Below are positions 1 to 64,000 of a stretch of DNA of 64,000 bases, piece by piece. The stretch is from Polyangium mundeleinium (GTDB lineage Bacteria; Myxococcota_A; Polyangia; Polyangiales; Polyangiaceae), in the NCBI RefSeq assembly GCF_028369105.1, contig NZ_JAQNDO010000001.1:620001-684000 (forward strand), given 5' to 3'. The position numbers and the translations under genes were made by a program. The number at the start of each line of letters is the position of its first letter. The first letter of the stretch is position 1. The notes under the pieces are model-generated. The model saw nothing but the letters and a program-made list of their open reading frames with translations. It did no database searches and was not told where the DNA came from.

Positions 1-784
1 CGAGGAGGGTAGCCGCGCCCGTGAGCGCGGCGAACGCGAGGTTCGCGCCGGCGAGGAAGGCGATCGAGACGCCCAGGATCACGACGAGCGCGAGCGTCAG
101 CTCCCCGCGCGATCGGGCCGCGACGGGGGCGTCCGCGTCGATCGCCGCGGAGCTCGTCGGCCGCAGTTGCTTCCGGAAGAGCCAGTGCAGCGTTGCCGCC
201 GTCACCAGCAGCGCGAGGAAGCCGGCTGGCCCCCCGCGCAGGAGATAACTCCGGTACGACAACCCCGACAGGTGCGCGACCAGCATGTTTTGCGGGTTTC
301 CCGCGAGCGTCATCGCGCTGCCCGCATTCGCCCCCATTGCCAGCGCGAGCAGGTACGGCACGCGGGGAAGGCCCGCCCGCCGCGCCGTCGCGTCCACCAC
401 GGGCGCGAAGAGCACGCACACCGGATCGTTCACCAGCACGGCCGAGAGCAACCCCGAGGCGATCGTCGTGCCGTACAGCAGGCCCACCGGCGAGGGCTTC
501 CGCGCGAGCAAAAACGACGCGGCCATCTCGAAGAACCCGGCCTCCGCGAGCGCGGCCGCGAGCAGCATCATCCCGAGCAGCAGCCCGATCGTGTTCGGCT
601 CGACGGCGGCGAACGCGGCCTTCGCGTCGATGCCCCAGCGCGGCTCGATCGACGCGAGCACGACCATCGCGCACGCCCCGACGAGCGCGCCTGCGGGTCG
701 GCCGATCGGCAGGAGCGACAGGCGCCGAAAGGCGATCAGCACATAGGTCGCGACGAACACGGCGAGCGTGGGCAGGTGGCTCAT
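1..784 (-). CDS. SLC13/ArsB/CitMHS-type anion permease, 3' end outside window
   Basis: This reverse-strand frame is open from an ATG at 784-782 to the left edge, giving 261 codons without a stop, so the C-terminal part is missing. It translates as a strongly hydrophobic protein with many membrane spans. After the second span it has VNDPVCVLFAPVV, and later GANAGSAMTLAGNPQN. The N-D-P and G-N-P-Q-N signatures are typical of the ion-transporter superfamily that includes CitMHS, ArsB and SLC13 permeases. The likely role is inner-membrane export or uptake of an anion such as arsenite, citrate or another dicarboxylate; the substrate cannot be told. It is transcribed away from ribA. The 242 bp between them (785-1026) show no riboswitch or clear promoter to me. 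Family assignment is fairly firm, substrate unknown. Confidence 0.8.
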   Translation of the reverse strand, partial: MSHLPTLAVFVATYVLIAFRRLSLLPIGRPAGALVGACAMVVLASIEPRWGIDAKAAFAAVEPNTIGLLLGMMLLAAALAEAGFFEMAASFLLARKPSPVGLLYGTTIASGLLSAVLVNDPVCVLFAPVVDATARRAGLPRVPYLLALAMGANAGSAMTLAGNPQNMLVAHLSGLSYRSYLLRGGPAGFLALLVTAATLHWLFRKQLRPTSSAAIDADAPVAARSRGELTLALVVILGVSIAFLAGANLAFAALTGAATLL

Positions 785-1026
785 GGGGGGAACGGCTTCG
801 TGTCGGCGTCGGGAGCTTGCTCTGAATCGACGCGTGATGGCTCGGCAAAGCGGCAAGCAACCGAGCGGCGGGTTTGTCCTTCTGGACCCTTTGCGAGGGC
901 GTACGGGCGCCCCCGACCTTGTCACACGCGGGGCTGTACGCTACGTACGTTGCCCCCGGAGATCCCGAGGTCCTGGGAGGCCCTGGGGATGCTATATACG
1001 TCCACGCAAACGCACAGGAGAGCGAG

Positions 1027-1707
1027 ATGTACGTCCCCGACGTGGTGATCCGGCCTCGGCTCGAGATTCTAGCGAAGGCTCCCGTCCCCACGCAGACCGG
1101 TTTGTTCGAGATGATGGTGTTCCGGTATGGTGAGCAATCCGCCGAAAGCGGGCTCTCCCCGGACCATGTGGCGCTGGTGATGGGCGATGTGCGTGGGCGG
1201 TCGTCCGTCCTCGTCCGGGTGCACTCGGAGTGCCTGACGAGCGAGGTCTTCGGCTCCCTGAAATGCGATTGCCGTGGGCAGCTCGAAGCGGCGCAGGCCG
1301 AGATCGCGCGGCGGGGGCAGGGCGTCGTCGTGTACCTGCGCCAAGAGGGCCGGGGCATCGGCCTTTCGAACAAGATCCGCGCGTACGACCTGCAGGCGCG
1401 GGGGCACGACACCGTGGACGCGAACCGGATGCTCGGGCTCCCGGACGACGCGCGGGATTATGCGCCGGCCGCGGCGGTGCTGGAGCACCTCGGCGTCGCC
1501 TCGATCCAGCTCATGACGAACAACCCGCTCAAGGTGCAGGCGCTCCGGCAGCTCGGCACGCGGGTCGAGGCGCGCGAGCCATCGATTGTCGGGACGAACC
1601 CGTTCAGCCAGGGGTATCTGGAGGCGAAGCGGGTGCGGATGGGGCATTCGCTGCCGCCGGTGGACGCGGCCTTGATCGCCTCCGCCGAGAACATCGACGC
1701 CGAGTGA
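1027..1707 (+). CDS. ribA: GTP cyclohydrolase II
   Basis: A 226-aa enzyme that converts GTP to 2,5-diamino-6-(5-phosphoribosylamino)pyrimidinone, formate and pyrophosphate, the first step of riboflavin synthesis. The zinc ligands are visible as C69, C80 and C82, with the standard 11 and 2 residue spacing (HSECLTSEVFGSLKCDC). The nucleotide-binding stretch LRQEGRGIGL follows at 104-113, then DANRMLGL and MTNNPLK. The frame is open upstream to 874, but AGGAG at 1016-1020 lies six bases before the ATG at 1027, and family alignment begins soon after, so I use 1027. It is a monofunctional RibA with no RibB domain. Its stop is three bases from the stop of convergent glmU. No other rib genes and no FMN riboswitch are seen here. 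Confidence 0.96.
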   Translation: MYVPDVVIRPRLEILAKAPVPTQTGLFEMMVFRYGEQSAESGLSPDHVALVMGDVRGRSSVLVRVHSECLTSEVFGSLKCDCRGQLEAAQAEIARRGQGVVVYLRQEGRGIGLSNKIRAYDLQARGHDTVDANRMLGLPDDARDYAPAAAVLEHLGVASIQLMTNNPLKVQALRQLGTRVEAREPSIVGTNPFSQGYLEAKRVRMGHSLPPVDAALIASAENIDAE

Positions 1708-1710
1708 CGT

Positions 1711-3135
1711 TCAGCCGCCCGACGGCTTCTTCGCCGCGCCCGCCTTGAGACGCGCCTTGAGCCGCGACGCGTAGCCCTCCTTGTTCTCCTGCTTCACCCG
1801 CGAGATGGCGAGCGCGTCGTCCGGCACGTCGCGCGTGACCGTCGTGCCCGTCCCCACGTACGCGCCCACGCCGATCCGCACCGGCGCGATGATCTGCGAA
1901 TCGCTGCCGACGAACGCGCCCGCGCCGATCTCGGTGCGGTGCTTCTTGAACCCGTCGTAATTGCAGAAAATGGTCCCCGCGCCGATATTCGCGCCCTCGC
2001 CGATGTCGCCGTCGCCGAGATAAGCGAGGTGATTCGCCTTCGCCCCGCGGCGGACCACGGTCTTCTTCGTCTCCACGAAATTGCCGATGTGCGCCTCGGC
2101 CTCGACGCGGCTCTCGGGGCGCAGGTGCGAGAACGGCCCGATTTGCGCATTCTCGCCGATCGTCGAATCACTCGCGATCGAATAGGGTTTGACCAGGGCC
2201 GAGGGCGCGACCTCCACGTCCGTCAGCACCGAGCCCACGTCGATCCGCGCATTCGCCCCGATGCGGGTTTTCCCGCGGAGCACCACGTAATGCTCGATCA
2301 CCGCGTCCGGCTCGACGACCACGGTCGCGTCGATCCGCGCCGTCGCTCGCACCGTCGCGCCCGCGCGCCGGATCCGGTCCGCGATGCGCCCGTACAGAAT
2401 GTCCTCGGCCGCGGCGAGCTGCGCCCGGTCGTTCACGCCCACGAGCGCCGCCGCGCTCTCGGCCCGCACGGAGGCGACCCCGCCCGCCTTCGACGCGACG
2501 GCCACGATATCGGTCAGATACAGCTCGCCCTGCGCATTGTTCGGCAAGAGCCCCGCCACCGATTCTCGCAAAAACCCCGCGCGCGCCACGTACACGCCCG
2601 TGTTCACCTCGCGCACGCGCCGCTCTTCCTCGGTCGCGTCGCGCTGCTCCCGCACGGCGAAGATGTTTCCCTCGGCGTCACGCAGCACGCGCCCGTAGCC
2701 CGTCGGATCCTCGGTCATCGCCGTCAGCATCGCGAGCGGCGCGCCGCCCTCGATCGAGCCCGCGAGCCGCACGAGTTCGGCCGGGTCGAGCAGCGGCGTA
2801 TCCCCGCAGAGCACGAGCACGCGTTCGGCCGCGGGATCGAGCGCCGGCAGGGCCGACCGCACCGCGTCCCCGGTCCCGCGCTGGGCTTCCTGCACCGCCG
2901 TCCGCACGCGATCGCCGAACGCCTTGGTGAGGTGCGCGGCGAGCTCGTCCCGGCCATACCCCACGACGACCACGACGTCCCCGCACCCTGCGGCGAGCGC
3001 CGCTTCGATGGCGTAGTCGACCATCGGACGGCCGCAGAGCGTGTGAAGCACCTTGGGCTTCGCGCTCTTCATGCGGGTGCCTTGCCCGGCGGCGAGGACG
3101 ATGGCGGTGAGGGAAGGGGAGGCTTGGGTCGTCAT
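1711..3135 (-). CDS. glmU: Bifunctional UDP-N-acetylglucosamine pyrophosphorylase / glucosamine-1-phosphate N-acetyltransferase
   Basis: A 474-aa cytosolic enzyme making UDP-GlcNAc for peptidoglycan and LPS. The N-terminal uridylyltransferase domain (about 1-240) begins with LAAGQGTRMKSAKPKVLH at 14-31 and has GDTPLL at 111-116. The C-terminal half is a left-handed beta helix of hexapeptide repeats ending in the acetyltransferase region with NIGAGTIFCNYDG and GAGAFVGSD. The frame stays open upstream to 3348, but the ATG at 3135-3133 puts the nucleotide motif at the normal distance from the N-terminus. The extra 71 codons are Arg-rich and not family-like. Convergent with ribA. glmS is not adjacent. 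Confidence 0.96.
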   Translation of the reverse strand: MTTQASPSLTAIVLAAGQGTRMKSAKPKVLHTLCGRPMVDYAIEAALAAGCGDVVVVVGYGRDELAAHLTKAFGDRVRTAVQEAQRGTGDAVRSALPALDPAAERVLVLCGDTPLLDPAELVRLAGSIEGGAPLAMLTAMTEDPTGYGRVLRDAEGNIFAVREQRDATEEERRVREVNTGVYVARAGFLRESVAGLLPNNAQGELYLTDIVAVASKAGGVASVRAESAAALVGVNDRAQLAAAEDILYGRIADRIRRAGATVRATARIDATVVVEPDAVIEHYVVLRGKTRIGANARIDVGSVLTDVEVAPSALVKPYSIASDSTIGENAQIGPFSHLRPESRVEAEAHIGNFVETKKTVVRRGAKANHLAYLGDGDIGEGANIGAGTIFCNYDGFKKHRTEIGAGAFVGSDSQIIAPVRIGVGAYVGTGTTVTRDVPDDALAISRVKQENKEGYASRLKARLKAGAAKKPSGG

Positions 3136-3457
3136 CGGCGCCGAAACTAGCACGGCCGCCCGGGACCCCCCAGCGATCGGCGAAACGGCCCTCGGGACCC
3201 CCGCGGGACGGACGGGCCGGCGCCGCGGACGTATCGAGCGCCATCCCATTGTCGCCATTGAATGGGTGTTGAAATGGGAAAAGGCCGTTCTGTCTGCAAC
3301 CACGAATACGAGGTTGGTCTCACCGGGTGGTCTGTGGAGTGACCGCATTGCGTCGAAACCGTGCCGACGCGCAGTCTTTTTTCGGTGAATTGGACCTTTT
3401 TGATGATCTCTCCGTCAGGCGCAGTGTATGCACGAAGGGAAGGACGGAGGGAACCTC
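3136..3457. other. Divergent intergenic region between glmU and the 426-aa lipoprotein gene
   Basis: This 322-bp gap separates two outward-facing genes and should hold both promoters. It is less GC-rich towards the lipoprotein gene, with a T-run near 3376-3381. A 6-bp inverted repeat (CCCATT 3245-3250, AATGGG 3261-3266) sits near CCATTG repeats. I find no convincing -35/-10 pair, RNA motif or small gene. Confidence 0.5.
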
Positions 3458-4738
3458 ATGACCCGCTTCGCTCATGGATCGCTCGTGTCTCTCGTTCTCG
3501 TGTTCGCGTCGGCTTGCAGCAGCACCGAGGCCACGGCGCCCGCGGCGGTCAACGTCGAGGCCGAGGCAGTCGTCAACGCGGATCTCGGGGCGGAGGCGCT
3601 GGTCGAGGAGCACGACGAGGGGACGGTCGCCTGGCGCATCGACAACGACGGCCAGGTGAAGGCCGCGGTCAACGCCACGGCGACGGGGCGCGTCAAGGAG
3701 GACGTCAGCGGCTCGCTCGTCTACAAGGTCGAGGGCAGCGAGCCGCAGACGGTGCCGCTCGTGCTCGACGCGAAGACGGGCCTGCTCGTCGCGGCCGGAC
3801 CGAAGCTCGAAGCGGATCTGACCGAGGTCGAGTACACGGTAACGGTCTCGGGCAAACCCTGGACCGGCGTCATGCACGTGCCCGTGGGCGGCACGGCGGA
3901 GCTCGTGGCGGGCGCCAAGGTGACGGCCGAGGCGAAGCTGCCCGACGAGACCGTGGGGCCCCACGGCGGCACGATCCAGATCGTCGGCGCGGAGCGGCTG
4001 GAGATGGTCGCGGACGCGGACACGGGCGAGACGCGCGTGTACGTGCTCGACGTGGACCTCAAGCCCGTGCGGATCGAGTCGCGCAGGCTCCGGATGGGCT
4101 TCGTCGCCGAGAAGACCACGTTCGTGAATTTCGACCCCGAGCCCTCCGGCTTTTATTTCTCGGCGCGGCTCGGGGCTTCGGCGGCGGTGCTCAATCCGCT
4201 GCGGGTCACGGCGTCGCTCAGCGTCGGCACGGTCACGCACGCGGCGATCTGGGGGTATCGACCGGGCATTCGTGTCTACGCCCCGAGCGCCAGGGTCAAA
4301 ATCGCGGCCGCGCCGCGCATCCGCTTCAGCCTCCGAGGCGGCTTCGACAGCGGCGTCGACTGCTACGGCCGCGCCCACGTGAAGGTGCACCACAGGGGCG
4401 ACGACCACGACCACGACGACCACGATCACCACAGGAAGGGCAACAACGGTCGGCATTTCGGCCAGGACGGCACCTTCGCCCGCGACAGCGGCGGCTTCAA
4501 GTCGGACAACGCCGTGCACCCTGGCAGCAGCAGGGCGAAGGGCGGCGGCGACGACGATCGCGGCCACGATCACGTCAGCAGCGCGAAGAGCGGCGGCAGC
4601 TCGAAGCGCAGCAGCCATGACGATCGCGGCGGCGGGGACCGAAAGAGCGGCGGCGGAGACCGAAAGAGCGGGGGCGGGGACCGAAAGGGCGGGGGCGGCG
4701 ACGCGAAGGGCGGCGGTGGCAAGGGCGGCAAAAAATAA
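3458..4738 (+). CDS. Secreted lipoprotein with His/Asp-rich stretch and Gly/Lys/Arg repeat tail
   Basis: A 426-aa predicted lipoprotein of unknown function. The ATG at 3458 is preceded by GGAGGG at the right distance; an upstream in-frame ATG at 3428 has no such site. The signal peptide ends in the lipobox ASAC with Cys20. The middle (about 30-310) reads as beta-rich extracytoplasmic domain, with a segment YVLDVDLKPVRIESRRLRMGF that I cannot assign. About residues 318-335 is a run of alternating His and Asp (DDHDHDDHDHH) that could bind metal. The last 60 residues are low complexity, with GGGDRKS-type repeats visible in the DNA at about 4630-4735, and are highly basic. No homologue is recognised. 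The repeats, charge and lipid anchor suggest an envelope surface role, which is inference. Confidence 0.8.
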   Translation: MTRFAHGSLVSLVLVFASACSSTEATAPAAVNVEAEAVVNADLGAEALVEEHDEGTVAWRIDNDGQVKAAVNATATGRVKEDVSGSLVYKVEGSEPQTVPLVLDAKTGLLVAAGPKLEADLTEVEYTVTVSGKPWTGVMHVPVGGTAELVAGAKVTAEAKLPDETVGPHGGTIQIVGAERLEMVADADTGETRVYVLDVDLKPVRIESRRLRMGFVAEKTTFVNFDPEPSGFYFSARLGASAAVLNPLRVTASLSVGTVTHAAIWGYRPGIRVYAPSARVKIAAAPRIRFSLRGGFDSGVDCYGRAHVKVHHRGDDHDHDDHDHHRKGNNGRHFGQDGTFARDSGGFKSDNAVHPGSSRAKGGGDDDRGHDHVSSAKSGGSSKRSSHDDRGGGDRKSGGGDRKSGGGDRKGGGGDAKGGGGKGGKK

Positions 4739-4906
4739 CCGCCTCGCGAGACGAATGTAGGGTTTTCACCCTCCTTCTGTCAGCTTCTCGTCACGATTGC
4801 ACGAAATCCAACGACGCAGCGCAAGACGCGCATTGCGTCATGCTGGAAACGGCCTTTCCTCCTCTTGCCGGCTTTTCTGCGGTCGGGTAAAGATGGGCCT
4901 TCCCCC

Positions 4907-5731
4907 ATGAAGGCCAAGCTCGTTTCGCTCTGGAACTGGTTCGAGATTTTCGCCGTCGTGACGGTGTCGACCGGCGCCGTCGCGGTGGTGTTTGTCACGA
5001 CCGCACCCTTCGACCGCGTCCGCAAAATCACGGGCAGGTTCTTCCGCATTTGCGGCACGATGCTCGTCCGCTTGAATCCGCTCTGGAGCGTCAAGGTCTC
5101 CGGCTGGCAGAGGCCCAGGAACAGCGGGCCTTTTATTGTCGTCGCCAATCACCAGTCGATCGCCGACATCCCGGCGATCAGCTATTTGCCGTGGGAAATG
5201 AAATGGCTCTCGAAGGAGAGCAATTTCAAGGTCCCGGGCCTCGGCTGGATGATGAGCATGGCCGGCGACATCCCGCTCCGCCGCGGCGAGCGCGAGAGCG
5301 CGAAATCGGCGATGGAGCGCTGCAAATGGTACCTCGACCGCGGCATGAGCGTGATGATCTTCCCTGAAGGCACGCGCTCCTCGGACGGTGAGCTCAAGCC
5401 CTTCAAGGACGGCGCCTTCCGCCTCGCCCTCGAAACCGGCATCCCCATCCTGCCCATCGCCGTCGCCGGCACGCGCCACGCGATCCCCAAGAACTCGTGG
5501 GTCTTCGGCGTGAAATGCCAGGCCCGCATCGAGGTCCTGCCGCCCATCGACGTGAAAGGCATGACGCTGGACGACCTCGACACGCTCCGCGACCGCGTGC
5601 GCGGCGATATCTCGGCGGCCTTCGAACGCCTCGGCAAGTGGATGCCGACGCTGCCCTCCGAGGCGGACGGCGAAAGCGAGGCTCGCCAAGTCACGGCTCC
5701 GGCCGCGTTCGAAGCCTCGCCCCCCGCCTGA
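4907..5731 (+). CDS. plsC: 1-acyl-sn-glycerol-3-phosphate acyltransferase (PlsC family)
   Basis: A 274-aa membrane enzyme that acylates lysophosphatidic acid to phosphatidic acid in phospholipid synthesis. An N-terminal membrane segment (about 13-33) is followed by the acyltransferase block I NHQSIAD (81-87), whose His and Asp are the catalytic pair, and block III FPEGTR (152-157), which binds the phosphate. The frame is open from a TTG at 4865, but the ATG at 4907 gives a normal N-terminus; no strong ribosome site precedes either. The tail after about 245 is Ala/Glu-rich. It ends 3 bp before the stop of convergent holA. Paralogous lysophospholipid acyltransferases share the motifs, so the exact substrate is assumed. 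Confidence 0.9.
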   Translation: MKAKLVSLWNWFEIFAVVTVSTGAVAVVFVTTAPFDRVRKITGRFFRICGTMLVRLNPLWSVKVSGWQRPRNSGPFIVVANHQSIADIPAISYLPWEMKWLSKESNFKVPGLGWMMSMAGDIPLRRGERESAKSAMERCKWYLDRGMSVMIFPEGTRSSDGELKPFKDGAFRLALETGIPILPIAVAGTRHAIPKNSWVFGVKCQARIEVLPPIDVKGMTLDDLDTLRDRVRGDISAAFERLGKWMPTLPSEADGESEARQVTAPAAFEASPPA

Positions 5732-5734
5732 GCC

Positions 5735-6796
5735 TCACCGGCACATCGATATCAGCATCGTTTCGAGCACCGCCTGCGGAGAGCGTTTCGAGCCCTTGAG
5801 CGCTCGATCCGCCTCCGCGAGCAGGCGCACCCACGTGGGTAAGGTCCCCCGCGGCAGCGATTTCAACGTCTGCGCCGTCTCCTGCGCCTTGAACGGCGGA
5901 ATGCCCGCGCGCGCGGCCGCCTCGTTCACGTTCGACCCCGCCCGCAGCGCCGAATCCATCTTCACCATTTTCCGCACGTTCGAGGCCACGAGCCCGAGCA
6001 ACGGCAGCCCGCCGTCCTTCGAATCCACGACCTCCGCGAGCACCGCGAGCGCCTTGTCGAGCCGCCGTCGCGTGAGCGCGTCGACGAGGTCCCACACCGA
6101 GCCCGGGCGGACCTTCATCACCATCGTCACGACCGCGTCCTCCGTGATCGGCTTGCCCTCCCCGACGAACAAGCTCAGCCGCTCGATCGCGTCCGCCACG
6201 TAGCCGAGCTCCGGCCCGGCGATCTCCGCCAGGTGATCGGCCACGTCCGGCGCGATGTCGTGCCCCCGCTCCTTGGACATCTGCCGCACCACGGTCGGCA
6301 GCGCCTTGCGGCTCACGGGCTCGCAGTTGACGAGGAAGTCCTCCTTCTTCGCCGCCGTCACGATCTTGCGTTGCGCGTGGAGCTTCGACGCCGACAGCAC
6401 GAGCACCGTCGTCGAGGCCGGCGCCTTCGCGTACTCGGCGAGCGCGTCGAGGGGGCTCGCGTCTTTCGCCCCGCGCTTGCCCTCCGAGGCGCTCTTGCCG
6501 CCGCCCTCGTCGTCGTCGCTGTCGCCCTTCTTCTCCCAGCGCTCGAGGCCCCGCGCCAGGACGAACCTGCGCTTGGCCATCATCGGCACCATCTTCGAGG
6601 CCGAGAGGACCGCGTCCACGCTCGCCTCGCCGGCGGTGAACTTGTCCTCGTTGAAGCCCGCGATGCCGCCCCGCATCGTCGCCTCGCGGAGGGCGTGCAC
6701 CACCTTGTCGGCGAGGTACCGCTCCTCGCCGAGCACGAGGTAGACGGGCCGCAGGGTCCCTTTCGTGGCTTCCTGGATGGCTTGCTCGGGCGTCAC
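5735..6796 (-). CDS. holA: DNA polymerase III subunit delta
   Basis: A 353-aa clamp-loader delta subunit, which opens the beta sliding clamp. The N-terminus has the family pattern RPVYLVLGEERYLADKVV (about 16-33), followed by the FNEDKF region and the aligned M.AKRRFVLARGLE block. The C-terminal half is alpha-helical, with LVASNVRKMVKM. A charged, low-complexity linker near 108-122 (DSDDDEGGGKSASEGKRG) is unusual and may be a flexible loop. The ATG at 6796 is the first in frame. The gene is divergent from the DUF2071 gene, with only 54 bp between starts. The partner subunit dnaX lies in this window at about 54-55 kb. Confidence 0.93.
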   Translation of the reverse strand: MTPEQAIQEATKGTLRPVYLVLGEERYLADKVVHALREATMRGGIAGFNEDKFTAGEASVDAVLSASKMVPMMAKRRFVLARGLERWEKKGDSDDDEGGGKSASEGKRGAKDASPLDALAEYAKAPASTTVLVLSASKLHAQRKIVTAAKKEDFLVNCEPVSRKALPTVVRQMSKERGHDIAPDVADHLAEIAGPELGYVADAIERLSLFVGEGKPITEDAVVTMVMKVRPGSVWDLVDALTRRRLDKALAVLAEVVDSKDGGLPLLGLVASNVRKMVKMDSALRAGSNVNEAAARAGIPPFKAQETAQTLKSLPRGTLPTWVRLLAEADRALKGSKRSPQAVLETMLISMCR

Positions 6797-6850
6797 GGGT
6801 GTCCTCGTTCGTCCCTTCGGAGGGGCGCGTCAAGCGCGGGAAGAGGTACC

Positions 6851-7594
6851 ATGTCCCCCACCATGATCGACCGCCTCTCTCCGGCCGAACGTCCGCCGGG
6901 CCGGCCCGCCGGCTTCCAGCGGTGGCGAACCCTGCTCTTCCTGCACTGGGAGGTGCCGGCCGAGGCGATCGCGAGGCTCCTGCCCCCCGAGCTCTCGGTC
7001 GACACGTTCGAGGGAAAAGCGTGGGTCGGGGTCGTGCCGTTCACGATGCGGGACGTCGCGCCCCGCTGGTCTCCGTCCGTGCCGGGGATTTCGCACTTTC
7101 ACGAGCTGAACGTCCGGACGTATGTGCATCTCCGCGGCAAGGATCCGGGCGTCTGGTTCTTCAGCCTCGACGCGGCCGCGACGATTGCGGTGGCCGTCGC
7201 GCGCGCCGGCTGGCACTTGCCGTACCACCGCGCCTCGATGACGCTCGACATCGCGGGGAACACCGTCGATTACCGGAGCAAGCGCCTCTTCCCCGGACCC
7301 ACGCCGGCTGCATTCGAGGCGCGTTACCATGTCGGAGAATCGATCGGCTCCGCCAAACCCGGCACGCTCACGCATTTCTTCGCCGAGCGGTACATCCTTT
7401 ACGCCCGCACCCGCTCGGGTTTGTCGCTCGGGCGCGTCCACCACGTGCCGTATCCGCTCCACGAGGTGAAGGTCGAATCGTGGCGCGACGGAATGGTCGC
7501 GGCCGCGGGCTTGCCAGCGCCCGCAGGCGAGCCGCTCGCGCTCTACAGCCCCGGCGTCGACGTCGACGTCTACAAGCTCGTGCCGGTCGTTTGA
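6851..7594 (+). CDS. DUF2071 (YqjF-like) protein
   Basis: A 247-aa protein of the DUF2071/YqjF family. The family pattern is clear: FLHWEVPAEAIARLLPPELSVDTFEGKAWVG near 34-64, then FHELNVRTYV, GVWFFSLDA and a C-terminal YSPGVDVDVYKL. The frame runs far upstream, antisense to holA, but the ATG at 6851 is preceded by an AGAGG site and begins the alignable region. Biochemical function is not established; the fold resembles acetoacetate-decarboxylase-like barrels (family knowledge). Its stop is six bases before the palindromic repeat at 7601. No operon partner. Confidence 0.88.
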   Translation: MSPTMIDRLSPAERPPGRPAGFQRWRTLLFLHWEVPAEAIARLLPPELSVDTFEGKAWVGVVPFTMRDVAPRWSPSVPGISHFHELNVRTYVHLRGKDPGVWFFSLDAAATIAVAVARAGWHLPYHRASMTLDIAGNTVDYRSKRLFPGPTPAAFEARYHVGESIGSAKPGTLTHFFAERYILYARTRSGLSLGRVHHVPYPLHEVKVESWRDGMVAAAGLPAPAGEPLALYSPGVDVDVYKLVPVV

Positions 7595-7600
7595 ACCCCA

Positions 7601-7724
7601 AGCAGGCTGTTGATAAACTTGCTGCGCGCCCTGGATCGTCGGTCGTCGTCCTCGGAATACTCTCGTATTCCTGCGTCCTCCTCCCTGGCTCCAGGACGCT
7701 CGCGGCGTTTCTCAACAGCCTGCT
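7601..7724. repeat. 124-bp palindromic MITE-like repeat between convergent genes
   Basis: The ends are a perfect 13-bp inverted repeat, AGCAGGCTGTTGA (7601-7613) and its complement (7712-7724). Inside, the two halves remain partly complementary (AAAC/GTTT, CCTGGA/TCCAGG), and the centre is a perfect stem GGAATAC-TCTC-GTATTCC around 7656-7673. The whole unit can fold as one long imperfect hairpin. It fills nearly the full gap between two convergent genes and overlaps two bases of the kinase stop codon (7723-7725). No transposase is present. A non-autonomous mobile element or a dispersed palindrome acting as a bidirectional terminator are both possible. Confidence 0.8.
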
Positions 7725-9453
7725 ACGAGCTCCGCGCGCCCGGTTTCTTCGCGCGCGTGAGCAGCCCCTGGAGCACCTGCGGATCGAGCGGCTTCATGAG
7801 CTGGTGATCGATGCCCGCCTCCTCGGCCTTGCGTCGATCCGCCTCTTGCCCGTACCCGCTCACGCCGATCACCAGCGCCTTTGACGTCGGCCTCGTCGCG
7901 CGCAGCCGCCGCGCCACCTCGAACCCGTCCATCCCCGGCAAGCCGATGTCGACCAGCACCACATGCGGACGAAACGTCGCCGCGAGCGAAACGCCTTCCT
8001 CGCCGCTCTGCGCGGCCCGCACGTCGTAGCCCCAGAGCCCGAGCAGCTCGGAGAGCATGTCCGCCGCGTCCGTGTTGTCCTCGACGACGAGCGCTCGTTG
8101 CGCGCTCGCCGGAGCCTCCTCCGCCGCGTGCGCCTTCGCGCTCGGGCCGTCGCGCCGCACGTGCGGCAGGCGCACCACGATCTCCGAGCCCTTGCCCACG
8201 CCCTCGCTCCGCGCCTCGACCGAGCCCCCATGCATCGAGATCAGGCTCTTCACCAGCGTGAGGCCGATGCCGAGCCCGCCCTGTGATCGATCGAGCGCAC
8301 GTTCGCCCTGTACGAACAGATCAAAGACGCGCGGCAGGAGATCCTCGGGCATCCCGATCCCGTTGTCCTTCACGGTCGTGGTCACGCCCGCCGGGCCCTG
8401 CTCGACCGAGAGCGCGATCTGCCCGCCGTGCTCGGTGTACTTCGCCGCGTTGTTCAGCAGGTTCACGATCACCTGCTCGAGCCGCGTCGGATCTCCCTGC
8501 ACGAGCACCGGCGCCGCCGGCAGCGACACCCGGAGCGTGTGGCCCGAGGCGTCGACGAGCGGCCGCGCAGCGTCCAACGCGCTCCGCACGATCGTCCCGA
8601 GATCCACGAGCTTCGTCTGCAGCGTGATCGTCCCGCGCGTGATGCGCGAGACGTCGAGCAGGTCGTCGACGAGACGCGACAGGTTGCGCGCCTGCCGCTC
8701 GATCACGCTCCGGAACCGCTCGACCCGCGCGTCGCCCTGCGTCGACATGCGGATCATCTCCGCCGCCGTCAGGATCGGCGCGAGCGGGTTGCGCAGCTCG
8801 TGCCCCAGCATCGAGAGGAACTCGTCCTTGCGCCGATCGGCCTCGCGGAGCGCCTCGTTCGCCTTCACGAGCTCGGCCGTCCTCGCCGCGACGCGCGCTT
8901 CGAGCTCGTCGTTCACCTGCCGCAGCGCCGCCTCCGCTGCTTTGAGCGGCGTCAGATCCGTGGCGACCCCGGTGAATGTCGGGTCGTCCTCGCCCGCGTC
9001 CTGGATCGACAACATCACCGGCAACTGCGCGCCGCTTGCTTGCGTGAACGAGATCTCCCCTTTTGCGCTCCCGCCCTTGGCCTGCGCGAGCAGCGCGGAG
9101 AGCTCCTCCGCCTCCTCGGGCCCGACGAACCCCGACAGCGACGCGCCCAGCACCTTGCCGAGCGGGCGCTCGAGCATCTCGGCGAGCTTGCGGTTGGCGA
9201 AGAGGATCGTCCCGTCCCCGGCGATCGTCATCGCGCCCTCGTTCAGGCTCTCCAGCAGCGTCCGATGCGCGTGATCGGCGCCTCTCAGCACGAACACGCG
9301 CGGCGCGCCGTCGGCGGAGATCACGAGCGCGTCCACCTCGCCCGCGCGGATCGCCGAAAGCGTTGCTTCGGCTTCTTCGACACGCAGGATGAGGTCGTGC
9401 GCGACGATCGGGTCCGGAGGTGTGGAGCTCGCCTCGGCGTCCTTTTTCGTCAT
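7723..9453 (-). CDS. PAS-domain hybrid sensor histidine kinase of the kai operon
   Basis: A 576-aa soluble hybrid kinase. After an N-terminal helical region (20-60, with a DALVIS segment), a PAS domain covers about 66-170 (NEGAMTIAGDGTILFANRKL). A coiled linker follows at 172-212, then HisKA with SMLGHELRNPL (His218). The HATPase domain has the N box NLLNNAAKY (331-339), G1 DNGIGM and G2 GGLGIGL. A receiver domain (453-570) has phospho-acceptor Asp502 and Lys554. No membrane segment is seen. The ATG at 9453 follows an AGGGGG site and overlaps the stop of the upstream kaiB-like gene as ATGA. By position and coupling it is the likely output kinase of the Kai proteins. The cognate partner is unknown, and the receiver may act as an internal phosphate relay. 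Confidence 0.93.
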   Translation of the reverse strand: MTKKDAEASSTPPDPIVAHDLILRVEEAEATLSAIRAGEVDALVISADGAPRVFVLRGADHAHRTLLESLNEGAMTIAGDGTILFANRKLAEMLERPLGKVLGASLSGFVGPEEAEELSALLAQAKGGSAKGEISFTQASGAQLPVMLSIQDAGEDDPTFTGVATDLTPLKAAEAALRQVNDELEARVAARTAELVKANEALREADRRKDEFLSMLGHELRNPLAPILTAAEMIRMSTQGDARVERFRSVIERQARNLSRLVDDLLDVSRITRGTITLQTKLVDLGTIVRSALDAARPLVDASGHTLRVSLPAAPVLVQGDPTRLEQVIVNLLNNAAKYTEHGGQIALSVEQGPAGVTTTVKDNGIGMPEDLLPRVFDLFVQGERALDRSQGGLGIGLTLVKSLISMHGGSVEARSEGVGKGSEIVVRLPHVRRDGPSAKAHAAEEAPASAQRALVVEDNTDAADMLSELLGLWGYDVRAAQSGEEGVSLAATFRPHVVLVDIGLPGMDGFEVARRLRATRPTSKALVIGVSGYGQEADRRKAEEAGIDHQLMKPLDPQVLQGLLTRAKKPGARSS

Positions 9454-9842
9454 GGATCCCCCTGTTCGTGCGGAGGAAGCCCGAGACCCACGAGGACACG
9501 CTGGACGTCGGAGAGCGAGCCGATGAGGCGCTGCACAGGCAGCGGCCGCTCCCGCACCAGCGTCGGCGCGGCGATGATTTGCGCGTCGCGCGCGAGCCAC
9601 GGTTCCTGGTTCAGGTCGTGCACCTCGAGGTCGAAGCGACCCACGAGGTGCTCATCGCAGAGCCTCCGCACGTTGCGGATCGCCCATCGCGATCGGGGGG
9701 AGTTGCCGACGACGTAGAGCCGGAGGACGTACGTCTCCTGGAGATTGTCGGCGAGCGCCTGCTCCCAGGAGTCGTTCGTGCCTCCCGAGGCCGCTGGGGT
9801 GGTTCCTTCGCGGCGCCCGTCGTCTTGATCGCTCCCCCCCAT
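9450..9842 (-). CDS. kaiB: KaiB-like protein 2, coupled to the kinase gene
   Basis: A 130-aa protein with a KaiB/thioredoxin-like domain at about 35-122 after a 34-residue hydrophilic N-terminal extension. Conserved KaiB features are LRLYVVGNSPRS at the first strand and turn, DLNQEPWLARDAQIIAAPTLV with the cis-Pro loop, and IGSLSDVQRVLVGLGL at the end. It lies between kaiB1 (9-bp gap) and the kinase (ATGA overlap). It diverges from kaiB1, for example in DLNQEPW versus DLLQHPQ. The cyanobacterial kinase SasA has a KaiB-like N-terminal domain, and this protein plus the next gene have the same two parts as separate chains. A SasA-like sensory role or a second KaiB role are both possible. Confidence 0.9.
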   Translation of the reverse strand: MGGSDQDDGRREGTTPAASGGTNDSWEQALADNLQETYVLRLYVVGNSPRSRWAIRNVRRLCDEHLVGRFDLEVHDLNQEPWLARDAQIIAAPTLVRERPLPVQRLIGSLSDVQRVLVGLGLPPHEQGDP

Positions 9843-9851
9843 GGTTGCTTT

Positions 9852-10166
9852 CTAGCGAGGCCGGATGTCGAGACCCACGAGCACACGCTCGGTGTTCGAC
9901 AGGTCCCCGATGATCTTCCGGATGGGCTCGGGCAGCCGCCGCACGAGTGTGGGGATCGCCAGGATTTGATCCCCCTCTGCGAGCTGCGGGTGCTGGAGCA
10001 GATCGACGATCTCGATGCGGTATTTCCCTGCGAGGTGCTCCTCGCAGAGCCGCTTCAGGTTGGAGAGCGCGAGGAGCGACTTCCGCGTCTGGCCTGCGAC
10101 GTAGAGCCGTAAGTCCCATACGTCGGGGCTCACGTCGGCGTGGATCCCGTTCACGGGGCTCGTCAT
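9852..10166 (-). CDS. kaiB: Circadian clock protein KaiB
   Basis: A 104-aa, near-canonical KaiB. The sequence [18 protein letters not shown] matches the first beta-alpha unit. [22 protein letters not shown] matches the central region, including the thioredoxin-like cis-proline, and [23 protein letters not shown] matches the C-terminal part that refolds in fold-switched KaiB. In characterised systems KaiB binds the CI ring of phosphorylated KaiC and resets it. The start ATG overlaps the kaiC stop (ATGA), implying translational coupling. It lacks the acidic C-terminal tail of cyanobacterial KaiB. This is the better candidate for the true KaiC partner among the two copies. Confidence 0.94.
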
Positions 10167-11914
10167 CTGGCACCTCCATTCTGCTGCTTGCTCGGATCCG
10201 CCTGCCGAAGACGGGCCATCTGTTCACGGTCGCGGCTGAGGCTGACCTCGCGGCGTTTGTCCTGCTCCACGACGGCCAGGACCTCCTGCTCCTCTGCTTC
10301 GAACTCTGCCCGGAGCGCGAGGATCTGCGCCTCGACCTGGGCGCGCTTCCGCGTGAGATCGCGCTGCTTGCGCTCGATCTCCTGCTGCCGCGTGATCGAC
10401 TCGGCGCGCTCCTTGGCTTCCTGCGCCTGCCGCGCCGACCCCGTGAGCACCCCCGAGGACCCCACGTACACGTCGAGCAGGTCGATCCCGTGGGATCCCA
10501 TATGGAACTCGCGCACCTGGTTCGAGTGCGCCATGCCCCTCGATTTGAGCACGTAGAGCCCCCGGTTCCGCTCGCCGCTGCCTTCGAGGAACTGCACGAG
10601 CAGCCACGTATCCATGAGCGACGAGATCCCGATGTCCGTCCCTTCGAGCGTGCCGCTGCCGCCCGTCAGGCTCGTGAAGATCGTGGTGATCTCGCGGCTC
10701 TTCAGGAAGTCGACGAGCCGCATGAGCATCGCGCGCACCTCGAACTCCGTCGCTACCATGGAGAAGTTCGTCACGGGATCGATCACGACGACGTCCGGTT
10801 CGAAGGTCTCGACGAGCCGGTGCATGCTCGCGAGGTGCATCTCCAGCCCGAAGAGCGTCGGGCGGGAGGCCTGGAAGAGGAGCCGGCCCTGGTCGATCCA
10901 CGGCTGGAGGTCGACGCCGATCGAGCGCATGTTGCGCACGAACTGGCCCTGCGACTCCTCGAACGCGAAGTAGAGGCAACGCTCGCCGCGGCGGCAGGCG
11001 CTGTGGACCACGTGCGCCGCCAGGCTCGATTTGCCCGTGCCCGGGGTCCCCGAGACGAGCACGCTCGTCCCGCGGTAGATGCCTTTGCCGTCGAGCATGG
11101 CGTCGAGGCGCGGCACGCCGGTCGACATGCGCGCCTCGGAGGCGTGGTGCGCGAGCCCGAGCGAGGTCACGGGCACGACCGAGATGCCTCCGGCGTCGAT
11201 GAGGAACGGATACTCGTTCGTCCCGTGCATCGTCCCGCGGTATTTGACGACGCGCAGGTAACGCGTGGCGACCCGCTCGTGCACGCGTTGTTCGAGCAGG
11301 ATCACGCAATCGGAGACGTACTCCTCGATTCCGTGCCGCGTGAGCGTGCCGTCGCCGCGTTCGCCCGTGATGACGGCGGTCACGCCGCGATCTTTCAACC
11401 AGCGGAAAAGCCTCCGGAACTCGGAGCGCAGGATGCCCTCATCGCCGAGCGCCGAGAACAAGGTCTCCAGCGAGTCGATGACCACGCGTTTCGCCCCGAC
11501 CGAGTCGATCGCACAGGCGAGCCGCACGAAGAGGCCATTGAGGTCGTAGTCCCCGGTCTCGAGGATCTCGCTCCGCTCCACGTGCACGAAGTCGATCGCC
11601 AGCAACTTGCGGGCGACGAGCGCGTCGAGGTCGAAGCCGAGCGAGGCGACGCTCTGCGCGAGCTCCACGGCGGTCTCCTCGAACGCGAGGAAGACCCCTG
11701 GCTCGCCGTGCTCGGTCGCGCCGCGGACCAAGAACTCCATTGCGAAGAGTGTCTTGCCCGATCCCGCGCTCCCGCATACCAGCGACGTGCGTCCCCTCGG
11801 GAGTCCCCCGACCGTGATTTCATCGAAACCCTTGATACCGGTCGGAGTTTTTTTTAGAACATTGGATGATTCTACCGTCGTGCTCAGAATCTTGACAGAT
11901 TCGTATGTGTCCAT
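10163..11914 (-). CDS. kaiC: KaiC-type double RecA ATPase/autokinase with C-terminal coiled coil
   Basis: A 583-aa protein with two RecA/KaiC domains. CI has Walker A GSAGSGKT at 48-55 and the catalytic Glu pair E79-E80. CII has Walker A GTPGTGKS at 289-296 and E319-E320. The phosphorylation segment TDIGISS at 426-432 aligns with cyanobacterial TDSHIST, so T426, S431 and S432 occupy the three known positions; the last is Ser instead of Thr. In place of the KaiA-binding tail, residues about 493-572 are a highly charged Glu/Arg/Gln-rich helix likely to form a coiled coil. It heads the kaiC-kaiB-kaiB-kinase operon. The ATG at 11914 lies inside a perfect hairpin (11901-11918), with only a weak GGGAG ten bases upstream. 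The role as an autophosphorylating timer is inferred from family. Confidence 0.94.
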
Positions 11915-11918
11915 ACGA
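11901..11918 (-). promoter_or_regulatory. Hairpin enclosing the kaiC start codon
   Basis: TCGTATG and CATACGA form a perfect 7-bp stem around a 4-base loop. On the mRNA, the kaiC AUG is inside the 5' arm. Translation start would be masked when the stem forms. A second perfect hairpin (GGCTCGGC / GCCGAGCC) lies about 40 bases upstream at 11952-11971. Function as a translation or temperature switch is inference. Confidence 0.5.
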
Positions 11919-11951
11919 GTCCAACTCCCAGTCGATGGCCCAATCGTTCAC

Positions 11952-11971
11952 GGCTCGGCCCGCGCCGAGCC
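11952..11971 (-). promoter_or_regulatory. GC-rich hairpin in the kaiC leader
   Basis: A perfect 8-bp stem with a 4-base loop (GGCTCGGC-CCGC-GCCGAGCC), about 38 bases upstream of the kaiC ATG. There is no U-run, so it is not a classical terminator. It could be leader structure or a dyad operator. Confidence 0.45.
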
Positions 11972-12034
11972 GCTCGTGCGTCCACGGAGCCCGCAGGATC
12001 CGTAGGTGGCATATCCTTTCTTTGATTTCCCCCA

Positions 12035-12059
12035 TCGCACAGGTGCAACCACTGTGCGA
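12035..12059. promoter_or_regulatory. Dyad TCGCACAG-N9-CTGTGCGA upstream of kaiC
   Basis: A perfect 8-bp inverted repeat with a 9-bp spacer, about 120 bp upstream of kaiC in a less GC-rich patch. The size and symmetry suit an operator for a dimeric regulator of kaiC or of the tiny plus-strand frame at 12134. No known consensus is matched. Confidence 0.4.
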
Positions 12060-12133
12060 GACAGGATACTGGTTGTCACGGCTCCCTACCCCCTGTCCGT
12101 TCAACGACGACGATATCGTAGGAGGAGAAGGGA

Positions 12134-12172
12134 ATGTTGTCGAAAGAAAATCGCTCGCCGTGTAGGCCTTAA
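12134..12172 (+). CDS. Twelve-codon reading frame with a very strong ribosome site
   Basis: The plus strand reads AGGAGGAGAAGGGA directly before an ATG, then 11 more codons (MLSKENRSPCRP) and TAA. The ribosome site is far better than most in this window. The frame overlaps the last four bases of the convergent acyl-CoA dehydrogenase gene. It could be a leader peptide, a true microprotein or the surviving 5' end of a deleted gene. No homology can be claimed for so short a peptide, and it may be chance. Confidence 0.3.
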   Translation: MLSKENRSPCRP

Positions 12173-13326
12173 TCCTGCTTCACCTTCCGCAGGAGCTCCT
12201 TCGTCAGATTCTTCTGGTGCGACTCCAGCGTGCCACCGCCGATTTCCAGCAGTTTTGCGTCGCGCAGGAACCGCTCGACCTTGTACTCGTTGCAGTACCC
12301 CCAGCCGCCGAGGACCTGCATCGCGTTGTCGGCGACCTCCTTGCCCACCGGCGCCGCGAAGAGCTTCGCCGCGTCCGTGCCGATGCGGTTGCGTTTGGCC
12401 GGGCCGACGTCCCGCGCCACGCAGTAGACGAGCGCCCGCGCGGCTTCCGTCTTCGCGAAGCTCTCGCCGATGTATCGCTGGATCTGCCCGTGCTCCGCGA
12501 TCGACTTGCCGAAGCTCGTCCGCTCCGCCGCGTACCGCACCATGATGTCGAGGCAACGATCCGCGATGCCGAGGCTCATCGCCGCCAGCGTGAGCCGCTC
12601 GAGCTCCAGGTTGCGCATCATGTTGCGCACGCCCCCGCCCACCGTGCCGAGCACGTTCTCCGCCGGCACGAAGACGTCGTCGAGCATGAACTCGCTCAAC
12701 GTGCTCGCGCGCATGCCCATCTTCTCCGTCTTCTTTCCGACGGAGAACCCCGGCGCGTTTCGCTCGACGACGAACGTCGTCACCGCGTCCTCGACCTTCG
12801 CGTAGACGATGAACACGTCGGCATCGATCGCGTTCGTGATGAGCGCCTTGTGGCCCTTGATCACGAACCCGTCGCCCTCGCGCCGCGCCGTCGTGCGCAT
12901 GCCGAGCACGTCGGTGCCGCTCGACGGCTCCGTCATGCCCATCGCGCCGATGCACTCGCCCGAGATCACCTTGGACAACCAGCGCTCACGCTGCGCTTCG
13001 TTCGAGGCGTAGTAGAAGTTGTTCACGAAGAGCACCGCGTGCGCGAGGTACGCGAGGCAGAAGCCCGGATCGCTCTTCGACAGCTCATGGTGCACGACGA
13101 CCGAGCCTACGGCGTCCATGCCCGCGCCCCCGTCCTTCTCCGGGATCGTGAGGCCGAGCAGGCCGAGCTCGCCCGCCTGCCGCATCAGAGGGACGTTCAG
13201 CGTGCCCTTGCGATCATGTTCTTCCGCCTGCGGCTCCACCACGTCGCGGACGAAGTTCCGCACCATCTGGCGCAGCATCCGATGCTCTTCGGTCGGGTTC
13301 TCGAGGTCGAAGACGACGTCGCTCAT
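12169..13326 (-). CDS. Acyl-CoA dehydrogenase, isovaleryl-CoA dehydrogenase-like
   Basis: A 385-aa FAD-dependent acyl-CoA dehydrogenase that introduces the alpha-beta double bond in acyl-CoA substrates. Family landmarks are the helical N-domain, GAMGMTEPSSGTDV (flavin-binding strand), FGKSIAEHGQIQ and the C-terminal NAMQVLGGWGYCNEYKVERFLRDAKLLEIGGGT. The Glu in LELER (E243) aligns with the catalytic base of isovaleryl-CoA dehydrogenase, while the usual position near EIGGGT has Gly instead of Glu. This points to leucine catabolism or a related branched substrate. The ATG at 13326 matches the normal N-terminus; 22 more upstream codons are open but not family-like. No electron-transfer flavoprotein or liu genes are adjacent. 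Confidence 0.92.
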   Translation of the reverse strand: MSDVVFDLENPTEEHRMLRQMVRNFVRDVVEPQAEEHDRKGTLNVPLMRQAGELGLLGLTIPEKDGGAGMDAVGSVVVHHELSKSDPGFCLAYLAHAVLFVNNFYYASNEAQRERWLSKVISGECIGAMGMTEPSSGTDVLGMRTTARREGDGFVIKGHKALITNAIDADVFIVYAKVEDAVTTFVVERNAPGFSVGKKTEKMGMRASTLSEFMLDDVFVPAENVLGTVGGGVRNMMRNLELERLTLAAMSLGIADRCLDIMVRYAAERTSFGKSIAEHGQIQRYIGESFAKTEAARALVYCVARDVGPAKRNRIGTDAAKLFAAPVGKEVADNAMQVLGGWGYCNEYKVERFLRDAKLLEIGGGTLESHQKNLTKELLRKVKQD

Positions 13327-13469
13327 GCGCGCGACACTAGCACGAGAGCACCGTTTTCCCGCCAGTCGACACTCGGGGCTACGCCCGGACAAGCCTGGCT
13401 ACGCCCCGAACCCCATGCGACGCACCTTCCCACTCCCGCCGGGCACGCCCTTCGCAACGGCGCCGGACG

Positions 13470-13628
13470 ATGCTGGTCTTCTGGGGACTCACCGTCGGCG
13501 CCTTCCTCGCCTGGTTGCTCGCAGTGACGGGCGTCTACGAGGCAGGCCCGTGGATCCACCTCCTGCTCGTCATCTCCATCGCCTTCGCCGTGACGGGCCT
13601 CCTGTTTCGCCCGATTGGCCGGCGCTGA
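13470..13628 (+). CDS. Small membrane protein, lmo0937/DUF5670-like
   Basis: A 52-aa frame from ATG 13470 to TGA 13628. It consists of two hydrophobic helices (about 2-20 and 29-46) separated by GVYEAGPWIHLLLVI, ending RPIGRR. This two-helix plan with a central G...IH.LLVI stretch is the pattern of the widespread lmo0937-type small membrane proteins. Their role is unknown; they are often stress-associated. It sits between the dehydrogenase start and the MBL hydrolase start. No good ribosome site is seen, so the call rests on the family pattern. Confidence 0.7.
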   Translation: MLVFWGLTVGAFLAWLLAVTGVYEAGPWIHLLLVISIAFAVTGLLFRPIGRR

Positions 13629-13680
13629 GGAAACGAGGAAAACCTTCCCCGCGCCGCGCACTGGGCCTATACCCGGGCCC

Positions 13681-14562
13681 GTGCGCCCCGAAAGCCTGTT
13701 TTTCCGGCCCGATGACCTCGTCCTTACGGGCCCGACCGGCCGCCCCCCCGTCACGGTCCGCTGGCTCGGCACGGCGGGCTTCGAGATCACCTGCGAGGAC
13801 CACGTCCTCCTGCTCGACCCCTACGTCACGCGTGCCTCGCTCACCCGGTGCATCACCTCTCCGCTCGCCCCGGATCTCGGCGCGATCGGGCGCTACATCC
13901 GCCGCGCGGACGCGGTGATCGTCGGCCACACGCACTTCGACCACGCCCTCGACGTGCCCGCCATCGCCAAGCGCACCGGCGCGCGTGTCTTCGGTTCCCG
14001 CTCCGCCGCCGCGCTTTGCCGCGCCGCGGGCGTGCCCGAGGCCCGCGTCGACATGGTCGAGCGCGCGCCCGGACAAGCGCCGATTGTCGCCGAGGTTGGC
14101 CCCTTCCGGCTGCGCTTCGTGCCGAGCGCGCACTCGCGCTTCGCCCTCGGCCGCGTGCCGTTCCCCGGCGACATCGACGACTGCGACGCCGTCCCCGTCC
14201 GCGCCGAGGGCTACCGCTGCGGGGCCGTCTTCCGCGTCGAGATCGAGGTCGCTGGCCGCACGATCGTGCACCTCGGCAGCGCCGAGCTCTTGCCCGACGA
14301 GCCCGCGCCGCGGCACGTCGACCTGCTCCTGCTTTGTGTGGCGGGCTGGCGCAGCGGGGTCGATCTGCCCGAACGCGTGATGCGCGCCGTCTCGCCCGCG
14401 AGCGTGCTCCTCTCGCACTGGGACGATTTCTTCCGCCCGCTGCACGAGCCCGTGCGCGCCTTGCCGGCCGTGGGCCTCGGTCCGCTCGCCGAGCGCCTCA
14501 CGCGCGCGTCGCGGGACGTGCGCGTCGGCGCGCTCCCGCTGCTCGGCGACCTCTTCCTTTGA
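13681..14562 (+). CDS. MBL-fold metallo-hydrolase (UlaG-like)
   Basis: A 293-aa metallo-beta-lactamase-fold protein. The domain starts with TVRWLGTAGFEI, and the metal-binding motif HTHFDH is at 83-88. Further landmarks are LRFVPSAHSRF (second metal His) and the C-terminal VLLSHWDDFF, whose His completes the metal site. LG.AGF and the absence of a signal peptide resemble the UlaG/L-ascorbate-6-phosphate lactonase-like group, but the substrate is unknown. The GTG at 13681 is chosen; a TTG at 13615 would overlap the small membrane gene, and neither has a good ribosome site. Convergent with the NYN gene, with an 11-bp gap. Confidence 0.88.
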   Translation: MRPESLFFRPDDLVLTGPTGRPPVTVRWLGTAGFEITCEDHVLLLDPYVTRASLTRCITSPLAPDLGAIGRYIRRADAVIVGHTHFDHALDVPAIAKRTGARVFGSRSAAALCRAAGVPEARVDMVERAPGQAPIVAEVGPFRLRFVPSAHSRFALGRVPFPGDIDDCDAVPVRAEGYRCGAVFRVEIEVAGRTIVHLGSAELLPDEPAPRHVDLLLLCVAGWRSGVDLPERVMRAVSPASVLLSHWDDFFRPLHEPVRALPAVGLGPLAERLTRASRDVRVGALPLLGDLFL

Positions 14563-14573
14563 CCTGAAACGGC

Positions 14574-15536
14574 TTACTCGTCGCGCGCCCGGATCGCCGC
14601 GTTTCCGTCGGGCGCGTGGTAGACCTCGATGACCCGCGAGGTCACGAGGTGCTCGAGCATGCGGCGGCGCGCGTCGGGCGAGGGATCGAGCCGGTTCGAT
14701 TGCCAGCGCGTCACGAAGTAGTTCGCCCCGACGTACCCGTTGCGCAGCCTGCGCTCGGCCGCGCGCAGCTCCTCGATGAACACCGACTCGTCGTCCGACG
14801 GCTGGTACGAGGGCGGCGCGGATTCGGACGCGTCCGGGTCTGCCTCCTCCGCGTCCTCGCACTCCTCGTGGATCGCCTCACGGGGCACCGACCCTGCGGG
14901 CGGCGTCGGCACGGCGGGTGGAATTTCCTCGCTCGCCCAGCGCGGCTCGGGCCCGGGCGGCGCGGGCGCGCCGGAGCCCTCGTTATCCTCGAAAAACGAG
15001 ATCCCTTCGAGCAGATCGATGTGATCGAACGCCGCCTTGCGCAGCCGAATCGACAGCCCTGCGCGCCCCCAGGTCGACACGTACGCCTGGCGGCCGAGCT
15101 GCCGCACGCCTTCGACGGCCGGTGCGTGATCGGAGTCGCCCGAGACGAGGACGAGCACGTCGAACGCGTTGACGGCCGCGAGACGGAGCATGTCCGCGAC
15201 CATCGAGGTGTCGACCTCTTTTTCCTGTGTATACCGGTTCTCGGCGCCGCACGCGGCACACTGGAACATCGTCGTTTTGCGTGGGAAACGCTTCACGAAA
15301 AAGCCGGGCTGCACTTCGAGCATGTCGAGGAAGCCCGCGAGCTTCTTCTGCCCTTCGGTCACCGCGGCCGAGCCGATCTCGACGCCGGTATAGTAATAAG
15401 CGCCCCAAAGCAGCGAGCCGCCTACACGATCGACCAGCCAGCGCGAGAGTTTGGGAAACGCGAGCCTCCGACCTCCGGCCTCGTCACGCCATCCGGAGTG
15501 GAAATTCTTGCCGTCGAAGAAAATACAGACGCGCAT
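14574..15536 (-). CDS. NYN-domain (PIN-like) putative RNase with CxxC motif
   Basis: A 320-aa protein with an N-terminal NYN/LabA-like domain (about 1-175). The expected acidic residues are visible: Asp8 in FFDGKN, Asp109 and Asp115 in VDTSMVADML, and Asp134/Asp136 in SGDSD. An insert with C93 and C96 (CAAC) could be half of a zinc site or a dimer contact. Residues about 180-250 are a Pro/Glu-rich linker. The last 70 residues are a folded helical region resembling a small OST-HTH or winged-helix-like unit, which I cannot name firmly. NYN proteins are metal-dependent ribonucleases, so RNA processing is the likely role. Single gene, convergent with the MBL gene. Confidence 0.85.
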   Translation of the reverse strand: MRVCIFFDGKNFHSGWRDEAGGRRLAFPKLSRWLVDRVGGSLLWGAYYYTGVEIGSAAVTEGQKKLAGFLDMLEVQPGFFVKRFPRKTTMFQCAACGAENRYTQEKEVDTSMVADMLRLAAVNAFDVLVLVSGDSDHAPAVEGVRQLGRQAYVSTWGRAGLSIRLRKAAFDHIDLLEGISFFEDNEGSGAPAPPGPEPRWASEEIPPAVPTPPAGSVPREAIHEECEDAEEADPDASESAPPSYQPSDDESVFIEELRAAERRLRNGYVGANYFVTRWQSNRLDPSPDARRRMLEHLVTSRVIEVYHAPDGNAAIRARDE

Positions 15537-15878
15537 CTCACCGCCGCTTGAACCAAAGAAAACCGGTGCCCCCCGGCGAAACCGGTCACGGCCATTCGAG
15601 CGATCCCTTCACGCGATCGCGGGGGCGGGTGTCTTAGTCCGAGGCTCCTCGTCCGGTCAACCCGCTCTACGGCCGAAAAAAACGGCTTCTGCGTTGCAGG
15701 ACGCCCGCCCACCGGGCCCGCTCACGCTTTCTCCGTCATCGCAGTGTTATGGTCGGCCGTACCCCCGATCCGGCGACGTGTTGACGACGCGGCGCTCCGT
15801 CCCGCTTGTGCCTCATTTGGCAGCACCCAAACGATCTCGACTCGCGCCTCGGCCTCTGCCGGGTATTCTTGGGGGCGC
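15537..15878. other. Divergent intergenic region between NYN and VWA-FHA genes
   Basis: This 342-bp gap lies between two outward-facing genes. It contains ACCGGT dyads near 15563 and 15583 and an A-run near 15675, but I find no gene, RNA or convincing promoter. A frame opening at 15744 extends the VWA gene but has no family-like sequence. Confidence 0.5.
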
Positions 15879-17501
15879 ATGCCCGGTCCTGCCCTCGATC
15901 TTTCGCTCGCGCTCGACGTCCGGAGTGTCGCTCCGGGCGCCCCGCAGCGCGCGCACCTCGTCGTCGAGGTCTCGGCCGCGCTCCCCGAGGACGAACGGCA
16001 CGAGCGGCCGCCCCTCGCGCTGGTGTTCGCGATCGATGTCTCCGCGTCGATGTGGGGCCAGCCGATGGAGCAGGTCGTCCGTTCCATCGAACGGATGGTG
16101 GAGCTGCTCGATCCCACCGATCGCGTGGGGATCGTCTCGTTCTCCGAAGGCGCGGAGGTCGTCGCGGAGCTCGAACAGCTCGACGCGGCCGCGCGCCGCA
16201 GGCTCGCGGGTAGCTTGCGTCGTATCGATCCCGAGGGCGGCACCGACATGGAGAGCGGCCTGCGCGTAAGCCGCAGCGCGCTCGGCCCGCGCGTGCCCGC
16301 GGAGCGACGGGGCATCCTCCTGCTCAGCGACGGCGATCCGACGCTCGGAGATCGGCGCCCCGAGGCGCTCGCCGAGATCGCGGCTTCGTTTCGCGCGGAC
16401 GCGGCGGTCTCCACGCTCGGCTACGGCGAGGAGCACAACGAGGACATCCTGCGGCGCATCGCGGTCGCGGGTGGCGGCCAGTATTATTACGTGCGGGATC
16501 CAGCGCTCTGCGCGACCGAGCTCGCGCTGGCCGTGGGCGCGACGGGCGACGCGGTCGCGGAGGGCGTGTCGGTCGATGTTTCGCCTGCGCGCGGCGTCGA
16601 CATCATCCGCATCGCGGGCGACGTGCGCGTGCGCAAGACCATGGGCGCGGCGCGCGTGGAGATGCCGGACCTCCAGCCGGGCGAACGTGCGTCGCTGGTC
16701 ATCGAGGTCGTGATCGAGCCCGGCGCCTCGGTGCATGGGGCCTTCGAGGTCGTGCGGACGCGCCTCGCGCATCGCCGCCCCGGCGCGACGGACGTCCACG
16801 TCCTCGATCGAACGATCGGCGTCGACGTGCAGCCCGGCGCGCCCGAGCGCGACCCGGCGGCGCGCGCGCGGGTGCTCGTCGCGCTCGCGGAGGAGGCACG
16901 CACCGCGGCGCGTGTGCTCGCCGATCAGAGCTCGTTCGAACTGGCGGCGGCGCTGCTCCGGCGCGCGGTGGATGGCATGCGCGCCGAGGCCGATCTCGAA
17001 GCGGAAGACGGCACGCCGCTCGGCGAGACGATCGCGCAGCTCGCGGAGGAGGCGGAGGTGCTCGCGAAGAAGCCGAACCCTGCGGCCTATCGCCTCTTCC
17101 GCAAGGCCCAGGCGGGCCGCGCCGCCGCGGCCTCGCGCCGCGCGGGGGCGAGCCAGGCGGGCCCCCTCAGCCGCCGCGCCATGGCCACGGTCGCCGGAAA
17201 CCTCCCCCGCGCCCGCCTGCTCGTCGTGAAGGGCCAGGGCCCGAAGGACGGGTATCGCCTCGAAGGCATGACGATCACGGTGGGCCAGACGAACCACGCG
17301 CAGATTCGCCTCGAAGGCACGGACGTGTCGCGGGAGCATTGCTCGATCGTGGGCCAGGACGGCAAGTTTTACCTGACCGACCTCGGGGGCGGCAGCGGCA
17401 CGTTCGTCAATGGCAAGAAGCTCACGGCGCCGGCGGCGCTCAAGCCCGGGGACGTGATCGGGGTCGGGGACTACGAGCTCAAATACGAAGAAGAACGATA
17501 G
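15879..17501 (+). CDS. VWA-FHA protein (von Willebrand A plus forkhead-associated domain)
   Basis: A 540-aa cytoplasmic protein. A VWA domain occupies about 10-215. Its metal site is DVSAS (53-57), a Thr in GGTDMESG and Asp in LLLSDGDPTLG, so the MIDAS looks complete. A beta-sandwich and a helical VWA-tail region (about 220-440) follow. The last 85 residues are an FHA domain with SREHCSIV and GSGTFVNG, which binds phosphothreonine peptides. ATG 15879 follows GGGGG. FHA-VWA proteins often report to Ser/Thr kinases, which are abundant in myxobacteria, but none is in this window. The next gene, a SUMF lipoprotein, starts 46 bp downstream and may be co-transcribed. Confidence 0.9.
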   Translation: MPGPALDLSLALDVRSVAPGAPQRAHLVVEVSAALPEDERHERPPLALVFAIDVSASMWGQPMEQVVRSIERMVELLDPTDRVGIVSFSEGAEVVAELEQLDAAARRRLAGSLRRIDPEGGTDMESGLRVSRSALGPRVPAERRGILLLSDGDPTLGDRRPEALAEIAASFRADAAVSTLGYGEEHNEDILRRIAVAGGGQYYYVRDPALCATELALAVGATGDAVAEGVSVDVSPARGVDIIRIAGDVRVRKTMGAARVEMPDLQPGERASLVIEVVIEPGASVHGAFEVVRTRLAHRRPGATDVHVLDRTIGVDVQPGAPERDPAARARVLVALAEEARTAARVLADQSSFELAAALLRRAVDGMRAEADLEAEDGTPLGETIAQLAEEAEVLAKKPNPAAYRLFRKAQAGRAAAASRRAGASQAGPLSRRAMATVAGNLPRARLLVVKGQGPKDGYRLEGMTITVGQTNHAQIRLEGTDVSREHCSIVGQDGKFYLTDLGGGSGTFVNGKKLTAPAALKPGDVIGVGDYELKYEEER

Positions 17502-17546
17502 TGGAAAGGCCCACCCGGGCCTCGTGCGTTCCGGCTTTTGCTTCCC

Positions 17547-18572
17547 ATGCGCCTCGATCTTCGCCCCGCTTTCCTCGTCGCCGCCCTCACCTCGACCGCC
17601 GCGGGCTCCCTCGCCGCATGCAGCTCCTCCGAGGCCAAACCGACCGGCGGGGAAGCCGCGCCGAGCACCACGGAGGCCGTTCCCGCGGGGTCCACGTTGC
17701 CCGTGGTCGCGGAGGCGATCGTGGAGGCCGTCGCGGAAGCGGGAGCGGACGCGGAAGCAGACGCAGCTCCGGCAGCGATTGCGGACGCGGGCGCGGATGC
17801 GGAGGCCGACGGCGGATCCCCGCCGGTTTGTCCTCCCGAGATGCTCAAGACCGGCCGCGCTTGCGTCGACCGCTGGGAGGCGCACCTCGCCACGAAGACC
17901 GTGGACGGCGTGGTGACGCCGTGGCCCCATTACGATCGCCCTGAAAAGGGCACGTTTTACCTCGCCATGAGCGGAGCGGGCTTCTACCCGCAGGCGTACA
18001 TCAGCCGCGTCGAGGCGGCCGAGGCTTGCGCGCACGCGGGCAAGCGCCTCTGCAGCCGCGCTGAATGGACGCGGGCCTGCAAGGGCCGCAAGGGCTACCG
18101 GTATCCGTACGGCAACAAGGGCCAGCGCGGCGCTTGCAATACCGGCAAGCTCCACCTCCTCGAAAAGTTTTACGGCCGGAGCCGCGGCGCCTGGACGTAC
18201 GAGGTCTTCAACGACCCGAAGCTCGACCGCGAGCCTGGGTTTCTCGCCAAATCGGGCGAATACGAGACCTGCGGCAGCGACGAGGGCGCCTTCGACATGG
18301 TCGGCAACCTCCACGAATGGGTGAGCGACGCCGTCGGCTCCGATATCGAAGACGTCATGGCGCGGGACGAGGTCGAGCGAAAGAAGCAGCCCTGGAAAGT
18401 GGGGAATGGCATCTTCATGGGCGGGTTTTTCAGCACCACCCTGGAGCACGGCCCGGGCTGCTCGTTCACCACGATCGCCCACGAGCCGACCTACCACGAC
18501 TATTCGACGGGCTTCCGCTGCTGCATGGACGCGCCTGGGGTCGAGAAGAAGCCTCGCAAGAAGAAGCGCTAG
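17547..18572 (+). CDS. SUMF/FGE-type lipoprotein
   Basis: A 341-aa predicted lipoprotein. The signal sequence ends at SLAAC (Cys25), followed by an Ala/Glu/Asp-rich linker to about 92. The rest is a formylglycine-generating-enzyme-like (SUMF1/PF03781) domain with CVDRWE, HAGKRLCSRAEWTRAC, FDMVGNLHEWV and DYSTGFRCC. The paired catalytic cysteines of true FGE (C-x4-C in the RYRCAAR region) are not obvious here, so it is probably a structural or ligand-binding relative rather than a sulfatase activator. A larger relative with the same ending motif lies at 21705-24866. A TTG nine bases upstream is possible, but ATG 17547 is preferred. Its stop overlaps the convergent gene's stop (CTAG). Confidence 0.88.
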   Translation: MRLDLRPAFLVAALTSTAAGSLAACSSSEAKPTGGEAAPSTTEAVPAGSTLPVVAEAIVEAVAEAGADAEADAAPAAIADAGADAEADGGSPPVCPPEMLKTGRACVDRWEAHLATKTVDGVVTPWPHYDRPEKGTFYLAMSGAGFYPQAYISRVEAAEACAHAGKRLCSRAEWTRACKGRKGYRYPYGNKGQRGACNTGKLHLLEKFYGRSRGAWTYEVFNDPKLDREPGFLAKSGEYETCGSDEGAFDMVGNLHEWVSDAVGSDIEDVMARDEVERKKQPWKVGNGIFMGGFFSTTLEHGPGCSFTTIAHEPTYHDYSTGFRCCMDAPGVEKKPRKKKR

Positions 18573-18754
18573 TTCGGCTTGGGATCGGGCGCGGCCGTCC
18601 CATCCGGCGCGGCCGTCCCGGGCACTTCGTTCGTGGCGGGGGCGATCGGGCCCGTGGGCGTGCGGGGCGGTTTGTCCTTGGGCAGAGGCTCGCGGCAGGC
18701 GGCGGCGAGCGTCAGGGCGGCGAGGAGGAGGCCATTGCGGACGACGGGTCGCAT
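18569..18754 (-). CDS. Small proline-rich lipoprotein
   Basis: A 61-aa frame from ATG 18754 to TAG 18569. It is a signal peptide ending in LAAAC (Cys20), followed by about 40 Pro/Ala/Thr-rich residues without domain features. It is convergent with the SUMF lipoprotein; the two stop codons share the bases CTAG. It lies 53 bp downstream of another lipoprotein gene on the same strand. Function unknown. The clean lipobox in the right place supports a real gene. Confidence 0.6.
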   Translation of the reverse strand: MRPVVRNGLLLAALTLAAACREPLPKDKPPRTPTGPIAPATNEVPGTAAPDGTAAPDPKPN

Positions 18755-18807
18755 ACCTTCGATGTGACGAGACCCGCCTGCCTCGTCAATCGGGCGAAAC
18801 CGACGTT

Positions 18808-19620
18808 TCAGGGCCCGGGGGCCGTCCCGGGCGGCGCGGCTGGGGGGGCGGCGAGCGGGACCGCGGGGTCGGGCGGGGGCGGGGGAGGGGGCGCGCTCGG
18901 CACGGGCTTGCGGGCGCGCTCGTCCTCGATCACCTTCGCGAGTTGTTTTTGTAGCGATTGCCGCAGATCGATCCATTGCTCGTCGGCGTAGTCCTTGGCG
19001 CTTTTCGCGTAGATCGTCGCGTACGGCTCTCCGCGTGTATCCTCCTCGGAGACGTGGCCGTAAAGGTATCCATTCCGCACATCCAGGACGAACGCCTCGA
19101 CGTACCCTTTTACCTCGGTATCGACGAACGGCACGAAGAGCACGGGCAAAAGCAGGGCGGTCGTGGCGACGAGGGGATTGGCGCCCATGTTGCGGTAGCC
19201 GTGGTCCACGATGACGAGCACGTCGGTGTTCGCGCGGGCCGCCAGCAAGCGGAGCTTTTTCAACGAGATGTCTTGCGGCGGTCCGTAGGGATACCCATTC
19301 CCATGCCCTTCGGAGAGCCGCCGTTGCCCGGTGACGAGCAAGGACGGAATACGATAGACGCTGGTGACGCCGGGCAGCCTGCCGAACACTCTTTCCAGGT
19401 CTCCGGCGACCTCCGGATCGAGCGTGTAATAGGCGAGCCGGATCGCGCCGGCGGGCATCTGGGGCCGGGCTTCGAACGCCTTGCGGATATCCTCGTCGTC
19501 GATCTCGGCCTCGCGATCCATCTCGAAATTGGTGTTTCGTGCGGGCGTGTAGCTGGTCCCGCAGCCCGCGAGGACGGTGAGCGCGAGGGCGCAGAGGGCG
19601 AGGGAGGCGAGGCGAGGCAT
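18808..19620 (-). CDS. Conserved lipoprotein of unknown function
   Basis: A 270-aa predicted lipoprotein with lipobox LAGC (Cys20). The ATG at 19620 is preceded by AAAGGA; upstream in-frame codons are Arg-rich and unlikely. The mature part (about 50-235) is an alpha/beta-like domain with LRLLAARANTDVLVIVDHGYR and a hydrophobic stretch LVATTALLLPVLFVPFVDTEV. Then comes EAFVLDVRNGYLYG, which resembles the TRL-like and CsgG-adjacent lipoproteins that report on envelope state. I cannot name the family. The last 30 residues are almost all Pro and Ala. Divergent from the SpoIIAA-like gene at 19743. Confidence 0.78.
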   Translation of the reverse strand: MPRLASLALCALALTVLAGCGTSYTPARNTNFEMDREAEIDDEDIRKAFEARPQMPAGAIRLAYYTLDPEVAGDLERVFGRLPGVTSVYRIPSLLVTGQRRLSEGHGNGYPYGPPQDISLKKLRLLAARANTDVLVIVDHGYRNMGANPLVATTALLLPVLFVPFVDTEVKGYVEAFVLDVRNGYLYGHVSEEDTRGEPYATIYAKSAKDYADEQWIDLRQSLQKQLAKVIEDERARKPVPSAPPPPPPPDPAVPLAAPPAAPPGTAPGP

Positions 19621-19742
19621 GGCGGTCCTTTCCGTGCGGGAGAACGGCGCCCGCGGCGTGAGCTTACACGCGTATCCCCGCGGCGTACCACGTCTCGATC
19701 CCCCTTCCGTCCTTTCGAATTCCATGCTCACCATGGGGGAGC

Positions 19743-20186
19743 ATGGCCGACGCCCTGTCCGATCGTGGGCAATGGAAAGAGTCCTGGAAGACGGACGCCT
19801 GGGAGCTCCTCATGACGAGCCCTGCGCACGGCGTGTTTTTCACCCGCGTCTCGGGGTACGCGGACCTCGACTGCGCGCTGCACGTGATGCGCGCGTTCGA
19901 CCGCCTCGCGTCGCACACGCTGGGCGACATCGAGGTCTTCCACGATTGGGAGCTCGTGACGGGCTACGACAGCATCGTGCGGCAGGAGTTCGTGCGCTGG
20001 GCGCAGGAGCACCCGAAGCAGGGAGACGCGCACGTCCTCGTGAAGTCGCGTATCGTGGCGATGGGCGTCTCCGTCGCGAATGTCGCGCTCGGCGGCAGAA
20101 TCAAGGCCTATGCCGACCGCCCCAAGTTCGAGCGGGCCCGGACCGAGACGATCGCCGGCAAGCGCAGGGCCTCGATTCCGGGCTAG
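19743..20186 (+). CDS. SpoIIAA/STAS-like hypothetical protein
   Basis: A 147-aa soluble protein whose pattern (short strand, helix ALHVMRAFDRLAS, strand IEVFHDWELVTGYDS, helix, strand HVLVKSRIVAMGVSVANVAL) resembles SpoIIAA/STAS-like folds common in myxobacteria. No catalytic motif is seen. The ATG at 19743 follows GGGGGAGC. It stands alone, and a T-run near 20220-20228 follows its stop. Function not known; a regulatory or lipid-binding role would be guesswork. Confidence 0.65.
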   Translation: MADALSDRGQWKESWKTDAWELLMTSPAHGVFFTRVSGYADLDCALHVMRAFDRLASHTLGDIEVFHDWELVTGYDSIVRQEFVRWAQEHPKQGDAHVLVKSRIVAMGVSVANVALGGRIKAYADRPKFERARTETIAGKRRASIPG

Positions 20187-20385
20187 AGCGGTCGTCACCC
20201 CGTCTTCGTTTCCTCTTCGGTTTTTTTTCTTCCCACCTGGATTCCGCTTCGCCAAACGCCTCATCCTCGCCTTCTCCGCGGCGTCGCACGGCTTCGAGTG
20301 CGAAGTCGGACGTGGAGGCGGAGATCGGACTCGGAGGCGGACCCGGGGAGGTGAATAGGGGTCACGAAGTGGCGTCGAAGGAGGC

Positions 20386-21747
20386 ATGCTTGCCTCCTCC
20401 ACGCTTGGTCCGCGTCTTCGCCGCCCGCTTTTCGCGGGCCTGTTTTCCGCGATCGCTGTCACGCATGCGTCCATCGCGCTGGCCGATCCGATCGAATTGA
20501 GCGCGCCGATCGACGTCGGCGCGACGCTCCCCGCGATATCCGAGCCTCCGGACGGCCAGGGCGAGTTCCTCGACGAGCGTCGCGACGACTACGCGGTCGC
20601 TGCGCACGGCTCGTCGACGCTCGTCACGTGGGTCGAAGGCGTACGCGATCTCTACGCCGCGATCGTGGACGCCGAGCAGGGCGTCGTCGTCCCGCGGTTC
20701 CTCGTGTATTCGGGAGAGACGCGGCTCTACGCGGTGCGTGCGGTCTTCGCGGACGGCGCGTATCGCATCGCGGTCGGAGACCTCGATGGTCTCAATGTCG
20801 GCACACGTCTGTTCGCGGTCGACGAAGCGGGGACGGTGGGGGACCCCGAAACGTACGGGCTCGCGGAGCAGGGCCTCGTCGAGTGCAGTCCGCTCGCGCT
20901 CGAGGCGCGGAGCACCGGCCTCGTGCTCTCCTGCACGAACGGTCCCGTCGCCGCGATCACGAAGGCAGGGTCGAGCACGCTGTTCTGGCCGACCGGCTCG
21001 CCGCTCGTCGACGTCGCATGTCGGGCCGCGCAATGCGTCGCGGGCTTCCAGCTCAACGGATCGGATCCGTCGCTGAACGTCGCGCTGGCCGCGCTCGACG
21101 ACGCGAACACGAATCCGAAGCCGACGTACCTCGGCTTCCGCGACGCGACCTCCGCGCGCATCGCGGTGGCGCTCACCGGCGCCGGGACGCTCGCCGTCTC
21201 GTGGTCGTATTTCCTCCCGGCCGGCGACCCGAGCGGACAAAACCGCGAGCATCTCCACGGGTTCTTCCTCGCCGCGGACGGCACGATCCGCGCGCTGGAC
21301 AATCTCGCGGAGGCGCCGGGGATCCGCGACCCACGGCTCGCGACGAACGGGACGAGCATCGCGCTCGCGTATCGTGCGAATGGCGGCGGCTCGTCGATCG
21401 TCACGCTCGACGCGGATGGAGCGCCCCGCGAAGAGACGGCGGTGATCACGACCCAGCCATCGCTCGATATTCGTCTCGCGGCGTCGTCCGACGGCTCGTA
21501 CGCGCTCGCGTACGACGACGGCGCGACGCTGTTCGTGCGAACGGTGCGTCTCGACCCGCCTGGCACGACACCGACGACCACGCCGACGAGGACGGAGACG
21601 AGCGGCGGGTGCGCGGTGACCGGGGGCAGAGCATCGTCCTCGGCGGGCGTCGTGCTCGTCGTCGCGTTCGGCGCCTCGCTCGTCGCGCGTCGACGGCGCC
21701 CCCTTCAGGGCTCCGCATCCTTGCAGCACCGCACCCCGGTCGAATAA
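20386..21747 (+). CDS. Surface beta-propeller-like protein with MYXO-CTERM-like tail
   Basis: A 453-aa exported protein. A signal peptide (about 1-33, cleavage near IALA-DP) leads into repeated beta-strand units with alternating hydrophobic residues (ADGAYRIAVGDLDG, DGTIRALDNLAEAPGIRDPRLATNGTSIALAY). This resembles the propeller-type surface proteins of myxobacteria. After a Thr/Pro linker, GGCAVTG, a membrane helix and RRRR form a MYXO-CTERM-like signal. In this system the Cys is lipidated and the tail is cut by a myxosortase after T2SS export (family knowledge). An in-frame TAG lies just upstream, so ATG 20386 is the only start although AAGGAGG is only one base away. The 3' end overlaps the convergent gene by 43 bp. 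Confidence 0.83.
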   Translation: MLASSTLGPRLRRPLFAGLFSAIAVTHASIALADPIELSAPIDVGATLPAISEPPDGQGEFLDERRDDYAVAAHGSSTLVTWVEGVRDLYAAIVDAEQGVVVPRFLVYSGETRLYAVRAVFADGAYRIAVGDLDGLNVGTRLFAVDEAGTVGDPETYGLAEQGLVECSPLALEARSTGLVLSCTNGPVAAITKAGSSTLFWPTGSPLVDVACRAAQCVAGFQLNGSDPSLNVALAALDDANTNPKPTYLGFRDATSARIAVALTGAGTLAVSWSYFLPAGDPSGQNREHLHGFFLAADGTIRALDNLAEAPGIRDPRLATNGTSIALAYRANGGGSSIVTLDADGAPREETAVITTQPSLDIRLAASSDGSYALAYDDGATLFVRTVRLDPPGTTPTTTPTRTETSGGCAVTGGRASSSAGVVLVVAFGASLVARRRRPLQGSASLQHRTPVE

Positions 21748-24700
21748 TCGAGGTAGCTCCGCGGATGGGCCGTCACCACCGCGTCGCATCCCGACCGCGT
21801 CGACCGCGCATAAAACCCGCCTGCGAACGCCCCACTTCCTTCGTCGACCCACTCGTCCAGGTTGCCGACCATATCGTAAATCGCGTCGTTCCCCCAGCGG
21901 CTCCGGCACACCGGCGTCGCGCCCGTCCTCCGGAACAGCGGCGCCTCCCCGACGCGCACGTGGTTCAATCGTGGATCGAGGTGCCCGATCGACGCATTGT
22001 CATGCAGAATCGCCGCCGGGTGCGCCTCCCGGAACACGTTGCACGCCCCCTCCACGTACGTATCCCCGTACGGAAAAGGTGTATCGTCCTGCCCCCGGCA
22101 AGCCATCACGAACTCCGGCAGCGTACACAGCCGCTTGCCCGCCGCCGCGCAGGCGCTCTCCGCCACGAGCCCCGTCAAATACCCGTTTGGCCGGGCCATC
22201 CGCCGCGGCACCGCCACCACGTTGAGCTTCTGCCCCCGCTGCCACCCGGGCAACAAGGGCAGCGGCATCGCCCGCGCGTGCACCCCGCCCATGCGGCTCC
22301 GCCCCGTCGACCAATCCCCCAGCGTGATCTCCATCAAATTCGGCGTCACCGGGAAATCCGGCGAAAGCGCCTCCCCGCTCGCCACGTCCACCATCGTCGC
22401 CTCGAACCGGTCCACGCAGAGCTTTCCCTGCACGAGCACCATTTCCGGCGGACACGGCCGCGGCGCCGTCGCCTTCACCTCCTCGACCTCCTCCGCGCCC
22501 TCCGCGCCGGCCCGCTCCACAGCCGCCCCGAGCCCCCGCACCACCCCGGCTTCCGGCACCACGTCCCGCCCCTCGGCGCGCGTCCCGAACCACCGCAAGG
22601 ACCCGTCCGTCGCCCATCCGGGCTCCCCCACCACGCACGTCCCCGGCGCCGCCAGCGCGTCCACCTCGACGAACCCGCCCGGCTTCCCCGACGGATAAAA
22701 CCGCGGCCCCGCCGACCCGTCCTGACAAACCCCCGCCGCCACCCCTTCCGGCCAAGCCGCCGCCCCGACCTCACGCCCCTCCTCGTCCAGCCAAACCACA
22801 TACCGCCGCCCCTCGTCCGACAGCAGCGCCCCGCCCCCGGGCAGCCCCGACAAACGCACCCCCAGTTCCCCGGCCCGCACCTTCAGCGACGTCTTCGCGA
22901 CCGGACCGAGCCGACCGGCCCCGTCCACCACGAATGCCACCACCTCCTCATCCGAGCCCACCCCCACGCCCGCCACGATCGCGCCACCCGCACCCCGCTC
23001 CACCGCGGCAAACCCTGGCCGAACCGGCGAGGCTGCGCTCCGCGCTCGCCCATTCGACAGCGCCGGCGCCCCCACCTTCCCCTCCTCCAAAAGCCCCGCC
23101 ACATGCAGCCGCCCCCCGGACAGCTCCATCAACAACCCCTTCCCCTTCCCCCCGACCAGCGCCGCTCCATCCGGCCAAACCCGTCCCCGCCAAACCTCTG
23201 CCATCCCACCCGCCGGCGCCACCCGCCCCACATCCCCCCGCGCCACCCACACCGCCCCCCCGATCTTCCCGATCCCCGCCACGGCCCCGGCGCTCCGCCC
23301 GCCCGCAAAAATCTCCTCCTTCGACAAACCCTCCCGCACCCCATCCCCTTCCAGCACCCGCACCCGCCCCCCGGCCAGCGCCACCCCCGTTCCATCCGGC
23401 CACACCCGCGCCCAATGCACCCGCCCCCGCCGCGTCGGAAACGCCGCTCCCTCCTCCCGCAAACTCCCATCACGCCCGGCCGACCGCAGCCCCCGCCCAT
23501 CACTCGTCGTAAAAAACGCCCGCTCCCCGGCCCACACCACGAGCCCCACATCATTGCGCCCCTGCCCCCCCATCCGCCGGGGCTCCGCCTCCAGAATCTT
23601 CTCGAAACCCGCCGCCGCCCCCGGCTCCACCGCACACGCCCCCCGCCCGAGCTTCGCCGCCGCCCCTCCGAGCCAGCTCACCTCACAGCTCCCACCCCTC
23701 GCCACCGGCTGCGTCAACAGCCCCGCCTGCGCCCCTCCCACCAGCCGCGGCGCATAAAACCCCTTCAACGCTCCCCATTCCAGCTCCCCCTCCACCACCC
23801 TCGATCGACTCTTCGCCTCGAACCTTCCATCCGCCCCAATCACCCCCCCACCCACCGCGGCCCACCCCATCCCCGTCGCCTTCCTCGCCCCCGACGGTTT
23901 GGCACTCTCATACCAAACAATCTCCACCCCCCGCGCCGACCCCCGCGCATCCACCACCCCCATCCCCTCCAGCGGCGGGACAAACCGCAACCCCGTCGCC
24001 GTCGCCTCCCCCTCGAACACCCCATCCCGCGACAACCACCGCACCGTCACCTCCACCGTCGGCCTCGGCGCAGCCTTCTTCACCACCTCCTTCTTCTTCC
24101 CCCCGGCCTTCTTCCCCCCATTCCCCTTTTTCCCCGCCGCCGGCGCCTTGCGATTCTGGACGAGGCGCGAGGTCGCCTCTTTTTTGGGGGCGGGGGTGGT
24201 GGGTCCTGTTGTTTGAGGGGCCGCAGGCCCCGAGTTCGGGGGAACCGCCCCCGCCCCCAAAAAAGAGGCGGCCCCGCGCCGATCCCCCGACCCCGCATGG
24301 GCCCCCACCGTCTCCACCGAGATCAACGCCACCCGTTCCCCGCTCACCGCAATCGCTTTCACATCCCCAACCCGCTCACACGCCCGGATCTCCGCCACCT
24401 CCGACGTCTTCTCGAACACCGACAAACACAACCGCTCCCCGTCCACCGACGTCACTAGCGCCCGCTTCCCGTCGCTCCGCGTGAACGCCAGCACCACGTT
24501 TTCATCCACGAGCCGCACGATCGGCCCCATCCGACCGGACTCCTCCACCCACCGCACATACCCCTCGGGCTCGCCCGCTGCCTGCGACACGAGCAGCGCC
24601 GCTGCCTCCCCGAACACCGGCTCCACCGACATCGGCAGGCCCGCCTCCTCCGCTGCGCCCAGCGGCAAACGCGTCACCTGCGCGCCCGCGGCCGAGCTCG

Positions 24701-24866
24701 GCACCCCCGCCGCTTGCGCCCGCTGCTCGCTCGGTGGCCCCCCTCCGCTCGGCTGCTGCCTGTCACGTACGCTCGCGCCCGAGCAGGCAGAGCTTCCGAC
24801 GAGCAGCCAGAGCAGCAGAAAACTCGGGCCTTTTTGCACACGACGAGAGAGGGGGAGGCGCGCCAC
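21705..24866 (-). CDS. Large SUMF/FGE-type lipoprotein with Gly-rich propeller-like region
   Basis: A 1053-aa protein with signal peptide and lipobox SSAC (Cys28). A Lys-rich linker (KKGNGGKKAGGKKKEVVKK) lies near the first third. A long Gly/Val/Trp-rich section follows with repeating WPDG and GGGRVRVLEG-like units, probably a beta propeller. A C-terminal SUMF/FGE-like domain (about the last 200 residues) has CVDRFEATM, AAAGKRLCTLPEFVMAC, YDMVGNLDEWV and DYSTGVRCC. The coding strand is very G-rich. A 97-bp inverted repeat lies inside the frame at 24174-24270. A GTG at 24866 with AAGGTGGG upstream is preferred; another GTG at 24878 is open. It resembles the 341-aa SUMF lipoprotein at 17547 over the C-terminal domain. 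Function unknown. Confidence 0.82.
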   Translation of the reverse strand: MARLPLSRRVQKGPSFLLLWLLVGSSACSGASVRDRQQPSGGGPPSEQRAQAAGVPSSAAGAQVTRLPLGAAEEAGLPMSVEPVFGEAAALLVSQAAGEPEGYVRWVEESGRMGPIVRLVDENVVLAFTRSDGKRALVTSVDGERLCLSVFEKTSEVAEIRACERVGDVKAIAVSGERVALISVETVGAHAGSGDRRGAASFLGAGAVPPNSGPAAPQTTGPTTPAPKKEATSRLVQNRKAPAAGKKGNGGKKAGGKKKEVVKKAAPRPTVEVTVRWLSRDGVFEGEATATGLRFVPPLEGMGVVDARGSARGVEIVWYESAKPSGARKATGMGWAAVGGGVIGADGRFEAKSRSRVVEGELEWGALKGFYAPRLVGGAQAGLLTQPVARGGSCEVSWLGGAAAKLGRGACAVEPGAAAGFEKILEAEPRRMGGQGRNDVGLVVWAGERAFFTTSDGRGLRSAGRDGSLREEGAAFPTRRGRVHWARVWPDGTGVALAGGRVRVLEGDGVREGLSKEEIFAGGRSAGAVAGIGKIGGAVWVARGDVGRVAPAGGMAEVWRGRVWPDGAALVGGKGKGLLMELSGGRLHVAGLLEEGKVGAPALSNGRARSAASPVRPGFAAVERGAGGAIVAGVGVGSDEEVVAFVVDGAGRLGPVAKTSLKVRAGELGVRLSGLPGGGALLSDEGRRYVVWLDEEGREVGAAAWPEGVAAGVCQDGSAGPRFYPSGKPGGFVEVDALAAPGTCVVGEPGWATDGSLRWFGTRAEGRDVVPEAGVVRGLGAAVERAGAEGAEEVEEVKATAPRPCPPEMVLVQGKLCVDRFEATMVDVASGEALSPDFPVTPNLMEITLGDWSTGRSRMGGVHARAMPLPLLPGWQRGQKLNVVAVPRRMARPNGYLTGLVAESACAAAGKRLCTLPEFVMACRGQDDTPFPYGDTYVEGACNVFREAHPAAILHDNASIGHLDPRLNHVRVGEAPLFRRTGATPVCRSRWGNDAIYDMVGNLDEWVDEGSGAFAGGFYARSTRSGCDAVVTAHPRSYLDYSTGVRCCKDAEP
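24174..24270. repeat. Perfect 23-bp inverted repeat inside a coding region
   Basis: Arm 24174-24196 (CGCCTC, six T, then G-rich) is exactly complementary to 24248-24270. The 51-bp loop holds a second hairpin GGGGCC-GCA-GGCCCC at 24217-24231. The frame of the large SUMF lipoprotein reads through it as a Pro/Gly/Ala/Thr linker. It could be an inserted small palindromic element tolerated in a linker, or a transcription-attenuating structure. Confidence 0.75.
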
Positions 24867-25114
24867 GATCGCGCCCACCTTAACGCGGACTTTGCCGGGC
24901 GTGCAGGAAGAGCAGCACGAGCGCGTCGTGTCCCTGGACGGCGGCCGCGTGCACGCCGTGCCGCTCGCGAGGTGTCCGCGCCGTACGTGCTCGGGGGCAC
25001 GTCGGCTGCAATGTCCGACGAACGGCAGGGGGTTTTTCCGGATCGCGAGGGGCTTTCTTTCGAGTGCCTCCCCGCGTTCGGAGGCGATGCCTCTACCTCT
25101 CAGGAGGACTTTCG

Positions 25115-25813
25115 ATGACGAAGACCATGCAGCTCACGATGCTCGGTGCCGCGGCCCTCATGACCCTTGGCGTGGGATGCGGGCGTGGCGAAAAACCCGC
25201 GCAGAGTGCGCAGCGGCGCCCGACGCCGGCCTTCGAGGCCGCTGCCCCCGCGGAGCAGGGGCAACCGAGCCCGTACTACGGTCAGGGCCAGGCAGGGCAA
25301 TATGGCCAGGGCCAGGCGGGACAGTATGGCCAGGGCCAGGCGGGACAGGGCCAGGCGGGACAGTATGGCCAGGGCCAGGCCGGCCAGGACCAGGGCGGAC
25401 ATGCGGGCATGGGCATGATGAGCGAGCAGGAGATGTGCTCCTCGTTCGTCCAGCACTCGAACCTTCGCGTCGAGGACATCGAGGGGGGCGTCGCGATCAT
25501 CGCGAGCCCCAAGGCGGGCGTGGACCTCTCCACCTTGCGCGGCGATGCGATCCACATCGCGTACACGATGAGCCCTCCAGCCGGCGAGCAGCACGCGGCG
25601 CGGCCCACCAGCGCGGCGGAGCGTTGCGCGCTCTTCGACCTCGGCCAGATGGCGGGCCGCTCGGGCCTCATCGAGCAGGGCAACGAGATTCGTATCCTCC
25701 TGCTCGCCCAGGACGCGAGTGGTGTGCCCAACCTGCGTAACCAGACGCGCGCCTTCGTGCGCCAGTGGGGCCAGGAGGGGGTTCAGAGCGGCCAGCAGAA
25801 GCCCCAGGACTAG
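25115..25813 (+). CDS. Lipoprotein with GQGQAGQY octapeptide repeats
   Basis: A 232-aa predicted lipoprotein. AGGAGG lies eight bases before ATG 25115, which decides the start against the longer open frame from 25064. The lipobox is LGVGC (Cys22). Residues about 53-91 are tandem YGQGQAGQ repeats. The C-terminal 135 residues (CSSFVQHSNLRVEDIEGGVAIIASPKAGVDLSTLRGDAIHIAY onward) look like a folded domain of a kind seen in myxobacterial lipoproteins, but I cannot name it. A strong terminator follows at 25848. Divergent from the large SUMF lipoprotein gene, with 248 bp between starts. Function unknown. Confidence 0.82.
   Translation: MTKTMQLTMLGAAALMTLGVGCGRGEKPAQSAQRRPTPAFEAAAPAEQGQPSPYYGQGQAGQYGQGQAGQYGQGQAGQGQAGQYGQGQAGQDQGGHAGMGMMSEQEMCSSFVQHSNLRVEDIEGGVAIIASPKAGVDLSTLRGDAIHIAYTMSPPAGEQHAARPTSAAERCALFDLGQMAGRSGLIEQGNEIRILLLAQDASGVPNLRNQTRAFVRQWGQEGVQSGQQKPQD
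25277..25387 (+). repeat. 24-bp tandem repeats encoding YGQGQAGQ
   Basis: Four 24-bp units and one 15-bp partial unit encode YGQGQAGQ in frame. The near-identical DNA suggests recent expansion or contraction by slippage, so copy number may vary between strains. Confidence 0.85.
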
Positions 25814-25847
25814 AGCTGCTGAACCGGGGCTCGGCCCCAAATCCCTG

Positions 25848-25881
25848 AAGCAGGGCGGAGGCACCTACCCCCGCCCTGCTT
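25848..25881 (+). terminator. Rho-independent-type terminator after the repeat lipoprotein gene
   Basis: A perfect 11-bp stem (AAGCAGGGCGG 25848-25858, complement 25871-25881) is followed by TCCTTTCC. A smaller stem GGGGC-TCG-GCCCC lies just upstream at 25826-25838. Confidence 0.75.
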
Positions 25882-25933
25882 TCCTTTCCTGCCCCTCGAC
25901 CTGCCCGGAAAGGTTCGCTACCCTGAGCTCGTC

Positions 25934-26503
25934 ATGAGCAAGAAGCTGGACGAGGAGCTCGCGCAGGCTGCGGGGATTGGACGGGACGACGACGGGCCGG
26001 CGGCGATGCCGCCCCTCACCGTGCCCCAGACGGCCGAGAAGGCGCGGCCGAAGAACAGCAGCTTGGGCCTTTTGATCACGCTGCTCGTCATGGGCGGCGC
26101 GCTCGTCGGCCTCTTCATGTTCGGCTTCAAGGAAGCGGCCATTTACGCGACGCCCGTCGATCAGCTCCTCGCGCAGCAGGACAAACTGATGGGCCGCAAG
26201 GTCCGCGTCGAGGGCGAGCTCGTGCCGGGCACCCTCGAAAAGCGCGACAAGCCTTGCGAGTATCGCTTCACCATTCATGGCAAGGACGGCAAGCAGACCT
26301 TGCCCGTTCGGTATCCTCAGTGCGTCATTCCCGACACGTTCCGCGACGTACCGACCGGCGGCGTGCAGGTCACCGTCGAGGGCTCGCTCAAGTCGGCGGC
26401 CGATTTCGAGGCCACGCTCGTCATGGCGAAGTGCACCTCGAAGTACGACCCCAAGACCCACGAGATGACGCAGGGCGAGGCGAAGGGGATGCCGATCAAC
26501 TGA
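25934..26503 (+). CDS. ccmE: Cytochrome c maturation heme chaperone CcmE, CxxxY variant
   Basis: A 189-aa CcmE-like protein, which carries heme across the periplasm to cytochrome c. A soluble N-terminal part (1-42) precedes one membrane helix (about 43-64). The OB-fold heme domain follows, with TPVDQLLA, GRKVRVEGELVPGTL, CEYRFTI and VTVEGSL. The heme-attachment motif is C167-T-S-K-Y171, where classical CcmE has HxxxY. Cysteine variants (CxxxY) are known from some archaea and sulfate-reducing bacteria, where other ccm components also differ. Extra Cys at 108 and 130 may form a disulfide. No other ccm genes are in the window. A terminator lies after it, shared with the convergent T2SS locus. 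Confidence 0.88.
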   Translation: MSKKLDEELAQAAGIGRDDDGPAAMPPLTVPQTAEKARPKNSSLGLLITLLVMGGALVGLFMFGFKEAAIYATPVDQLLAQQDKLMGRKVRVEGELVPGTLEKRDKPCEYRFTIHGKDGKQTLPVRYPQCVIPDTFRDVPTGGVQVTVEGSLKSAADFEATLVMAKCTSKYDPKTHEMTQGEAKGMPIN

Positions 26504-26521
26504 TCGGAGCGGCTCCAAAGA

Positions 26522-26559
26522 AAAACGCCGGGCGCCCTGGAGAAGGGGCCCGGCGTTTT
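26522..26559. terminator. Bidirectional terminator between ccmE and the T2SS locus
   Basis: A perfect 12-bp stem (AAAACGCCGGGC 26522-26533 and its complement 26548-26559) has an A-run on one side and a T-run on the other. It can therefore terminate both convergent transcripts: ccmE from the left and gspN, the last T2SS gene, from the right. Confidence 0.9.
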
Positions 26560-26572
26560 CGTTTTCATTCGT

Positions 26573-27886
26573 TCATTCGGGCTCGGCTTGGCCCCGGTTT
26601 CGCGGGGTGGGGGCCGGGGGCAGCTCTTCGGGCGGCATCGCGGGCGCGGGCTCGCTCGTCGGGGCGGGTCTGTCCGCGGGCTCCGGCGGCGGGGGCGCCT
26701 CGCGCGGCGGCTCCACAGCTTTCGGCTCCGGGGCGGCGGGCGCGCGTGCGGGCTCCTCGTCGCCCTTGTCCTTCACCGTCGACGTGCCCAGGGGCAAACC
26801 GGACTTCTTCGACGGGAACGGCGAGTCGCCCTTGCCGCGGCCTCGCCCGGCGGCCGGGCCGTCGGTCGAGTGCGGATCGAACTTCAGCCGCGACAGCGCG
26901 CCGTGCGCGTGCCAGCCGTAGAACCCGTCTTGCCGTTTGGCTCGCTTGATCTTCGGATCGGCCAGCTCGAAGAGCGACGGCGCGCTCGAGCCTGGCGCGC
27001 CGAGCAACGACTTCGTCAGATCGCTCTTGTTGCGGTAGGCGTCGGTGAACTTGAAGCGCACGTAGAGGTCGGCGGCCGAGCTGTTCCACGGCTCGCGCAC
27101 GTTCACCTTCCCGTCGCCGGCGAGCTCGATGTCGGAGCCGTTCGCTTCGAGCTTCGTGACCTTGAGGACGCCTTCCTTTGCCTCGGCCGCGATCACGAGA
27201 TCCCCGAGCTTCGCCTCGGGCAGCGCGATCTGGCCTTTGATCTTCGACTTCCCGTCGCCGACGACCATCTCGGCGATCGTCAGGTCGAGCGCGCCGTTTG
27301 CCTTGCTGAACTTCCCGCCCTCGGCCGCGAGCTCGAACGTCCCCTTCGCGACGCCTTTCACCGGCACGCCGAGGAAGTCCTTGATCACGTCGACCTTCGC
27401 GAGGTTCACGCCTTCGAGCTCGACCTCCACGGGCCCGCTCGAACCGCCGACGGGCACCGTGCCTTTGACCTCGCCCTCGAAGGCCTTGGCCCAGAACTTG
27501 ATGCGCACGCGGCCGAGGAAGAGCGGCAGGATCTGCAGCCGCGCCTCCACCTCTTCGACCTCGATCACGCTCTCCTTCGGGGCGGGTTTGTCCTTGTCGG
27601 TGCTGCTGCCGAAGGGGCCGGACGCGCTCGACGACGTGTCGTCGCTCGGAGGCAGGTAGAGCCGGACGCCCGTCGCCTCGACGCCCGTGAACCAGTACGA
27701 ATCGAGCTCGTCGATCTCCAGCCGTTGCCCCGCGCTTTTGCCTTTTTGCGCGGCCTGGAACTCGGCGACGAGGCGATCCTTCAGGCGATCCCAGGGGAAG
27801 GCCACATAAAAGAAGAGCCCGAGGCAGAAGCAATAAAGCGCCGGGTAGGCGAGGAATTTTACAATACGCAGGAAACGGGCCTTCAC
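26573..27886 (-). CDS. gspN: Type II secretion system protein GspN
   Basis: A 437-aa inner-membrane protein with one N-terminal helix (about 7-28, FLAYPALYCFCLGLFFYVAFP) and a large periplasmic part with repeated beta strands of the AsmA/GspN type (VEVEEVEARLQILPLFLGRVRIKFWAKAFEG). It has a long Pro/Glu/Ala-rich tail after about 350. Last gene of the T2SS transcript. It starts with GTG 27886, overlapping the gspM stop as GTGA. GspN is an accessory part of the inner-membrane platform in some T2SS; the tail is longer than usual. The assignment rests on position, topology and the N-terminal pattern. Confidence 0.85.
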   Translation of the reverse strand: MKARFLRIVKFLAYPALYCFCLGLFFYVAFPWDRLKDRLVAEFQAAQKGKSAGQRLEIDELDSYWFTGVEATGVRLYLPPSDDTSSSASGPFGSSTDKDKPAPKESVIEVEEVEARLQILPLFLGRVRIKFWAKAFEGEVKGTVPVGGSSGPVEVELEGVNLAKVDVIKDFLGVPVKGVAKGTFELAAEGGKFSKANGALDLTIAEMVVGDGKSKIKGQIALPEAKLGDLVIAAEAKEGVLKVTKLEANGSDIELAGDGKVNVREPWNSSAADLYVRFKFTDAYRNKSDLTKSLLGAPGSSAPSLFELADPKIKRAKRQDGFYGWHAHGALSRLKFDPHSTDGPAAGRGRGKGDSPFPSKKSGLPLGTSTVKDKGDEEPARAPAAPEPKAVEPPREAPPPPEPADRPAPTSEPAPAMPPEELPPAPTPRNRGQAEPE

Positions 27887-28482
27887 GGGGTCTTTTCCTC
27901 CTCGGCCGTATCCTTCGGCTCGCCCTTGTCCTTGTCTTTTTCTTTCGCGTCGGGCTTGCGGTCGTAGGCGCTCACGCCGAGCTCCACCTCGTACGAGTCC
28001 GGCTCGCCGGCGCGCGGGCGGATGTTGAGGCGCGTCACCGCGACGGCGTGGCCCGATTGCTCGATCCGCTCGATCGTCTTCACGAGCGCCAGCATGCCGA
28101 CCTTGTGCATCTTCACCACGGTGAGACGCTCAGAGTACTTCTTCCCGTGCGGGACCTCGGGTTTGTCCTGCGCGTCCGCGATCGTGATCCCGTTCTGCTT
28201 CGCGGCGTCCTCGATGAAGCCGGCGAGCGCGGGGGCGGGGCGGCCGTACCGCGCGAGCAGCGCGTCTTGCTTCGCCTTGCGCTCGGCGACCGAGAGGCGC
28301 GCTTTGTAGACCTCGTCGATGAGGGCGCGGATCTCGTCGTTCTCGGTGCGCGACGAGCTCACGGCGCTCCAGGCGTAGATCGGCATCGCGAGCACGAGCA
28401 GCGCCGCCATGATGCCGACGAGGACGCCGAGCAGCTTGCGCTCGCGCGGCTCGAGTTTTTCAAGGCGCTCCGCGAACGTCAC
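27883..28482 (-). CDS. gspM: Type II secretion system protein GspM
   Basis: A 199-aa bitopic inner-membrane protein: a short cytoplasmic start with LEPRERKLLGVLVG, a membrane helix (about 16-38), then a periplasmic ferredoxin-like domain. The tail is Lys/Asp/Glu-rich (KPDAKEKDKDKGEPKD). GspM pairs with GspL in the inner-membrane platform. GTG 28482 overlaps the gspL stop (GTGA) and its own stop overlaps the gspN start (GTGA), so L-M-N form one coupled unit. Confidence 0.88.
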   Translation of the reverse strand: MTFAERLEKLEPRERKLLGVLVGIMAALLVLAMPIYAWSAVSSSRTENDEIRALIDEVYKARLSVAERKAKQDALLARYGRPAPALAGFIEDAAKQNGITIADAQDKPEVPHGKKYSERLTVVKMHKVGMLALVKTIERIEQSGHAVAVTRLNIRPRAGEPDSYEVELGVSAYDRKPDAKEKDKDKGEPKDTAEEEKTP

Positions 28483-30008
28483 TTGCCTTCCTCCTTGCCG
28501 GCCGCGGGCGAGGACGAGTCCGCCGTGTCAGCGGCGCCCGAGGGTTTCGTCGTGGTCTTTTTCTTCTTGTCGTCGCACTTCACGTCGAGCTCGAGCACGT
28601 ATTTCTGTTTGCCCTCGCTGAACTGGGCCGTGCGGCTGATCTTCACGTCCTTGAAGCACTTGTGCTCCTTCATCTTGTCCGCGATCGCCTGCGCGTCGGG
28701 GATCGAAGGAACCGTGCCTTGAATCGAGACGTGGCCGCGGTTCACGTCGAACTCGAGGACGTCGTGCGTGATCTCCTTGGGCACGACCTCCGAGAGTTTC
28801 ACCATGACGTCGAATGCGTCCGCGCGCGGCAGCGGGTCCTCGTCGGTGCTGCCGGGGCCCTTGTCGAGCATGCTGCGCGCTTTCTCCGGCTCCTTCGTCT
28901 CCTCGTCGAACACGTCGCCCGTCGCCGTTTCGAGCCGCGAGAGGAGCATTTCCTTCTCGGCCGAGAGGCTCCGGTGCTGGGCGAGCAAGCTGAAGCCGAA
29001 GCTCACGACGACCGCGGCGGCGAGGCCCGCGAGGAGCGGGATCTTTTCGCGGAGGAACGGATAACTTCGCGCGGCTTCGAGGCCGCCCTGGCGCAGGTTG
29101 AGGCCGCGTGCTTTGCCGGCGAGGCCCATCGCGAGGCCAATGGCCTTCGCGAAGCGCGGGAGCATCGATTCTTGCTCGGCCGTGACGCCTTCGAGGCGCG
29201 GCTTCGGCAAGGGCAGGATCGTGATGCCGAGCTCGGTCGCGAGATACGCCTCCGCGCCCTGCGCGCTCGCCCCGCCGCCGACGAGGTACATGCCCGCGAG
29301 CGGGCTGCCGCCCGAGGCGCGCCATGCAGCCAGGGTTTGTCGCAACTCACGCGAGAGCGCGGGCGCGCTCCCGGGCAAACCGAGCGTGCCGCGCGAGAGC
29401 GTGCGCGCGAAGACGGGGTCGCCGCCGCGCAGGATCACGATGTCGCTCGTGGCCTCGCCGAGATCGAGGATCGCGACGGGCAGCGCAGCCTCGCCCGCGG
29501 CGGCCTCTTTGCCGAATGGCTTTTCGATTTCGGGCATCACGCCCGCGAGGTTCGCGAGCGGCAGCGCGCCCGTGCCGACGCGCTCGGGCTCCATGCCGAG
29601 GGCCTCGCGCACGGCGTCGATGCGCTGCTTGACGTCCTCGATGCGCGCGATGGCCGCGAAGATCGGCACGGTGTCGCCGCCCGGGTTCTTGTCCATGCGG
29701 TAATCGAACACCGCGTCCGTGATCTCGAACGGGATCAGGGATTCGAGCTCGAACGGCAGGACGTTGTCGATCTCCTTCAGCGCCGACGTTGGCATGTCGA
29801 TCGACCGGAAGAACGTCCGCTCGCCCGAGATCGCGATCGAGATCGCGTCGGCCTTGTGGCCGCCCACGGCGGCGCGGATGGCGTCGATTTCGAGGCCGGT
29901 GACGGGCGCCTCGCCGAGGGCCTCGAGCGTGATCTTGCGGTACGAGAGGCGCAGGAGCGCCACCCTCACCACCGCTTTGCCGACGTCGATACCGAGAATT
30001 TTGGACAT
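28479..30008 (-). CDS. gspL: Type II secretion system protein GspL (PilM-like actin-fold domain)
   Basis: A 509-aa protein. The cytoplasmic N-terminal part (about 1-330) has an actin-like fold: ILGIDVGKAVVRVAL, then PFELESLIPFEI and LDLGEATSDIVIL. A membrane helix (about 340-362, LAGLAAAVVVSFGFSLLAQ) leads to a periplasmic ferredoxin-like domain with YVLELDVKC. The tail is Lys/Thr/Ser-rich. GspL links the GspE ATPase to GspM and the pseudopilus. The actin-like half resembles PilM of type IV pili, as in other delta-group T2SS. 22 bp separate it from gspK. Confidence 0.92.
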   Translation of the reverse strand: MSKILGIDVGKAVVRVALLRLSYRKITLEALGEAPVTGLEIDAIRAAVGGHKADAISIAISGERTFFRSIDMPTSALKEIDNVLPFELESLIPFEITDAVFDYRMDKNPGGDTVPIFAAIARIEDVKQRIDAVREALGMEPERVGTGALPLANLAGVMPEIEKPFGKEAAAGEAALPVAILDLGEATSDIVILRGGDPVFARTLSRGTLGLPGSAPALSRELRQTLAAWRASGGSPLAGMYLVGGGASAQGAEAYLATELGITILPLPKPRLEGVTAEQESMLPRFAKAIGLAMGLAGKARGLNLRQGGLEAARSYPFLREKIPLLAGLAAAVVVSFGFSLLAQHRSLSAEKEMLLSRLETATGDVFDEETKEPEKARSMLDKGPGSTDEDPLPRADAFDVMVKLSEVVPKEITHDVLEFDVNRGHVSIQGTVPSIPDAQAIADKMKEHKCFKDVKISRTAQFSEGKQKYVLELDVKCDDKKKKTTTKPSGAADTADSSSPAAGKEEGK

Positions 30009-30030
30009 CGTGATGCTCTCTCGAGGAAAC

Positions 30031-31488
30031 CTAATCGATGCGATAATAGACGATCTTGCCGAGCGGGTTCGTGGCGAGCGCGGTCAGCGGATCGATCGTG
30101 CTGCCCGTGGCCGTGCCGCCGGCCGAGGTCGTGCCTCCCGTGGCCGCTCCCTGTGCGAGCCCCTGCGCGGACGTCGAGCCGGTCGCCGTGCCGCCCGTGA
30201 GCGGATCGACGCCGCGCGTGTCCACGACGGCGTGGACACGCACGCGCGTCGTGCGCTTGCGGCCGGGGACGACGCCCTCGGCGTAAATGCTGAAGACCTT
30301 GCTCGTGACGGTGAATTGCTTGGACGCGCCCGCGTTGAGCCCGCACGGCAGGCCCGCCTGCGCAAGCAGCGGCGTGAGCATCGGCCCGAGCATCGCACCG
30401 AGCGCCCCGGGGACGGTGCCCGTCTTGAGGAGATTGGGGAAGTCAGCGGGCTTGGAGAAAATGGGGATCGGGAACGTCTTGAGGACGCCGAGGAGGCCGA
30501 GGAACTGTGCCTGGATGGTCGGGTCGGTGCAAAGGGGAATGCCCTGCGTCGCGTTCGATTGTGTCGCGCCCGCGCCGCCCGAGCAGACGGAGCAAGCCGC
30601 CGCGAGCAAGGTCTGCGGGTTCGCGGTGTTCACGTTGACGGCTTTCTGGCCCCAGACCGTGAGCGTGCGTGATTTCGGATCGTCCGGGTTCGGCTCGACG
30701 AACGTCGCCCAGAAGTCGTCGCCGACGCCGCGGATGAGGCGCAGCTCTTCGAGCGAGTCGTACGCGGCGTTCTTGCGGCGATACTCGAGTCCGATCGTCT
30801 GGTAATAGTTGTCCTCGGCGCCCGTGGACCCTTGGGCCTGCGAGCCGACGTAACACGTCGAGAGGTTCTCGTCCTGATCGGCCCAATCGGTCAGGGCGCC
30901 GCAGATCGTCTGCATCGTCGAATACTGGCCGTCGGGGTCCGTGCCCTCGAACATCGGCGCGTATTGCGGGCCCTGCATGTGGCTGACGAGCAATCGTTCG
31001 AGATCGATGTCCGGGATCGGCGCGGCCCGGTTCACGTTGATCTTCGAATCCTCGTCGACGATCTTGACCGTGAACGAGCCGCCCGTGATGCCGAGGCCCT
31101 TGCCCTGCGTGGTATCGACGCCGAGCATTCCCCCGAACGTGGCCATTCCGGTCTCGTCATTGAAGGGGCCGAGCGCGATGTCGGTGAACTCCCAGACGGG
31201 GAGCTGCTTGAAGGGCAACGGGAGAGGGACGCTCGTGCGGATCGTCGGCTCGGAGGCAATGAGCAGGCGCGAGAGGTTCACGGCGCTCTTCGCGAGGTAT
31301 TCGGCCTTGAGCGCGTCCCGGTCCGCGAGCGCGGCGGCGAGCTCGGAGGTCGTCTCCTGCTGCAACTCGGTGAGAAACACCGTGAGCACGGTGATGGCGC
31401 CGAGCACCATGAGCAGCGCGACGCCGCGGCGCTCTCGTTTTCGCCTGCGGAGCTTCCTGGCCTCCTTTTCGCGGTTCGGCTCTTTCAT
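30031..31488 (-). CDS. gspK: Type II secretion minor pseudopilin GspK
   Basis: A 485-aa minor pseudopilin, longer than the usual 300-330 residues. The prepilin site is ERRG|VALLMVLGAI after Gly22. As usual for GspK, position +5 is not Glu (it is Met27). The large globular domain has DEDSKINVNRAAP and VNVNTANPQTLLAAAC, typical of the GspK alpha-domain. Near the C-terminus is a Thr/Gly/Ser-rich low-complexity part with GGTATGSTS-like repeats. GspK caps the pseudopilus with I and J. The GspJ start is 3 bp past its stop-distal neighbour, so the genes are tightly packed. Confidence 0.92.
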   Translation of the reverse strand: MKEPNREKEARKLRRRKRERRGVALLMVLGAITVLTVFLTELQQETTSELAAALADRDALKAEYLAKSAVNLSRLLIASEPTIRTSVPLPLPFKQLPVWEFTDIALGPFNDETGMATFGGMLGVDTTQGKGLGITGGSFTVKIVDEDSKINVNRAAPIPDIDLERLLVSHMQGPQYAPMFEGTDPDGQYSTMQTICGALTDWADQDENLSTCYVGSQAQGSTGAEDNYYQTIGLEYRRKNAAYDSLEELRLIRGVGDDFWATFVEPNPDDPKSRTLTVWGQKAVNVNTANPQTLLAAACSVCSGGAGATQSNATQGIPLCTDPTIQAQFLGLLGVLKTFPIPIFSKPADFPNLLKTGTVPGALGAMLGPMLTPLLAQAGLPCGLNAGASKQFTVTSKVFSIYAEGVVPGRKRTTRVRVHAVVDTRGVDPLTGGTATGSTSAQGLAQGAATGGTTSAGGTATGSTIDPLTALATNPLGKIVYYRID

Positions 31489-31491
31489 GGC

Positions 31492-32193
31492 TCAGTTCGC
31501 GAAATCGAGGGCGAGCTGCATCGCGGGGGAGACGCGCGAGCGAAGGACGATCGGCTTGCCGCCGGGACCGCCATTCAGCACGAGCGTGATGAGGACCTGC
31601 TGGGGCAGGCGCCAGGGCTGGCCCGTGACCTGCGTCGTGTCCCAGGTGTCGACCCATTCGGAGATGGTGGCGTCGAAATACTGGATGTCGAAGCTCTGCA
31701 CGTCCTCGACGAGGACGTTCACGACGCCGCCCTTTTGCGGCTCCATGTCGAGGAATTTGTCCTCGCGCCGGACGAGGTCCAGCGTGCCTGCTTCGTTTCG
31801 CGCGCCGAAATAACCGATCTCGCATTGATCGGACTCGTGCGCGTCGCGGGAGAGGCGTCGGTGCGCGAAGGAGGTGAAATCGAGGCGATCGAACGTGCCC
31901 TCGTCCTGGCCGATGAACCCGGTCTTGCGGACCTGCTGCGAGATCATCGTGGAGCTGTTCGTGTAATCGCCGTGCTTCGAGACGAACGCCGCCTGGATCT
32001 CGCGCGACATGCGTTGAATGGCAGCGCGGCCCTGGTGGTATCGGTCGTTCATCCCCGTGATGCCCTTGCGCGAGCGGGACATGCCGTCGAACGCGCCATA
32101 GATGAGCGAGCCGATGAGGGCGAGAACGCCGATCGAGACCATCGCTTCGAGCAGCGTGAGGCCACGAATCGATGCACGACGACGCGTCTTCAT
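31492..32193 (-). CDS. gspJ: Type II secretion minor pseudopilin GspJ
   Basis: A 233-aa pseudopilin with a type IV prepilin leader: Arg-rich start, then SIRG|LTLLEAMVSIGVL, cleavage after Gly11 and Glu16 at +5. The globular part has the GspJ pattern (RMSREIQAAFVS, FTSFAHRR, LVRREDKF, VQSFDIQYFD). Start ATG 32193 overlaps the gspI stop by ATGA; a longer open frame upstream is antisense noise. Forms the pseudopilus tip with I and K. Confidence 0.93.
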   Translation of the reverse strand: MKTRRRASIRGLTLLEAMVSIGVLALIGSLIYGAFDGMSRSRKGITGMNDRYHQGRAAIQRMSREIQAAFVSKHGDYTNSSTMISQQVRKTGFIGQDEGTFDRLDFTSFAHRRLSRDAHESDQCEIGYFGARNEAGTLDLVRREDKFLDMEPQKGGVVNVLVEDVQSFDIQYFDATISEWVDTWDTTQVTGQPWRLPQQVLITLVLNGGPGGKPIVLRSRVSPAMQLALDFAN

Positions 32194-33047
32194 CGGCCCA
32201 TGCCTCCCCCGGGCATGCCCGGGAAACCCGTCCGCGTGCCGCCGCCGAAAGGATTGCCGCCGCCCGTGGGCCCGCCGCCCGTGGCATTCGTGCCGCCACC
32301 CGTGATCCCGCCGCCTGTGGGGTTCATCTGGGCCTCGACGGCGTCGAGCGCGTCGTTCGTGATGAGCGTCGGCTTCGGGTTCGTCACCCATTGCACGACG
32401 TCGAAGGAATGCTCGCGGGTGCCCTCGGTCCACGTGACCGTGACCGTGACGCGGCGGGTGTTTGTCTCGAAGATCGACTTGAGCGCCGGATACACGAACG
32501 TGCCGACGAGCTGGAGCATGCCGCCGAGCGCATCTGCGCCCGTGGCGCCGCCAAGCGCGCCCGCGACGTCGCCGAGGCCGCCGCCCGCGAGGTCGCCCGC
32601 CGCAGGGGGCGTCGCGCCGCCGGCGAGGCCGAGCAGGCCGCCCATCGCACCGAGCCCACCCGCGGCGCCCGCGGTGCTCGAGGGATTCGCGCCGCCATTT
32701 TGCGTCGAGCTGAGATCGAGGCCGGTGTCGAGCTCCATTTCGCCGGGTTTCGGCTCGGGGAACTGCGGCTTTTCGATCTTCCACGTGCACTTCAGGTTCG
32801 GCGTCTCGTCGCCCTCGCAACAAGGGCCGCTCTCGATTTCTTCGAGCTCCTGAAAGCCTTCGCGAAAAAGGTGCTCTTCGACCTCGCCCATCTTGCAGCG
32901 GGCGAGGGAGGTGGCGACGCTCAGGTTCCGCGCGTGGGACGAGGCGGAGAACGCGCCCGCCTGCGCCGAGAGGATCGCGGTCAGACCGAGGCCCAGGATC
33001 GCGACGGCGACCATGACCTCGAGCAGCGTGAATCCTCTCCGTTTCAT
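32190..33047 (-). CDS. gspI: Type II secretion minor pseudopilin GspI with Gly-rich insert and tail
   Basis: A 285-aa protein, about twice the normal GspI length. It has the prepilin site MKRRG|FTLLEVMVAVAIL with Glu10 at +5, and the GspI-like core ATSLARCKMGEVE. Residues about 115-175 are a Gly/Ala-rich low-complexity insert. The C-terminal 43 residues are Gly/Pro/Thr/Asn-rich (GGGITGGGTNATGGG). Cys51, Cys76, Cys77 and Cys87 could form disulfides. The start is supported by the leader. It probably helps to begin pseudopilus assembly; the insert is unusual. Confidence 0.9.
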   Translation of the reverse strand: MKRRGFTLLEVMVAVAILGLGLTAILSAQAGAFSASSHARNLSVATSLARCKMGEVEEHLFREGFQELEEIESGPCCEGDETPNLKCTWKIEKPQFPEPKPGEMELDTGLDLSSTQNGGANPSSTAGAAGGLGAMGGLLGLAGGATPPAAGDLAGGGLGDVAGALGGATGADALGGMLQLVGTFVYPALKSIFETNTRRVTVTVTWTEGTREHSFDVVQWVTNPKPTLITNDALDAVEAQMNPTGGGITGGGTNATGGGPTGGGNPFGGGTRTGFPGMPGGGMGR

Positions 33048-33066
33048 ATCGATCTCCCCAGACCCC

Positions 33067-33816
33067 TCAGAAACCGGAATCGCGGGCCTCCGATTCCTCG
33101 GAATCGTCGCGCGGCCTTTGCATTTCGACGCGCCCCTTCTGGAGCGACGTCTTGCCCGTGAGCGGCGAGACGAGCACCGTCATGATGTCGCGCTCCGGAT
33201 CCGCCTCCGCGGGATTGCCGAGCACGACCTGGATTGCCGCTCGCTCCGTCTGCCCCCCGGGCCAGAAATAAAGATACGCGCGGTCCTCCTCGATCGGCTC
33301 CTCCTGATGCGAGGTGTCGATCGAGAGGAATCGCACGCCGTCGGCGAGGTCCTTGCCCGGCTTTTCGCCCTGCGGCTCGAATCCAAACGCCTTCGTGGGC
33401 GTGAATGAGGGGCGCGGCGCGCGAGGACCCTTCACGATCCGCTCCGCCTCCTCCATCGCCTTCTGCTCGATCTCCGTGGCGGCCGCCGCGCCGCCCGTCT
33501 TGTCCTTCTTGTCGACCGAGAGCTGGCCCGCGCCCTCTTCCAGAATCACCATCCGCTGCTCGAAATCGAACACGAGCCGCACGGGCTTTCCAATCGCATT
33601 GGCGTGCCCATAGGCGACCCGTACCGCGCTGGCGATCATCACCGTCGATTGCCTGAGCCGCGCGCGCCGAAGCGTGCCGAGCCCGACCACCGCCGTCCCC
33701 GTCACGAGGGTCATGATCGCCAGGGTGATGAGGACCTCCACCAGCGTCATGCCACGCCGACCACGCGATCGCGCGGGGGCATGGCATGTCGCAAGAGGAG
33801 CGGAGGCGCGCGGCAT
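33067..33816 (-). CDS. gspH: Type II secretion minor pseudopilin GspH
   Basis: A 249-aa pseudopilin with site GRRG|MTLVEVLITLAIM, cleavage after Gly22 and Glu27 at +5. The GspH/FimT-like domain has IASAVRVAYGHANAIGKPVRLVFDFE and, later, LYFWPGGQTERAAIQV. An insert rich in Lys/Ala/Glu (about 100-130) makes it longer than most. It lies 20 bp before gspI and 14 bp after gspG in the same transcript. Confidence 0.9.
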   Translation of the reverse strand: MPRASAPLATCHAPARSRGRRGMTLVEVLITLAIMTLVTGTAVVGLGTLRRARLRQSTVMIASAVRVAYGHANAIGKPVRLVFDFEQRMVILEEGAGQLSVDKKDKTGGAAAATEIEQKAMEEAERIVKGPRAPRPSFTPTKAFGFEPQGEKPGKDLADGVRFLSIDTSHQEEPIEEDRAYLYFWPGGQTERAAIQVVLGNPAEADPERDIMTVLVSPLTGKTSLQKGRVEMQRPRDDSEESEARDSGF

Positions 33817-33830
33817 CGATACGGTCCTCG

Positions 33831-34265
33831 TCAGAGCGCCGCCACGCGCTTGATGTCGGCGTCCTTGAAAACGTCCTTGACGTCGTCGGGCGTGTTTTCT
33901 TTGCGATCACGGCCCGCCGAGATCACCGTGATCTCGTCGCCGTCGCATTGAATTTTGAAGGGCGTGCCCCACGGGTCTTCCGTCTTCGTCGCGTCGATGT
34001 GCTTGCCGTCGACGAGCTCTTTGATCGTCGGGCAGCCGCCGCTGATGCTGTCGAGGTGCATGTACTGTTGCGCCGCGGTCTTGATGACGCCCGCGCTGAG
34101 CACCGCGCCGCGGATCTGGCTCTCCTTGTACCGCGGGAACACGAGCGCCGTCGCGCCGCCCGCGATGATCGCCATGATCGCGAGCACGATCAGGACCTCG
34201 ACCAGCGTCACGCCCCTCGACGCCGCACGCTTCCACTTCCGGATTTGATTCGCTTTCACCTTCAT
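33831..34265 (-). CDS. gspG: Type II secretion major pseudopilin GspG
   Basis: A 144-aa major pseudopilin forming the pseudopilus shaft. The leader is SRG|VTLVEVLIVLAIMAIIAGGA, with cleavage after Gly18 and Glu23 at +5. The globular part has the GspG pattern: AAQQYMHLDSISGGCPTIKELVDGKHID, DPWGTPFKIQCDGDEITVISAGRD. The Asp-rich end is the usual calcium-binding loop region. The two Cys flank the domain and may form a disulfide. ATG 34265 gives a normal leader; an ATG 17 codons upstream is possible. Confidence 0.95.
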   Translation of the reverse strand: MKVKANQIRKWKRAASRGVTLVEVLIVLAIMAIIAGGATALVFPRYKESQIRGAVLSAGVIKTAAQQYMHLDSISGGCPTIKELVDGKHIDATKTEDPWGTPFKIQCDGDEITVISAGRDRKENTPDDVKDVFKDADIKRVAAL

Positions 34266-34272
34266 GGTCCGT

Positions 34273-34686
34273 TCACTCCACGCGGTCGAGACCGCCGATT
34301 TCACCATCCGGTCCATCGCTCGTGAGATCGTACCCCTCTGGGTCCTTCTGACCAGGGCAAACCAGCCGGAGCGGCCTGCCCCACGCGTCGACGGGGTCGA
34401 TCCCGATATAGCTTTCCGCTTTTAGCGCATCGAGCGACGGGGGGCACTTTCGCTCGTGGTCCGCCCGGTACGCATCGAGGCCCGTCCGGACGACGCCGAT
34501 CGTGGCCATCGTGGATCGCACGCCGGTCTTGCGTCGCTCCCGCGCGCCGAGGAGAAGCAAGAGCGTGGCCATCCCGAGCGCGAGCGCGACGAGCTTCGCC
34601 CGCGCCATGCCGCGGCCGCGCAGGATCCCGCCGCCCCGCTCCCACGGGAACCAGATCGTCGTCTCCCTCTGCCTGCGTCGCGCCAC
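34273..34686 (-). CDS. GspG-like membrane protein without canonical pseudopilin Glu+5
   Basis: A 137-aa protein between gspF and gspG. GTG 34686 follows AAGGGGA. A Trp/Arg-rich N-terminal region leads to RGRG|MARAKLVALALGMATLLLLL. If processed after Gly26, position +5 is Lys31, not Glu. Alternatively it starts at Met27 and is simply anchored. The soluble part is GspG-like: GLDAYRADHERKCPPSLDALKAESYIGIDPVDAWGRPLRLVC, ending TSDGPDGEIGG, the calcium-loop pattern. It may be a duplicated GspG turned into a minor component or assembly partner. Not recognised as a named Gsp protein. Confidence 0.8.
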   Translation of the reverse strand: MARRRQRETTIWFPWERGGGILRGRGMARAKLVALALGMATLLLLLGARERRKTGVRSTMATIGVVRTGLDAYRADHERKCPPSLDALKAESYIGIDPVDAWGRPLRLVCPGQKDPEGYDLTSDGPDGEIGGLDRVE

Positions 34687-34701
34687 GCCCCGGTTCCCCT
34701 T

Positions 34702-35928
34702 CTAGCCTGCGAAGCTCGACATCTGGATGAGCGGCATGAGGATCGAGAACGCGATGAACCCGACCGCGCCGCCCATGAAGACGATCATGAGCGGTTCGAG
34801 CAGGCTCGTGAGCACGGTGACGCGCATCTCGACCTCCAGATCGTACGCGTTCGAAACGTTCTCCAGCATCTCTTCGAGCTGACCGCTCTTCTCGCCGATC
34901 GTGATCATGTGCGTGACGATCGGCGGGAACTGGCCGCTGCGCTTCAAGGGCTCGGCGATGCTCTGGCCTTCGCGGATCGAGCTGATCGCGTCGGCGATGA
35001 CCTTCTCCAGGACGGCGTTGCCGAGGACGTTTTTCACGATGTCCATCGCGCCGAGCAGCGCGACGCCGGCGCTGAGCAGCGTGGCGAGCGTGCGTGAGAA
35101 GCGCGCGATCGCGATCATCTGCACGAGCTTGCCGACGATGGGCGCCTTCAGCAAAAAGCCGTGCCATTTCAGGCGGCCCGCCGGCGTGCGCTTCCAGCGA
35201 CGGAAGCCCCAGATGCCCGCCGCGAGAAGGCCGAGGACGAGCCACCAATAGTTGCTCAAAAAGTCGGAGGTGCCGATGAGCGTTGCCGTGTACCAGGGCA
35301 ATGCCTGATCCATCGACGCGAAGATCGAGGTCACGTTCGGCACGACCGCGACCATGAGGACCGAGACCAGCGAGACGCCGAGGATCGCCATCAGGATGGG
35401 ATAAGCCATCGCCGAGCTGACCTTCGACGTGAGCTTCGCCTGGGACTCGAGGAACGCGGTGACGCGCTCGAGGACCTGCTGGAGCATGCCCGACGCTTCG
35501 CCGGCGCGGACCATGTTCACGTAGAGCGGCGGGAAGATCGAAGGGTGCTGTTCGAGCGCCTTCGCGAAGCTCGTACCCTCGCGGATCTGCTCGCGGACCT
35601 GGGTGAGCGCGCGCTTGAGCGACTCTTTCTCGACTTGATCGATGAGCGCCGTCAGGGATTCGAAGAGCGGAATGCCCGCCTTGAGCAGGGTCGCGAGCTG
35701 GCGCGTGACGACGGCGACGTCGTTCGTCGAGGGGCGCTGCGTGAAGGCGAGGAGGTTGATCGATTTCTTGGTCTTCGCCGCAGCGGCCTTCTCCTCCGCG
35801 GCCGTCGTGAGAAGGATGCCGTCCTTGCGCAGGAGGACGCGGAGCGCCTTCGCGTTCTCCGCGTCGCGCACGCCCTTCACCTGCTTTCCGGTGGCGACGA
35901 GGATGCCTCTGTATTCGAAGACGGCCAC
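34702..35928 (-). CDS. gspF: Type II secretion inner-membrane platform protein GspF
   Basis: A 408-aa polytopic platform protein. The N-terminal domain has FEYRGILVATGKQVKGVRDAEN. Two GspF/PilC domains follow, each with the typical LATLLKAGIPLFESL and LATLLSAGVALLGAMDI start, GEKSGQLEEMLENVS, and three membrane helices in total. It sits between gspE (13-bp gap) and the GspG-like gene (15-bp gap). It converts GspE ATPase motion into pseudopilus growth (family knowledge). Length normal. Confidence 0.96.
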   Translation of the reverse strand: MAVFEYRGILVATGKQVKGVRDAENAKALRVLLRKDGILLTTAAEEKAAAAKTKKSINLLAFTQRPSTNDVAVVTRQLATLLKAGIPLFESLTALIDQVEKESLKRALTQVREQIREGTSFAKALEQHPSIFPPLYVNMVRAGEASGMLQQVLERVTAFLESQAKLTSKVSSAMAYPILMAILGVSLVSVLMVAVVPNVTSIFASMDQALPWYTATLIGTSDFLSNYWWLVLGLLAAGIWGFRRWKRTPAGRLKWHGFLLKAPIVGKLVQMIAIARFSRTLATLLSAGVALLGAMDIVKNVLGNAVLEKVIADAISSIREGQSIAEPLKRSGQFPPIVTHMITIGEKSGQLEEMLENVSNAYDLEVEMRVTVLTSLLEPLMIVFMGGAVGFIAFSILMPLIQMSSFAG

Positions 35929-35941
35929 GGCCCGCTCCTCC

Positions 35942-37732
35942 CTATTCGTCCACGATGATATCCTCTTGGGTCGCGGCGAGGACCTCCTCGACCGTCGTCA
36001 TACCCTTGAGGACCTTGCGCGCGCCGTCGTCGCGCATGGTGTCCATCCCTTGTGCGATGGCGACGCGCTTGACCGTCTGCGCGTCGGCGTTCTTGAGGAT
36101 AAGCGGGCCGATCGCGTCGTCGATGACGAGCAGCTCGTAGATTCCGCGCCTCCCCACGAAGCCCTTTTGCAAGCAGGCATCGCAGCCTCCCGGCTTGAAG
36201 AAAACCGGCGAGCTGCCCATTTTCTGCCCGACGTATTCGTATTCGAGCCCGTGCACCGAATACCGCTGCGACGGGATCCGCTTCGCCTTCCAGGCGAGGC
36301 GCTCCGGGTCGAGGCCGAGCTGCTTGAGCTCGTACGCCGTCGGCTGATACGGGATCTTGCAGTGCTGGCAGAGCATGCGCACGAGGCGCTGCGCGAGGAT
36401 GCCGATGACGCTGGAGCGCACGAGGAACGGCTCGATCTCCATCTCGACGAGGCGCGTGACGGCCGCCGCGGAGTCGTTCGTGTGGAGCGTCGAGAGCACG
36501 AGGTGACCCGTGAGCGAGGCGTGAATGGCGATCTCGGCGGTCTCCTTGTCGCGGATTTCGCCGACCATGATCACGTCCGGATCCTGGCGCAAGAAGGCGC
36601 GGAGCGCGCTCGCGAACGTGAGGCCGATCGAGGGGTGGACGTGGACCTGGTGAATGCCGCCGATCTCGTACTCGACCGGATCCTCGGCCGTGAGGATGTT
36701 GCGGCTCGGATCGTTGATGCGGTTCAGGCCTGCATAAAGCGTGGTCGTCTTGCCGCTGCCGGTCGGGCCCGTGACGAGGATGATGCCGTCGGGCCGATTG
36801 ATGAGGTGATCCATGATCCCGTACTCGCGCGGGGCGAAGCCGAGATCGTCGAGGCCGAGGAGGATGCTCGTCTTGTGCAGGAGGCGCATGACGATGCGCT
36901 CGAAGCCGCGGCTCGTCGGGACCGTGGAGACGCGGATGTCGACGCTCTTGCCCGCGATCTTCAGCGTGATGCGGCCGTCCTGCGGGAGGCGCTTCTCGGC
37001 GATGTTGAGGCTCGCCATGATCTTCACGCGGGCGATGATCGGCGCCATGAACTGCTTCGAGGCGCGGCGCGCCACGTAAAGCTCGCCGTCGATGCGATAC
37101 CGAACGACGACGTCGCGCTCCTCGGGCTCGATGTGGATATCGCTCGCGCGCTCGCGGACGGCCAGCGCGAAGAGGCTGTTCACCCAGGCGATGATCGGCG
37201 CGTCGTCGTCCGAGTCGATGATGTCGACGAGGTTGTCTTCCTCCTCGTGCTTGTCGCCTTCGAGGTTCGACTGGCCCGCGTCGCTTTTTTCCCAGATGCG
37301 ATTGATCGCCTCGTGAACGTGATTGCGCGTCGCGACCGAGATTTCCACGGGCTTCGCGAAGATCGCGCGGACGTCGTCGACCGCGAGCGTGTCGAGCGGA
37401 TCGGCGACGATCGCGTGCACGGTCTGGTCATCCTCGAAGATGGGGAGGATGAAGCGCTGCTTCGCATAGGTGATGGGCAGGCGCGAGGCGACGTCGAATT
37501 TGATCTGATCGGTGTCGATCTTCGGCACGTAATCGAGGCCCATCTCGTTCGCGAGCGCGCGGGCGATCTTGTCCTCGTCCGCGAGGTTCGAGGAGACGAG
37601 GAGGTCCGTGAGGAGCTGGCCTCGCTCGCGCACGGTCTCGAAGAGCGGCGCGAGCTTCTGCGCGTCGACCACGCCGTGGCGGACCAGGATCTCGCCGATG
37701 TATTCTTCTCGGGCGACCGGGTTCATGCTCAT
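35942..37732 (-). CDS. gspE: Type II secretion ATPase GspE
   Basis: A 596-aa hexameric ATPase. N-terminal MshEN-like domains (about 1-160) are followed by the catalytic domain with Walker A GPTGSGKT, Asp and His boxes (EDPVEYEIGGIHQVHVHP) and Walker B VGEIRDKET. The zinc tetracysteine is present as CQHC and, after an interval, CDAC. ATG 37732 overlaps the gspD stop as ATGA. Drives pseudopilus assembly from the cytoplasm. Confidence 0.97.
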   Translation of the reverse strand: MSMNPVAREEYIGEILVRHGVVDAQKLAPLFETVRERGQLLTDLLVSSNLADEDKIARALANEMGLDYVPKIDTDQIKFDVASRLPITYAKQRFILPIFEDDQTVHAIVADPLDTLAVDDVRAIFAKPVEISVATRNHVHEAINRIWEKSDAGQSNLEGDKHEEEDNLVDIIDSDDDAPIIAWVNSLFALAVRERASDIHIEPEERDVVVRYRIDGELYVARRASKQFMAPIIARVKIMASLNIAEKRLPQDGRITLKIAGKSVDIRVSTVPTSRGFERIVMRLLHKTSILLGLDDLGFAPREYGIMDHLINRPDGIILVTGPTGSGKTTTLYAGLNRINDPSRNILTAEDPVEYEIGGIHQVHVHPSIGLTFASALRAFLRQDPDVIMVGEIRDKETAEIAIHASLTGHLVLSTLHTNDSAAAVTRLVEMEIEPFLVRSSVIGILAQRLVRMLCQHCKIPYQPTAYELKQLGLDPERLAWKAKRIPSQRYSVHGLEYEYVGQKMGSSPVFFKPGGCDACLQKGFVGRRGIYELLVIDDAIGPLILKNADAQTVKRVAIAQGMDTMRDDGARKVLKGMTTVEEVLAATQEDIIVDE

Positions 37733-40356
37733 TCCACGCGCTCCACGGGCCTCGGGGTGGCGCCGCCGGTCGGACGGCGGCGCGGGGTGGGCGTGGCCGG
37801 GGCATTGCCGCCCGCCGCCGGCGGCGTCGCGGTCTGCACGGCCCCGCCGCCGCCGTCGTCGCCGGCGCCGCGGACGGCGATGCTCGGCACCGCAATGGGT
37901 TGTCCGGGCTCATGCGAGCGCGGGCCCTTGGGTTTGGCCTCCTCTTCGAGGCGCGCCCGCTCCGCCATCTTGAGCTGCGATTGCCGGATGTCCTCGACGA
38001 GGCCATTGGCGCGCGCGTAATCCTTCGGGGGCTCCCACTCCGAGTCGCCGAAGACGAAATACCGGTCGAGGAACTCCTGCCGCTCCTGCATCTTGCGCTC
38101 GAAGATTGCCCGGAGGTCCTCCTGATCACGAATGATGTACGGGGTCAGGACGAGCAGGAGGTTCGTCTTCTGCGTGGTCTTTTTCGTGGTGCGGAAGAGC
38201 GCGCCGAGGACGGGGATGTCGCCGAGGATCGGGATTTTCGTGCGCGAATTCGTGACGGCGTCGCGCATGAGGCCGCCGATGACGACGGTCTGCTGATCGC
38301 GGACGACGAGCGTGGTCTTCGCCTGGCGCTTGATGATCGGAATGGCGCCGAGCTGGCCCTGCGGCGCGCCGGCCTCGGAGATGCCCTCCGTGATTTCGAG
38401 GCGGACCTGATCGGAGTCGTTGACGTGCGGCGTGACCTCGATTTTCGTGCCGACGTCCTGGCGAGGCGCCGCGAAGCCGCCGAGACCGCCGAGGAGGCCG
38501 AGGCCGCCAAGGCCGCCCGCCGCGCCCGCCGCGCCACCCGCCGCGCCCGCGAGGGAGCCGAGGTTGCCGCCGACGTTCGTCTGGAGGGGGATGTTCTGGC
38601 CAATCTCGATCGTGGCCGGAATGTTGTCGGTCGCGAGGATGTGCGGCGTGGCGAGGACGTTCGAATCGGAGTCGGTCGCCATCGCGTGCATGATGACGCC
38701 GAACGCTGGGATCGAAATGCCCGTGCCGAGCAGGTTCGCCGAATCGTTGATGGTCGGGCCGCGGACGCCGAGCGCGAAGGCGCCGAGCTGGCTTGCGACC
38801 GATTGCGGTGCGAGGACGGAGGTGAGCGCGTCATTGCCGCCGTAGACGATGCCGGTGCCGCTCGTCTGCGCGATGTCGGTGGGCACGGGCGCGCCCATGT
38901 GCCAGCGGACGCCGACGTCGTTCGTGCGGTCGACGTTCACGTCCATGATGACGGCCTCGATGAAGACCTGGCGGCGCGGCTGATCGAGCTCGTCGATGAC
39001 GCTGCGGAGTGCGGCGTAATCGCGGAGCGAGGAGGTGACGACGAGCTTGTTCGAGCCCTCGTCGCAGGTGATCTTGACCTGGCCCTCGAAAATGTCCTCG
39101 GTCGAGCCGGGGACGGGCGGGGCCGCCTGCGCGCCGCGGCGACCGCCAGCGGCGGCGCCACCGGTGCCGGCCGAGCCGCCGAGGAGCTGATTGAGGGTGC
39201 CCGAGAGGTCCTTGCAACCGGCGTGCTGGAGCGGCAAGACGTGCATTTGCCCGTCGCCGGATTGCGGGACGTCCATGCGCTTGATGAGCTCGAGGAGGCG
39301 CATGTAATCGGGCTGGTTCGCCGTGATGACGAGCGAGTTCGTGCGGTCGTCCGCGAGGATCCGCGCGCCGCCTGCGCCGCCGCCGCCCGCCGCGCCGGCC
39401 TTGCCCCCAGCCTTGCCGCCGCCCGGTTTGAGGTCGAGGATCTCGTTCAATTTCATGGCGACGTCGTTCGCGCCGGCATAATGGATCGGCTCGAACCAGA
39501 TCTGATCACCCGCGCCGCCGACGTCGATGTCTTCGAGGATGCGGATCATGCGCTGCACGTTCGAGCCCGTGTCCGTCATGATGATGAGGTTGCCGGACGG
39601 GTGGACCGTGATGTCGCCCTCTTTCGATTTGAACTTCCCGAGGACGTTCGCGGCCTCGTTCGGATCGACGTTGGCGACGCGATACATGCGCGTGAGGAAG
39701 CGATCCTCGGCGGGGACGGCGGTGCCGGCGCCGTAAATGGGGGTCGTCTGCGAGACGACGCCGGGTGTCTCGACGATTTTGAGGAAGCGGCCGTGCGGAA
39801 TGACGGTGAGGCCGTTCGTCTCGAGGATCGAGAGGAACGCGCTGTACGCCTCCTGCACCGTGACTTTGTCCGGCGAATACACGGTGGCCTTGATCTGGCG
39901 GAGCTTGCCGCCATAGATGAAGCGCCGGCCCGTGATGTTGCTGATGGCCTTGACGAGCTCGTTGAGGTCGGCCTCCTCCAGGTTGAAGGAGACCATGAAA
40001 TTGCCATTCCGCGGCTTGAAATCGATTTCCTTCGGGCCCTGCTTGACGCCGGCCATGGGATCCTCGCCGACGACGGGCGCGGGGCCGAACGGCGAAGCCG
40101 CGCGCGGCGGCGGGCCGGGCGGGAAGCCGGGAGGAGCGCCCGTATTCGGGCCGCCTGCAGCGCCGCCGGGAGCCGCCGCGGCGGGCGCGCCGGGAGGCGA
40201 GGCAGGCTGGGGACGCGCGCCGGGCGTCTTGAGGACGGGAGCGCCGCGCGGCGGACCATTCTGCGCGGACACGATCGCAGGCGCGGAGGCGCAAAGCAGC
40301 GCCGCGAAGCCGAAGCCAAACCTTCCCAGCCGGGAGTTTCTGTAAGGCGTGTTCAT
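37729..40356 (-). CDS. gspD: Type II secretion outer-membrane secretin GspD
   Basis: An 875-aa secretin. A signal peptide (about 1-31) is followed by a Pro/Gly/Ala-rich segment, then N0-N3 domains (VSFNLEEADLNELVKAISNITGRRFIYGGK; LIIMTDTGSNVQRMIRILEDID; LVVTSSLRDYAALRSVIDELD). The secretin core has VGVRWHMGA and the C-terminal VVRDQQTVVIGGLMRD and LGDIPVLGALFR. Gly/Ala-rich loops lie between N2 and N3 and in the core. ATG 40356 with GAGG upstream is preferred over ATG 40380. A Pro/Arg/Thr-rich tail of about 70 residues ends it. Forms the outer-membrane channel. Confidence 0.96.
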   Translation of the reverse strand: MNTPYRNSRLGRFGFGFAALLCASAPAIVSAQNGPPRGAPVLKTPGARPQPASPPGAPAAAAPGGAAGGPNTGAPPGFPPGPPPRAASPFGPAPVVGEDPMAGVKQGPKEIDFKPRNGNFMVSFNLEEADLNELVKAISNITGRRFIYGGKLRQIKATVYSPDKVTVQEAYSAFLSILETNGLTVIPHGRFLKIVETPGVVSQTTPIYGAGTAVPAEDRFLTRMYRVANVDPNEAANVLGKFKSKEGDITVHPSGNLIIMTDTGSNVQRMIRILEDIDVGGAGDQIWFEPIHYAGANDVAMKLNEILDLKPGGGKAGGKAGAAGGGGAGGARILADDRTNSLVITANQPDYMRLLELIKRMDVPQSGDGQMHVLPLQHAGCKDLSGTLNQLLGGSAGTGGAAAGGRRGAQAAPPVPGSTEDIFEGQVKITCDEGSNKLVVTSSLRDYAALRSVIDELDQPRRQVFIEAVIMDVNVDRTNDVGVRWHMGAPVPTDIAQTSGTGIVYGGNDALTSVLAPQSVASQLGAFALGVRGPTINDSANLLGTGISIPAFGVIMHAMATDSDSNVLATPHILATDNIPATIEIGQNIPLQTNVGGNLGSLAGAAGGAAGAAGGLGGLGLLGGLGGFAAPRQDVGTKIEVTPHVNDSDQVRLEITEGISEAGAPQGQLGAIPIIKRQAKTTLVVRDQQTVVIGGLMRDAVTNSRTKIPILGDIPVLGALFRTTKKTTQKTNLLLVLTPYIIRDQEDLRAIFERKMQERQEFLDRYFVFGDSEWEPPKDYARANGLVEDIRQSQLKMAERARLEEEAKPKGPRSHEPGQPIAVPSIAVRGAGDDGGGGAVQTATPPAAGGNAPATPTPRRRPTGGATPRPVERVE

Positions 40357-40395
40357 GATCCTCGAATTCGATTCGGTCATTCGCTACGGAAGACG

Positions 40396-40707
40396 TCAGG
40401 GCGTGGCTTCGGCGGGCGGTTCGGCCGGGGCGGCCGATTTGCTCCGCTTCGGGCGCGGGATCTTGCTGGTGGGCTTCCCCGGCGTGGCTGCGGCGACCTC
40501 GGCCGGTTTGTCCGAGCTCGATTCGCTTGCCTCGCTCGCCTCGCTCGCTTCGCCCCGGGCGGGCAGGACCGATTTCGCGATCGTCACGACGAGCAGGCTC
40601 GCGAGGGCGACGAAGCCGATCGAGCCCACGACGAACGTGCCCACGTAGAGCAGCGTTCGCTGGAGCAGGCTCCCCTCGTTGAATGCAGGCAGCTTGAGCT
40701 TGGCCAT
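40396..40707 (-). CDS. Small single-span membrane protein between gspC and gspD
   Basis: A 103-aa protein starting at ATG 40707. The first 17 residues are soluble, then a long hydrophobic helix lies at about 18-48 (TLLYVGTFVVGSIGFVALASLLVVTIA). The second half is Ser/Glu/Ala/Pro/Lys-rich (ASEASEASESSSD, KPTSKIPRPKRSKSAAP) and probably disordered. It lies where other T2SS loci have gspC directly followed by gspD. It could be a species-specific accessory factor, for example a pilotin substitute or GspC/GspD linker, but nothing shows this directly. Not recognised. Confidence 0.75.
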   Translation of the reverse strand: MAKLKLPAFNEGSLLQRTLLYVGTFVVGSIGFVALASLLVVTIAKSVLPARGEASEASEASESSSDKPAEVAAATPGKPTSKIPRPKRSKSAAPAEPPAEATP

Positions 40708-40757
40708 CCCTCGGTCTCCCGTCTCGATGCCGTTCGTCGCGGAACCGTTCGTCCCGG

Positions 40758-41729
40758 TCACTTGATGTTGAAATCGATGTTCATCGGCTTGCCACGCCGA
40801 TTGACGCTCACCTGGAGCTTGTCCGCGGTGCGGAGCCTCGCGTATGCCTCGAGCGCTTTTTGCGGGTCGCTCATCTCGAAGCCATTGATGGACTGGAGGC
40901 GGTCGCCATTCTCGAGGCCGAGTGTACCGAGCAGCGATTCCGGGCGCACGCCGAAGAGCCGGATCCCGACGACCTTGTCGCCCTCCTTTTCGGGTACGAT
41001 GCGCGCCGACCGCATGAGCTCCGCCTGGTTCTCCAGGATCTGATCGACGACCGAGCGCTCGATGTCGAATTGATTCTCGCTGACCTTGTGAATCTTGTCC
41101 GCGATATCCTTGGGGACGCCCTTTCCTTTGCCTTTCGGCTTCGGCGCGTCCGGCGTGGTCGAGGCGCTCGGTGCGGCGGCGATTTTCTTCGGCGGCTCGC
41201 CGTGCACCTGCATCTGGCACCGCGAGCTGCCGCTCATGAGCCACACGCGATCCCAGCCAATCCAGTAGATCTGGTGCCCCGAGACGTCGTCGCCGCGCCG
41301 ACGGAGCTGCGCTTTGCCGTCCGAGCCCGCAATGGCCGCGAACGACCAATCTGGGTCCTCTGATTGCGTGATCAAAAGGACCTTGCCGACGTCGCAGACG
41401 GGATCGTTATAGGGATCGCTGTTGTCGGGCGCCGGCGCATCGGGCGCGCTCGGGAGCTCGACAGGCTTGCCGTCGAGCGGGCCCGTGATCGAGTCGAACG
41501 GATTGCGGCCCAGGATCGGCGCAGCGTTGACGGTGCGCTCTTGTCCGGAGCTCGTGTGCGGCAAGCCACTCTTGGGCGGCGGCGGAGGCGGCGGCATCGA
41601 CGACGGATCGAGCAGCACGCTGCCGGCGACGAGCTCGCCCATTCCGGACGCCTGGAAATAGGCGGCGGAGGCGATCAAGAGGCAGATGACCGCGGGAAAG
41701 TAGCGCTTCAGGATCGCGTCGAGTCCCAT
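40758..41729 (-). CDS. gspC: Type II secretion protein GspC with PDZ domain
   Basis: A 323-aa bitopic protein. It has a short cytoplasmic start, a membrane helix (about 10-30), then a Pro-rich linker. The periplasmic homology region ([46 protein letters not shown]) contacts GspD. The C-terminal PDZ domain (about 225-320) has [31 protein letters not shown]. First gene of the T2SS transcript. A stem-loop (41778-41805) and a near-perfect dyad (41852-41870) lie in its upstream region. Confidence 0.94.
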
Positions 41730-41777
41730 GAGCCCAGCTCCGTACTAGCGAGAGACGTGCCAGCCCCGATCCTAGCG

Positions 41778-41805
41778 CTTCCCGCCCCATTTTTCGCGCG
41801 GGAAG
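41778..41805 (-). promoter_or_regulatory. Stem-loop in the gspC leader
   Basis: A perfect 8-bp stem CTTCCCGC/GCGGGAAG with a 12-base loop, about 50 bases upstream of the gspC ATG. Could be leader structure for the T2SS transcript; no U-run follows on the minus strand. Confidence 0.4.
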
Positions 41806-41851
41806 GCCACGATCGACAAGGTGGCGAAGGGGGGAGGGTGGGGGCGGCGAG

Positions 41852-41870
41852 GATTGCCAAAGTGACAATC
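41852..41870. promoter_or_regulatory. Near-palindrome GATTGCCA-AAG-TGACAATC upstream of gspC
   Basis: Two 8-bp arms with one mismatch and a 3-bp centre, 123 bp upstream of gspC and 41 bp past the stop of the NtrC-type regulator gene. A good candidate operator for the T2SS promoter. A sigma-54 -24/-12 element (TGGCAC-N5-TTGCW) is not seen. Confidence 0.4.
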
Positions 41871-41910
41871 GGATTTTCAAGCGCCGGGGTAGCGCCGGTC
41901 TTCCCGGTGA

Positions 41911-43296
<1,386 letters not shown>

Positions 43297-43314
<18 letters not shown>

Positions 43315-43370
43315 GTCGACAACATGTCACGCCGTGAGGCACGGTGTCCACGTGGTCTGACGGTTCGTCA
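43297..43370. promoter_or_regulatory. Paired 13-bp dyads flanking the start of the NtrC-type regulator gene
   Basis: TGACAGCTCGTCA (43297-43309, inside codons 2-6) and TGACGGTTCGTCA (43358-43370) fit one consensus, TGACRGYTCGTCA, and are 61 bp apart. One lies within the gene and one upstream, as expected for negative autoregulation or an enhancer pair. Function is inference. Confidence 0.4.
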
Positions 43371-43448
43371 ACTTGGCAAGGGCGAGGTTGCTGAGATCAC
43401 GAAAATCGACGGGATGGGCCCGTGCCAGGATGTCCGATTGCCAGGGTG

Positions 43449-44009
43449 TCAGCGGATCAACTTCGAGAGCTTCTTGAAGGCGTCCGTCCCTGCGCGTCCG
43501 AGCCAGTCGAAGACGACGGTTTCCATCGTGGTGATCGTGGCGCCGGCGTTGCGGCAGAGATCGAGGCCGATGGCGCGGTGATCGTCGCGGCGCGAGGCGA
43601 CGCCGTCGGCGACGACGTGCACGCTGGTGCCACGCGTGGCGAGCTCGCGCACGGTCTGCATGACGCAGACGTGCGTCTCCATGCCGAGGACGATCGCGGT
43701 GCGCGGCGCGCCGATCGAGGCCCACGCGCGTTCGAAGCCACGCTCGTCACACGCGGAGAAGTCGATCTTCTCGACGACGGGCGCGTTCATGGCGCGGAGC
43801 TTGTCGCCGATCGGGGCGATCGTGCGGCCGAGGCCCGCGGGATACTGCTCGGTGCCAAGCACGCGCGCGCCGAGCAGATCGGCCGCTTCGAGGAGCACCG
43901 TGGCGGCGCGGACGAGGTCCTTCATGCGGTCCTCGGGCATCGCCGCGGCGAGTTTGTCCTGCACGTCGACGACGAGCACCACGCTCGCCTTGGGATCGAG
44001 CCGTCGCAT
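43449..44009 (-). CDS. Isochorismatase-like cysteine hydrolase
   Basis: A 186-aa hydrolase of the isochorismatase/nicotinamidase superfamily. The triad is visible: Asp15 (VDVQDKL), Lys81 (EKIDFSA) and Cys115 (ETHVCVMQT), with the cis-peptide region LGMETH. Length and absence of a metal-site His cluster suit the YcaC-like group rather than PncA. Substrate unknown. Last of a three-gene run with the ferredoxin and the 147-aa protein; 18 bp separate it from the latter. Confidence 0.9.
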   Translation of the reverse strand: MRRLDPKASVVLVVDVQDKLAAAMPEDRMKDLVRAATVLLEAADLLGARVLGTEQYPAGLGRTIAPIGDKLRAMNAPVVEKIDFSACDERGFERAWASIGAPRTAIVLGMETHVCVMQTVRELATRGTSVHVVADGVASRRDDHRAIGLDLCRNAGATITTMETVVFDWLGRAGTDAFKKLSKLIR

Positions 44010-44027
44010 CGTTTGTCCTCCAATGGG

Positions 44028-44471
44028 TCAGCGAGAGAGCCGGAAGCTCCTCAAGAATTTGACGAGGTCGCTGCGCGCGTCGAAGCGCAGGAGCGCGCGG
44101 GCGACGAGGGCGCCTTCTTCGGTTTTGATGGCGCCGGGGAGCACGGTCATCGATTCGAGCAGCTCCGTGATCGAGACGTCCTTCTGGCCTTCGAAGACGT
44201 AGGGTTTATCGTCGTCGCCCTGGAAGTGGAACGCGTAGGGGAGCGTGCCCGTGCGGAGGAGATCCATGCCGAGGGTGCCGCGGAGGTAGCGGTGATCCGC
44301 GAGGCCCGGGGCGTCGATCGCGCCCTCGATCTCGACCTCGGGGCGGCGAAGGAACCGGAGGAGCGGCGCGCTGCGGGCGCGGATCGTGAACGAGAGAGGT
44401 CGCTCGACATGCGGCTCGTCCACGCGGTGGTAGCTGCCCGCCATCGTCTCGCGAAACTCGAAGCCGCTCAC
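44028..44471 (-). CDS. Conserved protein related to a domain near GMC/cholesterol-oxidase-type proteins
   Basis: A 147-aa soluble protein. From memory, the pattern FEFRETMAGSYHR and GTLGMDLLRTGTLPYAFHFQGDDDKPYVFEGQK resembles an extra domain attached to some cholesterol-oxidase-like flavoproteins in actinobacteria and myxobacteria. I cannot confirm this without a search. GTG 44471 overlaps the ferredoxin stop (GTGA), so translation is coupled. Function unknown. A longer open frame upstream is antisense to the ferredoxin gene and is not used. Confidence 0.7.
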   Translation of the reverse strand: MSGFEFRETMAGSYHRVDEPHVERPLSFTIRARSAPLLRFLRRPEVEIEGAIDAPGLADHRYLRGTLGMDLLRTGTLPYAFHFQGDDDKPYVFEGQKDVSITELLESMTVLPGAIKTEEGALVARALLRFDARSDLVKFLRSFRLSR

Positions 44472-44857
44472 GGCTCGTGGCCTTCCGCGGGCTTGGATTT
44501 GGGAGCGGGGAGAGGAGGGCCGGACGTCTTTTCGTCGAAGTCGTTGGAGGGCAAAACGAGTCGCTCGACGCGGGTACCGTTCGCGAGCGATTCGACGAGC
44601 TCGGGGACGTCCTCCATCGTGACGCGGCCGTAGAAGTAGCCGTCGGGCTCGACGGCGATGACCGGGCCCGCCCAGCAGACGTCGAGGCAGCTCGACGTGC
44701 AGGCGCGCACCTCGGTCTTCGCGAGGCCTCGGTCCTTGAGTGCGTCCTTGAGGGCCGCGTGGATCTCGACGGCGCCGCGCTGCGCGCACGAGCCCTTGGG
44801 GGTGCCGTCGGGGCGGCGGTTCACGCAGACGAAGAGGTAACGCTTACGCTGAGACAC
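44468..44857 (-). CDS. Thioredoxin-like [2Fe-2S] ferredoxin
   Basis: A 129-aa protein with a thioredoxin-like [2Fe-2S] ferredoxin domain (about 5-100). The cluster ligands are Cys11, Cys24, Cys53 and Cys57, with a fifth Cys at 61, in FVCVNRRP, KGSCAQRG and RACTSSCLDVCWAGP. The family is used in nitrogenase and hydrogenase loci and as stand-alone electron carriers. The C-terminal tail is Pro/Lys-rich. First of a coupled pair with the 147-aa protein. It lies 36 bp after a large secreted lipoprotein gene on the same strand. Confidence 0.92.
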   Translation of the reverse strand: MSQRKRYLFVCVNRRPDGTPKGSCAQRGAVEIHAALKDALKDRGLAKTEVRACTSSCLDVCWAGPVIAVEPDGYFYGRVTMEDVPELVESLANGTRVERLVLPSNDFDEKTSGPPLPAPKSKPAEGHEP

Positions 44858-44893
44858 GACGCGAGCCTTACGCCGGGGCTTCCGGCGGTCAAG

Positions 44894-46057
44894 TCAGGGG
44901 GTCGTGACGAGGACGGAGAGGCCGTAGTAGCTCGGATCCGAGGCGCGGCCGCCCGCCGTGACGCGCACGAAGTACGTGCCAGCCGCGACGTTCTCCGCCT
45001 TGGCGAGCGAGCAGTAGCCGAGGGCGTCGTCGTTCATGACGAGCTCTTTGCCCGTGGCGTCGAAGATCGTGACGATCGTGTCGAGCGTGCTCATCGCGCA
45101 GCCGCCGAGGCCGGCGTCGTTGGTCTGCGCGGTGATCGTGGCGCCGTTCGTCGCGACCTGGACAGAGACGTAGTCGGCGTCCGCGACGGGCGAGAGGATC
45201 GCCTGCCAGCCGCTCGTGACGGGGTCCGCCTGGGCGATCGTGTCGTTCGGTTCGCTCTCGTGGATCTCGAGCATGCAGGTCGGGCTGCATCCATCCCCCG
45301 CGGTCGTGCCGCCGTCGTCGCACTGCTCGCCGGGCGTGCGCACGCCGTCGCCGCAGGTGTTGGTGAACGTGTCGATCACGAGACGGTAGGGGAAGGTCGC
45401 GTTCGGGACGGCGGGCGCGGCCGTGACACGTGCGTAGTACAGGCCTGCGTCGGCGAGGGAGAACGTGGCGCGCGAGCAGTAGCCTTCACCCGCGTCGTCG
45501 TCGCTCGCGAGCACGGTGGCGCCGTTCGAGCCGAGGATCTCGACGAAGGTGTCGAGCTCGGATTTCGCGCACGCGCCGTCGCCGGTGTCGCGGGTCTCGA
45601 CGACGAGGCTCGCGGCCGCGGGGAGGTTGAACGAGACGACGTCGACGTCGCCGGCCGGCGCGATTTGCGCGCCCCACGGCGAGCTCCACGCGTTCGCCTG
45701 GGCGGCCGTGGCGTTCGGCTCGGTCTCGCTCGTGACGAGCTTGCAGTTCGCGTCGCAGAGGTCGGCGCCGTCGGGGTTTCCGTCGTCGCACTCCTCGCCG
45801 ATCTCGGGGTTCAAGTTGCCGTCGCCGCAGACGGGCGCGGGAGGGCTGCCGCCGATGCCGCCGATGCCGCCCGTGCCACCTTGTCCGCCTTGTCCGCCGA
45901 TGCCGCCGGCGCCGCCTTGCCCACCCGCGCCTCCTTGTCCGCCGCTGCCGGAGGAGCTCGACGTGGTGGTGGTCGGGCGCGGCGGGAGCTTGTCTTCGCC
46001 GCACGCGACGAGCGTGAGACCGAAGAGCACGGCGAGGGGCCCGAGGCGCGAGGTCAT
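44894..46057 (-). CDS. Secreted lipoprotein with DUF4215-like Cys repeats and PPC domains
   Basis: A 387-aa predicted lipoprotein (lipobox LVAC, Cys19). A Gly/Gln-rich linker (GGQGGAGG, about 37-70) is followed by two modules. Each has a DUF4215/myxococcal Cys-rich motif (VCGDGNLNPEIGEECDDGN; CGDGVRTPGEQCDDGG) plus a beta-sandwich of the pre-peptidase C-terminal (PPC) type (ETEPNATAAQANAW; ESEPNDTIAQADPV). PPC domains usually bind carbohydrates or other proteins outside the cell. ATG 46057 overlaps the stop of the upstream VWA lipoprotein (ATGA), so the two are made together. Confidence 0.88.
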   Translation of the reverse strand: MTSRLGPLAVLFGLTLVACGEDKLPPRPTTTTSSSSGSGGQGGAGGQGGAGGIGGQGGQGGTGGIGGIGGSPPAPVCGDGNLNPEIGEECDDGNPDGADLCDANCKLVTSETEPNATAAQANAWSSPWGAQIAPAGDVDVVSFNLPAAASLVVETRDTGDGACAKSELDTFVEILGSNGATVLASDDDAGEGYCSRATFSLADAGLYYARVTAAPAVPNATFPYRLVIDTFTNTCGDGVRTPGEQCDDGGTTAGDGCSPTCMLEIHESEPNDTIAQADPVTSGWQAILSPVADADYVSVQVATNGATITAQTNDAGLGGCAMSTLDTIVTIFDATGKELVMNDDALGYCSLAKAENVAAGTYFVRVTAGGRASDPSYYGLSVLVTTP

Positions 46058-48942
46058 TCGCTGTCGACGCACGAGTAGGTGATCTCCCAGCCGTTGAGGG
46101 TCGGCGCGGCGCCCTTGTTGGTCGTCGGGTTGAACGTGGCGGAGAACTCGAGGAACGACTGCCGCGCGCCGGGCGTGCCGAGCGTCTTGTACATGTCGAT
46201 CGGGCACGGCGAGGGGCCAGCCATGGTGCAGAGCTGCGTGTCGACGGGCGAGGCCTTGGCCGTCGCGAGCGAGGTGAACGCGCCCGAGAGGCCGGCCGCC
46301 GTGTCCGCGGTGCGCGCGCTGAAGGCGAGGTTCGAGTCGCCGGGCGTGACGCTGTCGTAGGCGAAGTAGCCCCACTGCACCTTGGTCCCCGTGGGGCACT
46401 TGGCCTCGTAGACGTGCGTGAACGTCGCGGGGGTGTACGCGCCGGGGCAGCCGAGCTCGACGTCGATCGTCGCGCCGGCCGAGTTGAGCACCGTTTGGCA
46501 CGTGGTCGGGCAGAGGAAGATCTTCTTCGGATTCTGCGGGGTGTCGTAGTACCAGCCCGTGCCGCACGCGGCCTGGTTCAGGACCTTGGGGAAGGCCACG
46601 GCCGCGCCGGCTGCGGGCATGAACGTGACCGTCGCGGCCGTCGGATCGAAGAGGCCCGCGTTCGGGAGATCGAACTCGCACGCGACGACGTCGCCTTTGA
46701 TCTCGAGCAACGCGGAGAGCATCTGCTGCTGCGCGTCGCCCTGGTCGGTGACGAAGAACGCGGTGGAGGTGCCGCCCTTCTGCGCGATGAGGTTCATCAG
46801 CGAGACGTTCGCGTCCTGGATGCCGATCGCGTAGGTGAGCACGCCAGCGTTGGTGTACGCGTCCTCGGCGTAGGCCGCGATCGTGGTCGCGTCGCTGCCG
46901 CAGGAGTTCGGGTAGCCGTCGGTGACGAAGACGACGACAGTCTGCTGGTTCGGGTTCGCGAGCTGGTAGGCCTTGGCCCACTTCTCGGCGCCGGCGAGCG
47001 CGGGCAGGAGCGGCGTGTCGGCGGCGGGCGTGGTGTTGTTGATCTCGGTGATGAGCTTCTGCTCTTGCGTGTCGGTCGGCGCAGCCGCGGTCGTGAGCTT
47101 GCCGAGCGTGACGAGCGGGACCGCGCACGCGTCGATGCTGCAGTTCGTGTCGTCGCAGCCGGTGACGGGCTTGTAGTGCTCCCAGAAGCGGAGCGCGACG
47201 CCGATGCCGGCCGAGGCCGGGTCCTGGAAGAACGCCTTCAGCGCGCCCGTGGTCTTGCCCCAGCGGTCGTTCGTGGTCATCGAGCCCGAGCGGTCGAACT
47301 GGACGAACATGTTCACGGGGCGGATGGTCCGGCTCGTGACGGAGGAGCAATCGGGCGCCTCGCAGGCGTTGCCGCCGCTCGAGAGCGACCAGTTGTTCTC
47401 GCAGAAGCACTCGGTGACGTAGGGGTTTGCCGCCGTCTTCTTCGGCGGGTTGATCATGATCTCGCGGTTGCCGTTCCCGATGCCGCAGGCGTTCGCGTCG
47501 ACGTTGATGCACTTGCCAGGCGGGATGGGCTCCTGCGTGAGGCACTCCATCATGGTGGGGAGTGTCTGGTCGGGCGCGCACTTCGGGTACTGCTGCGAGT
47601 TCGCCGGGAAGTGCACGAGACGGATGCCCGTGGGGGCCGCGGTTTTTCCGTGGTTGCAGACGGGCACGACGCCGTTGCACGGGACGCCGACGGCGAGGTC
47701 GACCCCGGCGCAGTTCGGGTCGGTCTCGCCGGGCAGCCACGGCGTGCACACGCCCTTCGCGGGGCAGGTCTCGTTGCAGAGCGTCTTGACCTTGTCGACG
47801 CAGAGGTTGTCCCACTTCGTCGTGCAGCAGGAGGGGCTCGCCTGGCAGATCGTCGCGACGCACGGGTCACAAGCGGCGCTCAGCGCGGCGCCCGAGTAGC
47901 ACTTGTTATGCGAGCAGGGCGGGTCGGTTTTGCACTCGGCGCCGCAGAGGCTGTAGACCTTGTCGACGCAGCTCGGCGTCCAGTTCCCTTGCACGCCGGC
48001 GCAGCTCTTCGGGCAAGCGACGGCGAAGGCGTCCACGCAAGCCTGCGTCCACGTGCCCGTGCAGCAGGTCGGGTTCGCCGTGCAGACCGTGTTCACGCAG
48101 GTGCTGCACGTCTTCTTCAAGCCGACGCCCGTGACGCACGGGTCGTGCGCGCAGGTGCCGGCGTACGGGATGAGGCAGCAGGTCGGATCCGCGGTGCAGA
48201 TCGACTTCACGCACGGATCACAGTCGGGGTAGAGCCCTTCGCCGACGGAGCACTTGTGGTGCGAGCACGTGTTCGAGCTCGGGCTCTCGCACTGCATGTT
48301 GAACTGGCAGTCGCTCGCCTGCGCGCACGGCTCCTTCAGGCCCTTGTTCACGAGGCCGTTCGGGAAATCGCTGAGGTCGCCGTTCTGCCAGTCGTAGACG
48401 CTGGCCCCCGCATCGGGCGTGACGCCGGCGTCGGGCTGCTCGTCGAAGACCTGGCACGAAGGATCGCAGGGGTTGTTGACGCAAGCGCTCGCGACGTGGT
48501 TCAGGATGATGATGTCGCCGTCGTCGGGGCGCGCCGAGGTCTCGTGGATCTTCGCCTTCGGCGGCGCGATGCGGGAGGAGATGGTGCCCTCGGCGCAAGG
48601 GGCCCACGTGCCTTCGACGCACGCTTGCGTGCCGTCGAGGCAGGTGAGGATCCCGTTTTGCTCGCCGATCGTGAGGTGACAGTCGCGCACCTGGCCATCC
48701 ACGCAGGGGCCCATGCTCGGGCCGGCGCCGCTGCCGCCGCTGCCACCGCTGCCGCCGCTGCCCCCTTCTCCAGGCCGCGCCCCGAGCGGCGGTTCGGCCG
48801 AGCACGCAGCGAAGACCACGGCAAAAGGCGCGAGCACGAGCATCGCGAGGGCCAAGGTCGCTCGGAAAGCCGCGCGTGATCCCGCGCGGGCCGAGCCGTT
48901 CTTTTCGAGCATCCCTGTCGATCTGCCCGACGCACGCGCCAT
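46054..48942 (-). CDS. Large cysteine-rich lipoprotein with VWA domain
   Basis: A 962-aa predicted lipoprotein with a long signal region, lipobox FAAC (Cys47) and a Gly/Ser linker. The first half has three Cys-rich units built on C-DPC-V..IC-...-P.CC (for example CDPCVKSICTADPTCC), giving many possible disulfides. A VWA domain near 540-760 has MIDAS DRSGS and VTDG, followed by beta-rich regions. ATG 48942 is preceded by GGAGG; further upstream codons are Arg-rich. A 9-bp stem-loop lies just upstream of the ribosome site. It is coupled by ATGA to the DUF4215-like lipoprotein. Surface adhesion or extracellular binding is likely but unproven. Confidence 0.87.
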   Translation of the reverse strand: MARASGRSTGMLEKNGSARAGSRAAFRATLALAMLVLAPFAVVFAACSAEPPLGARPGEGGSGGSGGSGGSGAGPSMGPCVDGQVRDCHLTIGEQNGILTCLDGTQACVEGTWAPCAEGTISSRIAPPKAKIHETSARPDDGDIIILNHVASACVNNPCDPSCQVFDEQPDAGVTPDAGASVYDWQNGDLSDFPNGLVNKGLKEPCAQASDCQFNMQCESPSSNTCSHHKCSVGEGLYPDCDPCVKSICTADPTCCLIPYAGTCAHDPCVTGVGLKKTCSTCVNTVCTANPTCCTGTWTQACVDAFAVACPKSCAGVQGNWTPSCVDKVYSLCGAECKTDPPCSHNKCYSGAALSAACDPCVATICQASPSCCTTKWDNLCVDKVKTLCNETCPAKGVCTPWLPGETDPNCAGVDLAVGVPCNGVVPVCNHGKTAAPTGIRLVHFPANSQQYPKCAPDQTLPTMMECLTQEPIPPGKCINVDANACGIGNGNREIMINPPKKTAANPYVTECFCENNWSLSSGGNACEAPDCSSVTSRTIRPVNMFVQFDRSGSMTTNDRWGKTTGALKAFFQDPASAGIGVALRFWEHYKPVTGCDDTNCSIDACAVPLVTLGKLTTAAAPTDTQEQKLITEINNTTPAADTPLLPALAGAEKWAKAYQLANPNQQTVVVFVTDGYPNSCGSDATTIAAYAEDAYTNAGVLTYAIGIQDANVSLMNLIAQKGGTSTAFFVTDQGDAQQQMLSALLEIKGDVVACEFDLPNAGLFDPTAATVTFMPAAGAAVAFPKVLNQAACGTGWYYDTPQNPKKIFLCPTTCQTVLNSAGATIDVELGCPGAYTPATFTHVYEAKCPTGTKVQWGYFAYDSVTPGDSNLAFSARTADTAAGLSGAFTSLATAKASPVDTQLCTMAGPSPCPIDMYKTLGTPGARQSFLEFSATFNPTTNKGAAPTLNGWEITYSCVDSE

Positions 48943-49323
48943 GGGTCGAAACCTCCGGTGGATCCTTCGTAACCGAGGAAGACTGAAGGATCCGGAGCAA
49001 AAGAAGCAAGCAACGTGCCCTGAACGGGTCACGCGGGTCCACGCGACCGGCCCGACACCGAGCCGGATTGCCCGTGGGTGGCTTGGTCATCGAGGACCCT
49101 GGTAACGGCGTCTACCGGGGAAAAAGTTGCGCAGGCCGCAACCGTTTCACATCGATGCGAGGCGCGTGATCCGGGCGCGGGGAGGGGAGGGCGTCAAAAA
49201 ACAGGCTTGTCGAGGCCCGGGGCCACGCGCATGCTCGCCGCGGGCGAAGGCCCTTCCCGGACCGACGATGAGGCCGCTTCCCGATGGCCCAGGCTCGTAG
49301 GATCGGGGAAAGCTCCGAGGACC
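48943..49323. other. Divergent intergenic region with hairpin near the VWA lipoprotein start
   Basis: This 381-bp gap lies between the outward-facing VWA lipoprotein and histidine kinase genes. It has a perfect 9-bp inverted repeat, GGATCCTTC (48960-48968) and GAAGGATCC (48985-48993), just upstream of the lipoprotein's ribosome site. The rest is GC-rich with no gene I trust. An ATG at 49231 is an alternative kinase start. Confidence 0.55.
48960..48993 (-). promoter_or_regulatory. Stem-loop upstream of the VWA lipoprotein ribosome site
   Basis: GGATCCTTC-N16-GAAGGATCC, a perfect 9-bp stem ending 18 bases before the ATG and directly before CCGGAGG. Could be an operator or a 5' leader structure that affects ribosome access. 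Confidence 0.45.
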
Positions 49324-50898
49324 GTGCACGCCCACTCCATCGCCGGATTCTTGAGCGCTTGGGTGGTCGCGTACGTCGCGATCGCCACGTTCTGCTTCGT
49401 CGCGCGGCGGAGGGAGCGCCTGCGCGGGCGCGAGGCCGACTTCGTGCTGTTCGGGTTCTTCTGCCTCGCGCTGTCGGTGCACACGGCTGGCGCGGCGGCG
49501 CTGCACCTGATGCGCGACGTGCCAGCCGTGCGGATGGCGCTGCTCGCTTCGGACGTGGGCCGCGTGCTCGGGGCGGCGCTGCTCGTGCACGTGGTCGCGC
49601 AGCTCTCGCAGATGCGGCTCGCCCCGCGGGTGCTCGTCGCGATCTACGGCGCGGCGGCGCTCTTCGGGGTCGCGAGCATCGTCGAGCACGTGAGGCACTT
49701 CGACACCGTGGCCGAAGCGCCGGTGTCGCTGCTCGGGCTTTCGGTCGTGGAAGTCGCGACGCCGGCGCACCCGCTCGCGACGCTGGTGTCGGTCGGCTCG
49801 TTCGCGGCCGCGATCTTCGGGATGACGGTGTTCGTGCGGAGCGCGCTGCGCGGCCGTGCGGATCTGCTTCCGTCGTTGTGGGGCTCGATCGCGTTCGTCG
49901 TGAGCACGGGCTACGACGGGTTCTACGGGGTGCTCGGGCAAGGCAAGCCGCTCACGAGCCCGTACGGGTACGCGGCGTTCGTGATGGGCGTCGTGATGTC
50001 GCTCCTGTCGCGTTACGTGGCGCTGCGGCAACGGCTGGAGGAGCGCGCGTCGGAGCTGAAGCAAAGGTCGGCGGAGATCGCGCGGGCGTACGAGGAGCTG
50101 CGTGCGGCGCAGGCGGAGCTCGTGCGCAAGGAGCAGCTCGCGGCCGTGGGCGAGCTGTCGGCGGTGATCGCGCATGAGGTGCGGAACCCCTTGGCGATCA
50201 TCACGACCGCCGTGGCGACGTTGCGGCGCGAAGGGCTCGGCGAGGACGATCGGCAGACGCTGCTCGGGATCCTCGACGAGGAGGCGTCGCGGCTGAACCG
50301 GCTCGTGGGGGATCTCCTGCGGTACGCGCGGCCCGTGCGGTGCGAGCGTCAGCTCGTGGCGCCGCGCGAGATCGTGGAGCGCGCGCTCGCGCTCTCGCAG
50401 AACCAGACGATCGTGAAGGTGACGCTCGTGGAGCCGGAGCCCCTCGAGAAGATCCACGCGGATCCGATGCTGCTCCGGCAGGTGTTCGAGAACATCGTGA
50501 CGAACGCGATGCAGGCGATGCCGACCGGCGGATCGTTGACGGTGACGCTCGTGCCGCACGCGGAGAGCGGCGCGTCCGGGGTCGAGGTGCGTGTCGCGGA
50601 CACGGGCGAGGGGATGGACACGTCGGTGCGGGATCGCGCGCTTGATCCGTTCTTCACGACGCGCGCGGCGGGGACGGGGCTCGGCCTCGCGATCGTGGCG
50701 CGCATCGTGGACGCGCACGGCGGGCGGCTGTCGATCGAGAGCGACGTGGGTGCAGGGACGGAGGTGCGGATCTTCTTGCCGCAGCACGGAGAGCCTGCGC
50801 CGGGGCGGAGGTCGGTGCCGCCGGAGATCAATCGGACGAGCTCGCTGCCGCCGATGCCGGTGGAGGTGCGGCGCGCGTTCGCCGGGAGGAAAGCGTGA
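49324..50898 (+). CDS. Membrane sensor histidine kinase coupled to bioA
   Basis: A 524-aa kinase. The N-terminal 230 residues contain about seven hydrophobic helices of a 7TM-like sensor. A coiled linker leads to HisKA with VIAHEVRNPL (His284), then HATPase with N box NIVTNAMQAM, G1 DTGEGM and G2 GTGLGLAI. The output domain ends with a Pro/Ser tail. GTG 49324 has GAGGA upstream; ATG 49231 is possible. The stop overlaps the bioA start (GTGA). No regulator is adjacent. The pairing with a biotin gene is unusual. Confidence 0.9.
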   Translation: MHAHSIAGFLSAWVVAYVAIATFCFVARRRERLRGREADFVLFGFFCLALSVHTAGAAALHLMRDVPAVRMALLASDVGRVLGAALLVHVVAQLSQMRLAPRVLVAIYGAAALFGVASIVEHVRHFDTVAEAPVSLLGLSVVEVATPAHPLATLVSVGSFAAAIFGMTVFVRSALRGRADLLPSLWGSIAFVVSTGYDGFYGVLGQGKPLTSPYGYAAFVMGVVMSLLSRYVALRQRLEERASELKQRSAEIARAYEELRAAQAELVRKEQLAAVGELSAVIAHEVRNPLAIITTAVATLRREGLGEDDRQTLLGILDEEASRLNRLVGDLLRYARPVRCERQLVAPREIVERALALSQNQTIVKVTLVEPEPLEKIHADPMLLRQVFENIVTNAMQAMPTGGSLTVTLVPHAESGASGVEVRVADTGEGMDTSVRDRALDPFFTTRAAGTGLGLAIVARIVDAHGGRLSIESDVGAGTEVRIFLPQHGEPAPGRRSVPPEINRTSSLPPMPVEVRRAFAGRKA

Positions 50899-52232
50899 CG
50901 AAGGTCGACGACAAGAGGGCCGCGCGGCGCGCGGAGATCGTGCGCGCGGACAAGCAGTACGTGTGGCATCCGTACACGCCGATGCAGCGGTACATCGACG
51001 AGGTCGATCCGCTGGTCGTCGAGCGTGCCGCGGGCGCGCGGTTCTTCGATGTCGACGGGCGGAGTTACCTCGACGCGAATTCGAGCTGGTGGGTCTCGAC
51101 GCTCGGGCACAACCACCCGCGGCTCGTGGCGGCGCTCGCGCGGCAGGCCGAGAAGCTCTGCCACGTGTCGCTCGCGGGCGTGACGCACGAGGGCGCGGCG
51201 AAGCTCGGCGAGGAGCTCGTGGCGATCGCACCGCCGGGGCTCACGAAGGTGTTCTTCAGCGACGACGGCTCGACGGCGGTGGAGGTCGCGCTGAAGCTCG
51301 CGGTGCAGATGTGGCACAACGAGGGGCGGCCCGCGCGGCGGAGGTTCGTGGCGCTCGACGGCGCGTTCCACGGCGAGACGATCGGCGCGGCGAGCCTCGG
51401 GGGCGTGGAGGTGTTTCGCAAGCCTTTCGCAGGCGTGCTCCTCGAGTGCATTCACGTACCGACGCCCGAGGGCGATGCGCCTTCGGACGCGGGCTACGCG
51501 CGGGCGTTCGAGGCCCTGGAGAAGCTGCTCGCCGAGGGGAGCGACACGATCGCGGCGGTGGTGCTGGAGCCGCTCGTGCAAGGCGCGACGGGGATGCGGA
51601 TGTACGACGCGGCGTACCTGCGGCATGCGCGCGCGCTCTGCGATCGCTACGACGTGCTGCTCGTGATCGACGAGGTGTTCACGGGCTACGGGCGCACGGG
51701 ATCGATGTGGGCGTGCGAGCGCGCGGGCATCACGCCCGATCTGATGTGCTGCGCGAAAGGGTTCTCCGGCGGCATGTTCCCGATGGCGGCGACGCTCGCG
51801 ACGCGGCGGGTCTTCGACGCGTTCCTCGGGGCGCCGGAGCGCGCCTTCTATTACGGCCATTCCTTCTGCGGAAACCCGCTCGGCGCGGCCATCGCGCGCG
51901 AGGTGCTCGCGATCTTCCGCGAGGAGGAGATCCTCGCGAAGGCCCAGCCGAAGGCCGCGCGGATCGCGAAGGTGTTCGCTTCGATGGGTGAGATCCCGGG
52001 CGTGTCGCGGGCGCGATCGCTCGGGATGATCGGCGCGCTCGATCTGTCGAAGGGCGCGGGATACCTCAGTGAGCTCGGCTGGCGGGTGTATGCGGAGGCG
52101 CGGAGGCGCGGCGCGTATCTGCGGCCGCTCGGCGACGTGGTGTACGTGGCGCCGCCGCTCACGATCACGGACGACGATCTCGAGACGCTCCTGGGGATCG
52201 TCGAGGAGAGCGTGCGGGCGGCGTTGCGTTAG
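50895..52232 (+). CDS. bioA: Adenosylmethionine-8-amino-7-oxononanoate aminotransferase
   Basis: A 445-aa class III PLP aminotransferase making 7,8-diaminopelargonic acid in biotin synthesis, with SAM as amino donor. Diagnostic signs are VWHPYTPMQ near the start (typical of BioA), VIDEVFTGYGRTG (Asp259 binds PLP) and Lys288 in CCAKGFSGGM as the Schiff base. GTG 50895 with GGGAGGA overlaps the kinase stop. Other bio genes and BirA sites are absent here. Convergent with the MYXO-CTERM gene, with stop codons overlapping (TTAG). Confidence 0.94.
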   Translation: MTKVDDKRAARRAEIVRADKQYVWHPYTPMQRYIDEVDPLVVERAAGARFFDVDGRSYLDANSSWWVSTLGHNHPRLVAALARQAEKLCHVSLAGVTHEGAAKLGEELVAIAPPGLTKVFFSDDGSTAVEVALKLAVQMWHNEGRPARRRFVALDGAFHGETIGAASLGGVEVFRKPFAGVLLECIHVPTPEGDAPSDAGYARAFEALEKLLAEGSDTIAAVVLEPLVQGATGMRMYDAAYLRHARALCDRYDVLLVIDEVFTGYGRTGSMWACERAGITPDLMCCAKGFSGGMFPMAATLATRRVFDAFLGAPERAFYYGHSFCGNPLGAAIAREVLAIFREEEILAKAQPKAARIAKVFASMGEIPGVSRARSLGMIGALDLSKGAGYLSELGWRVYAEARRRGAYLRPLGDVVYVAPPLTITDDDLETLLGIVEESVRAALR

Positions 52233-53572
52233 CGCGTCTTCGCGGCGGGCGCGCGGCGATCTCTTCGGCGGCGCAAGCGTAAGACGAGCGCCGAGAGGCC
52301 GGCCAGGACCGTGGCGCCGGACGCGCCGGACGCGCTTCCCAGGCCGCAGTCACATCCGCCTGCCGCTTCCAGGTCCCGCGGCGGGCCACCGCCGCTGCCG
52401 CTGCCCGATCCGCTGCCCGGGCCGATGCCGCCGCACGCGGTCGGCTCGATCCCGAGCGTGGCCGCGATGCCGGGCCAGCTCATCACACACATGGCCGGCG
52501 TCGTCGCGCCCTCGCCGCATTCGAGCGGGCAGATGTCGGGCAGGTTGTAGATGTTCTCGAACGTCTTGCCCTCGTCCTTCGAGAAGCCGACGGTGAAGCC
52601 GTCGACGAACTGGTTGCCGCACGCGTACATGCCTGCGGTCGTCCACGTGAGGCAGCGCGTGTAGAGGTCGCTGACCTTCTCGAACGCGAGGTCGGCCGTG
52701 TTCGCGATCTGGATGCCGTCCTTCGGGCCGCCGATCGCGATACGCGTGCCGTCGGGCGAGAGCGCGAAGCCGAGCAGATCGTCCGCGGCCGTGAAGGCCT
52801 CGGTGAACGTGGCGCCGGCGTCGTCGCTGACGAGGAGCTTGTCGACGGGATCGCCGCTCAGGCGCAGGTAGACACGGTCGGGGTTTTGCGGGTCGATCGC
52901 GGCGAGGAAGGGGACGAAGCTCGCGTAGGCCGCGTCGAGGTAGGTGCGCGTCCACGTGACGCCGCGATCGTCGGAGCGCTCGATCGCAGGCGCGAACGAT
53001 TTGCCAACGATGCCGCTCGCGTAGAGGCGCTGCGGGTTCGAAGGCGTGACGTCGACCGTGAGGGCGATGAAGTCGCTGAGGATCGGCTTTCCGGCCTGCG
53101 TCCAGGTGGCGCCGTTGTCGGCCGTCTCGGCGACGATCACGTGGAAGCCGTCGGTGCCCTTGCCCGTGGACGTGATGGCGACGCCGCGCGAGGGGTCGTC
53201 CCGGTGGACGGAGACGTCGATGACGTACTCGTCTTTCAAGGGGGCCTCGACGAAGCCCCAAGCGCAGCCGCGATCGTGGCTCACGCTGAGGCCCTCGAAG
53301 ACGCCGGCGAGGATCGTGCCGTCCGCGAGCACGCCGATGGCCGGATCCTGCGTGCCGCCGTACCCGACCGCGCCCTCGCAGATCCACGACCACGAGCTGC
53401 CCCCGTTCGAGGTCTCGAGGATGCCGTACGTCGTGCGGAGGACGATGTGTGCAGGATCCTTGGGATCCACGACGAGCTGGTCGGCGATGGGGAAGCGGCC
53501 GTTCGCGTGGGCCGCGGTGGGGGCGAGGAGCGAGGCGGCCGCGATCGCCGCGGCGAAGGGGAAGAAGCGCAT
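52229..53572 (-). CDS. Sialidase/VPS10-like beta-propeller surface protein with MYXO-CTERM-like tail
   Basis: A 447-aa exported protein. A signal peptide (1-23, HANG) is followed by repeated Asp-box-like blades (TSNGGSSWSW, ETADNGATWTQ, SDDRGVTWTR, SDDAGATFTEA, SKDEGKTFENI), the S/T-x-D-x-G-x-T-W pattern of sialidase- and sortilin-type propellers. Then come a Gly/Ser linker, GGCDCG and a membrane helix followed by RLRRRR, a MYXO-CTERM-like sorting signal. It probably sits on the cell surface after T2SS export. Convergent with bioA. Confidence 0.87.
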   Translation of the reverse strand: MRFFPFAAAIAAASLLAPTAAHANGRFPIADQLVVDPKDPAHIVLRTTYGILETSNGGSSWSWICEGAVGYGGTQDPAIGVLADGTILAGVFEGLSVSHDRGCAWGFVEAPLKDEYVIDVSVHRDDPSRGVAITSTGKGTDGFHVIVAETADNGATWTQAGKPILSDFIALTVDVTPSNPQRLYASGIVGKSFAPAIERSDDRGVTWTRTYLDAAYASFVPFLAAIDPQNPDRVYLRLSGDPVDKLLVSDDAGATFTEAFTAADDLLGFALSPDGTRIAIGGPKDGIQIANTADLAFEKVSDLYTRCLTWTTAGMYACGNQFVDGFTVGFSKDEGKTFENIYNLPDICPLECGEGATTPAMCVMSWPGIAATLGIEPTACGGIGPGSGSGSGSGGGPPRDLEAAGGCDCGLGSASGASGATVLAGLSALVLRLRRRRDRRAPAAKTR

Positions 53573-53580
53573 GGCTGATC

Positions 53581-55599
53581 CTAGCGCGTGGACATGCGCT
53601 CGGCGGCAGCGGCGTCTTCGTGTCCGAGGCGTACGTCGCGCAGCTCGGCGCCGAGCAGCTCGATCGCGGCCGTGACGAGGGGATGATCGGCGATGGCGCG
53701 GCGCGCGTTGTCGAGGCGGGCGCGTCGGTCGGCGCCGTCGATCTGCGCGACCGTGACGGCGCCGCTCTGCGGGCGGAGTGTCTCGAACGTGACGTCGGGC
53801 TTGCCGCCGAAATGCGCGGCGAGGGCGGCGCGGATGCCCTCCTTGGCGACGGGCTCCTGCGCTTGCTTGCCGAGGAACGAGTTGTCCTCGAAGCCGAGCA
53901 CGATGCCGTCGGGGCCGATGCGGAGCAGCGCGGCATGTTCGAGCACGGAGGCGAGCGGCGCGCGCTTGGCGCGGACGAGCTCGATCACGGCGCGAAACGT
54001 GGCGAGGTCGGGGGCGCTCGGGGCCGCCATGCGGCCGGCGCCGTTGGGGGGGGCCGCGCCGTTCGTGTAGGGGGCGCCGTTTGTGTAGGCGGCGCCGTTG
54101 GCCGGAGGCGGTCGGGAAGACGCCGGAGCCACCCGTGAAGGCGTCGGAGGGACCTGTGAAGACGCCGGAGCGGCTTGTGAAGACGCTGGAGCCACCCGTG
54201 AAGGCGTCGGAGGGACCTGTGAAAACGCCGGAGCGGCTTGTGAAAACGCCGGAGCCACCCGTGAAGGCGCCGGAGAGGCTTGGGAACCTGGTGGAGGCAC
54301 CGGGGAAGACGCCGATGGGGCCGGTGAAGACGACGAAGCCTCGGAGGCGGACGCCCGACGCTGGCCGGGAGGCGCGCCGCCGCCTTGCATGGGCCGTCCC
54401 TGCCCGGCGCCGCCCGAGGGGCCCGGCGCGCCGCCGCCTCCCCCGAGCAAGCGGCGCTCCATGTCCCCGATCCGCCGCAAGAGCTCGTCCACCGGCATGA
54501 GCGGCGGCCGGCGCGAGAGGCGCACGAGCGTCATCTCCAGCGCCGCGCGAGGCTGGCCGCTCCGGGTGATGTCGTCGTAGGAACGCGAGAACCCCTGATG
54601 CAAGCGCGCGAGGTCGTCCGCGTCCGCGCGCGCCGCCAGGGTCTTGACGTCGGCGAGTTCGCTGTCGGCGAGGTCAAGCAGGCCCGTCGGATCCGCGGAG
54701 ACCTTGGCGACCACGAGGTCGCGCAAATGCGCGAGGAAGTCCCGCGCGACGTGCGGGAGATCGTAGCCCTGATGCGCGAGGTCGGAGACCGTGCGCAGGC
54801 ACGCCTCGGCGTCGCCGTCGACGAGCGCGGCTGCGAGGCCGTGGAGGACCGAGCGATCCGCGACGCCGAGGACCCGCGCGACGCCCTCGGCCGTGAGCTT
54901 GTCGCCGTCGACGCCGACCCACGCGAGGACCTGATCGAGCAGGCTCATCGCGTCGCGCATGCTGCCCGCCGCCTCGCGGGCGATGATGGAGAGCGCGGCG
55001 TCCTCGAACGCGACGCCCTCCTGGTCGAGGACGAAGCGCAGGCGCGCCGTGATCGAGAGCGCGCTGATGAGCTTGAAGTCGTAGCGCTGGCAGCGGCTCA
55101 GGATCGTGACCGGGATCTTGTGGACCTCGGTCGTCGCGAAGATGAACTTCACGTGCGGCGGCGGCTCCTCGAGCGTCTTGAGGAACGCGTTCCACGCGTT
55201 GTTCGAGAGCATGTGGACCTCGTCCACGATGAAGATCTTGAACCGGTCGCGCGAAGGCCGGTACGGAAGGCTCTCCTGGAGCTTGCGGACGTCGTCGACG
55301 CCCGTGTAGCTCGCGCCGTCGATCTCCTGGACGTCGACGTCGCTGCCGACGGTGATCTCCTTGCAAGGAGCACACTCCTGGCAGGGCTTCGACGTCGGAC
55401 CCTTCACGCAGTTGAGCGATTTCGCGAGGATACGCGCGCTCGTCGTCTTGCCGACGCCGCGGACGCCCGTGAACAAGAAGGCATGCGCGACGCGGTTCTT
55501 GGCGATCGCGTTCTCGAGCGTGGTCGAGACGTGCCCCTGACCGACGAGGTCCTCGAACGACTGCGGTCGGTACTTGCGCGCGAGGACGACGTAGCTCAT
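53581..55599 (-). CDS. dnaX: DNA polymerase III subunit gamma/tau
   Basis: A 672-aa clamp-loader ATPase. The AAA+ domain (about 1-240) has Walker A GVRGVGKT (45-52), a zinc site C64, C73, C76, C79, and FIVDEVHMLS as Walker B region. Domains II and III run to about 370. The rest is a Pro/Ala/Ser-rich linker with 63-bp DNA repeats (SRVAPASSQAAPASSQVPPTP units), then a conserved tau-like C-terminal domain that contacts the polymerase. No slippery A-run frameshift site is obvious. Divergent from ybaB, a typical arrangement. Confidence 0.96.
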   Translation of the reverse strand: MSYVVLARKYRPQSFEDLVGQGHVSTTLENAIAKNRVAHAFLFTGVRGVGKTTSARILAKSLNCVKGPTSKPCQECAPCKEITVGSDVDVQEIDGASYTGVDDVRKLQESLPYRPSRDRFKIFIVDEVHMLSNNAWNAFLKTLEEPPPHVKFIFATTEVHKIPVTILSRCQRYDFKLISALSITARLRFVLDQEGVAFEDAALSIIAREAAGSMRDAMSLLDQVLAWVGVDGDKLTAEGVARVLGVADRSVLHGLAAALVDGDAEACLRTVSDLAHQGYDLPHVARDFLAHLRDLVVAKVSADPTGLLDLADSELADVKTLAARADADDLARLHQGFSRSYDDITRSGQPRAALEMTLVRLSRRPPLMPVDELLRRIGDMERRLLGGGGGAPGPSGGAGQGRPMQGGGAPPGQRRASASEASSSSPAPSASSPVPPPGSQASPAPSRVAPAFSQAAPAFSQVPPTPSRVAPASSQAAPASSQVPPTPSRVAPASSRPPPANGAAYTNGAPYTNGAAPPNGAGRMAAPSAPDLATFRAVIELVRAKRAPLASVLEHAALLRIGPDGIVLGFEDNSFLGKQAQEPVAKEGIRAALAAHFGGKPDVTFETLRPQSGAVTVAQIDGADRRARLDNARRAIADHPLVTAAIELLGAELRDVRLGHEDAAAAERMSTR
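54128..54270 (-). repeat. 63-bp tandem repeat in the dnaX linker
   Basis: Units begin at 54128, 54191 and 54254 with an exact 63-bp period (about 2.3 copies, few differences). Each encodes 21 Pro/Ala/Ser-rich residues in frame, so copy number could change without breaking the gene. Confidence 0.85.
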
Positions 55600-55747
55600 C
55601 GCCGCCTCGACGTAGCAGAAAGGCGCGCTGGCGTCTTGCGACGCAGCCGGACCGCCACGGCGGGCGCGCCGAGCGAGCGAAGAGGCGCGCGCGGGCGTTC
55701 GTCCGGCCTTGCAGCCCAGCCAACTTCACGGCATACACGCTCCTCCC

Positions 55748-56071
55748 ATGCAATTTCGCGGTGGAATGAACGAGCTGGTCCGCCAAGCGGCCCGGATGCA
55801 GCGCAAAATCGACGAGGCGAAAGCCAAGATCAAGGACCACGAGATCTCGGCGACCGCCGCGTCGGACAAGGTCTCGGTCACCGTGACCTGCGAAGGCAAG
55901 GTCCGGAAGATCGCGATCGATCCGGACTTCCTCGCCGCCGAAGGCCTGGAGATGGCCCTCGACGCGGTGGCGGTCGCGGCAAACGCGGCGCTCGAGCAGG
56001 CCGACAAGCACGTCGAAGCCGAGATCGCCAAGGTCACGGGCGGCGTGAAGATCCCGGGAATGCACACGTAG
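55748..56071 (+). CDS. ybaB: YbaB/EbfC nucleoid-associated protein
   Basis: A 107-aa DNA-binding protein of the YbaB/EbfC family. It has N-terminal helix FRGGMNELVRQAARMQRKIDEAK and a beta region with SVTVTCEGKVRKIAIDPDFL. C-terminal helices follow. Normal length. It sits between divergent dnaX and recR, the classical dnaX-ybaB-recR neighbourhood. An upstream ATG at 55709 is open, but 55748 gives the family-like start. The stop TAG shares a base with the recR start. Confidence 0.93.
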   Translation: MQFRGGMNELVRQAARMQRKIDEAKAKIKDHEISATAASDKVSVTVTCEGKVRKIAIDPDFLAAEGLEMALDAVAVAANAALEQADKHVEAEIAKVTGGVKIPGMHT

Positions 56072-56742
56072 TGGCCACGCGGAGCCCCACCTCCTACGTC
56101 ACGCGCAGCTCTTCCCTACCCGAACGCCTCACGCGCGTCGCGCACCTGTTCGCGCGGCTGCCAGGCGTCGGTGAGAAGACCGCGCAACGCTTCGCGCTGT
56201 TCCTGGCGACAGCGGACGAGGAGGTCGCGCACGATCTCGGCACCGAGCTCGCCGTGCTGCGCGATCACGTGAGGCCCTGCGAGCGCTGCGGAAACATCGC
56301 CGAGGTCGCCGAAGGCGCGCAGCCGGGCGAGCTCGTGCGTTGCGCGATCTGCCGGGACGAGCGGCGCGACAGGGCGCTGCTCTGCGTGGTCGCGCGGGTG
56401 CAAGACCTGCTCGCCATCGAGCGGAGCGGGGTGATGCGCGGGAAGTATTTCGTGCTCGGAAGGCTGCTCTCGCCGCTCGACGGGATCTCGGCCGAGGATC
56501 TGCCGCTCGAGGGGCTGAAGCGCATCGTGACGGACGCCGAGGCGCCGGTGAGCGAGGTGCTCGTGGCGACGCCGCCGTCGGTGGACGGCGAGGCGACGGC
56601 GCTGCTCGTGGCGCGCGAGATGGCCGCGCTCGGCGCGCGCGTGACCCGCATCGCGAGCGGCGTGCCCCACGGCGGTGACCTCGAGTTCGCCGATCAAGTC
56701 ACGCTCGGCCGCGCCATCGAAGGCCGGAAGAGCTTCGGCTGA
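56071..56742 (+). CDS. recR: Recombination protein RecR
   Basis: A 223-aa RecFOR pathway protein that loads RecA onto gapped DNA. The order is HhH helices (LPGVGEKTAQRFALFL), a C4 zinc finger (CERCGNI then CAICRDE), a Toprim domain (LLCVVARVQDLLAIERSG) and a Walker-like C-terminal part. GTG 56071 overlaps the ybaB TAG (TAGTG), implying coupled translation. The first 15 residues (SPTSYVTRSSSLPE) are slightly long. Confidence 0.95.
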   Translation: MATRSPTSYVTRSSSLPERLTRVAHLFARLPGVGEKTAQRFALFLATADEEVAHDLGTELAVLRDHVRPCERCGNIAEVAEGAQPGELVRCAICRDERRDRALLCVVARVQDLLAIERSGVMRGKYFVLGRLLSPLDGISAEDLPLEGLKRIVTDAEAPVSEVLVATPPSVDGEATALLVAREMAALGARVTRIASGVPHGGDLEFADQVTLGRAIEGRKSFG

Positions 56743-56758
56743 ACGGAGGGTACGAGAG

Positions 56759-57139
56759 ATGCCGAAAACCATCATTTCCACGACCGAGGCCCCCGCCGCG
56801 ATCGGCCCCTATTCGCAGGCCACGCGCGCCGGGAACCTCGTCTTCTGCAGTGGCCAGATCCCCATCGACCCGAAGACGGGTGAGCTCGTCGCGGGCGGGA
56901 TCGAGGCACAGACGAAGCAAGCGCTCGCGAACCTCAGCGAGGTGCTCCGCGCCGCCGGCGCGTCCTGGCCCGACGTCGTGCGGACGACGATCTGGCTCGT
57001 CGATCTCGGCGATTTCGCGGTCGTCAACCGGATTTACGGAGAAGTCGTGGGCGCCGAGCCGCCCGCACGCGTGACCATTCAAGTGTCGGCGCTGCCGAAG
57101 GGCGCCGCCGTCGAAATCGATGCGATTGCCCATGTTTGA
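56759..57139 (+). CDS. ridA: RidA-family reactive intermediate deaminase
   Basis: A 126-aa RidA/YjgF protein that hydrolyses reactive enamine/imine intermediates. Features are TEAPAAIGPYSQATRAGNLVFCSGQIP, the Arg in EPPARVTIQVSALP that binds the substrate carboxylate, and Glu in AVEIDAIAHV. ATG 56759 follows GGAGGG. Part of the recR transcript by spacing. Confidence 0.94.
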   Translation: MPKTIISTTEAPAAIGPYSQATRAGNLVFCSGQIPIDPKTGELVAGGIEAQTKQALANLSEVLRAAGASWPDVVRTTIWLVDLGDFAVVNRIYGEVVGAEPPARVTIQVSALPKGAAVEIDAIAHV

Positions 57140-57175
57140 CGCCTGGGCAAAGTCAATCCCCAGGGGAGCCTCGAA

Positions 57176-59266
57176 ATGACCACCAAGGACGATAGCGACA
57201 ACCCGGAAAAGAAGACGCGCAGGATCGTCCGCTCGGCGAGCACGCGGCGCGAGGGCGAGCCCGGGGGCGAGAACCCGGCGGAAGGAAAGCCCACGCAAGA
57301 GGCCGGGGAGGCGAAGACGGAGCCGGCCGCAGGTGAAGGCGCCGCGGCGCCCGCGCCGAAGCCCGCGAGCGGCCCCGGCGGAAGGCCGGAAGGCGTGCGC
57401 CGGATCGACATGCGTGGGCCCCGCCCGCCGGCCGGTACCCCAAGGCCGAGCAGCGGCAGGCCGCCGCCCCGCGGCCCCCGCAGGGACCACGGCGGCGATT
57501 TCGTTCCGCGTCAGGAAGAAGGGATGCGCCCGCGCCCCGGCCCGGGTGCCGCGCGCTCGGCGATGGGCCCGGGCCCCGGCCCGCGTCCGCCCCGCCCGGC
57601 CGGCCCGCCCGGGGAAGGTCAGGCCCGCACCGAAGGCGGTGAGAGGCCGCCGCGCTTCGATCGAGGCCCGCGCCCGGATCGTGGGCCGAGGCCGGACCGG
57701 GGTCCGCGTCCGGATCGTGGACCGAGGCCGGATCGTGGGCCGAGGCCGGATCGTGGGCCGCGTCCCGAGGGTGCAGGTCCGCGTCGTGATCGTCCGCAAG
57801 CCGCCGCGCCGAGCGCCGCCGGACCGGCCGCCGCAGGGGAGGCCCAGGCGAAGCCGGCCGTCGCCGCGAGGCCGGCCGCGCCGCCCGCGAAGCCGGCCGC
57901 GCCCGCGCCCGTCGCGAAGCCGGTCGCGCCGAAGCCGAACATCGTGACGATCATCGCGCCGCCCCCGAAGGCGAGCGGTGGCGTGAAGGCTGGCGCGCCG
58001 AAGCCGGCCCTGACGGCGAAGGAAGCCCTCGCCGCGAAGGCGAAGGCCGCGCAGGCGAAGGGCAAAGCCCCGGCGCAGCCCGCGAAGGCGGAAGGCGCCG
58101 CGGAGGCCCCGGCGGCCGCAGCAGCCCCGGCGTTCGAGGCGGCCGATCTGTCGGCCGGCTGGGACACGGCCGCGGAGGCCGCGCGCAAGGCAGGCGACCA
58201 CAGCGCGGCCCTCGTGGACGCGTGGCTCGCGGCCTCGAACGTGGAGGCGATCGTAGCGGTGGCCGACGCGGACGAAGCGCCGGGCGTCGCGCGCAAGGCC
58301 GCGCGTCGAGCGCTCAACATCCTGAAGTCGCGCGGGACGGCGATCCCGACGCGGCCGCGGGTGGCGCGCGTGGACACGCGGGCCGAGGCGACGCTCGAAG
58401 CGACGTTCCTGCCGCCCGACGGAAGCGGGACGTCGGCCATCTCGATCACGAGCCGCGACGCGAGCGGTCGTTACCACCTGGCCGAGGTGATCGTGAGGGA
58501 TCCGATCGGCATCCTGAACGCGGGCAGCGCCTGGATGAGCGGCTCGCAGCTCAAGGAAGGTCGGAACCGCGCGCTCGAAGGGCTCGGCGTGTCGCCTGCG
58601 CCCGTGCCGCTGGAGTGGGCGCGTCATCGGATCGCCACGGCCCGCAAGCAGAACGCGACGTCGGGGCAGATCGTGCCGCTCGGGTTCGAAGGCTGCCGCG
58701 AGCTCGTGGAGCCCTGTCCCGAGGCCGAGCCGGCGCACCCGCTGGCCGATCTCGAAGCCGAGATCACGAGCGACGTTGCCTGGGCGCGCGCGCCCGGGTC
58801 GGCGACGTTGCACGAGGAGCCGGAGTTCCGGTCGTGGCTGCCCGATCGCGGGAGCCTGGAGGATCTGCTCCAGCGGCTCGGCCAGCGGCTCGGGCCGGAG
58901 GGCGTGCGGGATCCGCAAGCCGTGAACGCGGCGCTGACCGAGGAGATCGCGGCCGCGACGGATCGCTTCTTCTCGCCGGAGGCGCGCGCGATCGTCGCGA
59001 CGCGGATGAAGGACGCGGCGATCTCGGTGCGCGCGCGGAAGGGCAACGACCGCGCGACGGACGTGCTCGCGGTGGCGCGCGCAGTGAAGGAGGCGGGGCT
59101 CATCACGTCGCCGCCGAACGAGATCCCGTTCCTGCTGGGCTTCTTCCAGAAGGGGATCAGCGTGCTCGCGCATCAGGGCGGCGGTTCGCTCCGCATCCCG
59201 GTGGCGCCGCTCGGGCCGCAGGCGGCTCCGCAGGCTTCCGCTCCTGCGGAGGAAGCTTCGACCTGA
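57176..59266 (+). CDS. Repeat-rich protein with disordered RG-rich N-half and a conserved C-terminal half
   Basis: A 696-aa protein. The N-terminal half (about 1-330) is Pro/Gly/Arg/Ala-rich and probably disordered, with an array of PDRGPR hexapeptides (57656-57763, residues 161-196) resembling RGG-type RNA-binding regions. Ala/Lys/Pro repeats follow. The C-terminal half (about 330-690) is folded and helical with some beta (TRAEATLEATFLPPDGSGTSAISITSRDASGRYHLAEVIVRDPIGI; EIAAATDRFFSPEARAIVATRMKD). I do not recognise it. It lies 36 bp after ridA, likely same transcript. A terminator follows. RNA or nucleoid binding is inference from composition. Confidence 0.8.
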   Translation: MTTKDDSDNPEKKTRRIVRSASTRREGEPGGENPAEGKPTQEAGEAKTEPAAGEGAAAPAPKPASGPGGRPEGVRRIDMRGPRPPAGTPRPSSGRPPPRGPRRDHGGDFVPRQEEGMRPRPGPGAARSAMGPGPGPRPPRPAGPPGEGQARTEGGERPPRFDRGPRPDRGPRPDRGPRPDRGPRPDRGPRPDRGPRPEGAGPRRDRPQAAAPSAAGPAAAGEAQAKPAVAARPAAPPAKPAAPAPVAKPVAPKPNIVTIIAPPPKASGGVKAGAPKPALTAKEALAAKAKAAQAKGKAPAQPAKAEGAAEAPAAAAAPAFEAADLSAGWDTAAEAARKAGDHSAALVDAWLAASNVEAIVAVADADEAPGVARKAARRALNILKSRGTAIPTRPRVARVDTRAEATLEATFLPPDGSGTSAISITSRDASGRYHLAEVIVRDPIGILNAGSAWMSGSQLKEGRNRALEGLGVSPAPVPLEWARHRIATARKQNATSGQIVPLGFEGCRELVEPCPEAEPAHPLADLEAEITSDVAWARAPGSATLHEEPEFRSWLPDRGSLEDLLQRLGQRLGPEGVRDPQAVNAALTEEIAAATDRFFSPEARAIVATRMKDAAISVRARKGNDRATDVLAVARAVKEAGLITSPPNEIPFLLGFFQKGISVLAHQGGGSLRIPVAPLGPQAAPQASAPAEEAST
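57656..57763 (+). repeat. 18-bp tandem repeat encoding PDRGPR
   Basis: Six in-frame units (FDRGPR then five PDRGPR) with mostly identical 18-bp DNA. It forms the basic, disordered part of the preceding protein, a likely site of length variation. Confidence 0.85.
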
Positions 59267-59289
59267 TCGCCTGACCTCACCCCCCTGTT

Positions 59290-59315
59290 CCCCCTCTCCA
59301 CTCATGGAGAGGGGG
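59290..59315. terminator. Hairpin terminator between convergent genes
   Basis: A perfect 11-bp stem CCCCCTCTCCA with loop CTCA and its complement, in a 64-bp gap between two convergent genes. G/C-rich stem without a strong U-run; it could serve both transcripts. Confidence 0.65.
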
Positions 59316-59330
59316 GAAGGAAGAAGAGGT

Positions 59331-60209
59331 TCAGCCTTCCCAGGGCGCTTTCGCGTCGCCCATCCCGACATGCCGCCGAAAGGCGAGGTGCAACGCCCGC
59401 GTATGCGCGCCCGGTTTGCCGCTGCCAATCGGCGCGTCGTCGGCAGCGACGACGGGCAGGATCTCGCGCAAGCTCGACGACAGGAACACCTCGTCCGCCG
59501 TGCGTACGTCCTCCGGAACGAGCGGGCGTAACGCGACGGCGAGCCCAGCCTCGCCCGCGATCGCGAGGAGGTGCGCGCGCGTGATCCCCGCGAGGATCCC
59601 GGCCTCTTCGGGAGGCGTGATCAGGGTTCGTCCTTGCACGACGAACACGTTGGAGGTCGTACCTTCGACGATCTGTCCCGCCGTGTTGATGATGAGCGCC
59701 TCGTGCGCGCCGACGTCACACGCCTTGCGGATCGCGAGCACGCTGGCGAGGTAGTTGCCAACCTTGGCGCCGTGCGCGGCGTCGCAGGCGCGCTCGGTGC
59801 GATGCGTGATGACGGAGACGCCGTCGCGGTACATCACCGCCGGGAGGAGCTTCAGCGGTTCGACGAGGATCACGCGCAGCGGATGCGTCGCGAGGCGCGG
59901 ATCGAGGCCAAGCGGACCGGAGCCACGTGTCAGCGTGGCGCGCACGTAACTCTCGGGGTTCGCCGCGGCTGCGAGGGCACGCTCGATCTCGGCGGCAAAC
60001 GCGGTCGGATCGATCGGCATGGGGATCGCGACCTGCGCGGCCGATCGTTCGAGGCGCTGCACGTGTTCGTCGAGCGCGAAGGGGCGGCCGCCGTAGGTGC
60101 GGATGGTCTCGAAGACGCTGTCGCCGTAGAGGAAGCCGCGGTCGTAGACCGAGACCTTGGCGTCCTCGGGCGCGTGGATGACTCCGTCGATGCAGGCGAT
60201 GCGGCTCAT
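59331..60209 (-). CDS. Class IV PLP aminotransferase (branched-chain, D-alanine or aminodeoxychorismate lyase type)
   Basis: A 292-aa fold-type IV PLP enzyme. Features are VYDRGFLYGDSVFETIRTYGG, Arg-containing RATLTRG, Schiff-base Lys149 in AAHGAKVGNY, EALIINTAGQIVEGTTSNVFVV and TPPEEAGILAGITR. The group includes BCAT (ilvE), D-amino acid aminotransferase and aminodeoxychorismate lyase (pabC), which cannot be told apart here. ATG 60209 matches the family start. 20 bp upstream of it ends the DUF374 gene, so a three-gene run with the TPR protein is likely. Confidence 0.92.
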   Translation of the reverse strand: MSRIACIDGVIHAPEDAKVSVYDRGFLYGDSVFETIRTYGGRPFALDEHVQRLERSAAQVAIPMPIDPTAFAAEIERALAAAANPESYVRATLTRGSGPLGLDPRLATHPLRVILVEPLKLLPAVMYRDGVSVITHRTERACDAAHGAKVGNYLASVLAIRKACDVGAHEALIINTAGQIVEGTTSNVFVVQGRTLITPPEEAGILAGITRAHLLAIAGEAGLAVALRPLVPEDVRTADEVFLSSSLREILPVVAADDAPIGSGKPGAHTRALHLAFRRHVGMGDAKAPWEG

Positions 60210-60229
60210 GGTCGTCGCCCGAGAGCGTG

Positions 60230-60871
60230 TCACGGATCGGCGCCGAGCGCGCGCAGGGCGGTCTCGCGAGACGCGTCGATCGCGCGCGCGAGGGTGGTTC
60301 CGTCGAGGCCGCGTGGATCGAGCGGCGCGCCGAGCGCGACGGCGACACGCGAGAAGGGGCGGGGGATCTCGAACTTGTCCCACGTGCGCGCGAGGACCCA
60401 CGCGGAGGAGCAAGCCGAGGCAAGCGGCACGACGAGGCCGCCGGCGAGGCGGGCCGCGAGGATCGCGCCGACGCGATCGCCATCGCCGCGCACGACGCCA
60501 CGCGGGCCGCGTGGGCCGTCGACGGCGAAGGCCGCGTCATGACCGTGTCGCATGCGGCGAACGATGCCCTTGAGGCCCATGGCGCCGCCGCGGGTGGACG
60601 AACCTCGCTCGACGACGAGCCCGAGCGATCCGAGCGCGCCGGTCTGGATCTCGCCGTCGTCGGAGAGGCTGACGAGCACGGCGGTGCGGCGTCGCTTGCG
60701 CCAGCGATGCAGCGCGAACTGCTGGCCGTGCCAGAAGGAGAGCACCCAGGGGGTGCCGTCGGTTCCGTCGAGATCGGGGTGGGTGACGAGGGAGAAGCGG
60801 ACAGAGCGGAGGAAGGCGCGAGCGACGAGCCCTGCTGCGTAGCCGAGGGCTCGTCGCCGTGCGTGCGTCAC
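60230..60871 (-). CDS. DUF374 lysophospholipid-acyltransferase-like protein
   Basis: A 213-aa protein of the DUF374 family, related to lauroyl acyltransferases of lipid A synthesis. Features are WVLSFWHGQQFALHRWRKRR (block I, His), DDGEIQTGALGSLGLVVERGSSTRGG and AVDGPRGPRG (block III). GTG 60871 overlaps the TPR gene stop as GTGA. Likely membrane-associated by a short hydrophobic start. Substrate unknown; a role in envelope lipid modification is plausible. Confidence 0.88.
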   Translation of the reverse strand: MTHARRRALGYAAGLVARAFLRSVRFSLVTHPDLDGTDGTPWVLSFWHGQQFALHRWRKRRRTAVLVSLSDDGEIQTGALGSLGLVVERGSSTRGGAMGLKGIVRRMRHGHDAAFAVDGPRGPRGVVRGDGDRVGAILAARLAGGLVVPLASACSSAWVLARTWDKFEIPRPFSRVAVALGAPLDPRGLDGTTLARAIDASRETALRALGADP

Positions 60872-63800
60872 TTCTTCAGCTTGGCGAGCAGCTCCTTCGC
60901 GGGCGCGAAGTTCTTGTCGGCGTCGATCGCGCGATCGAGCTGCTGGATCGCCTTCTTGTCATCGCCCTGCGCGTGGAGGATCCGGCCGATGTAGTAGAAG
61001 GCCGCGGCCTTCGAGATCGGCGAATTCTCGTCGAGCTTCTGCAGGAGCAGGGCGCGGAAGGTCTTCTGCGCGCGCTCGAAGTGCGCGTCGCGCGCCGCCT
61101 TCTCCTCCGTGGCCTCGCCGAGCTCCATCGAGAGCACGCCGAGGTCGCGCAGGATCGCGATCGAGCCCGGATCGATCTTGAACGCGATGTCGAGATCCGT
61201 GAGCGCCTTCTCCTTGTCGCCTTCGGCGAGGTACGCCTTGGCGAGCCGGTGATGGATCGTCGCAAGCTCCTTCGAGCGACGGCCGCCGTACGACTCCACG
61301 ATCTTCTGCAGCACCTCCGCGGCCTGCTTGCCGCGGCCCGAGGCGCTGTAGGCGTCGCAGAGCGCGAGGAGCAGCTCGCGATCGCCGGGGGCGAGCTCCG
61401 AGGCCTTCACGAGCAGGTCCGCCGCGGCGCCCGGATCGTTCCGCTTGCCGAGGTGGATGTCCGCGGCCTTGCGGTAGAGCTGCACCTTCTGGCCCGGCTC
61501 GGTCGCGGCGTCGGCGTCGCCCTTCACGAGGTCGGCGAGCTCGGCCCACGCCTGCTGCTTCTCGTAGAGCGCGTGCAGCTTCTTGCGGATGTCCGCGGCG
61601 CGCTCGTCGGCCTTGAGGCCAGCTTCGAGGACACGACGAACCGCCGCCTCGTCCTTGAGCGCCGTGTACAGATCCGCGAGGCGGAGCGACGTCTTGACGG
61701 CCTCTTCGCCGCTGGCGGAGGAGAGCACCGTCTCGAGCGCCTTGGCCGCCTCGGCCTTGTCGCCCTTCTTCTCGTAGAGGCGCGCGAGCGAGAGCAGCGC
61801 GCCCTTGTGGTTGCCGTCGCGCTCGAGCACCGCCTTGTACGTCTCGATCGCCTTCGGGACGTTGTTCAGCCGGTTCTCGAAGACCTCACCGAGGCGCACG
61901 CTGTAGACGAGCTCCGCGGAGAGATCGCCGCGCTCCTTGGCGAGGTCGATCTGCGTGTTGAGCAGCTCGGCCAGCTCGTCGTCGCGGCCCGACTTTTCGA
62001 GGAGCTGCGAGAGGAGCAGCGTGGCCTGCTCGTGCGTGCGCTCCTCGTCGAGGATCGCGCGCAGGTGCTCCATCGCCTCGCTCGTCGCGTCGAGCTTCTC
62101 GATGCAGATCCGCGCGCTCTCCAGGCGGAGCGTGGCGCGGGACGCAGGCGTCTCCGCGAGGTCCACGAGGCGCGAGAGGACGTTCAGGAGCTCCTTGTGC
62201 TTGCCGCCCTTCGCATAGAGCTCGCGCAGCGCGTCGGAGGCCTTCGCGTCGTTCGGCTCGTCCTCGAAGATCTGGCTGTAGAGGTCGAGGGCCTTCTTGT
62301 CGTCCGAGAGTTTCTCCCGGGCGACCGAGGCCGCGCGGTGCTTGAGGTCCCGGATCTTCTCGCCCTCGGCCGCGAGCTCGGCCTGGCGCACGAGGAGATC
62401 AAAGACCTCCTTCGAATCGCCCGCCTTGTCGCGCACCTTCGTGAGCTCCGCGAGCGCCCACGCATCGCTGTCGTCGGCCTTGATCATGTCGCGGAGGATC
62501 GCCTCGCTGAGCGCGTCGTCCGCGAGCACGCCCTCGGCCAGGCCCTTCGCCTCGCGGCGCAGGTCGGAGGCGAGGTGGCCGAGGCCGTCGAGCCCGGCGA
62601 GGCGGCGCAGCGTGCCCACGAGGTCACGCTCGCGGCCGGCCGCGCGCTGCAGGCCCTCGATGTTGCGCAGGATCGTCTCGCTCGTCGGGTCGTGCTTCAG
62701 CGCCTGTTCGAGCGCGCGTTCGGCAGCGGCGTTGTCGGCGAGCTTGTCCTTGCGCCACTCGGCGATGCGCATCCACAGGTCGCGCGCCGCGTCCGTCGAG
62801 AGGTCGCTCTTCTCGGACACGGCCTTCTCCAGCGCGTCCGCGGCGCTCGCCCACCCGCCCGTGATCGGGGCGAGGCGCTCGAGCTCCGCGAGCACGTCGA
62901 CGTCGGCCGGGTCGTCCTTGAGCGCGGCTTCGAGCGCGCCCTGGGCCGCCTTCGGATCGCCGGAGCGATCTTCGAGGACCTTGGCGAGATCGAGCCGGAG
63001 CCGCACGCGCTCGGCGGGCGTCCCGACGAACCCGATGCGCTTCTCGTAGAGCTTCGCGAGCGCTGCGTGATCGCCCTGCGACTTGTAGACGCTCTCCAGG
63101 GCCTCGGCGGCCTCCTCGAAGAGCGACCGCTCGTCGGTGAGCTTCTCCAGCGCCTCGCGCGAGGGCCCGTGATCGGGCGCCCGCTCGAGGGCCTGCTTCA
63201 GCGTTGCGAGGCCCTGCGACTTCTCGCCGAACGCCTCGATCTGGATCGTGGCGAGCCGGTGGTGGAAGTTCGCCTGCTCGCGCTCGTCGGAGATCGCGGC
63301 GACGCGACGTTCGAGGACGTCGGCGAGCGCCTTGTTGTCCCCGAGCCGCGAGTAGAGACGGTCGAGGGCCTCGAGCAGCGCGGGCTCGTCGCCAGCTTGC
63401 TCGACCGCCTTCGCGTACGCCTCGACGCTGCGCCGATCGTCCTTGAGCTTGTCCTCGGCGATGCGACCGACGCGCAGCCACAGGTCTTTCGCGATGACCG
63501 CGTCGAACGTCGCCGCGGCGCGCTGCGAGAGGGCGTCGCAGTAACGGCCGAAGCCCTCGGAGCGCTCGGCGAGCCGCTCGATCTCGGCGTGGAGCTCGGG
63601 ATCGTCCGGCGTGTCTTCGAGCGCGCGGAGCAGCGCGCCTTCAGCGGCGAGCGGCTTGCTGAGCTTCTCGTCTTCGACGATCGCGATCGCGCGGAGCGTG
63701 CGGGCGCGGTCGATGCCCTCGGTCTGCGCCTTGAGGCGCATTTCGAGGACGCCGACGAGCTCTTCCCAGCGCGAGGCCGCGCGGAGGACGGGCTCGAGGG

Positions 63801-64000
63801 CGTCGGCCGCGTCGAGGCGCAGCTCCTCGCGACCCTCGCCGATCGCGCGGATCGCCTTGATCGCGTGATCGTTCGTGGCGTCGTCGTCGAGCACCATGCG
63901 GTAGTGTTCGAGCGCGTCCTGCGGGCTCGCGAGCTCGGCGGCGTAGAGGTCGCCGATCGCGGTCCGGAGCTTGACGCGCGTCTCACGCGTGTCCGCCGTG
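60868..64000 (-). CDS. Very large TPR-repeat protein, 5' end outside window
   Basis: The frame is open from the stop at 60868 to the right edge, 1044 codons. Beyond an internal Met at 63897 it continues with tetratricopeptide-like sequence (RTAIGDLYAAELASPQDALEHYR), so that Met is not the start. The protein is built of about 34-residue helical pairs (for example RIAEDKLKDDRRSVEAYAKAVEQAGDEPALLEALDRLYSRLGDNKALADVLERR). It ends in VLQKIVESYGGRRSKELATIHHRLAKAYLAEGDKEKAL. TPR proteins are scaffolds. Upstream of the DUF374 acyltransferase and coupled to it by GTGA. No signal peptide can be judged here. Confidence 0.9.
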   Translation of the reverse strand, partial: TADTRETRVKLRTAIGDLYAAELASPQDALEHYRMVLDDDATNDHAIKAIRAIGEGREELRLDAADALEPVLRAASRWEELVGVLEMRLKAQTEGIDRARTLRAIAIVEDEKLSKPLAAEGALLRALEDTPDDPELHAEIERLAERSEGFGRYCDALSQRAAATFDAVIAKDLWLRVGRIAEDKLKDDRRSVEAYAKAVEQAGDEPALLEALDRLYSRLGDNKALADVLERRVAAISDEREQANFHHRLATIQIEAFGEKSQGLATLKQALERAPDHGPSREALEKLTDERSLFEEAAEALESVYKSQGDHAALAKLYEKRIGFVGTPAERVRLRLDLAKVLEDRSGDPKAAQGALEAALKDDPADVDVLAELERLAPITGGWASAADALEKAVSEKSDLSTDAARDLWMRIAEWRKDKLADNAAAERALEQALKHDPTSETILRNIEGLQRAAGRERDLVGTLRRLAGLDGLGHLASDLRREAKGLAEGVLADDALSEAILRDMIKADDSDAWALAELTKVRDKAGDSKEVFDLLVRQAELAAEGEKIRDLKHRAASVAREKLSDDKKALDLYSQIFEDEPNDAKASDALRELYAKGGKHKELLNVLSRLVDLAETPASRATLRLESARICIEKLDATSEAMEHLRAILDEERTHEQATLLLSQLLEKSGRDDELAELLNTQIDLAKERGDLSAELVYSVRLGEVFENRLNNVPKAIETYKAVLERDGNHKGALLSLARLYEKKGDKAEAAKALETVLSSASGEEAVKTSLRLADLYTALKDEAAVRRVLEAGLKADERAADIRKKLHALYEKQQAWAELADLVKGDADAATEPGQKVQLYRKAADIHLGKRNDPGAAADLLVKASELAPGDRELLLALCDAYSASGRGKQAAEVLQKIVESYGGRRSKELATIHHRLAKAYLAEGDKEKALTDLDIAFKIDPGSIAILRDLGVLSMELGEATEEKAARDAHFERAQKTFRALLLQKLDENSPISKAAAFYYIGRILHAQGDDKKAIQQLDRAIDADKNFAPAKELLAKLKK

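Follow-up and report, generated by a model that had tools for sequence, protein, structure and literature searches.

The window, by which we mean the whole stretch of 64,000 nucleotides of Polyangium mundeleinium DNA that was analyzed, contains a tight gene set in the order kaiC-kaiB-a-kaiB-b-kinase, and sequence comparison supports the assignment of its first product to the KaiC2-type KaiC proteins of the Rhodobacter sphaeroides class. The gene set as a whole is probably an R. sphaeroides-class KaiC2 system, which would include a KaiC dodecamer, an ATP:ADP-dependent hourglass and output through the kinase, and we give this reading a probability of roughly 0.8 as one joint figure. By itself, the KaiC adds one more member to a clade that is already known; the combination of four genes, which includes a second KaiB subfamily and a kinase segment linked to kai genes, is a variant for which we found no description. 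A soil bacterium here carries the kind of timer protein known from a purple phototroph and, next to it, two different KaiB partners and a kinase, a combination that hints at how simple clocks may relay their signal.

The genes are closely packed (Table 1): the kaiC stop and the kaiB-a start overlap as ATGA, as do the kaiB-b stop and the kinase start, and the gap between the two kaiB genes is nine bases. The kaiC product matches the Pfam KaiC model in two stretches (361 bits) and the NCBIfam model PRK09302, circadian clock protein KaiC (719 bits, cut-off 408). The genome comprises 13.25 Mb in two contigs, with the kai operon on the 13.2 Mb contig, and its KaiC protein is most similar, among named relatives, to those of Polyangium fumosum (89% identity) and of two Polyangium sp. 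(87%). PF07689 (E 0.001) detects two KaiBs genome-wide, and both lie inside the operon. Two KaiBs were also present in each of the five Polyangium genomes with a tailed KaiC (own genome included), and none in the sole Polyangium genome lacking one. A search with the KaiA model PF07688 only, divergent KaiA3-like proteins aside, gave no match in this one genome, while the S. elongatus positive control was matched. Two other double-domain KaiCs are encoded elsewhere in the genome (C1:8396423-8397787 and C1:12157191-12158564); judged by eye, neither has a Ser or Thr at either of the two phosphosites. PADLOC returned weak, partial matches to ATPase, receiver and kinase domains.

Table 1 Features of the P. 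mundeleinium kai operon, with positions counted in the window.
Feature	Position	Strand	Basis
kaiC, double-domain KaiC with C-terminal helix, 583 aa	11914-10163	-	ATG start; matches to Pfam KaiC, NCBIfam and R. sphaeroides KaiC
CI Walker A GSAGSGKT, residues 48-55	11750..11773	-	sequence
CII Walker A GTPGTGKS, residues 289-296	11027..11050	-	sequence
CII Glu pair, residues 319-320	10955..10960	-	FEES starting at residue 318
Phosphosite block T426-D-I-G-I-S431-S432	10619..10639	-	TDIGISS = residues 426-432
Hinge G488-VLTGSAR495, preceding the tail helix	10430..10453	-	conservation, 25 sequences
Predicted C-terminal helix, residues 492-571	10202..10441	-	AlphaFold2, heptad a/d test, R. sphaeroides alignment
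Tail-helix tip DREQMARLR, residues 562-570, near-invariant R570	10205..10231	-	conservation
kaiB-a, 104 aa	10166-9852	-	Pfam KaiB 96.6 bits; R. sphaeroides KaiB clade
kaiB-b, 130 aa, second KaiB, separate subfamily	9842-9450	-	Pfam KaiB 77.1 bits; outside KaiB-a clade
Hybrid histidine kinase, 576 aa, PAS-HisKA-HATPase_c-receiver	9453-7723	-	domain search
Kai-operon-associated kinase segment, residues 19-75, before and into PAS domain	9229..9399	-	profile searches

The KaiC has two ATPase domains, in which the Walker A motifs and the Glu pairs, that of CII being catalytic in KaiC, are all intact. The initial annotation had placed T426, S431 and S432 at exactly the S. elongatus phosphosite numbers, with Ser at 432, and the position of the TDIGISS block bears this out. 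The agreement in numbering is local only: the CII Glu pair, which we take to be E318/E319 in S. elongatus, falls one residue later here. S431, S432 and W437 occur in every one of the 39 tailed loci, among which the window is counted; residue 426 is a Thr in 31 of them and a Ser in the other eight. Two of these loci (L012, L063) have identical KaiCs and probably represent one genome counted twice, so that the distinct cases are one fewer in each locus tally; three partial or broken loci (L016, L035, L051) were left out of the tailed set.

R. sphaeroides KaiC was the closest solved protein both by sequence (677 bits over residues 21-570, tail included) and by fold, its chains occupying ranks 1-17 of a fold search with our KaiC model. 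The best solved KaiC from outside R. sphaeroides, the designed clock protein 8ZN5, reached 375 bits. Compared with the kaiC gene of strain KD131 (L043), identity is 60% in the core and 36% in the tail, and the tail aligns ungapped to the R. sphaeroides coiled coil. S413, S414, W419, V421, Y436, L438, V449 and R450 have been named as the allosteric network of R. sphaeroides KaiC (PMC10076222); of these, S413, S414, W419, Y436, L438, V449 and R450 correspond to the identical residues S431, S432, W437, Y454, L456, V467 and R468 in Polyangium, and the position given as V421 in that report is, by our own count, Leu in both sequences. A tree of the core without the tail (49 rows) placed 32 of the 33 tailed Ser-Ser rows in one group with four untailed Ser-Ser rows (SH-aLRT 93), separate from a tailed Ser-Thr group (SH-aLRT 100) and from others, and the KaiC of one myxobacterial locus (L054) fell outside; the tree was made by a quick method, with some near-copies removed, and its inner forks are mostly unresolved.

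According to PMC10076222, the KaiC2 group is characterized by two serines and about 50 extra C-terminal residues, and long tails occur mainly in this two-serine subgroup. In the R. sphaeroides protein, that report describes a 12-helix bundle joining two hexamers into a dodecamer, fast KaiA-independent phosphorylation tied to an extended A-loop, and dephosphorylation that depends on the tail; KaiB stimulates the KaiC ATPase, which is not temperature compensated, and the KaiBC pair behaves in vitro as an hourglass reset by the ATP:ADP ratio (PMC10076222). The initial annotation had pointed to a Rhodobacter KaiC with a coiled-coil tail that works with KaiB as an hourglass without KaiA, which agrees with this account, and had proposed that the Polyangium protein belongs to the same class. 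The bit scores, the fold ranks and the lack of a KaiA-model match in the genome support that proposal as a class assignment, from which a timer function would follow by analogy.

The tail was previously described as a charged helix of residues 493-572. AlphaFold2, run on an alignment of 22 sequences (that of the window included) as a monomer, predicted a single unbroken helix from 492 to 571 rather than a non-helical tail, with pLDDT of roughly 80-91 as far as residue 560, falling to 62 over residues 561-570. A Fourier test of hydrophobicity gave no significant period in the tail of the window protein or of the family; since it was also null on the solved R. sphaeroides coiled coil, a heptad a/d-position test was adopted, although this test was picked after the hydrophobic columns had been seen. 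In the family (24 sequences) it yielded p = 0.0002, and in the window protein (offsets 0-75) p = 0.006; over the last 20 family positions significance was not reached (p = 0.36). The R. sphaeroides tail showed the same heptad phase at offsets 14-55 (p = 0.016; whole tail p = 0.26).

Conservation along the tail, measured on 25 sequences of less than 80% identity, is uneven. The hinge is highly conserved, with G492 and R495 present in all 25; the heptad pattern persists through the middle, and conservation is weak over residues 545-561 before it climbs again at D562, R563, M566, A567 and R570. Of the 24 non-redundant sequences long enough, 23 carry an Arg 75 residues past the hinge Arg (+75), against a mean Arg frequency of 15% at offsets 45-94, as do 37 of 39 tailed loci; no probability is attached to these counts, since the sequences are related. 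The two exceptions are a Lys (L031) and, in Falsirhodobacter (L045), an Arg at +68, exactly seven residues, or one heptad, fewer. Even in the KaiCs of the Ser-Thr clade (38-40% core identity), four out of five have the +75 Arg, and the fifth (L036) has a short, odd tail. In phosphomimetic R. sphaeroides KaiC, the C-terminal residues touch CII of the opposite hexamer (PMC10076222). A fixed tail length together with a tip Arg would fit a tip that has to reach the opposite hexamer, and we infer that this contact may be why both helix length and tip are fixed. The fixed-length tail with its near-invariant tip Arg offers a simple mutational handle on tail signaling.

Tailed Ser-Ser loci for which downstream sequence was available numbered 38 (39 less L028, whose kaiC lies at a contig end), and these divided into 18 with two KaiBs, 19 with one and a single locus with a KaiB-kinase fusion. 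Tandem KaiBs occur in Polyangia, another myxobacterial lineage (G345), a Phycisphaerales bin, Pedobacter, Caenimonas and a Pararhizobium plasmid. The KaiB tree (64 rows) contains a clade of 38 rows (KaiB-a, SH-aLRT 100), made up of every one of the 18 first KaiBs together with 20 single KaiBs, among them that of R. sphaeroides. All 18 second KaiBs, the fused KaiB of L054 and seven single KaiBs lay outside it. The pair is therefore old, and a recent duplication within Polyangium was ruled out, the first and second KaiBs standing in separate groups. The tree rests on a short alignment of 95 columns and a quick method, and KaiB-b here denotes everything outside the KaiB-a clade, which may not be one clade. 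For KaiB-a, R. sphaeroides KaiB was the closest solved protein. Since 19 of the 38 tailed loci have one KaiB only, KaiB-b is not needed in every tailed-KaiC system, and as the sole KaiB of three tailed loci (L058, L073, L076) groups with KaiB-b, the second kind can also stand alone.

Profile searches set the two KaiBs apart. A KaiB-b profile (A4, 17 rows) scored 32.3 bits (1T4Y, E 8e-7) and 29.0 bits (6X61) on the SasA sensor domain and 96.6 bits on the Legionella pneumophila KaiB (Lpp1115, PDB 4KUN), whereas a KaiB-a profile (A3) scored 15.2 bits on 6X61 and 74.2 bits on the Legionella protein, a wider KaiB-a profile (A6, 15 rows) scored 17.1 and 81.1 bits, respectively, and 1T4Y was absent from the matches of either KaiB-a profile up to E 10. 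Profile A4 is the more diverse (60% column identity; A6 70%), but its gain on SasA does not just reflect a looser profile, since plain thioredoxins scored alike with A6 (23.5 bits) and A4 (24.0 bits). An earlier control profile (A5) was discarded because two of its 17 rows were kinase stretches; A6 is A5 minus those two. With single sequences as queries, KaiB-b hit SasA at E 0.0025 and KaiB-a gave no hit at 0.01. The profiles place KaiB-b nearer to the SasA sensor domain and the Legionella KaiB than KaiB-a is; it is still mainly KaiB-like, its profile scoring 106-119 bits on canonical KaiBs, far above SasA. The kinase-fused KaiB domain of L054 scored only 15.7 bits on SasA and 80 bits on R. 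sphaeroides KaiB. AlphaFold2, run for KaiB-b only, with 11 relatives, predicted the thioredoxin-like fold (mean pLDDT 72, against 52-65 for other models), and the top fold match of this model was 4KUN. Predictions from the ten nearest sequences have been reported to match the favored fold of characterized KaiBs, and default AlphaFold2 to give the thioredoxin-like, switched fold for a KaiB preferring the other one (PMC10808063). An Asp90-to-Gly change in KaiB-b was considered as a fixed-fold marker and dropped: the KaiB-b proteins of several other loci keep Asp, and R. sphaeroides KaiB has Lys.

In SasA, a KaiB-like domain is carried on the kinase itself. A Pfam domain search found no KaiB domain in the operon kinase, which is thus not a SasA-type fusion. 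What the HisKA and HWE kinases of tailed-KaiC operons have in common is a 57-residue N-terminal segment (profile A8), encoded on the kaiC strand in 37 of the 38 tailed loci with downstream sequence. A single-sequence query with the segment found one match in the own genome, the kai operon. Among 72,556 plasmid records, four carried it (Cereibacter, Pararhizobium, Rhizobium, Sinorhizobium), each directly after kaiC and all belonging to the 16 plasmid records with a KaiC; this search was insensitive and missed Falsirhodobacter and KD131, both of which have the segment. In 183 genomes of the order, the profile (E 1e-6) gave ten matches, none of them more than about 1.1 kb away from a KaiC, and in a phylum sample of 377 genomes (E 1e-5) it gave eight, seven of them in operons already counted and one weak (G483, 28 bits) directly after KaiC and KaiB. 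The 18 genome listings, less four repeats, amount to 14 places, and the segment lies beside kaiC in all 14; these searches scored the best 17-35 first-look candidates per genome, with a profile built from such kinases.

Seven of the 17 order genomes with KaiC had no segment match: in two the KaiC lies at a contig end (G011, G091), one is of the Ser-Thr type (G095) and four belong to other clades (G010, G012, G049, G051). In G091 (L035), a partial tailed KaiC is followed by one KaiB, and the remaining 2.2 kb of the contig contain no kinase and no segment. As single-KaiB loci have the segment too, it goes with the KaiC tail, not with the second KaiB, and what it reads may be KaiC or KaiB-a and not just KaiB-b. 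The one tailed locus with downstream sequence but no segment is L054, from the myxobacterium G433, which was also the KaiB-kinase fusion among the loci examined. Its tailed Ser-Ser KaiC (566 aa) is followed, with a four-base overlap, by a 635-aa KaiB-PAS-GAF-HisKA-HATPase protein, and PF07689 detected one further KaiB in that genome, in a 372-aa frame on another contig.

By analogy with R. sphaeroides, a dodecamer would form from two KaiC hexamers linked through their tails, KaiC would phosphorylate itself at S431/S432 owing to an extended A-loop, and a register shift of the tail would aid dephosphorylation. KaiB-a, in its switched fold, would bind the ADP state of CI and speed ATP hydrolysis, so that the phosphorylation state would report the history of the ATP:ADP ratio in an hourglass-like manner. 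Less surely, and beyond that analogy, the output would pass to the operon kinase, with KaiB-b and the N-terminal segment replacing the fused SasA domain. Polyangium is not known to be phototrophic, and the cue in this myxobacterium would therefore be the energy state, set by feeding, starvation or oxygen, and not light.

How systems with neither KaiA nor SasA pass their signal to a kinase found no answer in the portions of the literature searched, and no title or abstract came up that dealt with an operon of two kaiB genes in tandem, a second KaiB resembling SasA or the kinase segment, in a search that left out most subscription journals. Two candidates for the output are present in the operon, namely an unfused KaiB somewhat similar to SasA and a stretch of the kinase that genome searches located only beside kaiC. 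These features suggest that KaiB-b and the segment form a putative split, SasA-like output. The broader proposal is tentative, and we think it may well not hold: that many KaiA-less timers use such a split SasA, in which KaiB-b, held in the thioredoxin-like fold, and the 57-residue segment jointly read the tailed KaiC dodecamer, KaiB-a driving the timer and KaiB-b with the segment carrying the output. An alternative in which KaiB-b competes with KaiB-a for KaiC, or serves as its decoy there, and plays no part in output, we judge rather unlikely. It would be in line with the competition of cyanobacterial KaiB and SasA for KaiC (PMC6769508) and with the whole KaiB domain being kept and scoring first of all as KaiB; the overlap of the kaiB-b and kinase genes as ATGA and the fusion of a KaiB domain from outside the KaiB-a clade to a kinase in L054 speak against it.

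The function of the system as a whole might also differ from that in R. sphaeroides. That the protein is a KaiC2 relative acting as a stress or energy-state switch, without timekeeping, is conceivable though on the unlikely side; such a role would suit a bacterium that is not known to live by light. It also draws on the closeness of the KaiB-b profile and model to the KaiB of Legionella, whose kai operon, with KaiB solved in the thioredoxin-like fold, is reported to act in stress responses, not rhythms (PMC10808063). The comparison with Legionella was of KaiB; KaiC and KaiB-a are closest, among solved proteins, to those of R. sphaeroides, a pair that is an hourglass in vitro (PMC10076222); moreover, the two readings overlap, since one chemistry may underlie both an ATP:ADP switch and an hourglass. 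It is improbable that the tail joins no hexamers in Polyangium and is instead a single-hexamer helix docking another partner, such as the kinase. The segment does accompany tailed KaiCs, in 37 of 38 loci, and where an untailed KaiC of another clade lies beside a kinase (G010, G012, G051 and G011, the last of which also has a tailed KaiC cut by the contig end) it was not detected at E 1e-6, nor in a locus on an Aquisphaera plasmid (L047). Yet the ungapped alignment to the coil of the solved dodecamer, the common heptad phase and a helix length changed once by exactly seven residues fit an antiparallel bundle, and one tip may serve both roles. A self-sustained circadian oscillator is very improbable: positions 431 and 432 can both be phosphorylated, but the KaiA model had no match in the genome, and the closest studied system is an hourglass whose ATPase lacks temperature compensation (PMC10076222). 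The R. sphaeroides-class hourglass with kinase output is our preferred reading.

Among known systems, the KaiBC of R. sphaeroides KD131 (PDB 8DBA, 8DB3, 8FWI, 8FWJ) shares with Polyangium the KaiC fold, the two serines, the hinge, the network residues, the tail length to the tip Arg, the kaiC-kaiB-kinase order and the kinase N-terminal segment. It differs in having one KaiB, of the KaiB-a type, and an HWE kinase, whereas Polyangium has two KaiBs and a HisKA-HATPase-receiver hybrid kinase. Cyanobacterial KaiABC-SasA has the same KaiC fold (36-40% identity among the fold matches listed); Polyangium is distinguished from it by the lack of a KaiA-model match, Ser432, the long helical tail and an unfused KaiB-like protein. 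Other myxobacterial KaiCs are likewise without KaiA in a survey that reports few genomes with kaiB, one phosphosite or none in most KaiCs, and a function that has not been studied (PMC11832031); the Polyangium KaiC departs from these in its Ser-Ser sites, its tail and its two KaiBs. Rhodopseudomonas palustris resembles Polyangium in T-S-S sites, a C-terminus about 50 residues longer and a kaiC-kaiB-PAS kinase order, but is described with one KaiB, and its locus has been the subject of in vivo work on nitrogen fixation rhythms (PMC4794148). Finally, the KD131 kai genes lie on a plasmid, pRSKD131A, while those of Polyangium are on its large contig.

Related kaiC-kaiB-kinase sets were observed on several plasmids. 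The set of R. sphaeroides KD131 is carried by plasmid pRSKD131A (L043, NC_011962.1), and plasmids of Falsirhodobacter, Sinorhizobium, Rhizobium and Pararhizobium also hold such sets (plasmid comparison loci: L043, L044, L045, L046, L077 and L078). Since related sets are located on plasmids, two of which, those of Rhizobium and Pararhizobium, were typed as conjugative, the kaiC-kaiB-kinase module is probably mobile. Genome searches of a further Polyangium genome (G150) returned no match to the tailed KaiC, to KaiB or to the kai-operon-associated kinase segment, suggesting loss or absence of the entire module in this organism.

A distinct KaiC clade in Myxococcota (L033, L034, L036, L040, L042) combines the tail with Ser-Thr phosphosites, the latter as in cyanobacterial KaiC. 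In four of its five members, tail length and the Arg 75 residues past the hinge Arg, near the tip of the tail helix, are as in the two-serine tailed KaiCs; thus, the tail is not restricted to KaiCs with Ser-Ser sites. A further locus, L087, resembles this group by score. In Chloroploca (Chloroflexota; L017, L018, L019), a Ser-Ser KaiC with 57-58% core identity is encoded beside a single KaiB; this KaiC lacks the tail, and neither a matching kinase nor the segment was detected at these loci.

Additional KaiC and KaiB relatives are listed below. A HisKA kinase gene lies immediately downstream of the L056 kaiC. The in-frame TAA at L051 reflects either a broken copy or an assembly error. By eye, the second KaiB at L030 looks closer to the sensor domain of SasA, the cyanobacterial output kinase, than to KaiB.

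Coordinates of further KaiC and KaiB relatives (G000:C1, contig of the Polyangium mundeleinium genome)
Feature	Locus	Coordinates	Remark
Double-domain KaiC	L056	G000:C1:12157191-12158564	Phosphosites absent by eye
Double-domain KaiC	L055	G000:C1:8396423-8397787	Phosphosites absent by eye
KaiC relative with in-frame TAA	L051	G284:C499:1430-2767	
Second KaiB, short, strongly diverged	L030	L030:3867-4109	By-eye comparison
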